Positions 1 to 64,000 of a stretch of DNA of 64,000 nt are shown here, piece after piece; position 1 is the first letter of the stretch, and each line of letters opens with the position of its first letter. The stretch comes from Bryobacter sp. (lineage in GTDB: Bacteria; Acidobacteriota; Terriglobia; Bryobacterales; Bryobacteraceae). The notes beneath the pieces were generated by a model. The model saw nothing but the letters and a program-made list of their open reading frames with translations. It had not been told where the DNA came from and ran no database searches. The stretch spans positions 62,001 through 126,000 of the forward strand of contig JALHNH010000005.1 of assembly GCA_022843625.1 (NCBI GenBank), read 5' to 3'. The position numbers and the translations under genes are program-made.

Positions 1-1
1 C

Positions 2-880
2 GACCGCATCCGTGAGGTTCTCGACCTCAAGGGCGAAGACGCAGAAGATGCAGGGCGAGCTGCTGTAGGTGATCTCAAGGGAGACATCGAATTCGTTGGT
101 GTTGGCTTCGAATACCAGGAAAACACGCCGGTTCTGAAAGATATATCCTTCCATGCAAAGGCTGGTTCCACTACCGCTCTGGTAGGCTCAAGCGGCTCCG
201 GCAAGAGCACTCTGATCAGTCTGGTAATGGATTTTAATGCCCCCAAGAGCGGCAAAATCCTGGTCGACGGCCGAGATCTGGCGGGTCTTAAAATGCGGGA
301 TTATCGCTCCAATCTGGGCGTAGTCTTTCAGGATAATTTTCTCTTCGACGGCACCATCTCCGAGAACATCTCCTTCGCCCAGCCCGGTGCCACCAGAGCC
401 CAGATCGAAGAAGCCTGCCGCGTTGCCAATTGCGCTGAATTTATTGAGCGCTTCGAAAAAGGCTATGACACCGTGGTCGGCGAGCGAGGCGTAAAACTAT
501 CCGGAGGCCAGCGCCAGCGTGTCGCCATCGCCCGCGCGATCCTGGCAGACCCCAAGATTCTCATCCTCGACGAAGCAACCTCAAGCCTCGATAGCGAAAG
601 CGAAGCAATGATCCAGCAGGCGCTCGGACACTTGCGACAGGGCCGAACCACATTCGTCATTGCTCACCGTCTGTCTACGATTCGCTCGGCCGATCAGATT
701 CTGGTGATCGAAGGCGGCGAAATCGTCGAGCGCGGCAATCATTCTACGCTGATGGCATTAGGCGGCCGCTATCGCGATCTGCATGACCGCCAAAATGCTT
801 TCGAGCAAAACCAGTTCATCAACCCCGGAGAAGATTTTACTCTCGCCGCTAGCGCCGACGCTGTGCATGCCGCCAAATAG
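2..880 (+). CDS. ABC transporter ATP-binding (exporter-type) protein, C-terminal part; 5' end outside window
   Basis: Frame open from base 2 (DRIREVLDLKGED...); Walker A GSSGSGKST, signature LSGGQRQRVAIARA, Walker B ILILDEATSSLD, H-loop IAHRLST. Confidence 0.95.
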   Translation, partial: DRIREVLDLKGEDAEDAGRAAVGDLKGDIEFVGVGFEYQENTPVLKDISFHAKAGSTTALVGSSGSGKSTLISLVMDFNAPKSGKILVDGRDLAGLKMRDYRSNLGVVFQDNFLFDGTISENISFAQPGATRAQIEEACRVANCAEFIERFEKGYDTVVGERGVKLSGGQRQRVAIARAILADPKILILDEATSSLDSESEAMIQQALGHLRQGRTTFVIAHRLSTIRSADQILVIEGGEIVERGNHSTLMALGGRYRDLHDRQNAFEQNQFINPGEDFTLAASADAVHAAK

Positions 881-883
881 ACT

Positions 884-3415
884 CTAATCGTGCCGTAGCG
901 CTGCGACTGCCTCAATTCGGGTAGCGCGAAGGCTGGGCCACCAGGCTGCAAGAAACGCCACAATCACCAGCACAAATGCACCGCTCAGGATGGCCGCCGG
1001 GCGATTGAGCTCTACTTCAAAGAGCAAGGATTTCAGATACCAGAAAGCCGGATAGCTAGCCGCAAGGCCAAGCGTCAATCCGATCCCGGTCCAACGCATG
1101 GCCTGCCCAAGAATCAGTTGGTGGATCTTACCTCTGCTTGCCCCCAGTGCGATGCGCAAGCCGATCTCACTAGTCCTTCGGTTCACAAGAAAGGCCATGA
1201 CTCCATGCAGCCCAATCGCAGCAAGGAGCAAGCCGGCAACCGCGAAGCTTGCGAAGAGCATGGACTGAAACTTCTGCCTTGCCGTGAGTTCTCCGATCCG
1301 AAAATCCAGAGTTTTGAATTCCACGGGCAAACGGGGATCGAGAGCTAAAACCTCTTTGCGAAGTGCAGCCGCCAGCAATGAGGGCTTTGCGCTGGACTTG
1401 ACCATGAGGTGGGCCGTCTGGCGTCCTTCGCCTCGCCGATTGACTCGGTAAAATTCAGGCTCGTCCTTTCCGCTCAAGCCTGCATTCCGCGCATCTGCCA
1501 CTATCCCCACCACGGGCAAAAATGGGCCGTCAAAGATACGTACGCTCCGCCCTACTGCCTGGCCATTCGGAAAGATTCGAGTTGCCAATTTTTTGCTCAG
1601 TATTACCGCCCCATTCGGTAGATCGAGATCGGCTTCTTCAAAGTCCCGCCCCTCAAGAATGGGAATCTTTAGCATTTCAAGATAGGTTGGGCTTACATCG
1701 CGGTGCACGACCATCCCTCCAGTCGGTGCGCTGGTGTCAATTGGTCGGCCTTGAACCTGGATTTGCGAGGCAATGGCCGTCATCATTCTCCCGAGGGGAG
1801 GGACCGAATCTGTGAGCGCAACCAGTTCGACACCGGGAATCTGGCGAACACGCTCGACCAAATTCTCGAAGAACAAGTATTGCTGATTTCGATCCGGGTA
1901 ACGCTGGCTATGGAGATAGATCGGGGCGGTGAGAATTTGTGCCGACTTGAACCCCATAGGCGCAGAACTGAGCCTCCAAAGACCATCCAGAAAGACGCAG
2001 GCTCCTGCCAGCAGCACAGTGGATAGGGCAATCTGTAACGTTACAAGGACGGGCCGAAGCCGCGATAATCTGCCTTTCGCCATTGAGGAGAAGCTAAAGA
2101 CAATTGCGCACGAAACGCCGACGGCCGCAGTGGCGAGAAGCACTCGCCAGTCCAGGCGTGCTTCTGTCAGTCTGGGTATGCCTTGCGGAGCAAGCCACAC
2201 CAGACCTTTCAAAAGGCCTGCTGCTAGAGCCACGCCCAGGGAAGCGCCAACACCTGAGAGCAGAAGTGATTCGGTCAGAGCCTGTCGCAACAGTCTTGAG
2301 GAACTGGCCCCTATAGCCGCGCGAATGGAAAACTCCCTGCTTCTCGCCCAGGCTCGGGCCAAAAGCAGACTGGCGACATTGGTGCATGCGATCAGCAGCA
2401 GAATCACAACTGAAATCATCAAGAGCCTTGCGGCGAGCCGCGAGTCACGTGTTTGACGATCATGTAAACTGCTCAATCGCAGATTGACTTCTTTTCGAAA
2501 GCGCTCTGGAACTCGAAGCAGTGCTTCCTTGTACAACGGCTGGAATTGGTCTCTGGCCTGAGACAAGTCTTGATCCGGTCGCAACCGGGCGTATCCATTC
2601 AAGAACCACGTGGGCTGCCTCACGTTGCTGTTTGGAGGCCGCAAGCGCATTGTCTGCAATAGATCGACTTGTTGGAGCGTTGGAAACTCAAACGACTTTG
2701 GCAGGACGCCAATTACTCGTAGAGTCACGCGATTGAGTTCAATAGTTTGCCCCAAAATTCCTGGGCTAGCCCCGAATCTCCCGCGCCAGATCGCATCGCT
2801 AATCAGGACAACCCCGGCTGCTTCCGGTACATCATCGGACTCATTGAAGTCACGGCCAAGCTGCGGTTTCAATCCAAACGTGGCCAGGAAGTTTGCCGCC
2901 ACCATTCCGCAGCGCAGACGAACGGGATCCTCAATGGTCAGGTCGCAATCACTGATCCCGCGTGTGGCGGTAAAAGATTCAAATACCTCTTGACTCTTTT
3001 TCCACTCGAAGTAGTCTGTACTCAAAACGAACTCATTGGCCTCGAGAGGAGCTGCCATTCCGATTGAGACCATTCTGTCCGCGTTAGGGTAGGGAAGGCT
3101 TCGAAAGAGGATTCGATCAACTACGGAGAAAACCGCCGTTGCAGCACCTATGCCCAGAGCCAGAGCCAGCAGCGCTGCGAAAGTGAAACCGGGTGTCTTT
3201 AGAAAAGACCGGAAAGCATAGCGGAGGTCCTGGAGGAATTGATCCCACCAGATTGGGATGTGCACAGCGCGTACCGATTCTGAAATCTGTAGCCGATTGC
3301 CGAACTTGCGACGGGCAGACTCCCGGTTCCCGTCATGGTCTGCCCTCAATTGAAGGTGCGATTCCAGTTCATCCTGCCAGTCCTCATTCCAATCCTTCTT
3401 TGGGTCCATCATCAC
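884..3415 (-). CDS. ADOP/MacB-like ABC permease (acidobacterial duplicated orphan permease type)
   Basis: 843 aa; N-terminal cytosolic helix, DLRYAFRSFLKTPGFTFAALLALALGIGAATAVFSVV, two FtsX-like TM blocks, C-terminal RTSEIGLRIALGASRGKI. Confidence 0.9.
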   Translation of the reverse strand: MMMDPKKDWNEDWQDELESHLQLRADHDGNRESARRKFGNRLQISESVRAVHIPIWWDQFLQDLRYAFRSFLKTPGFTFAALLALALGIGAATAVFSVVDRILFRSLPYPNADRMVSIGMAAPLEANEFVLSTDYFEWKKSQEVFESFTATRGISDCDLTIEDPVRLRCGMVAANFLATFGLKPQLGRDFNESDDVPEAAGVVLISDAIWRGRFGASPGILGQTIELNRVTLRVIGVLPKSFEFPTLQQVDLLQTMRLRPPNSNVRQPTWFLNGYARLRPDQDLSQARDQFQPLYKEALLRVPERFRKEVNLRLSSLHDRQTRDSRLAARLLMISVVILLLIACTNVASLLLARAWARSREFSIRAAIGASSSRLLRQALTESLLLSGVGASLGVALAAGLLKGLVWLAPQGIPRLTEARLDWRVLLATAAVGVSCAIVFSFSSMAKGRLSRLRPVLVTLQIALSTVLLAGACVFLDGLWRLSSAPMGFKSAQILTAPIYLHSQRYPDRNQQYLFFENLVERVRQIPGVELVALTDSVPPLGRMMTAIASQIQVQGRPIDTSAPTGGMVVHRDVSPTYLEMLKIPILEGRDFEEADLDLPNGAVILSKKLATRIFPNGQAVGRSVRIFDGPFLPVVGIVADARNAGLSGKDEPEFYRVNRRGEGRQTAHLMVKSSAKPSLLAAALRKEVLALDPRLPVEFKTLDFRIGELTARQKFQSMLFASFAVAGLLLAAIGLHGVMAFLVNRRTSEIGLRIALGASRGKIHQLILGQAMRWTGIGLTLGLAASYPAFWYLKSLLFEVELNRPAAILSGAFVLVIVAFLAAWWPSLRATRIEAVAALRHD

Positions 3416-3717
3416 GCGTACCTCAACAGTCTGGCGACGCCTTTGGATGTCTGCTGCCAGGTCTCTTCCACTTGCCGCAAACGAAGCTTTCCAGTCGCGG
3501 TCAGGCTATAGAACTTGGCTCGCCGTGAGTTCTCGGTTACACCCCATTGGCTGCTCAACAATTCTTCACGCTCCAGGCGATGGAGCGCTGGATAAAGTGA
3601 GCCTTCCTCCACCGAAAGTAGGCCTCCGGTGGCTTCTTCAATGTGTAAGGTGATCCCGAAGCCATGGTTGGCTCCTCGGGAAAGTGTTTTGAGGATCAAC
3701 AGCTCGAGTGGTGGCAT
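3412..3717 (-). CDS. PadR-family transcriptional regulator
   Basis: 101 aa PadR wHTH (LELLILKTLSRGANHGFGITLHI...EEGSLYPALHRLEREELLSSQWG); 4-bp overlap with the permease. Confidence 0.93.
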   Translation of the reverse strand: MPPLELLILKTLSRGANHGFGITLHIEEATGGLLSVEEGSLYPALHRLEREELLSSQWGVTENSRRAKFYSLTATGKLRLRQVEETWQQTSKGVARLLRYA

Positions 3718-3740
3718 GAGGCTTCTTCTCCTTTAGATGG

Positions 3741-3762
3741 CTACCCTAGGTATCTAGGGTAG
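3741..3762. promoter_or_regulatory. Perfect 9+4+9 inverted repeat upstream of padR; probable PadR operator
   Basis: CTACCCTAG-GTAT-CTAGGGTAG immediately upstream of the padR start. Confidence 0.75.
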
Positions 3763-3808
3763 AAGTCTAAGGGAGGCTCTGCTTCAAGTCAAGAATAGAT
3801 TTTGCCGC

Positions 3809-5017
3809 TTAGGCAGCAATCACAGTGATGCCGCTCTCGGTTACTGTATAGCCGGCAGCCCGGTCAGCTGCGGCGTCAAAGCCAGCCCGAGTGCCTTCCG
3901 GCAGCTTTACGTTCGGACAAACGATGACTCGTTTCAAGTGGCAATGGCGGCCAATTTCAGCATTCAAAAGCAAAATCGAATCATCCACCGCCGAATACGA
4001 ATTCACCCGAACCCCAGGTGAAATAACGGATTTCTGAACTCGTGCCCCAGAAATAATCACCCCCGGTGCGACGATGGAATCGATCGCCACTCCCATGCGA
4101 TTGCCCTCCTGTGCGAAAACAAACTTGGCCGGTGGATACATCGGCGGGTTGGTGCGGATCGGCCAGGCCTTGTCGTAAAGGTTGAACTCCGGTATCACCG
4201 ACACCAGATCGAGATTGGCATCGTAATAAGCGTCCAGCGTGCCGACATCCCGCCAATATCGCACCTTCTTGGCGTTGAGATCGTGAAAATCGTAAGCCGT
4301 AACTTTGTGCGCCTGAATCAGCCTGGGTAGAATGTCCTTGCCAAAATCATGCGAGGAATCTGGATCTGAGGCGTCGGTACGAAGAGCATCCAGCAGGATC
4401 TGCGTGTTGAACAGATAGATACCCATCGATGCCGACACCATCGTTGGATCAAAGGGCGACCGCGCCGGATTCCCGTGCTGCGGCTTTTCCTCAAACCCTA
4501 CAATTCGGTATGACGAGTCAATCTGAGCAACTCCGAAACGGCCAGATTCCTCCGGCGGAATCTGAATTGTCGCAATTGTAATATCAGCCTGCTGCTGTTT
4601 ATGCCAATCACTCATTTCGCCATAATTCATTTTGTAAATATGATCGGCTGAAAGTATAAGTACCATGTCTGGTGCCTCTGCTTCAATCGACTCGATGTTT
4701 TGATAAACAGCGTCAGCCGTTCCTAAGTACCAATCGTCGTGCATACGCTTCATCGGAGGCATCGTTTCGATGAACTCCCCAATCTCGCCCGAAAAGATCG
4801 ACCATCCATCCCGAATGTGTCGGGTAAGATCCAGACTCTTGTACTGGGTCATGACAAAAACTCTGCGAAGGCCTGAATTCAGGCAGTTGGAGAGTGTGAA
4901 GTCGATGATTCTATAGATGCCGCCGAATGGGACAGCCGGCTTTGCGGTGTGCAGCGTCAGCGGCGATAATCGTTCGCCTGCCCCACCAGCCAATAGGATC
5001 GCCAGTACCTTTTCCAT
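3809..5017 (-). CDS. glgC: Glucose-1-phosphate adenylyltransferase
   Basis: MEKVLAILLAGGAGERLSPLTLHTAKPAVPFGGIYRIIDFTLSNCLNSG..., full-length 402 aa. Confidence 0.96.
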   Translation of the reverse strand: MEKVLAILLAGGAGERLSPLTLHTAKPAVPFGGIYRIIDFTLSNCLNSGLRRVFVMTQYKSLDLTRHIRDGWSIFSGEIGEFIETMPPMKRMHDDWYLGTADAVYQNIESIEAEAPDMVLILSADHIYKMNYGEMSDWHKQQQADITIATIQIPPEESGRFGVAQIDSSYRIVGFEEKPQHGNPARSPFDPTMVSASMGIYLFNTQILLDALRTDASDPDSSHDFGKDILPRLIQAHKVTAYDFHDLNAKKVRYWRDVGTLDAYYDANLDLVSVIPEFNLYDKAWPIRTNPPMYPPAKFVFAQEGNRMGVAIDSIVAPGVIISGARVQKSVISPGVRVNSYSAVDDSILLLNAEIGRHCHLKRVIVCPNVKLPEGTRAGFDAAADRAAGYTVTESGITVIAA

Positions 5018-5054
5018 ACTCTAGGTACAAGCATATCTAATAAATTAGAAAAAG

Positions 5055-7052
5055 TTAACGGCTTGACTTCGCGATTACATAAATTAACAGGATAACCATG
5101 ATGATGATGACTACGTTACCGGCAATCACCCATGGACTTATCCCCTTAAGGAAACCTGCTTTAGGAGCAGGTGCTGGGGCAGCTTGTGGTGCTGCGGCTG
5201 GTGCCGCTGTTGAATTGGCAGGTGCAGCAGCTTGGGAAAACAAGGGTGCTGGAGCCGCCGCCGGTGCATTTGATTGCGGTACCGGGACACCTACGGCGGG
5301 CGCAGAGGCCACCGGTGGCGCCTGCATCATCCGGGTAAAGTCCCCCGGGCCTGCGGCAACAGGCGGAGCTGCACTGTGTTGTTGCGGTGGCGGAGGAGGT
5401 GCCTTAAAAAATGCAGTGGCACCGTCGGGGCTCGAGAGCGCGTTGGGATTCATGGCGCCTCCCCCCGATGACAATGGGCCGGCTGATGGTGGGGCAACTT
5501 CCGGCGAGGCTGATGGCGCGCTGCCAGATCCGAAGCCAGGCAGGTTGTCCAGTGAAAATCGATCCCCACCAATAGATTGTGGGCGTATGGACGGAGCGCT
5601 CAGGCCCTGACCAGACACTGAAGGACCATACATTTGTCCTTCGCTAAACGTGGGTGTTCCCATACTTGGGCCGGAAATCTGGCCCGAGGCGGAAATGGAA
5701 GGGCCGCTCATTCCGCTCATTCCTGCCGAAGGTGCCTGGAAGCTGGGGCCACTCAAAGACGGCTTGTGAAACGAAGGCGCATCTACAAAATTTGATAACG
5801 GATTTGCCGCGCCGCCAGGCGACGCAGCCGGCGGTGGTGGTGGAGTCGCCCCCCGTTGTCCTGCCCCAAATTGCTGTGGTGCCCCAGATTGTTGTGGCGC
5901 CCCAGATTGTTGCGGTGCTCCAAAAGATTGAGGAGCCCCAAAAGGTTGAGGAGCCTGAGGAGCCGCGGTACTCCCTCCGAAGCTCGGCGTCTGCAAAAGC
6001 CTGGTAAAGTCTCCGGGCGCATTTGCTGCGGGAGGTGGAGGAGGAGGTGGCGCGTTCGATGGCAGCACGCTCGACGGCTCGACCGCCTTGAACATCCGTG
6101 TAAATTCTCCCACCTGTTGTGAAGGTGGCGGTGCAATTGGATTCGTAATCGGATTTATCGGAGCAGGCGTGTGTTGCATCAGCGGCGACTGAAACATCCG
6201 GTTGAATTCATCGACATCTGGATTCCCCGAAGGGGGCGCTTGCGGAGCGGGAGGAAATAGAGAATCCAGCGGTGTTGCTGCGGGAGCAGCCGCTGGAGGC
6301 GGCGGCATGTAGCTCGGCATCTGACTCGTGCTGGCGGCTGGATTCGGCTGGCTTGCCTTGAACATCCGTGTAAATTCCCCAGCAACTTCAGCTGCCGGAG
6401 GAGGCGCTCCTGTAACAGGTGCTGGCGGGGGTGGTGCCGCCGGAGCCTTGAACATGCGTGTAAACTCACCCGGTTCCTGGCTGGCCACAGGGGCGACTGG
6501 CGGTGGAGCAACTGGTGGTGGCGCAACAGGCGGTGGCGCAACAGGCGGTGGCGCAACAGGCAGTGGCGCAACAGGCAGATCCGCCGTTGGCGGCATCAAC
6601 GTTGGCCCTCCCGCAATGGGTGCCTGCATCGCAGGCATCATCATCGTCGCAGCGTCTGCCAGCGGAACTCCTGCTGGTGGCGGCGGGGGCGGTGCAGACA
6701 TTCCCTCAAATTTAAAAGCACCGGCTCTTTGCATCGGATCGGGTGTTTTCGCCTGACCCAGGCTTTGTAACCAGTCACTCAAACTAGCCCCTGCAGGCAA
6801 GGGGCGAGTGACCACATAAGCCTTGGATCCTTCACGCACCACCTCAAGAATCGGTTTCTCGCCGAAACTGGCCGCTGCTGAATACTGCTTCTGCGCCATG
6901 GCAAATAGCTCGTGCGCATCGGTGCGAATAATGTGGATCCACACTTCCTCACCAGTCATTTTCATTACGGCTTTGTAGGAAAGCGCTTCAGCCGAATCGG
7001 CGATGGGTGCAACAAGTTGGTATGTGGACTCGAAGGACATGGTTATCTCCAC
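5055..7052 (-). CDS. Proline/alanine-rich tail-anchored protein with degenerate kinase N-lobe-like N-terminus and repeated GEFTRMF motifs, next to T6SS genes
   Basis: 665 aa; N-terminal ~100 aa globular, low-complexity Pro/Ala middle, six [GD][ED]F[TN]R[ML][FLM]-type motifs, C-terminal hydrophobic helix ISPWVIAGNVVIIIMVILLIYVIAKSSR. Confidence 0.85.
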   Translation of the reverse strand: MEITMSFESTYQLVAPIADSAEALSYKAVMKMTGEEVWIHIIRTDAHELFAMAQKQYSAAASFGEKPILEVVREGSKAYVVTRPLPAGASLSDWLQSLGQAKTPDPMQRAGAFKFEGMSAPPPPPPAGVPLADAATMMMPAMQAPIAGGPTLMPPTADLPVAPLPVAPPPVAPPPVAPPPVAPPPVAPVASQEPGEFTRMFKAPAAPPPPAPVTGAPPPAAEVAGEFTRMFKASQPNPAASTSQMPSYMPPPPAAAPAATPLDSLFPPAPQAPPSGNPDVDEFNRMFQSPLMQHTPAPINPITNPIAPPPSQQVGEFTRMFKAVEPSSVLPSNAPPPPPPPAANAPGDFTRLLQTPSFGGSTAAPQAPQPFGAPQSFGAPQQSGAPQQSGAPQQFGAGQRGATPPPPPAASPGGAANPLSNFVDAPSFHKPSLSGPSFQAPSAGMSGMSGPSISASGQISGPSMGTPTFSEGQMYGPSVSGQGLSAPSIRPQSIGGDRFSLDNLPGFGSGSAPSASPEVAPPSAGPLSSGGGAMNPNALSSPDGATAFFKAPPPPPQQHSAAPPVAAGPGDFTRMMQAPPVASAPAVGVPVPQSNAPAAAPAPLFSQAAAPANSTAAPAAAPQAAPAPAPKAGFLKGISPWVIAGNVVIIIMVILLIYVIAKSSR
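5865..5955. repeat. Imperfect tandem coding repeat (GAPQQ[SF] units)
   Basis: Repeated 'ccagattgttgtggcgc' units; translate to QSGAPQQSGAPQQFGA on the minus strand. Confidence 0.7.
6492..6577. repeat. 15-bp tandem repeat encoding VAPPP pentapeptides
   Basis: Consecutive gcaacaggcggtggc-type 15-mers; protein PPVAPPPVAPPPVAPPPVAP. Confidence 0.85.
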
Positions 7053-7095
7053 CTATAAATTCGTGCCTTTATGATAGCCTGAGATCTCACTGGCG

Positions 7096-8427
7096 ATGAA
7101 GCAACTTTCTCGTGTCGTTTGGTCCGAAGGAATGCATTTGGCGCCTCATCATTTTCAGGCCCAAAAACGCTATTTCGAAGATCTGATCGACTTCACTTCG
7201 CAATCTCTGAACTACTCTGCCTTCGGCTTTGCCGGGATCGAGTGGAGTGAAGAGGCGTTGAAAAACGGTCGGATCGAACTTTTGCATGCCCGTGGCTTCA
7301 TGCCCGACGGTCTCGCTTTCGTCATGCCCGAATCAGACCAGTTGCCCGAAAGCAGGCCCGTAGCTGATCTGATGAGCCCCGTGGCACGTTTCGCCACCAT
7401 TCATCTCACCTTGCCCTCGTACAACCCGGGTGGGGCCAATTGCACCGACGAAACCACTCGCTTCGCCCCCGACGAGCGTAAACTCGTCGACGAAAACGGC
7501 GGCACCGAAGAGCGAGACGTCACCTTGGGCCACAAGAATTTCCGCCTGCTCCTCGATTCCGAACTGACTCCCAATCTGACCTCGATTCCAATTGGCCGCG
7601 TCATGCGCGACGGGGCAGGCAACCTGGTCCTCGATCCCGACTTCATTCCACCACTGGTCACGATTCAGGGCTCCAGAAGATTGATGGTGATGCTCAACCG
7701 GCTTGTAGAAATCCTGTCGTCTAAAGGCGCGGCCCTTCGTCCAGAAAGGGCCAGCGCCAAACTCGGCGGTATGAGCCAACGCGATGTCGCCAGCTTCTGG
7801 TATCTCCATTGCATCAACTCGGCCATCGCCGACCTTAAGCACACCTTAGAGGTGAAAAAGGGCCATCCTGAAGAACTTTACCGCCACTTGCTCAAGCTCG
7901 GTGGTGCCCTTTGTACTTTCAATCTAAAGAAAGATCCATCGGATCTTCCTCTTTATGATCATCTGCAGCCAGAACGATGCTTTCCTCAACTGGATGCCCA
8001 CATTCGCGAAGCGCTCGAAACGATTCTTCCTTCCAGTGCAATGCAAATTCCTCTCAAGTTGTACGCACCTTACTTGTATGAGGGGGCAATCGCCGACGAA
8101 CGCTGCCTTGCCAAATCACGCTGGATTCTTGGCGTCCGTGCCCAAACCGCTGAAAGCGTCATCATTATGCGCGTTCCCCAGTTGGTAAAGGTTTGCTCAC
8201 GCGACTTTGTAGAAAGACTGGTTCAGGGCGCGCACCCGGGGTTGGAGTTATTGCACATGCCAATCCCTCCCTCAGAGATCCAGATTAAGACGGAGATGCA
8301 GTACTTCGCCATTTCCCGTGTTGGGCCGTGCTGGCAGCAGATCGCAAAGATTAAGCAGGCGGGCGTTTATGTGCCGGGAGAGTTTCCGGCTCCGGAAGTG
8401 GAACTGATCGTAATTCTTGAGGCATAA
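7096..8427 (+). CDS. tssK: Type VI secretion system baseplate protein TssK
   Basis: MKQLSRVVWSEGMHLAPHHFQAQKRYFE... typical TssK/VasE start; 443 aa; followed by tssL and tssM. Confidence 0.95.
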   Translation: MKQLSRVVWSEGMHLAPHHFQAQKRYFEDLIDFTSQSLNYSAFGFAGIEWSEEALKNGRIELLHARGFMPDGLAFVMPESDQLPESRPVADLMSPVARFATIHLTLPSYNPGGANCTDETTRFAPDERKLVDENGGTEERDVTLGHKNFRLLLDSELTPNLTSIPIGRVMRDGAGNLVLDPDFIPPLVTIQGSRRLMVMLNRLVEILSSKGAALRPERASAKLGGMSQRDVASFWYLHCINSAIADLKHTLEVKKGHPEELYRHLLKLGGALCTFNLKKDPSDLPLYDHLQPERCFPQLDAHIREALETILPSSAMQIPLKLYAPYLYEGAIADERCLAKSRWILGVRAQTAESVIIMRVPQLVKVCSRDFVERLVQGAHPGLELLHMPIPPSEIQIKTEMQYFAISRVGPCWQQIAKIKQAGVYVPGEFPAPEVELIVILEA

Positions 8428-9145
8428 GGAGGGATTCTTGCAAACTCCAGGTTTGATGGAACGAGAAACGCTGGCGGTCATCTTTCAGGAACCGCTGACA
8501 GCTGTAGTGCGGGTTTGGGCCAATCCACAGATGACCCAGGATCCCTACGGCTTGCGCGAAAGCATGAAGACTGCGCTGAAGACGTCTATCGAGGATGCCA
8601 GACGCAAAACCTTTTCCGAGGAAGAGACCAAGCTGGCAATGTTCGCCATCGTGGCCTTTCTCGATGAAACGATTCTGACCCAGAATCAGCCTGCCTTCGC
8701 CGATTGGCGGCGCAAGCCTCTTCAGGAAGAACTCTTTGGCGTTCACATCGCCGGCGAGATTTTCTTCCAGAATCTCGAAAACATCATTCGCCAGCCCGAT
8801 AGCCTTCCCAACTCGGATTTGCTCGAACTTTACGCCCTCTGCATCAGCCTTGGCTTTCAGGGTCGCTACAGCGCTGGCGGCCGTGCGGAGTTGAAGCGGA
8901 TCGTCGATGCCTGCATGGACAAATGCCGCCGCATCCGCGGTGCCATGCCACCTCTGTCACCCTCCGGCGCGCTGCCCTTCACCGACGCGGCATTGGCCGT
9001 AAGCGACCCTTGGTTCCAACGCATGGTGATGATTGGTGGCGGGCTCTGCGCCATCGCTGTTGTCGCTTTTGTCGTCTACAAATTGATGCTTGGTTCCGGC
9101 GCAGATGAATTGCGCTCCATCGCCCAAGAAATGACTCGCAGGTAA
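8417..9145 (+). CDS. tssL: Type VI secretion system protein TssL (DotU family)
   Basis: DotU motifs (FAIVAFLDETILTQ...WRRKPLQEELFG...AGEIFFQ...ELYALCISLGFQGRY) and C-terminal TM. Confidence 0.93.
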   Translation: MRHKEGFLQTPGLMERETLAVIFQEPLTAVVRVWANPQMTQDPYGLRESMKTALKTSIEDARRKTFSEEETKLAMFAIVAFLDETILTQNQPAFADWRRKPLQEELFGVHIAGEIFFQNLENIIRQPDSLPNSDLLELYALCISLGFQGRYSAGGRAELKRIVDACMDKCRRIRGAMPPLSPSGALPFTDAALAVSDPWFQRMVMIGGGLCAIAVVAFVVYKLMLGSGADELRSIAQEMTRR

Positions 9146-9161
9146 TTCGGAGACACTCTAT

Positions 9162-12100
9162 ATGCTCTTTGGCCTAATTGTTGGATTTTCCTGGGTAGCT
9201 TGGATGGCTCTTGGCTGGTTCCTGCCCGAGTGGATTGGCATCAAAGGCAATGATGCCTGGTTTGTCAGGGGTCTCTTCTGGCTCATCGGCACTGCCTTTG
9301 CCGGCTTCCTCGTGTATTGGAAGATCACCTCTGACCGCAAGAAAAAAGCCTTGGCCCTCGCCGGCGAACAAGGCGCTGAACTCGATTTCGTCCTTGCCGA
9401 AGCCGACAAAAAACTTCAGGCCTCCGGTGGCAGCCTCGCCACCATGCCAGTCGTCTTTGTGATGGGTGCCCGTGGTTCTGCCAAAACAACCCTGATCACC
9501 AATAGCGGTCTCGAGCCTGAACTGCTCGCGGGTCTCGTCTACCAGGAAGGCAATCAGCTGGTTCAAACCAGGACCGCAAACGTCTGGCTTGCCAGAAAGA
9601 CCGTCTTCGTCGAAGCTGCTCCCACCTTGCTGGAAAACGACAAACTCTGGAAAGCCTTCTCGCAACGTTTCGCCCCTTCTGGCATGACCGCCCTTAAGGC
9701 AAGCTCTACCCCGGCCCCGCGCAGCGTGCTCATGTTTGTCGGTACCGAAGAATTCTTCCAGCAGGGTGCCGGTGAGATGATGACCGCCAAAGCCCGTATC
9801 CTCAACCAGCGTCTGATTGAGATGTCCAAAACTCTCGGGGCCCGCATTCCCGTTTATGTCATCTTCACCAAGGCAGATCAGATGCCTAATTTCGCCAACT
9901 ACGTCTCCTACATGAGCAACGACGAAGTCGCCGAAGTTCTTGGCGCTACCGTTCCCATCGTCGACATGGCTTCCACCGGTGTTTATGCCGAACAGGCCGG
10001 CAAACGTTTTGGCGATCTCATGGAAGAACTCTTCCGCAGCCTTGCTGAGCGCCGCGTCCCCCTGCAGGAGCGTGATGCCAACCAGCAGGGTCGCCCGCCC
10101 GTCTACGAATTCCCTCGTGAGTTCCGCAAATTAAGGCAAGCCGTCACCACCTTTCTGGTCGACATCTGTCGCCCCAGCCAGATCGCCGTCTCGCCCTTCG
10201 TCCGTGGCTTCTACTTCTCGGGCGTCCGCCCGGTTCTGGTCTCCGATGCAGCCGGCACTCAGCGCCGCATGCCGCAATGGCTTTTCATTAACCGCTTTTT
10301 CAGCGACGTTCTCCTTAAAGACAAAGCCGCCCTCGGCGCATCCAGCGTCAGCACCCGCACAGACGGCACCAGACGTCTCCTGCTTGGTGTCGCAGGTGCC
10401 CTCGGCCTGATCGCAACCGGCCTCTTCACCTGGAGTTACTTCAACAATCGCGCTCTCGAATCGGAACTCGCCGAAGCTTCCAAAGCCCTGCGCGGCGTCC
10501 AGGTTGCCCAGGGTGAAGTCCCCACCCTCGATAGCCTCAACAAGCTCGACCGCCTGCGCGGCGTTCTCGAGCGGCTCCGTGGCTACCAGAAAGAAGGCGC
10601 TCCTCTGATGATGCGCTGGGGCCTCTACACCGGCGACACTTTGCTTCCCACCTCACGCAAGCTCTACTTCGAGAGCTTCCGTAACGTCATGTTCGGCGAG
10701 ACCCAGACGGCCGTCCTCGACTACATGAAGCGCCTTCCTCAGGCCCCAACTCCTCAGGACGATTACATGACCAGCTACAACGCCCTCAAGGCCTACCTGA
10801 TCACCACTTCCAATCCTGACAAGAGCACCAAGACTTTTCTCACTCCTGTCCTGATGAAGTACTGGCAGGGTGTAAAACAGGTCGAGCCGCAGCGCTATGG
10901 GCTTGTCGGCAAGCAATTCGATTTCTACGCCGAAGAGCTCAAAGAATCCAACCCCTTCTCCAAAGAAAACGACGCCGTCACGGTAGACCGCACCCGCGTC
11001 TTCCTGAAGCAGTTCTCAGGCGACGAGCGCCTCTACAACGCAATTCTCGCCGAAGCCAATCGTGCCAACCCCACCATCAACTACAACAAGCTGTATCCCG
11101 ATGGCTACAAGGCCGTAAAGGTCGACAAAGAAGTCCAGGGCTCTTTCTCAAAAGAAGGTTTCGCCTGGATGCAGGCCGCCTTCAAGAACCTTCCGAAGTA
11201 CTTCGGTGGTGAAGCCTGGGTCCTGGGCGAAGAAGTAAAAATGAGCGTCAACTTGAGTGAACTCGAACAACGCCTGCGCGCCCGCTATTTCAAAGACTAT
11301 TCCGATCAATGGAAGGCTTACCTCAAGAGTGTCACCGTCCTGCGTTACGCCACCCTCAGAGACGCCTCCGAAAAATTGAAGATGCATTCCAGCAATCAGA
11401 GCCCACTCCTGGCTGCTGTCTATTTGGCTTCAAAGCATACCGACGTTGCGGAAAAATCTATCTCCGAACAATTTCAACCCACCCAATTGCTGGTTGCTCC
11501 CTCAAGTGCCGGTCAGCTGATAGGCGGAGAAAATCAGCCTTACATGGGCGGCTTGCTGCAACTCCAGGGTTCAATCGAAATGATCGCCGGAATGCCAGCC
11601 AGTCAGGCAGCCCAGGACCCTGCTGCCGCCCAAAGCCTCAACCAGGCCACAACCGCCAAGCTGACTGCTCGTAACGTAGCCCAAAAGTTCCGTCCCGACC
11701 CTCTCGACAAAGTCGATGCTCAGGTCCTCAAGATTATGGAAGACCCCATCACTTATGTCGAAGGCTTCCTGCGCGGTCTTGGCCCCGCAGAGATGAACGG
11801 CGCAGGCGCCGGCTTCTGCAAGCAGTTCTCCGATCTGATTTCAAAGTATCCCTTCAATCCCAACTCCAAGAATCAGGCCACAATCACGGAGTTTAATGGT
11901 ATTTTCGCTCCTCAAACGGGAGCTCTCTGGACCTTCTACGACACCAAACTCAAGCAGATGCTGGTCAATCAGGGCGGCGAATACCGCGCCGTTCCCACAC
12001 AGTCGATGGCGCTCACTCCAACCTTTGTTGCCGCATTCAATCGCTTTGCCGCCGTCACTTCTACGGCTTACGGATTGAATCCAAGCCCCAACTTTAAGTA

Positions 12101-12497
12101 CTCCGTGAAACTGAATCCGGAAATGAAGCGTGAAGTAAAACTGTCCATCGATGGCCAGAGCGCAGAGTTCAAGAACGCCTCCACTCCTGCCAAACCCTTC
12201 GTCTGGAATGGCCAGGGCGTTGGCGTCCGCACCACCATCGTTGGCGGCGGCACGGTCAGCTTCGACGGCCCGCTTGGTGTGTTTCAATGGTTCAACGATG
12301 CGGAACGCTGGAATCAAAACTCGGCCACTTCTCACACCGTCCTCTGGTATCAGCGCTCTGGGACGAAGATCATGACTGATGATCAAGGCAAGCCATTGTC
12401 GATGACGCTCGATCTCGATATGGCCATTCCGCTCTTCCGGAAAGGATACTTGGCCGGGTTGCAGTGCACCAGCAACGTGGCCCGCTCTGGCAACTGA
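9162..12497 (+). CDS. tssM: Type VI secretion system membrane protein TssM (IcmF family)
   Basis: 1111 aa; N-terminal TMs, Walker A GARGSAKTTLI, IcmF body, third TM at LLLGVAGALGLIATGLFTWSYF. Confidence 0.94.
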   Translation: MLFGLIVGFSWVAWMALGWFLPEWIGIKGNDAWFVRGLFWLIGTAFAGFLVYWKITSDRKKKALALAGEQGAELDFVLAEADKKLQASGGSLATMPVVFVMGARGSAKTTLITNSGLEPELLAGLVYQEGNQLVQTRTANVWLARKTVFVEAAPTLLENDKLWKAFSQRFAPSGMTALKASSTPAPRSVLMFVGTEEFFQQGAGEMMTAKARILNQRLIEMSKTLGARIPVYVIFTKADQMPNFANYVSYMSNDEVAEVLGATVPIVDMASTGVYAEQAGKRFGDLMEELFRSLAERRVPLQERDANQQGRPPVYEFPREFRKLRQAVTTFLVDICRPSQIAVSPFVRGFYFSGVRPVLVSDAAGTQRRMPQWLFINRFFSDVLLKDKAALGASSVSTRTDGTRRLLLGVAGALGLIATGLFTWSYFNNRALESELAEASKALRGVQVAQGEVPTLDSLNKLDRLRGVLERLRGYQKEGAPLMMRWGLYTGDTLLPTSRKLYFESFRNVMFGETQTAVLDYMKRLPQAPTPQDDYMTSYNALKAYLITTSNPDKSTKTFLTPVLMKYWQGVKQVEPQRYGLVGKQFDFYAEELKESNPFSKENDAVTVDRTRVFLKQFSGDERLYNAILAEANRANPTINYNKLYPDGYKAVKVDKEVQGSFSKEGFAWMQAAFKNLPKYFGGEAWVLGEEVKMSVNLSELEQRLRARYFKDYSDQWKAYLKSVTVLRYATLRDASEKLKMHSSNQSPLLAAVYLASKHTDVAEKSISEQFQPTQLLVAPSSAGQLIGGENQPYMGGLLQLQGSIEMIAGMPASQAAQDPAAAQSLNQATTAKLTARNVAQKFRPDPLDKVDAQVLKIMEDPITYVEGFLRGLGPAEMNGAGAGFCKQFSDLISKYPFNPNSKNQATITEFNGIFAPQTGALWTFYDTKLKQMLVNQGGEYRAVPTQSMALTPTFVAAFNRFAAVTSTAYGLNPSPNFKYSVKLNPEMKREVKLSIDGQSAEFKNASTPAKPFVWNGQGVGVRTTIVGGGTVSFDGPLGVFQWFNDAERWNQNSATSHTVLWYQRSGTKIMTDDQGKPLSMTLDLDMAIPLFRKGYLAGLQCTSNVARSGN

Positions 12498-14194
12498 TGC
12501 AACAACAGCAGCTTGGCAAGTACAAGTTCGAACAATTCCTCGGTGGAGGCATGTCGCACGTCTACAAAGCGCGCGACACCCTCATCAACCGCATCGTTGT
12601 TGTCAAAATCCTCACCGACAGCGGTATGCATGACGAGGATACGAAAAAGCGGTTCTTGCGTGAAGCCCAGACCGCTGGTGCGATTTCTCACGAAAACATC
12701 ATCCGCGTTTACGACTTCGGTGAACACGAAGGTCGCCCCTACATGGTCATGGAATACCTGCAGGGCAACGACCTCCGTGCCTCTATTCAAAAAGCACAAC
12801 TGCCCGGCGTGCTTGAAAAACTTCGTGTGCTCGTTCAGCTTGCCCGGGGCATGAAGCACATCCACGGCCTCGGAATCATCCACCGCGATCTCAAGCCCGA
12901 CAACGTCTTCATGAGCGATACCGGCGAAGTAAAGCTCATGGATTTCGGTATCGCCAAGACCAAAGATCTTTCTATCACTCGCACCGGCTACACCCTTGGC
13001 ACGCCGTACTACATGGCACCAGAACAGGTGATGTCCAAAGATGTCGGGGATCGCGCCGACATTTACGCCTACGGCATTTTGATGTTCGAACTCTTTACCG
13101 GAGTGAAGCCATTCCGGGCCGAAAACGTTCACGAAGTCTTTTTCAAGATCCTGAATGAGCCGCTCGATGCAACTCCACTGGTTGAGGCCAGCGTACCCAC
13201 TCACGTTGTGGATCTGATCAAACAGTGCACTGAGAAAGACCAAACCAAACGCCCTGAGAATTTCGGCATCGTCATTCAGGAACTCGAAGCGGTTCTCAAA
13301 ACGATGGAAACCGGCGATGTCGAAACCATCACCCAGCTCACCAAACCACGAACTGAAATCCCCAGGATCGCCTGGATCGGTGGTGCCGCCGCCCTGGGCC
13401 TCATCATCCTCCTTTTGATCTTCAACTTGATGCCGCGCGGTGAAAATAAGGACGACGCCAAAAAGCAGGGGCAAGCTGTTGCTGTCATCGAACTCCCACC
13501 AACATTGAAAACCTCGACGGGTGAAATGCTTCTTGTAAAAGAAGGTGACTTTCTCTTCGGCGAAGCCAATGAAAAGCGCGCGCAGAAGGCGTTCTACATC
13601 GACAAATTCGAAGTTACCAACGAAATATATAAGAAATTTGCCATGGAGCGTGGCTGGCCCCTCCCCGTGGGATTTCCAGACGATGATGCATCCAAAAAAC
13701 TCCCAGTTGTGAATGTCTCGTTTGACGATGCGCGTGAATTTGCTACTTGGGCCGGCAAGCGAATTCCTTACGCCGTCGAATGGGAAAAAGCCGCACGCGG
13801 CTCGCAAGGCCGCACCTATCCCTGGGGTTATGAACACCTTCCAGAACTCGCCGTAGTCGAAGACAACCCCAGGCTCAAAGGCATCAAAGGACCCAAGCCC
13901 GTAGGCAGCTTCCAGAGCGCCGACAGTATCTATGGGGCCCTCGATCTTGCCGGCAACGTTTTCGAGTGGGTCGATGAGCGCACCAAGCCAAGCCTACCCG
14001 CAGTGAAGATGTTCTCAACCTTGATGAAGCCGCCGCCTTCGGAAAACGACCTCTGGATGCAGATCCGCGGTGGCAGTTTCTTCCGGCCTCTCCTGCCCAA
14101 CGTAAGCGTCCAGATGGCAAGCGTTCCCGCCGCCTACAAGACTTCCGACATCGGTTTCCGCTGCGTAACCGATCCCGGCACCAAGCCAAAGTAG
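12497..14194 (+). CDS. Ser/Thr protein kinase - TM - formylglycine-generating-enzyme (SUMF1)-like fusion
   Basis: Kinase motifs VVVKIL, HRDLKPDN, DFGIAKTK, APE; TM IAWIGGAAALGLIILLLIF; FGE-like FYIDKFEVTNEIYKKF...LAGNVFEWV...RGGSFF...GFRCV; start overlaps tssM stop (TGATG). Confidence 0.93.
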   Translation: MQQQQLGKYKFEQFLGGGMSHVYKARDTLINRIVVVKILTDSGMHDEDTKKRFLREAQTAGAISHENIIRVYDFGEHEGRPYMVMEYLQGNDLRASIQKAQLPGVLEKLRVLVQLARGMKHIHGLGIIHRDLKPDNVFMSDTGEVKLMDFGIAKTKDLSITRTGYTLGTPYYMAPEQVMSKDVGDRADIYAYGILMFELFTGVKPFRAENVHEVFFKILNEPLDATPLVEASVPTHVVDLIKQCTEKDQTKRPENFGIVIQELEAVLKTMETGDVETITQLTKPRTEIPRIAWIGGAAALGLIILLLIFNLMPRGENKDDAKKQGQAVAVIELPPTLKTSTGEMLLVKEGDFLFGEANEKRAQKAFYIDKFEVTNEIYKKFAMERGWPLPVGFPDDDASKKLPVVNVSFDDAREFATWAGKRIPYAVEWEKAARGSQGRTYPWGYEHLPELAVVEDNPRLKGIKGPKPVGSFQSADSIYGALDLAGNVFEWVDERTKPSLPAVKMFSTLMKPPPSENDLWMQIRGGSFFRPLLPNVSVQMASVPAAYKTSDIGFRCVTDPGTKPK

Positions 14195-14316
14195 CTTCGA
14201 CTTCATAATCCTTCTTGATACACGCAGCCACCGTAAAGGAATCTGTTTCACTCTGTCCGATTTTGGGAACACTTTTGCCAAATTTCCGTTATTATCATTG
14301 AAGCCCTGGAGGCTCA

Positions 14317-15366
14317 ATGAGTATCCTCGACAACCTAAAAAGTTTTGCAGCAAAACAATTTATTGACGTAATCAACTACGTCGAACCAGAAGACGGCATC
14401 CTCAGCTATCGCTACCCGATGCAGGACATGGAAATCCAGAACGGTGCGAAATTAACCGTTCGGGAAAGCCAGATGGCCGCTTTCATCAATGAAGGGCAGG
14501 TCGCCGATGTGTTCGGCCCGGGGCTCCATACCCTGGGTACGCAAACGCTCCCGATCCTGACCAACCTCAGAAACTGGGACAAGATGTTTCAGTCGCCATT
14601 CAAAAGCGACGTGTACTTCTTCTCGTCTCGAACCCAAACGAACCAGCGTTGGGGCACCACCCAGCCTGTCACCATTCGTGACAAGGATTTTGGTATGGTG
14701 CGCCTACGTTGCTTCGGAATCTATTCCTGGCACGTCTCGGACCCGCGCACTTTCCACGCCAAGATTTCCGGCACACGCGATCTCTATCGCGTAGCTGAAA
14801 TCGAAGGCCAACTGCGCAATTCGATCGTTGCCCACATCTCCGACGCCTTTGCCCAGTCCGGGATCCCTTTCCTCGACATGGCCGCAAACCAGATCGAAGT
14901 GGGCAAGGCGATGATGGCCACCCTCCAGCCAGACTTCGCGGCCATTGGCCTGACTCTCGACACAATGATCGTCGAGAACTTGAGCCTCCCTGAAGAGCTG
15001 CAGAAGCTGCTCGACGAGCGCATCGGTATGAACATGATCGGCAACATGGCTCAGTACACGCAGTACAAGACCGCTCAATCGATCCCGATCGCTGCCGCCA
15101 ACGAAGGTGGCCTCGCCGGTATCGGAGCCAGTCTCACGGCCGGTATGGGCATGGCCAGCCAGATGGCCGGTGCCTTCCAGCAGGCCATGCAGCCGCAGGC
15201 TCCTCCTCCACAAGCCCCGCCTCCGGTAGCTCCGGTCGCAGCGGCCGCTGTGGGAATCGGCGCCGTCCTCGCAGGCGACACAAAGTTTTGCATGAACTGC
15301 GGTGCCAAAATCGCCAAGGCCGCCAAGTTCTGCACAGAGTGCGGCTTCAAGCAACCAGAAGCCTAA
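14317..15366 (+). CDS. SPFH-domain (virion core protein/YdjI-like) protein with C-terminal zinc ribbon
   Basis: N-terminal SPFH-like sequence (GAKLTVRESQMAAFINEGQVADVFGPGLHTLGTQTLPILT); C-terminal CMNCGAKIAKAAKFCTECG. Confidence 0.88.
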   Translation: MSILDNLKSFAAKQFIDVINYVEPEDGILSYRYPMQDMEIQNGAKLTVRESQMAAFINEGQVADVFGPGLHTLGTQTLPILTNLRNWDKMFQSPFKSDVYFFSSRTQTNQRWGTTQPVTIRDKDFGMVRLRCFGIYSWHVSDPRTFHAKISGTRDLYRVAEIEGQLRNSIVAHISDAFAQSGIPFLDMAANQIEVGKAMMATLQPDFAAIGLTLDTMIVENLSLPEELQKLLDERIGMNMIGNMAQYTQYKTAQSIPIAAANEGGLAGIGASLTAGMGMASQMAGAFQQAMQPQAPPPQAPPPVAPVAAAAVGIGAVLAGDTKFCMNCGAKIAKAAKFCTECGFKQPEA

Positions 15367-15367
15367 A

Positions 15368-15727
15368 ATGACCGGTTGCGAATGGGTGATTGAGGCGCAC
15401 GGGTGTAGTCCCGGGCGCCTCGCTCACCTCGACTCTCTCCAACAACTTTTCGATATGCTCGTTCGCGAGATGGACCTTCATCCCGTCCAACCCGCTCAAT
15501 GGCATCAGTTCCCACCCACCCCGACAACAGAGGGCGGGATTACTGGCCTGCTCCTGCTGAGCGAAAGCCACCTCGCTTGCCACACCTTCCCGGAATTTCA
15601 ATCTATTTGCTTAAATGTCTTTTGTTGCCGGCCCAGACCGGAGTATGATTTCAAAGCGGCTCTTGAATCCATCCTTGACGCCGGCAATGTTACTGTACGT
15701 AAACTGGAAAGACCCTACAGCGCATGA
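15368..15727 (+). CDS. speH: S-adenosylmethionine decarboxylase proenzyme
   Basis: Pyruvoyl processing motif LLSESHLACHTFPEF with following VFCC; Ser (ES-H), His and Cys of class 1B AdoMetDC retained; ATGA overlap with next gene. Confidence 0.9.
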   Translation: MTGCEWVIEAHGCSPGRLAHLDSLQQLFDMLVREMDLHPVQPAQWHQFPPTPTTEGGITGLLLLSESHLACHTFPEFQSICLNVFCCRPRPEYDFKAALESILDAGNVTVRKLERPYSA

Positions 15728-16356
15728 CTCAGGTAGCCTCAAATTGTCCCCAATGTGGTGCCCCCGTTGTATTCCGTTATGCACAGGCGGTTCAGACCAC
15801 CTGCCCTTATTGCAGCAGTATCCTGGTTCGCACCGATGTCGATCTTGAAAAGGTCGGCGAAGTCTCCAGCTATCCCAACGACCCCAGCCCGATCATGATC
15901 GGCACCGAGGGGATCTTTGAAAACAAACCTTTTGTCGTTGTTGGCCGCATCTGCTACGAATACGAAAACGGCGGTTGGAACGAATGGCATATCGTCTACA
16001 GCAACGGTGAATCCGGCTGGATGTCGGACGCTCAACTCCAGTACACCGTCACTAAGCTGATTCCTTTTCCCCAGAGTCTCTACGGCATCAAGCTCGACCC
16101 CGGTACGATGGTTGACGTCAACAGCGTCTTCTACACTGTCACCACCGTCACCAACGCTAACTACCGTGCCGTTGAAGGCGAACTCCCCTTTCAGTTCTGG
16201 GATAAGACCGTCTGCCGCTTCGTCGATCTCCGCACCTCCGATGCACGTTTCCTTACCATCGACTTCACTGAAGAACCTGCCTTGATCTTCTCGGGTCGCA
16301 GCGTCGGCTTTGACGATCTCAAACTCAAAAACCTCCGTCAATTCGAGGGTTGGTAA
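15724..16356 (+). CDS. DUF4178 protein with N-terminal zinc ribbon
   Basis: CPQCGAPVVFRYAQAVQTTCPYCSS then DUF4178-like FENKPFVVVGRICYEYENGGWNEWHI. Confidence 0.82.
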   Translation: MTQVASNCPQCGAPVVFRYAQAVQTTCPYCSSILVRTDVDLEKVGEVSSYPNDPSPIMIGTEGIFENKPFVVVGRICYEYENGGWNEWHIVYSNGESGWMSDAQLQYTVTKLIPFPQSLYGIKLDPGTMVDVNSVFYTVTTVTNANYRAVEGELPFQFWDKTVCRFVDLRTSDARFLTIDFTEEPALIFSGRSVGFDDLKLKNLRQFEGW

Positions 16357-16359
16357 ATC

Positions 16360-17700
16360 ATGGCCGCACAACGTCCTCAACCGAAAATTCGCGCTTTCAA
16401 CTGCCCAAACTGTGGCAGCACAGTAGAATTGCGCGCGATGGGTTCCAGCCTGAGTGCAACTTGTGCCAGTTGCCTCTCTCTGCTTGACGTCTCAGACCAG
16501 CGCGTCCAGATCATCCAGCGCTTCAACAAGAAAACAGAGCGCTTCACTCCCAAAATTCCTCTCGGCACACGCGGCAAGTTCGATGGTCAACCCTACGAAG
16601 TCACCGGCTTCCAGCGCCGCGCCATCATGGCCGATGGCACAGAATACACTTGGGACGAATACGTCCTTTACAACCCCTTCCGCGGCTTCCGCTACCTCAC
16701 TGAATACGCAGGCCACTGGAACGATGTAATCCCCGTCACCGCTCTGCCGGCCCCAGACGACATGATGGGCCATGCGGCCGTCAAATACCAGGACCGCAAA
16801 TACAAACTCTTTCAGTCTGCTACACCCAAAACGAAATTCGTCCTCGGGGAATTCCCCTGGCGCGTTCGACTCAACGACCAGGTTACGACTCGCGATTTCG
16901 TCGATCCCCCCTACTCCCTGGCTTCCGAAAGCGACAGCAACGAAACCACCTGGAGTAAAGCAAAGTACATCACTGGTAAAGAAGTCTGGGCGAACTTCCA
17001 GCTCAAAGGTTCTCCCCCTGGCGCTGATGGCGTCTACTCGAATCAGCCCAATCCCTACGGCTCCACCAAACCCATGTGGGCAATGATGGTCGTCTTCAGT
17101 GTATTGCTGCTACTGACCATGATCATCACCTCCTTCATGGCCTCGGGAGACACCGTTTTCCAGTCCAGATATTACTTCGTACCTGGCGCTGGTGAACCCA
17201 GCTTCGTTACTCCCACCTTCGACTTGAAGGGCGGCGAAAAAAACGTCGAAGTTGAAATCAGAACCGACCTCCAGAACGACTGGATGTATCTCGGCCTCGC
17301 GCTTATCAACGAGCAGACCGGAGTCGCCTACGACTTCGGCAAAGAAGTCAGCTACTACTCCGGCACTGACTCCGACGGAAGCTGGACCGAAGGCGACAAA
17401 GCCGACTCCGTCAGCATCGGCGGCGTTCCCGGCGGCAAATACTATCTTCGTGTCGAACCCGACATGGAGAAAGGCCTTGCTTCCCCCATCCTCGGCGGCA
17501 AGCGTGTCAACTACGAAATCAAATTGCGCCGCGATGTAGCCGTCATCTGGCCCTACTTCGTAGTCTGGCCATTTCTCTTGATTCCCCCACTCTGGGCCAT
17601 GATTCGCCGCTACGGTTTTGAAGGCAAACGCTGGGCAGAATCTGACCCGTCCGGCGGCGCTGCAAGCTATTCATCGGAGGACGAAGAAGATGATGAGTAA
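16360..17700 (+). CDS. DUF4178 protein with N-terminal zinc ribbon and two TM helices
   Basis: CPNCGSTVELRAMGSSLSATCASC; FDGQPYEVTGFQRRAIMADGTEYTWDEYVLY; TMs near MWAMMVVFSVLLLLTMIITSFM and VIWPYFVVWPFLLIPPLWAM. Confidence 0.85.
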   Translation: MAAQRPQPKIRAFNCPNCGSTVELRAMGSSLSATCASCLSLLDVSDQRVQIIQRFNKKTERFTPKIPLGTRGKFDGQPYEVTGFQRRAIMADGTEYTWDEYVLYNPFRGFRYLTEYAGHWNDVIPVTALPAPDDMMGHAAVKYQDRKYKLFQSATPKTKFVLGEFPWRVRLNDQVTTRDFVDPPYSLASESDSNETTWSKAKYITGKEVWANFQLKGSPPGADGVYSNQPNPYGSTKPMWAMMVVFSVLLLLTMIITSFMASGDTVFQSRYYFVPGAGEPSFVTPTFDLKGGEKNVEVEIRTDLQNDWMYLGLALINEQTGVAYDFGKEVSYYSGTDSDGSWTEGDKADSVSIGGVPGGKYYLRVEPDMEKGLASPILGGKRVNYEIKLRRDVAVIWPYFVVWPFLLIPPLWAMIRRYGFEGKRWAESDPSGGAASYSSEDEEDDE

Positions 17701-17875
17701 ATTCTACGGAGGCTACGGCCTCATTCTCACCCTGTTTTCCGGCTATCTCGGCTACAAGGGTTTCATGTTCAATCAGGGAGACGAAGTCCGCAACGTTCCT
17801 CGCAGCGTCCGTGACAATCCCGGTTCTTATCGATCCATCTATTCCAACTACCACCGCTATACCGGAGGCAAATAA
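17690..17875 (+). CDS. Small membrane protein (61-62 aa) in SPFH/DUF4178/DUF350 operon
   Basis: MMSKFYGGYGLILTLFSGYLGYKGFMFNQGDEVRNVP...; GGAGG upstream; overlaps the preceding stop. Confidence 0.72.
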   Translation: MMSKFYGGYGLILTLFSGYLGYKGFMFNQGDEVRNVPRSVRDNPGSYRSIYSNYHRYTGGK

Positions 17876-17879
17876 CACT

Positions 17880-18092
17880 ATGAACGGTTTTCACATCGGA
17901 GCGTTTTTTAACGCTTTTATCTACGCGATGCTCGGCATCATCATCTTTGTTGTCAGTTTCATCATTGCCGACAGACTCACTCCTCACCACCTATGGGGTG
18001 AAATTGTCGAAGGCAAAAATATGGCCCTCGCCATCATGGTCGGCTTCATGAGCCTCGGCGTCTGCATCATCATCGCCGCCGCGGTTCACTAA
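17880..18092 (+). CDS. DUF350 (YjfL-like) membrane protein
   Basis: 70 aa, two TM helices, FIIADRLTPHHLWGEIVEGKNMALAIMVGFMSLGVCIIIAAAVH. Confidence 0.85.
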   Translation: MNGFHIGAFFNAFIYAMLGIIIFVVSFIIADRLTPHHLWGEIVEGKNMALAIMVGFMSLGVCIIIAAAVH

Positions 18093-18095
18093 GCG

Positions 18096-19592
18096 ATGGC
18101 TGTAGCCTTATTTCTATCCGTACTCCTGATTGCTGCCTGCGGCCTCATCTATGAGCTGATCGCAGGCACTCTTGCCAGCTACCTGCTCGGAGATAGCATC
18201 CTTCAGTTCTCAACCGTAATCGGCAGCTACCTCTTTGCCATGGGCATCGGCAGTTGGCTCAGCCGTTTTATCAACAAAGGCCTGGTCGCCCGCTTCATCA
18301 CCATCGAACTCATGGTCGGATTGGTCGGCGGCTTCTCCAGTTCCATCCTCTTCCTCGCCTTCGCCTACACCCAGGCCTTCCGCTTTATCCTCTACCTGCT
18401 GGTAGTCGTCGTAGGCATTCTCGTGGGCCTCGAAATCCCTCTCCTGATGCGAATCCTCAAAGATCGCTTCCAGTTTCGTGATCTCGTCGCTAACGTCCTC
18501 ACCTTCGACTACCTCGGCGCTCTTGGTGCCTCGCTGCTCTTCCCGCTTGTGCTCGTTCCCAAACTCGGCCTCGTTCGCGGCGCTCTTCTCTTCGGCATGC
18601 TCAACGCAGGTGTCGCCCTCTGGTCCACATGGCTGTTCAAATCACAACTTCCCAGCTACAACGGCCTCCGCGCAGCTTCATTCCTGGTCCTTGCTGCTCT
18701 AACCGGAGGACTCTTCAGTTCAGACTTCATCATGGCCGCAGCCGACGATAATCTCTACTCGGACGAGATCATCCTGAGCCGTCAAACCAAATACCAGCGC
18801 ATCGTCCTCACCCGCTGGAAAGACGACGTCCGCCTCTACTTAAGCTCCCACCTCCAGTTCGCATCCAACGACGAATACCGCTACCACGAAGGCCTTGTTC
18901 ACCCCGTCCTCGCCGCCCTTCCCAATGCCAGAAACGTCCTCATCCTCGGCGGTGGCGACGGCCTTGCCGCGCGCGAAGTCCTCAAATACAAAAACATCGA
19001 ACGTCTCACACTAGTCGATCTCGACCCTGAGATGACCCAGCTCTTCGCCACCCACTCCTATCTCAAGCAACTCAACGGGGGCTCCCTCACCGACAAGCGC
19101 ATGCGCGTCATCAACGCCGACGCCTTCGTCTGGCTCGAACAATCCAAAGAGATCTTCGACGCCGTCATCATCGACTTCCCTGACCCTACCAATTTCTCTC
19201 TCGGCAAGCTCTACTCAACAGCCTTTTATCGTCTCCTCGGCCACCACATCGCCGAATCCGGCTACATAGTCGTACAAAGCACCAGCCCTCTCTTCGCAAG
19301 ACAATCCTATTGGTGCATCGTAGAAACCCTCAAAGCTGCGAAGTTCCAGACCAAGCCCTATCACGTCTACGTGCCCAGCTTCGGAGAATGGGGTTTCATC
19401 ATCGCCGGACGCAACCAGTGGCAAGCCCCAACTTCTCTCCCCACAGGTCTCCGCTTCCTCACCCTCACCAACCTCGCCACCCTCTTTGACTTCCCTCTCG
19501 ACATGCAATCCATGCCAGCCGAAGTCAATCGCCTCAACGACCAGGCCCTCGTCCGATACTACGAAGAGGACTGGAAGAAGCTGACTCACTAA
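18096..19592 (+). CDS. Membrane-embedded spermidine synthase-like aminopropyltransferase
   Basis: N-terminal multi-TM; SpeE-like NVLILGGGDGLAAREVLKYKNIERLTLVDLDPEM...FDAVIIDFPDPTNFSLGKLYS. Confidence 0.92.
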   Translation: MAVALFLSVLLIAACGLIYELIAGTLASYLLGDSILQFSTVIGSYLFAMGIGSWLSRFINKGLVARFITIELMVGLVGGFSSSILFLAFAYTQAFRFILYLLVVVVGILVGLEIPLLMRILKDRFQFRDLVANVLTFDYLGALGASLLFPLVLVPKLGLVRGALLFGMLNAGVALWSTWLFKSQLPSYNGLRAASFLVLAALTGGLFSSDFIMAAADDNLYSDEIILSRQTKYQRIVLTRWKDDVRLYLSSHLQFASNDEYRYHEGLVHPVLAALPNARNVLILGGGDGLAAREVLKYKNIERLTLVDLDPEMTQLFATHSYLKQLNGGSLTDKRMRVINADAFVWLEQSKEIFDAVIIDFPDPTNFSLGKLYSTAFYRLLGHHIAESGYIVVQSTSPLFARQSYWCIVETLKAAKFQTKPYHVYVPSFGEWGFIIAGRNQWQAPTSLPTGLRFLTLTNLATLFDFPLDMQSMPAEVNRLNDQALVRYYEEDWKKLTH

Positions 19593-19607
19593 CCGAAGAG
19601 CACCCCT

Positions 19608-20909
19608 TCAAAACTGCCCGACAAAGAGCATCCCTGCTCCCACCCCATACGAGTTTGCCGGCCTTGCCCTCCGCGTAAGTTCAGCCTCAATCTGGGTCAC
19701 TGTCCAAATGGGATTCACTTGCTTGAGTAAACTGATCGCTCCGGCTACCAGCGGCGTGCTGAACGATGTCCCCCACGCACTCGCGTAATTACCCCCGGGA
19801 TACGCCACGATCAAGCCTTCGCCAGGCGCGGCAAGCGTCACAAGCAGCGGCCCATAATTGGAAAAACCACTCCGTACCGAGAACTCATCCAGCGAAGCGA
19901 TACCTTTTACCTGCGGATAAGCTGCCGGGTAAACCATAATCTCATTCCCATCGTTTCCTGCGGATGCCACAAGCACTACTTTGCGCGCAGCGGCGTACCG
20001 GATGGATCGTTCCAGTTCAAACGAGTTCTCCTTCATGTTGAAACTCATATTAATGATCGAAGCCCCGTTGTCAGCGGCATAATAAATGGCCCGGATCAGG
20101 TCAAACGTATTTGAAGAACCATCTGCCTGAAACGCCTTCAGCGGCATGATCTTCGCTGCCGGTGCAACCAGCCTCACCAGGGAAGCCACCATCGTGCCAT
20201 GACCGAATGCTTGCGGCAGTTTGCCGGTATCGATGAAGGCGGTAGTCGATTGTGTCAATGCCGCGTACGAGTAATGATTTAGCGGAACTGCGCTCGTCGA
20301 GTTATCGATAAATGCAGTGGTCGATTGCGTCAGTGCAGACTTTACCCCGGCATCTACAGCGCTCCACTCTGTGGGAACACCCGCAGTATCTGCTGTAAAA
20401 TCATAACCGCTAACCAAAGAGCCCGTTAGCGCTGGATGGCTTGCATCGACGCCCGTATCAATTACTGCAACAATCCCGGCTCCGGTCCGCGACTTGAGTT
20501 GAGCTTGCCTCAACCCGATTTGGCTGGCAGCCGGCTGCTCCGTATAGCCTTGCCAGGCATTCGCTCCGTAGTAATTGACAATTCTTCGCCCCAGCAGGGC
20601 TTTTTGTAAGGAGTCCTCACTTGGGCTGGTGGACCCGGACTTCACCTCAGGTGCAAATAACTCTTCATTCTTCTCTACCGATATGACGTCACGGTCTCCC
20701 GCTACATTGTCTTCAAAATTGTCATCGTCCAGCGGCTTTACCAGATACAAATTTTTCGCAGGCAATGACTTTTTGACTTCCAGTCGGTACCGGGTAACTA
20801 CTCGTCCCAATGCCCCGGGCGCGGGTCTCAACAAATACTCATCGTCGTCGTCGGCCTGCAAGCTCAGGGCCGCAAACAGGGAAAGTAGGATTAAAATAAT
20901 GTTTTTCAT
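19608..20909 (-). CDS. Secreted S8 (subtilisin-like) serine protease
   Basis: Signal peptide MKNIILILLSLFAALSLQA; triad VIDTGVD, GHGTMVA, GTSFSTPLVAG. Confidence 0.94.
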   Translation of the reverse strand: MKNIILILLSLFAALSLQADDDDEYLLRPAPGALGRVVTRYRLEVKKSLPAKNLYLVKPLDDDNFEDNVAGDRDVISVEKNEELFAPEVKSGSTSPSEDSLQKALLGRRIVNYYGANAWQGYTEQPAASQIGLRQAQLKSRTGAGIVAVIDTGVDASHPALTGSLVSGYDFTADTAGVPTEWSAVDAGVKSALTQSTTAFIDNSTSAVPLNHYSYAALTQSTTAFIDTGKLPQAFGHGTMVASLVRLVAPAAKIMPLKAFQADGSSNTFDLIRAIYYAADNGASIINMSFNMKENSFELERSIRYAAARKVVLVASAGNDGNEIMVYPAAYPQVKGIASLDEFSVRSGFSNYGPLLVTLAAPGEGLIVAYPGGNYASAWGTSFSTPLVAGAISLLKQVNPIWTVTQIEAELTRRARPANSYGVGAGMLFVGQF

Positions 20910-20917
20910 GGTGTCTT

Positions 20918-21574
20918 TTAGCGATCCGTTTCGTCTGGGGTCCGTTTCATTTTTTTTGCGCTAGCTGGTACTAAATCCAATTCAATCCGTTTCTCCGGGT
21001 TTTCTACTAGAAGTACCAGCTTCAATGGCTCTCCTTTTGAGAACTCCATTTGGAATTCGCCGTTCTCTCCTGTGATGGTCCGGGCAATCATCTTTTCCCC
21101 CTGATACACATAAACAGGCCTCTTCGAGACGGGTCCAATCGCTCCCAATTCGTTTGACAACTGTCCTACCACCGCCATCACTTCTGTCTCGCCTTCCTGT
21201 TCCATTCTCAGGCTCACAAGGAAATTGCCAGCCATATAGGTTGTTTCTCGAATGAGAGTTTCGGTGGCCCGCACACCCGCCAACTGAGGTTCCAGCATAC
21301 TGTCGAAGATCAATCGAATCTCCGAAAGTGGAATCCGTGATACCGCCTTGTATTGACCTTGCTCAAAAATCGAGAAGGCGCGTTCCAGAACCCCGCTTGG
21401 CGGTTCTGTCTTACCCAACACCTGAGCTGCTTCTGTCATCAAGCTGGCACTTTGGAACAAACGTTGGCTTCCTTCACACCCCTCTTCCAAAAGCTTTTGC
21501 ATCTCAGCTTTACGCTCTTTGCTGGCTACCCCGCGCGCGTAATCAACCCAATCTTCTATTTTGAATCGCTTCAT
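20918..21574 (-). CDS. Anti-sigma-like/zf-HC2-like N-terminus with degenerate Zn ligands and C-terminal beta-sandwich-like region; no TM seen
   Basis: WVDYARGVASKERKAEMQKLLEEGCEGSQRLF resembles zf-HC2 layout without the His/second Cys; located between CHAT and subtilase genes. Confidence 0.55.
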   Translation of the reverse strand: MKRFKIEDWVDYARGVASKERKAEMQKLLEEGCEGSQRLFQSASLMTEAAQVLGKTEPPSGVLERAFSIFEQGQYKAVSRIPLSEIRLIFDSMLEPQLAGVRATETLIRETTYMAGNFLVSLRMEQEGETEVMAVVGQLSNELGAIGPVSKRPVYVYQGEKMIARTITGENGEFQMEFSKGEPLKLVLLVENPEKRIELDLVPASAKKMKRTPDETDR

Positions 21575-21652
21575 TGTTCTTGATTTCCTGCCACCTAATC
21601 CTCAAGTGCCTTATAACTGGGTAAAAAATATATAGCGAGTGAATTATTTTCA

Positions 21653-24367
21653 CTATTTTCGTAAGTCCACCTTTCCATGCCACCCCACCAGGTTGAAAGG
21701 TGCCCAGAAGAATGGATGCGCATACGCTTGGCGAATTTGCCCTTGTGCAGCTTTCACCGCCACACCCAGCGTTGCCCCAGACAGGACTTCCCCATAAAAC
21801 ACTTTCATAAACTGCGTGGTACTCTCATCGTTAACATTCCATAACGACACCAGAGCCGCTCGGGCTCCTGCATGCAGTAGCCCTCGCACCAGTCCTACGG
21901 GTTCGTCCCCACCCATCACAACGCCAAGTCCCGTACTGCAGCCGCTCAGCACCACTAGTTCCAGGTTGGTTCGTAGTTCATGAAGATCATAAAGACTGAG
22001 CTGTCCATCTCCCATCAGCAAAGATGAAAACCAGGGGTTGTCCCTGCGAAATTGACCATGCGTTGCAATGTGTAAATGGGAAGCTGTTCGGCTGGCCTCA
22101 CGCAGCCGGGCAATCGTTGCCGCCTCGTCCAGGTAAAGCCGTGATCCATCCATCAGCTTGGATACCAGCTCTGCCTCAGTTCGTATCTGCGGCGCTAATC
22201 GATCGGCCACCCCAAAGACGGCTGAACCCGTTCCAGCCTCCACTCTCTCTTCGAGGGATCGAAGATAATGACCGGCGCTAGGGGCAACCGAAACCGTATA
22301 TCGTTCGCCCAGATAATTCACCCCATCGTGCAAGGCCCCAAATGGCAGCCAGTGAAGCGGACCGTGTGGAACAAAAACACAGTGCTCCGGCCCCAGCACG
22401 TCCTCAATCGGTGCGATCAAGGCTTCATACAGCTTCTGAAGATGATTCAATACATGCCCCAGCGCTGTCTGTCTTTGTTGCCCGGCTTCTGGCAACCGGC
22501 AAACCCGCCCCATTTGAAACTGCACAAACCGAAGCAGTTCCACCACACGCCCCATCTCTCCCAGCCGCGTGATTCGTGCGTCTCCATTTCCAATCGTGAT
22601 CGCAAAAAAGTTAGCTCCCGCCCGGTAATACTCCACCAGGCAAGTCCTCGGCTGCAGTGCCTTCTTCACTTCGGGCAGGGTCGCCGTCAGTCGTTCACTC
22701 AGGCCCGCTGAATCCGTCAATCGGGAGATTGCCTCGCGCAACCCGGCTTCGGCCGCATGGATTCGCTGACGAATCTGAGCCGATGCTTTTGCTGACCCTT
22801 CGCTTTGCCCTGTTTCGATCCCCTCCAGTTGATGTCGCAACATCTTCAATTGATCCCGCCACACCCCTGTCTCCGCATTCCAACTTGGTCGCAAGCTCGG
22901 CTTCGGCGCTGCCACCATTTCCACACTTCGTGATTTGGATCGCTCTGCAGTCTGAAAGGCTTCCTCAGTTTTCTCTTCACCGGCCAGAATCAGGAAGTGC
23001 GCTTCATAGGATGCCGTCTTGTCGGCAAAATAAGAGATTCGCAGGTCTTCAGAGCCCAGCCGGTCACGCAAAGCCTCATAAGCGGCCTGTGCGCTTGAGT
23101 ACAAATCAAGGGCCTCCCGCCGATTGCCTTCAGACTCTTCGATCTGCGCCATTAAGCTCGCAGTGTGTCCTGCCAGCATGGGCGATTGAGAATACGGCTG
23201 TAGCCGTAAAGCCGCATTCGCGTGACCCCGCGCACTCACCGTTTTCCCCTGTTCCAGATCTAGCCGCGCCAGCAGCAATCGACACTGAATTGCCTTTCCC
23301 GGCAATACCGTTTGCGAGAAGAAACCAAGTCCCCGCAACGCCTTCACCCTTGCCGGCGCTCGCGATCCTGCTCGCTCCAGCAGCAGTCCTGCATACAAAT
23401 CAATCAATGCCGGCCACACTGCATTCTTCTCCACTTGAAAGCTGCGCCGTGCACCCGCCAGTTGCCGCAAGCCCTTGGCCAGCGCTCCCTTTTTTCCGAA
23501 ACACAAACCCAGAAAAACCTGCGCCTTCGCTGCTTCGTAATTCATCCCCAGCCCGCGAAAGCCTCGCTTCGCCCTTGCCGCCATCGCCTCGGCATCGCTC
23601 CATAGATTCAGCTCCAGATACATCTCTGCCTGATCCAGATCACACAGTGCCTCATGATAGGCGTCCCCGGCTTCTTTGGCCTCACTTCTGGCAGACTCAT
23701 AAAGCAGCCTCGCTTCGAGATAATCTCCCCGCAAAAAATGCAGATAGGCTATGTTGTAATCGGCCTCGGCCACCAGCTTCGTCAACCCATGCGTCAGACA
23801 CAATGTCCGCGCAGCGGCATGGGTTTCCAGGGCATCTTCAAAGCGGCTCAGACTCAGTTGGCACACCCCCTTGTTGCGCATCACTGCTGCAATATCCCGC
23901 GCTTCCCCGTGTTGCCGGAACTGTGCCTCCACTTCCTGGTACAGCGCAATCGCTTCCTCAAAGCGATCCTGGCGATAGAGCAGATTCGCCAGATTGCCGT
24001 TCAGTCGCGCCAGACGCGTACGCTCCCCCAGTTTTTCGAACACCGCCTTCGCCCGTGTTGCCCACTCGAGGGCTTCGTCATAACGCGACAGGTAGATCAG
24101 GGTTTGCATCGCATTGCTGCGCGTGCGTGCCTCTTCCATTTCATCGCCTGTTGCCGCGAAGCAGGCAATTGCTGCTTCAAATTGTTCCAGCGCTTCTTCA
24201 TATCTCGTTTTCGCCCATAAAACGATCCCCATGCATCGCGTCGCTTGCCCTCGGTCACGCTCGTCCCGGCTCAGCCCAATCGCCTGCTCGGCCAACCGGC
24301 TCGCTGCCTCCAGGTCCGAGCGCACCAGCAGCGTCGCTTCCTCACACAATGCTTCAACTTTGCTCAC
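21653..24367 (-). CDS. TPR-CHAT protein (caspase-like protease)
   Basis: N-terminal TPRs; C-terminal CHAT with HLHIATHGQF and LVVLSGCSTGLG His/Cys dyad; starts inside the sigma gene stop (ATGA). Confidence 0.92.
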   Translation of the reverse strand: MSKVEALCEEATLLVRSDLEAASRLAEQAIGLSRDERDRGQATRCMGIVLWAKTRYEEALEQFEAAIACFAATGDEMEEARTRSNAMQTLIYLSRYDEALEWATRAKAVFEKLGERTRLARLNGNLANLLYRQDRFEEAIALYQEVEAQFRQHGEARDIAAVMRNKGVCQLSLSRFEDALETHAAARTLCLTHGLTKLVAEADYNIAYLHFLRGDYLEARLLYESARSEAKEAGDAYHEALCDLDQAEMYLELNLWSDAEAMAARAKRGFRGLGMNYEAAKAQVFLGLCFGKKGALAKGLRQLAGARRSFQVEKNAVWPALIDLYAGLLLERAGSRAPARVKALRGLGFFSQTVLPGKAIQCRLLLARLDLEQGKTVSARGHANAALRLQPYSQSPMLAGHTASLMAQIEESEGNRREALDLYSSAQAAYEALRDRLGSEDLRISYFADKTASYEAHFLILAGEEKTEEAFQTAERSKSRSVEMVAAPKPSLRPSWNAETGVWRDQLKMLRHQLEGIETGQSEGSAKASAQIRQRIHAAEAGLREAISRLTDSAGLSERLTATLPEVKKALQPRTCLVEYYRAGANFFAITIGNGDARITRLGEMGRVVELLRFVQFQMGRVCRLPEAGQQRQTALGHVLNHLQKLYEALIAPIEDVLGPEHCVFVPHGPLHWLPFGALHDGVNYLGERYTVSVAPSAGHYLRSLEERVEAGTGSAVFGVADRLAPQIRTEAELVSKLMDGSRLYLDEAATIARLREASRTASHLHIATHGQFRRDNPWFSSLLMGDGQLSLYDLHELRTNLELVVLSGCSTGLGVVMGGDEPVGLVRGLLHAGARAALVSLWNVNDESTTQFMKVFYGEVLSGATLGVAVKAAQGQIRQAYAHPFFWAPFNLVGWHGKVDLRK

Positions 24368-24963
24368 AGCCCAAGATCCTGCAAGCGCTTACGTAAATGA
24401 TCGAGACACCGCCCCCGCGTAAATCCGATTGATCCGGTGGCTAGTCCCAACTCTCTCGCCAGCGCCTCATAAGGCAAAGGGGGTTCTTCGAAAAACAGTC
24501 TTCGCACCAGCGTCCTGCACTGCTCGCTCAGGCGGTCCATCGCTTCACTCACCTGCTGTGCCCGCTCTACGGTTGCCAGCCATTCCGGTCCACCTAAAGA
24601 ATTTCTGTCTTCTTCGCGGTCAATTGCGACTTCTTCTCCCTCGTGTCGCAACTGCTTCCGCCTCCACTTCATCGATTGCCGGCCACACACCGTAATCAGC
24701 CACGATTTCAGAGATTCCACCTTTCGTAGCCGTGGCAGCTCGGAATACAGCTCCAGACAAACCAACTGAAAAATGTCCCCCGCATCTTCTGCCTTCGCGC
24801 CATAGCGATAAGGGATGGCATAAATCAGCCTCTTATATTTATGAATCAACGCCTCCCACGCCGTCTCATTCCCAGACAGGCATGCCTGCACCAATTGCTC
24901 ATCTGTCCAGCTACTATCTGGCCGGCCCAGTCCAAGGGCCTGCTTGAATGTCTGCAAACTCAC
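24364..24963 (-). CDS. ECF-like RNA polymerase sigma factor
   Basis: sigma2 WEALIHKYKRLIYAIPYRYGAKAEDAGDIFQLVCLELYSELPRLR; sigma4 DRLSEQCRTLVRRLFFEEPPLPYEALARELGLATGSIGFTRGRCLDHLRKRL. Confidence 0.93.
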   Translation of the reverse strand: MSLQTFKQALGLGRPDSSWTDEQLVQACLSGNETAWEALIHKYKRLIYAIPYRYGAKAEDAGDIFQLVCLELYSELPRLRKVESLKSWLITVCGRQSMKWRRKQLRHEGEEVAIDREEDRNSLGGPEWLATVERAQQVSEAMDRLSEQCRTLVRRLFFEEPPLPYEALARELGLATGSIGFTRGRCLDHLRKRLQDLGL

Positions 24964-26624
24964 TTCTGCTTTCTCCAGCGCATCTCTTCAACCCTCGACA
25001 AAGCATAAGGCGGCAAAATGCCTCGCCCCACCGCTTCCAGCCCCGGCTTGGCGGCACTTAGAATATGTGGGCTCACCAGACAAAGAATTGGCATCGATTG
25101 ATACGCCAACTCCTGCACCTTGTGATACAAACTCACCCGCGCCCCTACGTTGGCCGTAGTCATCTGCTCTCGCATCAGTCGGTCAATCTCTTTCTCTGCA
25201 CCCTCTATCTGTTTGGGCTTCAGATTCCAGAAGTGCGACCGTCCGTCCGCCAGCCAAACGCTCATCTCCGGCCCCGGGTCTGCGTCCCCCGCCACCAGTG
25301 CCATGATCGCCGCATCGTAATCGCGGGTGTTGAGGATCCGGTCCACCAGACTACGGAACTCAAGCCCCACGACTCGCATTGCAATTCCCAACTGACGCAA
25401 GTCCTGCTCAATCAGTGTTGCCATCTGCTGGTGTTGGCTATTTCCTGCATTCACAGCCACCGTGAACTCAACCCGTGCTCCCTGCTCATCCACCAACTGT
25501 CCAGCCCCATTCCACTGGAATCCCGACTCGCGCAACATTTTTCTGGCCCCTTCAATTGATCTTCCCGGTCGCGTCAGTCCTTTGTGAAACCAGGCCTTGT
25601 TGGCCGGGCTCACCGGCTGCCAGATTGCGGTTGCTCGTCCGGCATACGCCAGCTTTACAGCCGACTCGCGATCTACGGCCATCGATACCGCACGCCGGAA
25701 TCCCTCTTTGCGAAACCACTTTTGCTTCTCCCGTATTTCAGCCGTGACACTATCGCCTCCGTTCAGATTGAAAAACAGGAAGTGATACTCAAGCCCCGGC
25801 CCTGCGTCCACAAACTGATACCCCCTTCCCTTGAATTCTGCCTCCAGCTTCTCCCAACTCTTGGCCGGAGACCGTGAAATCAAATCCAGACTTCCCGCCC
25901 GAAACTGCAAAGCCTCTGCATCCGGATTCGAGATAAACTTCACCGTTAACCGGTCCAAGTACGGCAACCGGTTCCCAGCCTTGTCCTTCCGCCAGTAATA
26001 TGGATTCCTCTCAAAAATTGCCCGGTCGCCTGCCCGGTATTGCACCAGCCGAAAAGGTCCTGTCCCGGCCAAATCCGCCAGCGCTCCGACACCCCATTTG
26101 TTTCTCAACTGCCCTTGTTCAAATGCTTCTTGCAGCTTATGTCTCGGCAGAATGAATACAGAATCGAAAATACGCTCAGCTGGCGCATAGGCTTCGCTAA
26201 ATTCAAATAACAACTTCGAATCACTCAGCTTCTTCACCCGAACGGGCTTCCCTCCGGGCAACAACAGATCCCGTTGCGGAGAAGCAAGCTTCTCGTCCTG
26301 ATACACCCTGAAGCTGAACAACACGTCTTCCACCGTGAGTGCCACACCATCGGAGAATTGCAACCCTTGTCGCAGTGTCAATTCAATGCTCTTGCCATCC
26401 TTGGCCACTCTCCATGCTTCAGCTAAAGCCGGTTCAGTTTTAAGTGTTTCCGGGTTGATATGAACCAGATCCGACATCAGCAGCCGTATCGATTCGCGGC
26501 TCGGGCTGTCAAGGGCAATTGCCGGGTTCAAACTTCTCGGCTCTGCACGCTGTGAGATCACCATCTCTTCACCGCGGGCTTGCAGCGATGCTGCCAGCAC
26601 CAGGACAATTATCCATCCACTCAC
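24960..26624 (-). CDS. ABC transporter substrate-binding protein, family 5 (peptide/oligopeptide)
   Basis: SBP_bac_5 motifs (LRQGLQFSDGVALTVEDVLFSFRVY...; AVSMAVDRESAVKLAYAGRATAIWQPVSPANKAW); GTG start overlapping upstream stop (GTGA) gives signal peptide VSGWIIVLVLAASLQARG. Confidence 0.9.
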   Translation of the reverse strand: MSGWIIVLVLAASLQARGEEMVISQRAEPRSLNPAIALDSPSRESIRLLMSDLVHINPETLKTEPALAEAWRVAKDGKSIELTLRQGLQFSDGVALTVEDVLFSFRVYQDEKLASPQRDLLLPGGKPVRVKKLSDSKLLFEFSEAYAPAERIFDSVFILPRHKLQEAFEQGQLRNKWGVGALADLAGTGPFRLVQYRAGDRAIFERNPYYWRKDKAGNRLPYLDRLTVKFISNPDAEALQFRAGSLDLISRSPAKSWEKLEAEFKGRGYQFVDAGPGLEYHFLFFNLNGGDSVTAEIREKQKWFRKEGFRRAVSMAVDRESAVKLAYAGRATAIWQPVSPANKAWFHKGLTRPGRSIEGARKMLRESGFQWNGAGQLVDEQGARVEFTVAVNAGNSQHQQMATLIEQDLRQLGIAMRVVGLEFRSLVDRILNTRDYDAAIMALVAGDADPGPEMSVWLADGRSHFWNLKPKQIEGAEKEIDRLMREQMTTANVGARVSLYHKVQELAYQSMPILCLVSPHILSAAKPGLEAVGRGILPPYALSRVEEMRWRKQK

Positions 26625-27409
26625 TGTTTTTCTCCTGACTTCGATCCGTAACGTAGCAACAATGTGAATGCAGCCAGCGCCACCGCAGGTGCAAACATCC
26701 ACCATTGTCCCGCTAACACAGGGTATTCTCTCAGTGCCGACAGCATTGTGCCCCAACTTACCGCCGGTTCGCTTACCCCAAGCCCCAGAAACGACAACGA
26801 TACTTCAGCAATTACAAACTGCGGAACTAATACGAGCCACTGTTCTCGCAGTGAGGGTAGCGTCGCAGGAATTAAGTGACTTCTGAGTACCTCACTGCGG
26901 CTCAAGCCCAACCCAAACGCCGCTCGCACAGAATCGCTTTCCATCGCAGATCGTGCCGCATTTCGTGCCAGGCGAAACGGCCCACTTATCCCCGCAACTC
27001 CCAGCAGTCCCATCATCGCAATCAGGATCAACTCAGGCTCCATTCGAAAAGGCATGGCTGCCCGTGCTGCCAACAACACGTAAAGCCACGGCATGGCCGC
27101 CACCACTTCCATCGGGCGCGACAACGCCTCATCGATCCAGCCCATTCTCAAGCCACTGATTCCTCCCAATAACCCTCCGGCCAATATCGCCAGACTCGCC
27201 GCCCCCAATCCCGCAATCAACGATAACTGCCCTCCACGCAAAGTCCGCGACAACACGTCCCGCCCCACAGAATCCGTGCCCAGTAGAAAGCAGGGCTCGC
27301 CGCACCTGGGCCCCATAGACGCATTCTCACGATACTGCTGCTGCGGATCATGCGGAGTCAGCCAGCCTGACACGAAAAAAACGATCATCACAACCCACAC
27401 CTGCTTCAT
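26621..27409 (-). CDS. Peptide ABC transporter permease (DppC/OppC-like)
   Basis: MKQVWVVMIVFFVSGWLTPHDPQQQ...FLLGTDSVGRDVLSRTLRGGQLSL...; start at 27409 gives ATGA overlap. Confidence 0.9.
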   Translation of the reverse strand: MKQVWVVMIVFFVSGWLTPHDPQQQYRENASMGPRCGEPCFLLGTDSVGRDVLSRTLRGGQLSLIAGLGAASLAILAGGLLGGISGLRMGWIDEALSRPMEVVAAMPWLYVLLAARAAMPFRMEPELILIAMMGLLGVAGISGPFRLARNAARSAMESDSVRAAFGLGLSRSEVLRSHLIPATLPSLREQWLVLVPQFVIAEVSLSFLGLGVSEPAVSWGTMLSALREYPVLAGQWWMFAPAVALAAFTLLLRYGSKSGEKQ

Positions 27410-28293
27410 ACCGGCCTTCTCAACCTGGGGTCTGCTGCCACGTGCAACAGGTCGCCTCCCAGGTTTCCTGCTGTCCAGAGCAGAGTCGCCAGCAGTACAG
27501 CACCCAATGTCACCTGGGTGTCGCGTGCCAGAATCGAGTCCAGCAGCAACGGGCCCAGTCCCGGATACCCAAGCGTACATTCCACCAACAGCGACGCGCT
27601 AAAACTCATACCCACTGACATCCCGGCAAGAGCCGCCAAAGCTGGTCCTGCCGCTGGAATCACATAGCGGCGCACAACAACCAACTCTGGCAATCCTCTC
27701 AGCCTCGCTCCCTCAACGAAACTGGCCTGGTTCGCCTGCCGTAGAGCCCCCCTCACCTGGAGACAAAGGCCCGGAGCCAGACATAAACTCAACCCAACCA
27801 CCGGCGCGGCCCCAAACGAAAACTCTTGCTCGAGGCGCGCATAGACCAACGCAATTCCCAATACCAGCACCACATCCGGAATCGCCAGCAAAGCATAGCC
27901 GATGGATTCCATCCAGCCCTTTTGTCGCCTCAGACCCAAAACTCCAAGCCCGATTGCCAATGTCCAGGCGATTACCTGTGCCAGCACCATTAACTGAAGT
28001 GTGGCCCAACACCGTGCCTCCAGCATCGGCCACACCGGCTGATTGGTCGCGTAGGATCGGCCCCAATCCCCCACTGCCGCTCCCTTGAGCCAGTTCAGAT
28101 ACCGAACAATCCCTGGCTGGTCCAGTTGCAGTCTCGTCTGCATTTCCTGAATGGTCGCTTGAGGAATTCGGCCCTCCGCTTGCATCTCTGTCGCAAAATT
28201 GCCAGGTGCCGCCTCCAGAGCCCAAAAGGCTGCCGCAGAACTCAGCAAAAGCGTCACCACCGCAGTGGCAATCCGCTTGGCGATCACTCTCAA
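27406..28293 (-). CDS. Peptide ABC transporter permease (DppB/OppB-like)
   Basis: DppB-like N-terminus and LDQPGIVRYLNWLKGAAVGDWGRSYATNQPV. Confidence 0.9.
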   Translation of the reverse strand: MRVIAKRIATAVVTLLLSSAAAFWALEAAPGNFATEMQAEGRIPQATIQEMQTRLQLDQPGIVRYLNWLKGAAVGDWGRSYATNQPVWPMLEARCWATLQLMVLAQVIAWTLAIGLGVLGLRRQKGWMESIGYALLAIPDVVLVLGIALVYARLEQEFSFGAAPVVGLSLCLAPGLCLQVRGALRQANQASFVEGARLRGLPELVVVRRYVIPAAGPALAALAGMSVGMSFSASLLVECTLGYPGLGPLLLDSILARDTQVTLGAVLLATLLWTAGNLGGDLLHVAADPRLRRPV

Positions 28294-29018
28294 AACCCGC
28301 TCCTGCGATGAAAAGCCGCATCAATTAACCTGTTCGCAATCGCCGATTGCGGCGTGCGTAGCACCTCCTCAGCTCTCCCCACTTCCACCAATCTGCCCTC
28401 TTCCATCACCGCAATCCTCTCGCACATTTTTCCAAGCAATCTCATATCGTGACTTACCGTAACCAACGCCAGCCCCGCTATCCCGCACAGCATCTCGATC
28501 AGCTCCCTCCGCATCAAGCCGTCCTGACCGGAAAACGTTTCATCCAGCACCAACAGCTTCGGCTCCACCGCAAGCGCCCTTGCAATCGCCAACCGTCGCT
28601 TTTCTCCCCCGCTCAACTCCCCCGACGTCCGCTCTAGAACCTTCGCAGGCAGGCGCACCTTCCCCAACAGCGCTTCGGGCTCAGCACAACCAGCCTCAGC
28701 CAGAACTCGACGCACACTCCATCCCGGAGCAAAGGCATTGGCCGGGTCCTGAATCACCAGTTGAAGCTTCCTCCGCGCCATTCTGCGCCTGTCCCAACTC
28801 GGTCGTTCCATCGCTTCACCAAAAACAGACCGCAATCCGCTGACAGGGTCCTCATACAGCGTAAGCAGCCGCGCGAGTGTAGACTTGCCCGAGCCCGATT
28901 GCCCCGCAATTCCCAGGCGTGCCCCAGCCTCAATTTCCAGATCAATTCCGTCAAGCACCCGGCGAGTCCCATATCCATGTACAACGTTCTGAAGTCGAAC
29001 TGCTGAATTCACTGCCAC
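28290..29018 (-). CDS. Peptide ABC transporter ATP-binding protein (DppF/OppF-like)
   Basis: Walker A GQSGSGKST, LSGGEKRRLAIARAL, Walker B LLVLDETFSG. Confidence 0.92.
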   Translation of the reverse strand: MAVNSAVRLQNVVHGYGTRRVLDGIDLEIEAGARLGIAGQSGSGKSTLARLLTLYEDPVSGLRSVFGEAMERPSWDRRRMARRKLQLVIQDPANAFAPGWSVRRVLAEAGCAEPEALLGKVRLPAKVLERTSGELSGGEKRRLAIARALAVEPKLLVLDETFSGQDGLMRRELIEMLCGIAGLALVTVSHDMRLLGKMCERIAVMEEGRLVEVGRAEEVLRTPQSAIANRLIDAAFHRRSGF

Positions 29019-29680
29019 GCCTCTAAATGCCGCTGCACTGCCGCGTCATCCTCTAAAACCGCTCCACCCTCCATCACCAGCAATCTGCCCCCCAATGCCT
29101 GCAACAAGTTCAAGTCGTGACTTACCCACAGAATCCCGGCTCGTTTGCTCCTCGCTTCCTCAATCACCATCTGCAAAATGTCGCGCTGCAGTATCGAATC
29201 GAGCGCAGTCGTTGGCTCATCGGCAATGATGAACTCTGGGCCCCAAACCAGTGTCTGTGCCCAGGCAATCCGCTGCAATTGCCCTCCGCTCAATTCGTGC
29301 GGGTAAGCGCTGAATATCCTCGCCGGGTCATTGAATCCCAATCGCACAAACGTTTCTATCACCTGATCTATTGGACACCCTTTGCCACCGCGATTCAGAT
29401 GATCCAGCACTTGGCCGCCTAACTGCAGGTATGGGCTAAGCCAAAGTACCGGCTCTTGCGGTACAAAACCAATCCTCACCTCTCGCCTCACCTCTCCTCC
29501 AAGGACACAGGCCTCAGGCCCTAACACCCCTGCCAGCGCCCTCGCCAGCGTCGACTTCCCACTCCCCGACACCCCTGTCAGCCCTGCCACCTCCCCAACC
29601 TCAAATCCAATCGAAACATCGGCTATTGCAATCGCCCCACCATAGCCAACCGTCAATCTTTCTGCCCTTACCGCTGTCAT
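29009..29680 (-). CDS. Peptide ABC transporter ATP-binding protein (DppD/OppD-like)
   Basis: Walker A GVSGSGKST, LSGGQLQRIAWAQTL, Walker B FIIADEPTTALD; start chosen at MTAVRAERLTVGYGG. Confidence 0.9.
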   Translation of the reverse strand: MTAVRAERLTVGYGGAIAIADVSIGFEVGEVAGLTGVSGSGKSTLARALAGVLGPEACVLGGEVRREVRIGFVPQEPVLWLSPYLQLGGQVLDHLNRGGKGCPIDQVIETFVRLGFNDPARIFSAYPHELSGGQLQRIAWAQTLVWGPEFIIADEPTTALDSILQRDILQMVIEEARSKRAGILWVSHDLNLLQALGGRLLVMEGGAVLEDDAAVQRHLEAWQ

Positions 29681-29762
29681 ATCTATCAACTTTTCTATTC
29701 TCCCAGTTTCAACACCGGCTGAAAGGGAGTGCCTCCCGGATGCTCCAAAAATAGTGATTCGC

Positions 29763-29798
29763 AAAAAAATAAGGCCCCCACCTATTGGCAGGGGCCTT
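29763..29798 (-). terminator. Rho-independent terminator
   Basis: Minus strand: AAGGCCCC-tgccaataggtg-GGGGCCTT-ATTTTTTT downstream of the 29813..30895 gene. Confidence 0.85.
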
Positions 29799-29812
29799 TC
29801 GAGCAATTGGAT

Positions 29813-30895
29813 CTAGCGGCAGAGCAGCAGCACAGGAGCCGTTGCTGCATTGTTTTCTGCAACACACGAACCCGAAGGCGGAGCAAACACCCGGATCGAA
29901 GATGGCGAAGTCAACCCGTTGTTGATCGCCGTCGTAATCCCGCCGTTGCCGCTTTCGATGCGAATCGCACCACCAGCCTGGATGGTAGAAACTTCAACCA
30001 CCGCCTCACCTTCGATTGCCGTCCGGGAAGCAAGTACCGTCACTGCTCCACCAGCAACTACTTGTGCATCCTTCAGGCTGATCGAACCCTTGGCAGCCGC
30101 ACCCACACCAGCCAGAATGTCTACCGAACCGCTGCCGGCATTGATCTGAACTTGCGATCCGATTACCTTCCCTTCAAGGCCACGTGCCGCCAGAATCACT
30201 CCCGACGCAGCATCGATCGAAGCCGACGACAGATCAAAGTTTGCCCGTGCCCCCGGTGCCACCACCGACAACGGGCCACCAGCTGCAGTCAGAGTGCTGT
30301 TCTGCAACTGGAACGTTGCTTCCACTCCAGTGAAATTGATTCCAAAGCTGGTACCGGCCGCAGAGCTCGCGTTCACCAGTGAAAAAGTCGACCGTGCCCC
30401 ACCAGAAATCGTGATCGCACCAGCAGATTCCAATGCCGTCATCTGCCCGGCATAGCTCATGGAAGCCGTAACCTGTCCAGAAGCGCCCAGTGCAATCGTG
30501 ATGTTGCCGCTGGTCGCCTTCACCGAAGACTCAGTCAGGTTCAGAATCGAGCTCTGTCCTTCTGTAATCTGTACGCTCGGTGCCTGTAGCAACGTCTTCA
30601 CCAGATTCACTTCTGCCGTCGGGCCAGCCTGAAACACCAGTGGTCCCGCAAAGCTGAATGCAGCCTGATCCGCTTCCAGCTTCGATCCCGTCAGAAAATT
30701 GACTCTGCAACCGGTGTTCACTACGGTTACCACCGGTCCGCTTCCCAGAATCTTGGTAGGCGCACGCAAAACGATCGTGTTCAACGGGCTGGTTTCACAC
30801 AGCTGCTTAAACTGCAACGGTGTGATGTCTTGTGCAATTGCTGTCCCCAGGGTCATCAGCGCGAAAGCGCCCTTCATCATAAACGAGTGGTTCAT
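29813..30895 (-). CDS. Secreted protein of repetitive beta-strand (beta-helix-like) sequence
   Basis: Signal peptide MMKGAFALMTLGTAIAQ; repeated short G/A/S/V-rich strands. Confidence 0.65.
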   Translation of the reverse strand: MNHSFMMKGAFALMTLGTAIAQDITPLQFKQLCETSPLNTIVLRAPTKILGSGPVVTVVNTGCRVNFLTGSKLEADQAAFSFAGPLVFQAGPTAEVNLVKTLLQAPSVQITEGQSSILNLTESSVKATSGNITIALGASGQVTASMSYAGQMTALESAGAITISGGARSTFSLVNASSAAGTSFGINFTGVEATFQLQNSTLTAAGGPLSVVAPGARANFDLSSASIDAASGVILAARGLEGKVIGSQVQINAGSGSVDILAGVGAAAKGSISLKDAQVVAGGAVTVLASRTAIEGEAVVEVSTIQAGGAIRIESGNGGITTAINNGLTSPSSIRVFAPPSGSCVAENNAATAPVLLLCR

Positions 30896-31152
30896 CGTTT
30901 TTATCCTTTGTCTTGATCTTCAGTCGACCTACTACATCGACCGTCAAAACAATAGGGACAACCACCCCGTCACAAAAATAGAATTTCGCAGAAAAAAGTT
31001 TCTGCTCCACCACCACAACCGCAAACGGCCCAGCTGGAACGCAAACTGCCGCTACCCCATTTTTGGTACATGAGTGGTATTCCTTACTTTTTCCACTCGT
31101 TTGAGTATTTTCGGTTCTGGTTCCAGTTCTTTCTAACCGCGAAGATCAACTC

Positions 31153-31827
31153 ATGCAAAACAAATTGACTTTCGCACTTACGCTCCTGGCCGCCACCTCC
31201 GCCCATGCCGGAATTATCTTCACGGTCGAAAGCGCAGGAGTGCAGCAGACCTCCATTTTTGGCACGATTGCCGAAAGCTTCAACCTCCTACCCACCGGCT
31301 CTCTCAACGCCTACACCTCACCCATCGGTCAATACAGCTCCGGCGCAGTCATCTCCAACCCCAACGCCTGGGGCGGGGCCAATCAATCTCTCTACATCGC
31401 CGTCGGTGCGCAAAGCTCCTCAACCTCTTACACCCTCGATTTCCTGAATGACATCAGCTACTTCGGCCTCAGCTGGCAGGCTGGCGACAAACATAACGAA
31501 CTCCGCTTCTTCAACAACGGCAATCTCGTACAGTCCTTCAAAACCAGCGACGTCTTCTCCGCTCTCACTTCTGCCTACAGCGGCAACCCCACCACCGGTC
31601 AGAACACCAGCGAAAAGTACGCCTTCTTCAACTTCAGTGGCACCGAGGGCACAGTCTTCGATCAGGTACAGTTCTACAACAACGGCAACTCCACCGGCTT
31701 TGAAACCGACAACCACACCATCCTGCTCACCACCGTCCCAACCGTAGAAGGCGAAGTTCCCGAACCCGCTACATTCGCTCTCGTTGGATTCGCCTGCCTC
31801 GCCCTCACAGCCAAGCGTCGCTTCTAG
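31153..31827 (+). CDS. PEP-CTERM sorting-domain secreted protein
   Basis: Signal peptide plus C-terminal VPEPATFALVGFACLALTAKRRF. Confidence 0.93.
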   Translation: MQNKLTFALTLLAATSAHAGIIFTVESAGVQQTSIFGTIAESFNLLPTGSLNAYTSPIGQYSSGAVISNPNAWGGANQSLYIAVGAQSSSTSYTLDFLNDISYFGLSWQAGDKHNELRFFNNGNLVQSFKTSDVFSALTSAYSGNPTTGQNTSEKYAFFNFSGTEGTVFDQVQFYNNGNSTGFETDNHTILLTTVPTVEGEVPEPATFALVGFACLALTAKRRF

Positions 31828-31857
31828 TCTCTAATTCCAAACTTCTCCTTCCGTCAA

Positions 31858-31893
31858 AGCGGTGTCATCTCCCCAGATGACACCGCTATTTTT
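31858..31893 (+). terminator. Rho-independent terminator
   Basis: AGCGGTGTCATCT-cccc-AGATGACACCGCT-ATTTTT, perfect 13-bp stem. Confidence 0.9.
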
Positions 31894-31923
31894 CGCCTAT
31901 CCCCGCTAAAATAGAAGCTCCTC

Positions 31924-34900
31924 TTGTCTATCACTGCAGTCATCGCTGAAAAGCCCTCCGTCGCCCGCGACATCGCCAAAGTCCTCGGTGCTAACCAAAA
32001 AGGCGACGGTTTCCTCCACGGCCCCGGCCACATCGTCACCTGGGCCATCGGCCACCTCGTCTCCCTCGCCCAACCCCACGAAATCAACCCCGATTGGAAA
32101 TACTGGCGTCGCAACCTCCTCCCCATGCTCCCCGAAGCCTGGCCCCTGGTCGTCTATGAAAAAACAAAAGACCAGTTCGAAACTATCCGCAAAATCGTAA
32201 ACTCCCCCAAAGTCGAACGCATCATCTGCGCCACAGACGCCGGGCGCGAAGGCGAACTCATCTTCCGCTACATCTACGACGCCGCAGAAACCAGCAAACC
32301 CGTCCAGCGCCTCTGGATCTCATCGCTCACCGCCGACGCCATCACCGCCGGCTTCGCTGCCCTCAAAAACGCAAGCGAATACGACGGCCTCGCCAACGCC
32401 GCCCGCGGCCGCTCCCGCGCCGATTGGCTCGTCGGCATGAACCTCTCCCGCGCCTACTCCATTGCCTACGACGAAACCCTCTCTGTAGGCCGCGTACAAA
32501 CCCCTACTCTCGCCATGCTCGTCGAGCGCGAACTCCTCATCCGCGCCTTCGTCCCAGAGGAATACCGCGAAGTAGCCGTCACCTTCTCCCCCCAGGGCGT
32601 CCCCGGCAAACCAACCTATGTCGGCACTTGGTTCAAGCCCCCCAAAGCCGAGCAGTCCACACGCCTCCCCGCCGATCCCGCCCCAGCCAAAGAAATCACC
32701 GCGCGAGCCAAAACCGGCATCGCCCACATCGCCTCCCTCGAATCGGAATCAAAGAAGATGGTTCCCCCGCAGTTCTACGATTTAACCGAGCTGCAGCGCC
32801 ACGCCAACCGCCTCTACGGCTACAGCGCCCAAAAGACCCTCGACCTGGCCCAAAAACTCTACGAAACCTACAAGCTCATCTCCTATCCCAGAACCGATTC
32901 CCGCCACCTCTCCAAAACCGTAGCCGCCAACCTCGGCGGAGTCGTCAAAGCCGTAGCCCCCAGCTACAAAGGCCTGGTAGCCGAAGGAAGCGGCGAGCGC
33001 CCCCTGGGTCTGCGTTACGTCGACGACACAAAGATTACCGACCACCACGCCATCATCCCCACGGCCACCTCACCCGCCAAGGTCAACCTCAACGAAGAAG
33101 AACGCAACCTCTACGACCTCATCGCCCGCCGCCTCCTCATCGCCTGGCACGACGACTATCTCACCGACGTCACCACAGTAATCACCGCCATCACCAACGG
33201 CGAAATCGTCGACACCTACCACTCCACCGGAACCCTGATCCGCCAGCAAGGCTGGAAAGTCCTCGACATCAAGGGCAAAGAGAAAGACTCGGGCGAACAA
33301 ACCCTCCCCACAGAGCTCGAACTCAACCAGCTCCAGGACGTCCTCAAAGCCGAATCGACGCTCAAGAAAACCCGCCCCCCCAAGCGCTTCACCGACGCAA
33401 CGCTTCTCACCGCGATGCAGACCGCCGGCAAGACCCTCGACGAAAAAGAACTATCCGACGCCATGAAAGAGACCGGCCTCGGCACCCCCGCCACCCGCGC
33501 CTCCATCATCGAAGTCCTCCTCGAGCGCGGCTACATCGAGCGCCAGGCCAAAGCCCTCGCCGCCACCGACAAAGGCATCCACTTGATCGAAGTCGTCCAC
33601 CCGGAAGTAAAAAGCCCCGCCATGACCGGCCAGTGGGAAGCCCAGCTCAAACGCATGGAGCGCGGCCAGGCCGAGCTAGCCCCCTTCATGGCCGGCATCG
33701 AAGAATACGTGCGAGACGTTGTAGGAAAAGTAGGCGACAAACCCATCAGCCTAGCCACTACATCCTCGAGCAAAGTGCAACTCAACGAAATTCTCCCAGT
33801 GCCAGGAGAGCTCCCAGACATCCTCCACCAGTCCTTCGGCTTTAGCGAATTCCGCCCCGGCCAGGAAGAAGTCTGCCGCGCGGTAGTAGAAGGTCAAGAC
33901 GCCCTCCTCGTCATGCCCACCGGGGCAGGGAAGTCGCTCTGTTACCAGCTCCCCGGCCTCGCCCGCGGAGGCACCACCCTGGTCATCAGCCCCCTCATCG
34001 CGCTAATGGAAGATCAGGTAGCCCAGCTACAAGCCCGAGGTTTCGCCGTCGAGCGAATCCACTCCGGCCGAGATCGCGCCGCCTCCCGCCAGGCCTGCAT
34101 AGACTATCTCGCCGGCCGCCTGCAATTCCTCTTCATCGCCCCAGAGCGTCTCCGCGTCCCCGGCTTCCCCGAGATGTTGGCCAAGCGCAAGCCCTCGCTC
34201 GTCGCCGTCGACGAAGCCCACTGCATTTCCCAATGGGGTCACGACTTCCGGCCAGACTATCGCACCCTCGGCCAGCACCTCCCATCCCTCCGCCCCGCCC
34301 CCGTCATCGCCCTCACCGCGACAGCCACCCCCATCGTCCAGAACGACATCGCGACGCAGTTGAACCTGGCCGAAGGAGGCAAATTCATCCGTGGCTTCCG
34401 CCGCGACAACATCGCGATCGAAGTGATGGAAGCAGGCCCCGCCGAGCGGCCTGACCTCGTCAAGCGTCTCCTCAAAGACCCCGCCCGCCGCCCCGCCATC
34501 GTCTACGCCCCCACAAGACAAAAGTCCGAAGAGCTAGCCAGCACACTCAAATCCACGCTAAACGCCGCCGCCTACCACGCCGGCCTCTCGAGCGACGTCC
34601 GGGCCCGCGTCCAGAGCGGCTTCATCGAAGGCAAGCTCGAAGTCATCGTCGCCACAATCGCCTTCGGCATGGGTATCGACAAAGCCAACGTCCGCACCGT
34701 AATCCACACTGCCTTGCCGGGAAGTGTCGAAGCCTACTACCAGGAGATCGGCCGCGCCGGCCGCGACGGAGCCCCCTCCCGCGCCGTACTCATGCACTCC
34801 TATGCGGACCGCCACACCCACGACTTCTTTCACGAGCGAGACTACCCCGCCATCATGGTGCTGGAGCGCATCTACGGCCAACTCACCGAAACCCCGCAAC

Positions 34901-35793
34901 CCAAAGAAGAGCTCCAGCGCACGGTCAAAATCGCCGCTGACGAATTCGACAAAGCGCTAGAGAAGTTGTGGATCCACGGAGGAGCCGTAGTCGACTTCGC
35001 CGAAAACGTAACGATAGGCAAGCCCGAATGGCGAGCCCCCTACAACGAGCAAATCGCCCAGAAGCTAAACCGCCTCCAAAGCATGGTGCGCTTTGCGGAA
35101 TCAAACGAATGCCGCATGTGCGCCCTGGTAACCCACTTCGGAGACAAATACGGAGCCATGAAGCCCTGCGGCATCTGCGACTTCTGCGCCCCAGAAGACT
35201 GCGAAGCCCAGCAATTCCGCAAAGCCACCGGCCCCGAGATCAAGCTAGCCCACGAAGTCCTGAAAAAACTCCAACAAAACGACGGCCGCTCCACAGGAAA
35301 GCTCTTCGCCGAACTCTGCCCCGGCCATGACAAAGACAGAGATGCCCGCGACGTCTTCGAGCAACTACTAAGCGCCATGGCCCGGCAGGAACTCATCGAG
35401 TTGAAGGACGAAACCTTCAAAGTCGAAGGCCGCGAAATCGCCTACAAAAAAGCAATCTTCATCCAGGCCCCCGAAGTCTTCGAGCTAAAGGTACGCGAGT
35501 CTCCCGGCCGTAAGCCAACCAAGGCGCAAGCAAAGGCCAAAGCCGCCACAAAGCAAGCCAAGCCCAGAGCCGCGGCCGACGACCCGGTGATAGAGGCCCT
35601 AAAGAAGTGGCGACTCGAGCAAGCCAAGAAAGAAGGCCTCCCCGCCTTCCGGATTCTAACTGACAAAGTCCTAAACGAAATCGCCGCCGACCGCCCCTCG
35701 GTAACCGACGACCTATTAGAGGTCTCCGGCCTTGGCCCCAGACTAGTAACCCGCTACGGGCCTGCGATTCTGAAGGTGCTGGCGCAGGTGTAG
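31924..35793 (+). CDS. DNA topoisomerase III - RecQ helicase - HRDC fusion protein (TTG start)
   Basis: Toprim [19 protein letters not shown], active-site Tyr region [15 protein letters not shown]; Rec[56 protein letters not shown] Cys cluster CRMC...[31 protein letters not shown]; one uninterrupted frame. Confidence 0.93.
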
Positions 35794-35996
35794 CTGCTGA
35801 AACGTTCTGTCAAACACGGTGCGGTGGCATATCGCTTCGATCTGCAAAAAGAAGGTGCCGATACACTGCATGATCAAATCGGACAGATTCTTCGATCCAA
35901 AATATCTGCTGATAGAAGAGGTGATTTCGTTTTGTGGCCTTGAATCAATCTTTAATCATCATTTAGATGGCTTAACATAAAACTGAGACCATCACT

Positions 35997-37163
35997 GTGC
36001 CAAAAATTACAGCCGTGTATTGTGACGAATCCGGGTTTACTGGAAACAACCTGCTTGATAGGTCACAGCCATTCTTTTCATATGCTGCGGTAGTCGCTGA
36101 CTCTGTTGAAGTGAGTAGATTTGTGGCTAGTCTGATTGAAGAATATAAATTCCAAGGTGGAGAGCTGAAGGGCTCAAGATTGTTGCAGTTTAACAGAGGA
36201 AGACAAGCCGTAGAAAGAATTTTACTTGAATATGCCTCTGTTTCAAAAGTGGCAATCCATGACAAACGCTTCGCCCTTGCAACCTACTTCTTTGAGTACA
36301 TTTTCGAACCAGCTCTTGCAGAACGCAACAGCATATTTTACAGAGCCAATTTCCATCGATTCATTGCGGCCTTAGTTTATGCTCATTTGATTGTTGGAAA
36401 TAAGCCAGCAGAAACGCTCATTTCTGAGTTTTTTGAAATGATGAGGAACTTAGATTCTTCGAAATTAAAGATTTGGAAACCTACCCCGTTGCATGAATTT
36501 CAAATTCCCACAGCACTGGATCAAATTGCACTATTTGCACATCTAAACAAAGCGTCAATCAACAATGAGATAAATGTTATTTACGGTGATGGGTCGTTAC
36601 CAAATTGGATCTTGGATTTAAGCACAACTTCTTTGTTCAATATCTTGTCAGAGCTTTCAACAATTCACCCAACGATGCAAGTCTGGTGCGATCACTCGAA
36701 GCCTCTACTTGCAAATAGTAAGGTCTTCGATCACATGATAAACAGGCCGGAATTTCCATTTAGTGCGCCCCATTCTCCTGATAGCCCATTCGGATTTAAT
36801 CTCGCTGGCCCTCCCTCATTCGCGGATTCTAGAGAGGTTCCAGGAATTCAAATTGCTGACGTGATTGCCTGTGCAGCGAACTTTATTTTTAGAAATCCTA
36901 CTGATCGTCAGGCCCAGAAATGGAGAGAGATTATGTTCAAATCTCTTAGTAATGCTAACATCATGCCAGATCTTGAATATGCCGACCTAAATACGGAAAA
37001 TGGATTTGTAGGCGCAATTATTCTAAATGAATTAGTCGACCGCTCGATCAAAGCCGTCTCTCTCTTCAACGGAATGCCCGAGCTAATTGAAAGCGCTAGA
37101 TTTCATTACCCAGAATGGACTTTAGCGAATCTTGCTTCCGAACAAAAAAAGAAAGTGAAGTAG
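35997..37163 (+). CDS. DUF3800-like protein (GTG start)
   Basis: N-terminal ITAVYCDESGFTGNNL; C-terminal GIQIADVIACAANF; AT-rich codon usage. Confidence 0.78.
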   Translation: MPKITAVYCDESGFTGNNLLDRSQPFFSYAAVVADSVEVSRFVASLIEEYKFQGGELKGSRLLQFNRGRQAVERILLEYASVSKVAIHDKRFALATYFFEYIFEPALAERNSIFYRANFHRFIAALVYAHLIVGNKPAETLISEFFEMMRNLDSSKLKIWKPTPLHEFQIPTALDQIALFAHLNKASINNEINVIYGDGSLPNWILDLSTTSLFNILSELSTIHPTMQVWCDHSKPLLANSKVFDHMINRPEFPFSAPHSPDSPFGFNLAGPPSFADSREVPGIQIADVIACAANFIFRNPTDRQAQKWREIMFKSLSNANIMPDLEYADLNTENGFVGAIILNELVDRSIKAVSLFNGMPELIESARFHYPEWTLANLASEQKKKVK

Positions 37164-37207
37164 TCCCGCAAATTGCGAGGGACAGAAGCCAGAAGATGAA
37201 CTAGAGA

Positions 37208-46702: not shown

Positions 46703-46990
46703 ACAGATTTAACTCTATTCTATCATCTGTAACGAAAAAGCGTCAAAGAATGGCAGAGAAGCAAAAAATGTGGCCTTAAGATGGCAAATTCGGGCAAGCG
46801 GTCCTCGCAGCCAACCCAGGGCACTTAGCCCTGATCTCGGCCAACGACAAACTGTGGACACTTTCAAATCGCTGAGCGCGCACCCCACGAAAAGTCGTTC
46901 AAGAAATAATTCAACTCGATTTCCCCCAGAATCAACAACTTCCGAAAACCATGGTTCGGATTCGACTCCTCAAATGTTAGCTTCAACATC

Positions 46991-47019
46991 GGGAGGCGCT
47001 CCATGCGCCTCCCTTTTTT
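46991..47019 (+). promoter_or_regulatory. Hairpin with U-tract in 5' leader (attenuator/cis-RNA-like), copy 1
   Basis: GGGAGGCGC-tccat-GCGCCTCCC-TTTTTT, ~30 nt before the next ATG. Confidence 0.65.
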
Positions 47020-47047
47020 ATTCAAAACAGAAAAGGATAAAACACCC

Positions 47048-47677
47048 ATGCCAACGCAAGCTCAAATCGATGCCAACCGGCAAAATGCAAAGAAGTCCAC
47101 CGGCCCGAAAACCGCCGTAGGCCGCGCCGCCTCCGCCGCCAACAGCACCCGTCACGGCCTCACCGCCAACCCCACAACCATCTTTGAAAACAATCCGCAC
47201 GAACGAAGCCAATACGATCTGCTAAAGGCCAAGCTCCTCAAGCAATGCCTCCCCGAAGGCGAACTCGAACTCCAAACCTTCGAGCGCTACACGTTCGCCC
47301 TCTTCCAGGTAGACCGCGCAAGACAGATGGAAATCGACGCCCAGGACCGCTGGTCAAACGAACCCAATAACGAAATCCTCTTCAACCAGATGGAGCGCAT
47401 CCTAAAACTCTGCGCCGCCCAGGAGCGCCGCGCCGACAGAGCCCTCAAAGAGCTGACAAAGCTGCAGAGAGACCGCATCCTCGCCATGGACATCCACACC
47501 GAAGTCTACTTACTGGACAAAACCCTCGACATCCCCGCGACCTTCCCCATGTTTGAGATACGCAAAACCGACCTCTCCAAAACCACCGCCGGCCTGCTCA
47601 CACTAAAGCTCATGGCCCTGATGCCAGAAGCCCGTGAAATCGTAGATAAACACCGCGCCTCAAAGCTAGCGGCCTGA
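47048..47677 (+). CDS. Conserved 'ANRQNAKKSTGPKTAVGRAASAANSTRHGL' hypothetical protein
   Basis: MPTQAQIDANRQNAKKSTGPKT... N-terminal signature; ATG at 47048. Confidence 0.8.
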   Translation: MPTQAQIDANRQNAKKSTGPKTAVGRAASAANSTRHGLTANPTTIFENNPHERSQYDLLKAKLLKQCLPEGELELQTFERYTFALFQVDRARQMEIDAQDRWSNEPNNEILFNQMERILKLCAAQERRADRALKELTKLQRDRILAMDIHTEVYLLDKTLDIPATFPMFEIRKTDLSKTTAGLLTLKLMALMPEAREIVDKHRASKLAA

Positions 47678-47790
47678 AAAAAACGAAACAAACCCAATCT
47701 GGACAAACCCGGCCCCAATGGGCCACAGATCTTCGACAATTGAATATCGCTCAAGGCCAGTGACACCACAGCCATCTCTATACGTCTGCC

Positions 47791-49242
47791 CTACCGCCAG
47801 GTCGACTCCCAGTCCCCCCACGGGCTCTTCACCTTCCCCACCTCCGCATTCACTTCGCGATAGTGTGACGCCTGCGCCCGCTCAACATAACGCGCCCCCG
47901 GCAAAAAATCATCGCCCGCCGCCTTCAACAGAGCATCCAACCTACGCTCCATCCGCGACTGCAGCGCATTGTCCTTGCCCACCAGATTCCGCATCTGATA
48001 AGGATCCTTCTGGTTGTCATACAGCAGCCAAGGCCCGTGAATCGAGCGCACATAAGTATGTCGCGGAGTCCGTACACCCCGATACTCCGCAAAGCCCTGC
48101 CGCCGCACAACAGCAAAAGAAGCAGGCAGATTCAGCAGCGCCGCCGGCTCCTGTGCATCCTTTCGCTTACCCCGGATCAACGCCGAATAGTCCGCACCCT
48201 GAGCCGATTCCACCTTCGGCAAATTCGCCAGGCCCAGCAGCGTCGGCAGGATATCCGGAACATCAATCGGTGTAATCGATGTCCGCCGCTGCCGCCCTAA
48301 CTCGCGCGGATAACGAATCAGCATCGGCACGCGGATCGATTCATCCCACGGCTGCTGCTTGTGATGCAGCCCCTGGCTCTGCAGCATGTCTCCATGGTCA
48401 GAGGTAAAGACAAAGATCGTATCCTCAGCCTGGCCAGTTGCCTCCACCGCATCTTTGAGTTGCTTCACACAATCATCGAGCGCCGCCATATGCGCGTAAT
48501 AACCACGCAGATTCTTGAGGGCCTCTTCGCGATGCGAAGCCGGCACGTTATCACGCAGCTTCAACTCCCGGTTGCGATAAAGAGCCTGGTAATTCTCAGG
48601 CGCTGTCCCGTAAGGGTCATGCGGCGGCCCAAGCGAAAGCAACAGAAAGTAAGGATCACTCCCGCGTCCCCGCTGCCGGATAAACTCACAGGCATCGCGA
48701 GTCTGTGCGATACCGTCATAACCTTCCCAGTAGCGAGGCGTCGGGTCATTGCCCTCGTAATAAAGCGAGCGGTTGTAATTGTGCGTGCACTCGCAAACCT
48801 TCCAATAATCGAACCCAAAATGCGACGATTCCGGAACGTAGGAAAGCCGCCGCTCCGCCTTGCCTTCCGGGCTCCCGTAGATGTGCCATTTGCCGATGTA
48901 ACCCGTCGAATATCCGGCTTTTCGAAACGCCCCGCCCAGCGTCTCTCCTTGCGGCTTCAGCTCCACATCATTCACAACCAAACCATGCCTCACCGCATAC
49001 TGACCCGTCATCAGCGACCCTCGATAGGGGCTGCACACCGGTAACCCGGAGACGGCATTGACGAAATCAAACGACTCCCGCGACAACGCGTCAATGTGCG
49101 GAGTTTGCGCATTTGGGTCGCCTCGATAGCCAAACGCTTGCGCCCGCCACTGGTCTACCAGGACAAATACGACATTCGGACGCCGCACCTTCTGCGCCTG
49201 CGCCGCCAATACAGCCCCTTGGAGAAAAGCTCGCCGTTGCAT
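47791..49242 (-). CDS. Sulfatase (arylsulfatase family), Tat/secretory-like N-terminus
   Basis: RRPNVVFVLVDQWRAQAFGYRG; formylglycine motif CSPYRGSLMTG; SDHGDMLQSQGLHHKQQPWDESIRVPMLI. Confidence 0.95.
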   Translation of the reverse strand: MQRRAFLQGAVLAAQAQKVRRPNVVFVLVDQWRAQAFGYRGDPNAQTPHIDALSRESFDFVNAVSGLPVCSPYRGSLMTGQYAVRHGLVVNDVELKPQGETLGGAFRKAGYSTGYIGKWHIYGSPEGKAERRLSYVPESSHFGFDYWKVCECTHNYNRSLYYEGNDPTPRYWEGYDGIAQTRDACEFIRQRGRGSDPYFLLLSLGPPHDPYGTAPENYQALYRNRELKLRDNVPASHREEALKNLRGYYAHMAALDDCVKQLKDAVEATGQAEDTIFVFTSDHGDMLQSQGLHHKQQPWDESIRVPMLIRYPRELGRQRRTSITPIDVPDILPTLLGLANLPKVESAQGADYSALIRGKRKDAQEPAALLNLPASFAVVRRQGFAEYRGVRTPRHTYVRSIHGPWLLYDNQKDPYQMRNLVGKDNALQSRMERRLDALLKAAGDDFLPGARYVERAQASHYREVNAEVGKVKSPWGDWESTWR

Positions 49243-49345
49243 ACCCTAACCTACCGTATTCACGGCCAAAGATCGAAACCAAAATAGCTACTACCTGAAC
49301 TGGAATAAAATGACTGGCAGTAGAGAGAAAGGTCTTCTTCGTCAC

Positions 49346-50821
49346 ATGCGATTCCTTTGTGTCCTCCTGTCAATCGCTGCCCACCTGTCTTTTGCTCAGC
49401 AAACCGAAACAGTTTTCGAACACCGTGTCCTAGTGCCAACAACATCGCTCGACAGCGAGCGCGATGTCGAAGCAAGCCTCACTCGCAATGTGAATCAGTT
49501 GGCAATGCTTGGCTTTGAGGTCGGAGCCATTATCGGTGGGCGCGGACCGCTCCTCGATCGACTGCTGGACCGTAAAGCCTATGTGCCCGGAATGGTAGAC
49601 CATGGAGGCCAGGCTTTTGTCGTCATGCACCGGCCCGTCGGCCATCCTGTGCCAGCCCGGGAATACCGCTTCCTTCATACGCGGACGCCGCTTGGCGTCC
49701 AGGAAATCGTCTCAGCCATTGCTTCTGAAGGCTTCCGGCTTACCATCACCGCCTGGGAAGGAGATTACTTCCACGCCGTCTTCGAACGCATTAACGGCAC
49801 CCCTCCGGTGGAGTATCGCGTCTTCCGCACCCAGTCCCGGCGTGGTTGGGACCAGCAAATGCTCAGCAGCCCCGAACTGAAACAGCGGATCACGCGTGTC
49901 ATTCCCATGACGTTGGACTCGGCCATTGTCGAACTGGGCGCGCCACAAGCATCCCCAGCCGACTTCGTTTGGGAGAGCGATTCCCCAAGCAACCAGTCGC
50001 GCCACGAGTCTCGACTCAATACCAGAGCGGCAGCAGGCTTCCGTGTACAAATAGCTCGCATGCGAGGCAACATTCTTGATGTCGCATTACTAAAACCCGC
50101 TGGAGCTTCCGGCCCGGCTCCGGCCCTCGATCTAAACGACGGTCCCTGGGGTATGCCGTGCAGCAAGGGGAAAATTGCCGGCGCAGATATCTGGTCTGAC
50201 GGCGATGTCTACTGCGTCGCAGAGGATCCCGCAGGTTCAGTGTCCAACCGGGGCTTTGATATGGTGGTCGCGCCGGAAGCCAGCATGGACGGCCAGCTCT
50301 TTTTTGGACGGCCCAGTTGCGAAGTTGGTGCCCGCCTCACTTCGGCCCGTCCAACAACCGCGCGCATCGCTCGCGCCTTTCAACTCGAGAGCGAAATCAA
50401 CCGCCGCGTCCTACCCGGTTACCGCGTGACCCGCGCCTTCGCTGGCATCAAGGAGGACGCTGAACAGCGCCTCGTCTTCTTCACCTCGCGCCTCCCTCTG
50501 CCAGTGTTCGAAGGAAAGCCAGCCAGCCGCGTCAAGCCCCCGCCTTTGATCGCCGAACTCGATGGGCTCGGACAGCAACTTCTCTCCGGGCGGGAGCGCG
50601 AGATCAACACCTCCCTTGCCTCAGAGCTTGGTGTAAACGACACCACTGTGTGGGCCGAGATCAATGATTTTCGCGCCAATCGGCACGTTCTACTCCTCGG
50701 ATGCACGGCACACCGGCTGGATCGTGAGCGAGCGGAAACAGTTCTGCGAGGCTTGCTTGCCCGCACTCCTTACTCAGGATTCCGCATCCGGAACGAAATC
50801 CGCATTGAGCTCTTTCGTTAG
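49346..50821 (+). CDS. Secreted hypothetical protein
   Basis: Signal peptide MRFLCVLLSIAAHLSFAQQ; complete ORF. Confidence 0.65.
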   Translation: MRFLCVLLSIAAHLSFAQQTETVFEHRVLVPTTSLDSERDVEASLTRNVNQLAMLGFEVGAIIGGRGPLLDRLLDRKAYVPGMVDHGGQAFVVMHRPVGHPVPAREYRFLHTRTPLGVQEIVSAIASEGFRLTITAWEGDYFHAVFERINGTPPVEYRVFRTQSRRGWDQQMLSSPELKQRITRVIPMTLDSAIVELGAPQASPADFVWESDSPSNQSRHESRLNTRAAAGFRVQIARMRGNILDVALLKPAGASGPAPALDLNDGPWGMPCSKGKIAGADIWSDGDVYCVAEDPAGSVSNRGFDMVVAPEASMDGQLFFGRPSCEVGARLTSARPTTARIARAFQLESEINRRVLPGYRVTRAFAGIKEDAEQRLVFFTSRLPLPVFEGKPASRVKPPPLIAELDGLGQQLLSGREREINTSLASELGVNDTTVWAEINDFRANRHVLLLGCTAHRLDRERAETVLRGLLARTPYSGFRIRNEIRIELFR

Positions 50822-51134
50822 CGAGCTACCTGAAGCGCGCCTGCCTTTAGCGTGAAGCCTTTGCAAGAATCCCGAGACAGCCACCCAACGGTCTGATCCC
50901 TATGAGGACTCAGCCCTTTTGCTTCTCCGTCCATTATCTTGAATGCTTATGAAAGTCTCCCAACCAATCCCAGCTATAACTTCGCCTTAGCCCCGCAGCA
51001 CCGTCCCAAGTAATGTACTCTGTCCTATTGGCATTTGTTCAGAACAAAAGTGCCAAATTGAAGGAGACCCAAAAGCCAGTGCCCCCTGTCTTAGCGACAT
51101 TAGCCGCACCCCAAGGTGCCTTGGAAGCAAAAGC

Positions 51135-52739
51135 ATGCCCAAATTTCTTATCGATTTGCTGAATTCCAGCAAGTGGCAAGCAGTGTTCTTCCTGCTGATC
51201 GTGGGCGTTGCTTCGCTGCGAATTGTCCGAACCTATCACTTCTACAACCAAAGCATGGATGAAGCGGCTCACGTGAACTGCGGCCTCGAATGGCTAGGCC
51301 AGGGAACCTTCAACGCCGAACCCCAACACCCACCCCTGCCGCGCGTGTTAATGGCAATCGGGCCATATCTTCGAGGTGCCCGCTTTGATCCGAAGCTGAA
51401 AACTTTGAGCGATAGTAATAACGTTTTTCACACAGCCGGGGACTATTGGGAAACCCTGAGCTCGGCAAGAATCGCCACTTTGTTCTGGTTCCTTCTGGCT
51501 TGTACATCGCTGTTTCTCTTTGCCCGGCGCTGGTGCGGGGCCGGCGTGGCCCTGCTCGCCGTTTTCTTGTTTACTCTTCTCCCTTCTGTACTAACTCACG
51601 CAGGCATGGCGACAAACGATATGGCTGCTACGGCGGCACTAATCTTTATCCTCTATTCCTTCTCCCGCTATTGGAGCGCACCAGGCTTCGGGAATGCGGC
51701 ACTCAGCGGTGTGGCCCTCGCGGTAGCGCTCGGGTCGAAAATGTCGCTCTTTCTGTTTGTTCCTCTAACGGTTGCACCCTTCTTTTTCGCCTTGGGGCCG
51801 CCCAGGAACAGGACCCGGCAAGAATGGCAGCGCTTCGCAAGCCATGCGGCCGTCTTTCTATCGGTGGCCCTGTTTTTGTTATCGGCGCTTTATCGTTTTG
51901 AGCTAACGCCCGTAGCCCGCTTCTGGAATCTGCCCCTGCCGCTGAATGGGCTCAAGCTTGGATTTCTCCAACTATTGGCTCATAACAACGACGGCCATGA
52001 AGCCGTGTTTTTTGGAGAATACCGCCGCTATGGCTTCAAGCTGTTTTTCCCGGTGATGCTATTACTAAAGACTCCCCTGGGCATTCTGTTTTTGGTCATA
52101 GCGGGTTATGTAGGCTTGCTCTTCCGCTGGAAGACCTGGGCAGTGCCTGTAAGAATTGGATTGTGTGCCGCACCGGCAATCGTGGCCGCTTGCATGACCT
52201 CTTCCATAAATATCGGGGTCCGTCATGTTCTGCCCGTTTATCCCTTCCTGGCTTTAGCGGGGGCCCTGGGGCTAAGTCTGGTGCCTAAACGAATTCCACC
52301 AGCAGCTCTCCGGTCTCTCTTGGGTTTTGCCCTGCTGGTAGCAACCGTCGAATCTGCAACTGCCGTTGCAGACCCCTTGCCCTGGTTTAACTTATTGGCT
52401 CCCGAGCCCCTCGACCTCGTGACTGTAGATTCTGACCTCGATTGGGGCCAGAACCTGCACCGGCTTTCGAAGTATTTGAAAGATGAAAAAATTGAAAAGC
52501 TGGGGTTGTTTTACTTTGGCAGCGCACAGTATGAATTCTTCGACTTTCCCAAGAGTGTTACTGGAGTCACCGAAAAGAACCCAATGCCTGGTTATGTGGT
52601 GGTAAGTTCTTATATCCGCCGCTTGGAATGTCTGAAGAGCGGCAAATTCTGTTGGCTAAATCAATTTCAACCGGAGCGCTCCATCGGGGATTCGATCCAC
52701 ATCTACTACATCCCCGGGGGAAGCCTGGCAGTGCCCTAG
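51135..52739 (+). CDS. Multi-TM glycosyltransferase (GT39/ArnT/PMT-like)
   Basis: MDEAAHVNCGLEWLGQGTFNAEPQHPPLPRVLMAI then multiple TM helices. Confidence 0.85.
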   Translation: MPKFLIDLLNSSKWQAVFFLLIVGVASLRIVRTYHFYNQSMDEAAHVNCGLEWLGQGTFNAEPQHPPLPRVLMAIGPYLRGARFDPKLKTLSDSNNVFHTAGDYWETLSSARIATLFWFLLACTSLFLFARRWCGAGVALLAVFLFTLLPSVLTHAGMATNDMAATAALIFILYSFSRYWSAPGFGNAALSGVALAVALGSKMSLFLFVPLTVAPFFFALGPPRNRTRQEWQRFASHAAVFLSVALFLLSALYRFELTPVARFWNLPLPLNGLKLGFLQLLAHNNDGHEAVFFGEYRRYGFKLFFPVMLLLKTPLGILFLVIAGYVGLLFRWKTWAVPVRIGLCAAPAIVAACMTSSINIGVRHVLPVYPFLALAGALGLSLVPKRIPPAALRSLLGFALLVATVESATAVADPLPWFNLLAPEPLDLVTVDSDLDWGQNLHRLSKYLKDEKIEKLGLFYFGSAQYEFFDFPKSVTGVTEKNPMPGYVVVSSYIRRLECLKSGKFCWLNQFQPERSIGDSIHIYYIPGGSLAVP

Positions 52740-52893
52740 CTATTTGCAAGTGGCCCATCCCCGGGCTTGATTCAGGCAAAATGTGACCTCCACTGGTCAC
52801 AATAACCTCAGGCGGCCAATACTCTTTGCCATCTGTTCAATGAAATCAACAATATAAGCTGGCCCTGAAAATGCTTCATCCATTTCAGAGTCA

Positions 52894-53853
52894 ATGAATA
52901 TGAAAACCAACATAGCGATAGCCTTCCTTGGCTTCGCCACTTTAGCCAACGCCCAGTCCATCCGGGCTACGATCACTGGTGGCGACGCAAATGCCGATGG
53001 CAAATGTACTTTTGAAGTTGTGGTCGACGGCTCGGCCGAAGTAGAGATCCGCGGCGACATTGGGAACATCCGCCAGATCTCAGGCCAGGCTGCCTCCTGG
53101 CGCCGCCTCACCTGCAACCAACCACTCCCCAACAATCCCGGCAACTTCCGCTTCAAAGGCATCGATGGCCGTGGCGAACAAACACTGGCCCGCGATCCCA
53201 ACTCCAGCGGCGGCGTCGCCGTCATTCGTATTAACGACCCCAAGGGCGGCTCCCATGCCTATACCGGCGACATCGAATGGAAAGGCGGTAACTATAGCTT
53301 CGGCGGAACCGGCAACTGGGACACCGGTCGCATCTCAGATGGCAATTGGAACAATTCCATTGGCAACAACGACGCGCTCCGAATTTGTAAGCAGCAGGTG
53401 GTGCAAACCCGCAATGTGCGTGCCAATCGCGTTCAGGTGAGCCGTGGAGATGCGCAGCAAAATGGCGATACCCTGGTCAACTTCACATTCCGCAATGCCA
53501 ACAATGTCAGCCGACGGGGCTTCTGTACCATCTCTTCAACCGGTCAGATTTTGCGCTTCGAACTGGAGCGAAACAACAACGGGAACAACAACCGCAACAA
53601 TAACGCAACTGGCGTTTTCGGCAATAACGGCAACAGTCGCGCCTCCTTCAATCAGGCCTTGGACTCCTGCCAGTCTGAAGTCGCACGCCGCCTCGGTATA
53701 ACCTCAACCGATATCCGCGTTCAGCACGGCATCGACCCCGGCAACGGCGACTATCTCGTCAACTACCAGGCCCAAGACCGCTTAAGGCGCATCCGAACTG
53801 GTTATTGCCGCGTCTCAGCCACGGGCGAGATTGAAGATTTTCGCCAGCAATAG
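52894..53853 (+). CDS. Secreted hypothetical protein, duplicated C-terminal domain
   Basis: Signal peptide MKTNIAIAFLGFATLANA; two related C-terminal units (GDTLVNFTFRN...GFCTISSTGQILRF / GDYLVNYQAQD...GYCRVSATGEIEDF). Confidence 0.7.
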   Translation: MNMKTNIAIAFLGFATLANAQSIRATITGGDANADGKCTFEVVVDGSAEVEIRGDIGNIRQISGQAASWRRLTCNQPLPNNPGNFRFKGIDGRGEQTLARDPNSSGGVAVIRINDPKGGSHAYTGDIEWKGGNYSFGGTGNWDTGRISDGNWNNSIGNNDALRICKQQVVQTRNVRANRVQVSRGDAQQNGDTLVNFTFRNANNVSRRGFCTISSTGQILRFELERNNNGNNNRNNNATGVFGNNGNSRASFNQALDSCQSEVARRLGITSTDIRVQHGIDPGNGDYLVNYQAQDRLRRIRTGYCRVSATGEIEDFRQQ

Positions 53854-53969
53854 ACTTCGACAGCAGTAAAAACTAGACAGACAGGCTTGATGGCTGCCAC
53901 CATCAGGCCTTCATGTTTTTATGCCGAACTCATTACTAATGTCTCGTTCCAGGAAAAAGCTATCTATAT

Positions 53970-54273
53970 TTCCCCCGGAATCAACAAGATCCAAAAACTA
54001 GGGTTCGTTATAGCCATCCGGTCTGATAGCTTCTCAGTTGTAGGGGCGCTTTTGCGCCCCTTTTCAATTTCAGATCAGAATAAAACAACAATGTCTCCTC
54101 AAGCGCTAATCGATGCCAACAGGGCAGAATGCGAAGAAGTCTACCGAGCCAGAATACTCCCGGAAGCCCGCGCAATCAAGGAAAACCGAACGAACTCAAT
54201 GCAGGAATCAAACTCGATACCCCCGGAAGATCTCAAACGCTTCGTTCAATCCGTGTACCCGTCTGCGGAGTGA
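53970..54273 (+). pseudogene. Decayed second copy of the hairpin-leader + ANRQNAKKSTGPKT unit
   Basis: Leader and hairpin (AGGGGCGC-tttt-GCGCCCCT at 54042-54061) resemble copy 1; QNAKKSTEP readable only in a shifted frame after IDANR. Confidence 0.65.
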
Positions 54274-55134
54274 TCAGTAGACATCGAGATCTTTACCAAT
54301 CGCGAAATGTCCTGAGTAGGTAGACCGGATTTCTTTGGTGAGCTGCGATTCGGGGACGCCCCAGAGGAGCAGGTGGGTCAGAACCAGAAGTTTGGGCTTC
54401 GCCAGCGTAGCGATTTTTCCAACGTCCGGGCCGGACGTATGGGCGTTGCGGTGATAGGCCTGCCATTGAGGCGGACGGCGCGTTAGGCCAAGTTCGCTGT
54501 AGACCTCATGCACCAGGATGTCGCAACCGTTGCAGAGCTTGGCGATCTCTTCGTTGTAGATGGTGTCGCCTGAGACAACGATGCGCTTGTCGGGAGTCTG
54601 AAAGTGGAAGGCGAAGCTGTTCGGCCAGCCGGCGTGCTCTACCGCGATTGCAGTGACGGTTATATTGGAATCCTTGTAGACAATGCCGGGTTTGATTTCA
54701 CTAACTTCGATGCGGTAAGAGGCAGGGTCGCCTTTTTCCAGTTTGTTCACCCGGTTGTCGATGTCCTCTTTGTAAGCAGCCTCTATGTGGCGGGCCATGG
54801 ATTTAGTGCCTTTGGGGCCGATGAGTTTGAGGGGGGCGTGGCGGTCGAGCACTGCGGGCATGAGATAGAAATCGGCCAGGCCGGCGGTGTGGTCCGAGTG
54901 CAGGTGCGTGAGAAAGGCCGTCTTTAAGTTGGCCGGGGCGAGGGCCTGAATTCCCTTTTCTGCGGCGGCAGCGGCTCGGCGGACGACACCGGGGCCAAGA
55001 TCGACTACATAGGAGGCACCGTTGACTACGATGGCCGTCGAGGGACCGGAGCGGAGAGGGTCGGCGTTTGGCGTGCCCGTGCCAAGAAGGACGACTTGAG
55101 TTTGGGCCCAGGTGAGAAGCAGCAAAGACAGCAT
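54274..55134 (-). CDS. Metallo-beta-lactamase-fold hydrolase (RNase Z/arylsulfatase-like), secreted
   Basis: VVLLGTGTPNADPLRSGPSTAIVVNG; FLTHLHSDHTAGLADF; VVSGDTIYNEE. Confidence 0.88.
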   Translation of the reverse strand: MLSLLLLTWAQTQVVLLGTGTPNADPLRSGPSTAIVVNGASYVVDLGPGVVRRAAAAAEKGIQALAPANLKTAFLTHLHSDHTAGLADFYLMPAVLDRHAPLKLIGPKGTKSMARHIEAAYKEDIDNRVNKLEKGDPASYRIEVSEIKPGIVYKDSNITVTAIAVEHAGWPNSFAFHFQTPDKRIVVSGDTIYNEEIAKLCNGCDILVHEVYSELGLTRRPPQWQAYHRNAHTSGPDVGKIATLAKPKLLVLTHLLLWGVPESQLTKEIRSTYSGHFAIGKDLDVY

Positions 55135-55160
55135 CCCACTAGACTATACAGAAGGAACCT

Positions 55161-55475
55161 ATGGGAGCAAAAGAAAGACAGCGTAAGATCCTTGAAGAGG
55201 CTTGGGTGGGCGATGCCGTGTTGTCGCTCTATGCGCGGCGCAGGATTCTGGTCGATGGCCGGGGGATTGATAACGAAAAAGCAATCCGGATGACATCGAA
55301 TAAATTTCTTCAGGTGACCGGGGATGCTTCAGAAGTGGAAGCCAGGATCGGACGCTTGTTCGAGGCTGAGGGGCTCGAGGCGGCCTTCGCCTGGATTGAA
55401 GCTACGCTTGTGCCTGTGTTTGAAAAGCAAGAGCGGAGGATTGCTCCTCCGCTCTTGCGTAATAAAAGACCCTGA
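55161..55475 (+). CDS. Mini-ribonuclease III-like (RNase III domain) protein, 104 aa
   Basis: LEEAWVGDAVLSLYARRRIL...AIRMTSNKFLQV resembles the RNase III signature. Confidence 0.6.
   Translation: MGAKERQRKILEEAWVGDAVLSLYARRRILVDGRGIDNEKAIRMTSNKFLQVTGDASEVEARIGRLFEAEGLEAAFAWIEATLVPVFEKQERRIAPPLLRNKRP
55421..55458 (-). terminator. Perfect 14-bp hairpin terminator of the RRM gene, inside the 3' coding end of the opposing ORF
   Basis: GCAAGAGCGGAGGA-ttgc-TCCTCCGCTCTTGC (55427-55458); TTTT follows on the minus strand. Confidence 0.75.
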
Positions 55476-55486
55476 AGACTGGAAGC

Positions 55487-55843
55487 TTACCAGCGGGGTT
55501 CGCGACGTTCACGGCCGAAGCCGCCACCGCCACCAGGACGGCCACCGCCACCACCACCGGGACGGCCACCCCCGCCACCACCCGGACCACGCTCTTCGCG
55601 AGGACGGGCTTCGTTCACCTGAAGGGCACGACCACCGAGGTCTTTCCCATTCATCGATGCAATAGCGCGTTGTGCTTCTTCGGCATTCGGCATTTCCACG
55701 AAACCAAAACCGCGGCTACGGCCGGTCTCGCGCTCTTTCACGATCGTTGCTTTGTCGACCGGACCGTAAGCAGAGAAAGCTGCTTCCAGGTCGATTTCGG
55801 TCGTACGGAAGGAAAGGTTCCCCACGTAAATATTCGTCATCAT
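55487..55843 (-). CDS. Glycine-rich RRM RNA-binding protein
   Basis: RNP2 IYVGNL, RNP1 RGFGFVEM, Gly/Arg-rich tail. Confidence 0.95.
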
Positions 55844-55959
55844 ATCTCCTAAACTCTGTACTACTATTGATCGTTCATGAGGGAATCCGCGCCAGCCATT
55901 CTCATCGACATACCGACAGGAGCCAACCTCAAAACTATATTCCTATATTACCCACAACT

Positions 55960-64000: not shown

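Follow-up and report, generated by a model that had tools for sequence, protein, structure and literature searches.

An operon encoding a membrane aminopropyltransferase in Bryobacter, with a lysine-tailed small protein as candidate acceptor

Introduction

Gene clusters pairing an AdoMet decarboxylase with a membrane aminopropyltransferase occur widely. What their acceptor is has been a standing question since they were reported not to produce spermidine. The question is raised again by seven genes of Bryobacter sp., at positions 14317-19592 of the window analyzed here (the whole 64,000-nucleotide stretch of contig JALHNH010000005.1). A specific candidate acceptor is provided by a companion protein, overlooked so far, whose terminal lysine is strictly conserved. 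The operon type is previously described (Ravi 2024, PMC11237479; Li 2019, through the passages of later papers that cite it); what is new here is the attention to this lysine-tailed small protein, which is probably central to the module.

Operon Organization and Distribution

The genes run in the order SPFH, AdoMet decarboxylase, two DUF4178 proteins, a 61-aa single-TM (transmembrane) protein, DUF350 and the membrane aminopropyltransferase (mAPT):

14317-15366, forward strand: SPFH/band-7 protein (PF13421) with a C-terminal zinc ribbon (Pfam Band_7_1, 249.8 bits)
15368-15727, forward strand: AdoMet decarboxylase, class 1b, 119 aa (PF02675, 72.3 bits, cut-off 25)
15724-16356, forward strand: DUF4178 protein a, with a zinc ribbon (PF13785, 56 bits)
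16360-17700, forward strand: DUF4178 protein b, a zinc ribbon and DUF4178 followed by two TM segments, read off the sequence, around a beta-rich stretch (PF13785, 67.6 bits)
17690-17875, forward strand: single-TM protein with a lysine tail, 61 aa, ending in HRYTGGK, candidate acceptor (113/113 equivalents lysine-ended)
17870-17872, forward strand: AAA codon of the C-terminal lysine (among 95 tails, AAA in 53 and AAG in 42)
17880-18092, forward strand: DUF350 membrane protein, short two-TM form, 70 aa (PF03994, 50.6 bits)
18096-19592, forward strand: mAPT, a 7-TM domain (residues 2-207) joined to a domain of spermidine-synthase fold (residues 222-441 plus a C-terminal extension; Spermine_synth, 126 bits; NF002956; AlphaFold and Foldseek; charge profile)

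Because the gaps are only 1-4 bp, or are short overlaps, the region is read as a single operon. Profile searches located every gene where a sequence-only reading of this DNA had placed it and agreed on the identities, including the two zinc-ribbon DUF4178 proteins; the 61-aa protein matched no Pfam family. The same gene order is found again in Acidobacteriota and Gemmatimonadota, and alpha-, beta- and gammaproteobacteria have variants of it, so the arrangement is not due to chance. The co-occurrence survey which that reading had proposed finds the neighbors conserved. The exception is SPFH: it is the first gene and is conserved in most acidobacterial and gemmatimonad copies, but, rather than being the fixed partner that had been supposed, it is replaced or absent in several operon variants. 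Plasmid matches in Rhodovulum (L194) and Bacillus thuringiensis (L196) were set aside as fragments or soluble enzymes.

Upstream of the operon lie a TssM (type VI secretion) gene and a kinase-FGE gene. Among the sampled loci, only close Bryobacter relatives (L055, L057) have this pair in front of the operon; it is therefore treated as local, and a functional link to the operon was rejected.

The AdoMet decarboxylase, which likely starts at the ATG at 15368, is present in a single copy in the genome, as is DUF350. Residues S67, H72 and C87 correspond to the pyruvoyl serine, the histidine and the cysteine of class 1b enzymes, in agreement with the intact active site noted earlier for this SpeH-like protein, and alignment with operon homologues shows that the ESHLa.HTfPE motif and the CC site are kept. 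The protein falls below the TIGR03330 equivalog cut-off (54.4 vs. 75.65 bits), whereas a Ralstonia module homologue exceeds it (111 bits). AdoMet, as opposed to Arg or Orn, is its presumed substrate; neofunctionalized SpeD enzymes exist (PMC10407285). An AdoMet decarboxylase accompanies mAPT in 51 of 52 mAPT genomes of the Acidobacteriota set and in all 8 of a second set.

The Membrane Aminopropyltransferase

Over residues 3-495, mAPT scores 685 bits against NF002956 (PRK03612, membrane polyamine aminopropyltransferase; cut-off 472), and its AlphaFold model has 7 TM helices (mean pLDDT 88.5), which bears out the earlier description of a GGGDG aminopropyltransferase fused to multiple TM segments. 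It lies far under the equivalog for soluble SpeE, TIGR00417 (132 bits, cut-off 249.55), and also under NF037959 for fused MFS/spermidine synthases (24.6 bits, cut-off 40). The sequence-only reading had favored envelope modification over bulk spermidine synthesis; it holds in part, and the conserved neighbors, the 7-TM fusion type and the TIGR00417 shortfall support this direction. The idea was already published. The TM domain weakly resembles an MFS half: its AlphaFold model gave no significant match in the PDB (best E 0.03), though alignments to MFS halves reach TM-scores of 0.5-0.59.

The donor and catalytic motifs YHE, GGGDG (residues 285-289) and DFPDP, which holds the catalytic aspartate pair (D-x-x-D-P), are invariant in 43 homologues. 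The putrescine-side motif differs: P-T-Y-P-S-G-x-W in Bacillus subtilis SpeE is P-S-F-G-E-W in mAPT, shorter and without the tyrosine. Among the findings that the sequence-only reading had counted against itself was an ordinary enzyme of soluble type that is also the only speE of the genome, and half of this holds. mAPT is indeed the only convincing speE-like gene, yet it is of the non-soluble type; a second spermidine-synthase-like protein (804 aa, 25 bits) was rejected as SpeE, having GPGGGWD in place of GGGDG.

A sole speE-like gene, in a genome that encodes the biosynthetic SpeA and shows no carboxyspermidine decarboxylase among its PF02784 matches, would also suit an ordinary synthase of spermidine or another polyamine, tethered to the membrane and perhaps coupled to export, and polyamine aminopropyltransferase is the name that NCBIfam gives the family. 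Such a synthase is quite unlikely given the missed soluble-synthase cut-offs, the altered acceptor motif and a near-obligatory lysine-tailed partner; moreover, homologous fusions are reported, in the passage of PMC12803844 that cites Li 2019 (Biochem J 476:2579), to take no part in spermidine or spermine synthesis.

Lysine and arginine are enriched in mAPT loops 2-3, 4-5 and 6-7 (2.98, 3.53 and 1.95 vs. 0, 0.86 and 1.65), a trend repeated in distant homologues. From this charge bias the catalytic domain is probably extracytoplasmic; the odd number of TM helices together with the bias argues against a cytosolic one. With the domain outside, the supply of decarboxylated AdoMet (dcAdoMet) across the membrane would be a difficulty for the proposal below; with an inner domain, the tails of lipoproteins would need their modification ahead of export, which presumably applies to the ATP-dependent YjfC and YgiC ligases as well.

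The Lysine-Tailed Companion Protein

The likely acceptor, missed by the sequence-only reading, is the 61-aa protein. The terminal residue is lysine, mostly as Gly-Lys or His-Lys, in 113 of 113 companion proteins adjoining mAPT or its DUF4178 partner, selected mostly by HMM, position or hydrophobicity (L191, L192, L263 and L264 were partly chosen for ending in K). Since the genomes are related, these counts are not independent; after redundancy filtering, lysine still ends 33/33 tails at 40% identity, 45/45 at 50% and 77/77 at 70%. The same ending occurs in only 5 of 430 other module proteins and 11 of 429 other small hydrophobic ORFs. Three types of carrier are found: a single-TM micropeptide, a lipoprotein of ~190-510 aa, and a DUF4178 protein that bears the tail at its C-terminus, behind a single TM segment. 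The Bryobacter protein thus fits a companion set, proposed here, of lysine-ended proteins that are exported or anchored in the membrane and are encoded beside DUF4178 or mAPT. Across 297 Acidobacteriota genomes, an aligned small protein adjoins mAPT (224-1366 bp) in 48 of the 52 genomes with mAPT, the other four having diverged lysine tails, and no credible match is found in the 245 genomes without it. At one mAPT locus (L182, genome G363) no lysine tail was found nearby; this genome has no DUF4178 match.

A Shine-Dalgarno artefact, with a GGAGG before the DUF350 start giving the GGK ending, was rejected, since the tails use either lysine codon and any of the three stops, downstream spacing varies, several of them lack a start codon close behind, and His-Lys tails exist.

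The conserved lysine could serve another purpose. Braun lipoprotein (Lpp) is a lipoprotein with a C-terminal lysine, and the lipoprotein carriers recall its layout; the tail might accordingly be a tether cross-linked to peptidoglycan, the aminopropyl chemistry acting elsewhere or tuning the link. This is distinctly improbable in view of the single-TM carriers and the strict pairing with mAPT, and an unsystematic look among the conserved neighbors noticed no L,D-transpeptidase. A signal for sorting, insertion or stability, independent of mAPT chemistry, is very improbable: a defined tail can be a requirement for proteins that are exported or lie in the membrane, and this one is basic, but a lysine end is rare in the other module proteins, membrane ones included, and the same last residue is found on carriers of very different size. 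Lastly, mAPT may aminopropylate a lipid head group or small envelope amine, with the lysine tail as scaffold, regulator or pseudo-substrate. The enzyme is membrane-embedded, acidic residues are conserved in its TM domain (E20, D33, E71, E113, D138), and the literature leaves the acceptor open (PMC11237479); by itself, however, a lipid or small-amine acceptor gives no account of a constant terminal lysine on unrelated carriers, and it is judged unlikely.

Proposed Mechanism

Because a conserved operon nearly always comes with a lysine-ended small membrane protein, mAPT probably modifies that lysine with a polyamine-like group rather than performing ordinary spermidine synthesis. The specific proposal, that the adjacent small protein is aminopropylated on its terminal lysine in a deoxyhypusine-like envelope modification, includes an inferred acceptor and topology, and its chances of being right are put at about even. 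The operon would then be an envelope protein-modification system. The AdoMet decarboxylase, with its intact active-site residues, would make dcAdoMet, an unusual aminopropyl donor, in the cytoplasm, and mAPT would bind it through the retained donor site and conserved catalytic aspartates. dcAdoMet might cross the membrane through the 7-TM half; alternatively, the tail would be modified before export. The adjacent membrane-anchored protein would then receive the 3-aminopropyl group on its C-terminal lysine, at the side-chain amine. As a lysine side chain resembles a protein-borne putrescine or cadaverine, this would yield a spermidine analogue attached to protein, akin to deoxyhypusine minus one carbon. 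The charged tail may work on the external side of the membrane, with DUF4178 and DUF350 as organizers and, on the internal side, SPFH or PspA-CesT/Tir.

Further processing of the amine may, in many species, fall to an exported flavin amine oxidase: such a gene lies downstream at 57 of 97 loci, with a twin-Arg motif in 55. The Bryobacter genome has a flavin amine oxidase, but it is unlinked to the operon. A full extracytoplasmic counterpart of deoxyhypusination, with the mAPT domain outside, dcAdoMet brought out to it, lysine of a micropeptide or lipoprotein as acceptor and subsequent action of the exported oxidase, is offered only tentatively. If the proposal is true, it describes a post-translational modification for which no published report was found under aminopropyl-lysine, and ties polyamine chemistry to membrane stress systems (PspA, SPFH, DUF350).

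Comparison with Known Systems

On eIF5A, deoxyhypusine is formed with an aminobutyl group donated by spermidine. The likeness would lie in what is formed, a lysine side chain extended in polyamine-like fashion; the aminobutyl donor, an unrelated enzyme and a cytosolic factor mark the difference, and no homology is claimed.

Li, Kurihara, Kim, Liang and Michael reportedly described, in 2019, clusters of AdoMet decarboxylase, an MFS-SpdSyn fusion and DUF350. The Bryobacter operon shares the enzyme pair and DUF350; its SPFH gene, its pair of DUF4178 proteins and the short form of its DUF350 set it apart. A later description (Ravi 2024, PMC11237479) covers PspA-CesT/Tir operons in which a 7TM-spermidine synthase, DUF350 and DUF4178 occur together with a Ctha_1186 lipoprotein, and one passage of that paper cites Li 2019 as an AdoMet decarboxylase linkage study. 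The 7TM-SpdSyn, DUF350 and DUF4178 are in common, so that the Bryobacter operon, with its AdoMet decarboxylase, contains the elements that define the polyamine-independent module (Li 2019; Ravi 2024). In contrast to the Ravi type, its AdoMet decarboxylase lies in the operon, a micropeptide stands for the lipoprotein, and SPFH takes the place of the CesT/Tir-PspA dyad (Ravi group 2), no gene for which occurs in 14317-19592. Four loci (L180, L181, L183, L184) look like the Ravi type, and their lipoprotein is likewise lysine-ended; the main text of PMC11237479 makes no mention of lysine.

Escherichia coli YjfL-YjfM-YjfC and YgiB-YgiC are peptide-spermidine ligase systems (Pederick 2023, as cited in a passage of PMC12270671). 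Here too a DUF350 protein (YjfL) has as neighbors an enzyme of polyamine transfer and a protein, exported or in the membrane, with a Ser/Arg/Gly tail. However, the enzyme is an ATP-grasp ligase acting on a carboxylate, and the tail ends in Gly-Gly rather than lysine (5/5 of the DUF1190 partners read). With Gly-Gly beside the ligases and lysine beside mAPT, the tail end would be the group required by the chemistry of the neighboring enzyme. This parallel suggests a general theme in which envelope proteins have their C-terminal tails capped with polyamines.

The aminopropyltransferase operon

The seven genes claimed by the sequence-only reading are all real and form one packed operon. Three of them stand with adjustments: AdoMet decarboxylase (AdoMetDC) receives a new probable start, the small transmembrane (TM) gene new coordinates, and the DUF350 protein is the short form (70 aa, two TM). 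The fusion of the transferase to TM segments also holds, with the number of helices now set at seven.

14317-19592: operon of SPFH, AdoMetDC, two DUF4178, small TM protein, DUF350 and transferase genes
15368: most likely start of AdoMetDC
17690-17875: small TM protein
18096-19592, plus strand: membrane aminopropyltransferase (mAPT), a 7-TM domain fused to a spermidine-synthase-fold domain
19608-24367, minus strand: convergent cluster beside the operon, encoding a subtilase (S8), a 218-aa protein and a 904-aa TPR-rich protein

The transferase belongs to NCBIfam NF002956 (685 bits vs. a cut-off of 472) and misses the cut-off of the soluble SpeE model. This operon type is already known, and the form seen here, with SPFH and a micropeptide that ends in lysine, represents a variant of it. 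The host genome (7.8 Mb, acidobacterial, near Bryobacter loci L055-L057, transferase identity 85-90%) contains one AdoMetDC, one DUF350 and one credible speE-like gene. Biosynthetic SpeA is present, a second PF02784 match (414 aa) looks like a LysA, and the PF02784 matches of this genome include no carboxyspermidine decarboxylase.

Conservation and gene neighborhood

Searching 14.1 million contigs at the protein level yielded 419 relatives. The gene order (SPFH, AdoMetDC, DUF4178, DUF4178, small TM, DUF350, mAPT) is constant in the sampled Acidobacteriota and Gemmatimonadota, except that the two DUF4178 domains are sometimes fused or AdoMetDC or SPFH is located elsewhere. Among 297 sampled Acidobacteriota, 52 genomes encode mAPT and 51 of these an AdoMetDC, counts that are non-independent because the genomes are phylogenetically related. 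Module variants occur on replicons of Ralstonia, Burkholderia, Novosphingobium, Tritonibacter, Ensifer, Alteromonas and Gemmatirosa; those on Alteromonas plasmids also carry a gene of the TelA family (toxic anion resistance; L193:9530-10636).

A flavin amine oxidase (PF01593) directly follows mAPT in 57 of 97 loci (including L189, L190 and L127), with a twin-arginine motif in 55 of the 57. In the genome studied here this oxidase is unlinked to the module: a 53% identical copy lies on another contig, C71, and its start resembles a twin-arginine motif only in a short, degenerate form.

Just upstream of the module, 9162-14194 encodes TssM/IcmF (type VI secretion) and then a Ser/Thr kinase-FGE-sulfatase fusion; among the sampled loci, only those of close Bryobacter relatives (L055, L057) have this pair next to the module. 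In the convergent cluster, the 218-aa protein matches no Pfam family and the C-terminus of the TPR-rich protein resembles CHAT protease (HIATHG...SGCSTG); together the three genes might make up a stress or conflict system built on proteases.

A companion protein ending in lysine

The small TM protein has no match in Pfam or NCBIfam, and its C-terminal lysine is invariant in the alignment of homologues. At loci missed by the HMM, short hydrophobic ORFs picked by position (between DUF4178 and DUF350/mAPT) and hydrophobicity likewise end in Lys. Altogether, Lys is the last residue in 113/113 companions (33/33 at 40% non-redundancy), preceded by Gly (89), His (23) or Val (1); controls end in Lys in 5/430 other module proteins and 11/429 other small hydrophobic ORFs. 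Both Lys codons and all stop codons are used, so the signal operates at the protein level. The aligned form adjoins mAPT in 48 of the 52 related mAPT genomes, the remaining four having diverged Lys-tails; matches away from mAPT score weakly (E 1e-4 to 0.009) and seem to be chance hits. One locus, L182, yielded no Lys-tail.

A lipoprotein takes the role of companion in distant gammaproteobacterial PspA-CesT/Tir-type clusters; it is about 190-370 aa long (510 aa in Alteromonas), its tail is rich in Ser, Arg and Gly, and its last residue is Lys. In split modules of other genomes, a Lys-ended protein also adjoins DUF4178, and in a natural fusion (L173:4967-6493) the DUF4178 protein itself ends in one TM and SGGSHK, which is a topology clue. 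As far as could be checked, the strict pairing of a Lys-tail with mAPT has not been reported before.

Sidedness and the proposed acceptor

Because mAPT has seven TMs, its ends lie on opposite sides of the membrane. Its basic residues are concentrated in loops 2-3, 4-5 and 6-7, and in several distant homologues the N-terminus is extended by a basic stretch; from this charge pattern the catalytic domain is predicted to lie outside the cytoplasm. The lipoprotein and DUF4178-fusion carriers would likewise place the Lys-tail outside. A catalytic domain on that side would require decarboxylated AdoMet to cross the membrane; the 7-TM half bears only a weak resemblance to an MFS half.

The soluble domain groups with aminopropyltransferases in Foldseek, and mAPT retains the site for decarboxylated AdoMet and the catalytic aspartates; the acceptor-side motif of Bacillus subtilis spermidine synthase is not kept. 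Since the lysine side chain is, like putrescine, a four-carbon amine, a lysine at the end of a flexible tail could plausibly accept the aminopropyl group. We infer, with about an even chance of being right, that mAPT aminopropylates the terminal lysine of its companion. Related bacterial fusions are said to make neither spermidine nor spermine (PMC12803844), and such operons have been proposed to monitor polyamines or aminopropylate other substrates (Ravi, 2024, PMC11237479).

Comparison with peptide-spermidine ligases

In Escherichia coli, YjfC and YgiC carry the annotation of peptide-spermidine ligase; each adjoins a DUF1190 protein, and YjfC additionally adjoins DUF350. The DUF1190 proteins YjfM, YgiB and three relatives all (5/5) combine Gly-Gly ends with an RGGFG-type Ser/Arg/Gly tail, and this end is a possible substrate signature.

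DUF1190 proteins beside peptide-spermidine ligases, all Gly-Gly ended:
L198:88-726
L269:1-416
L266
L267
L268

The ligase systems carry a Gly-Gly tail, whereas the mAPT module pairs a Lys tail with an aminopropyltransferase; the two ends accord with the chemistry, because a ligase requires a carboxylate and an aminopropyltransferase an amine.
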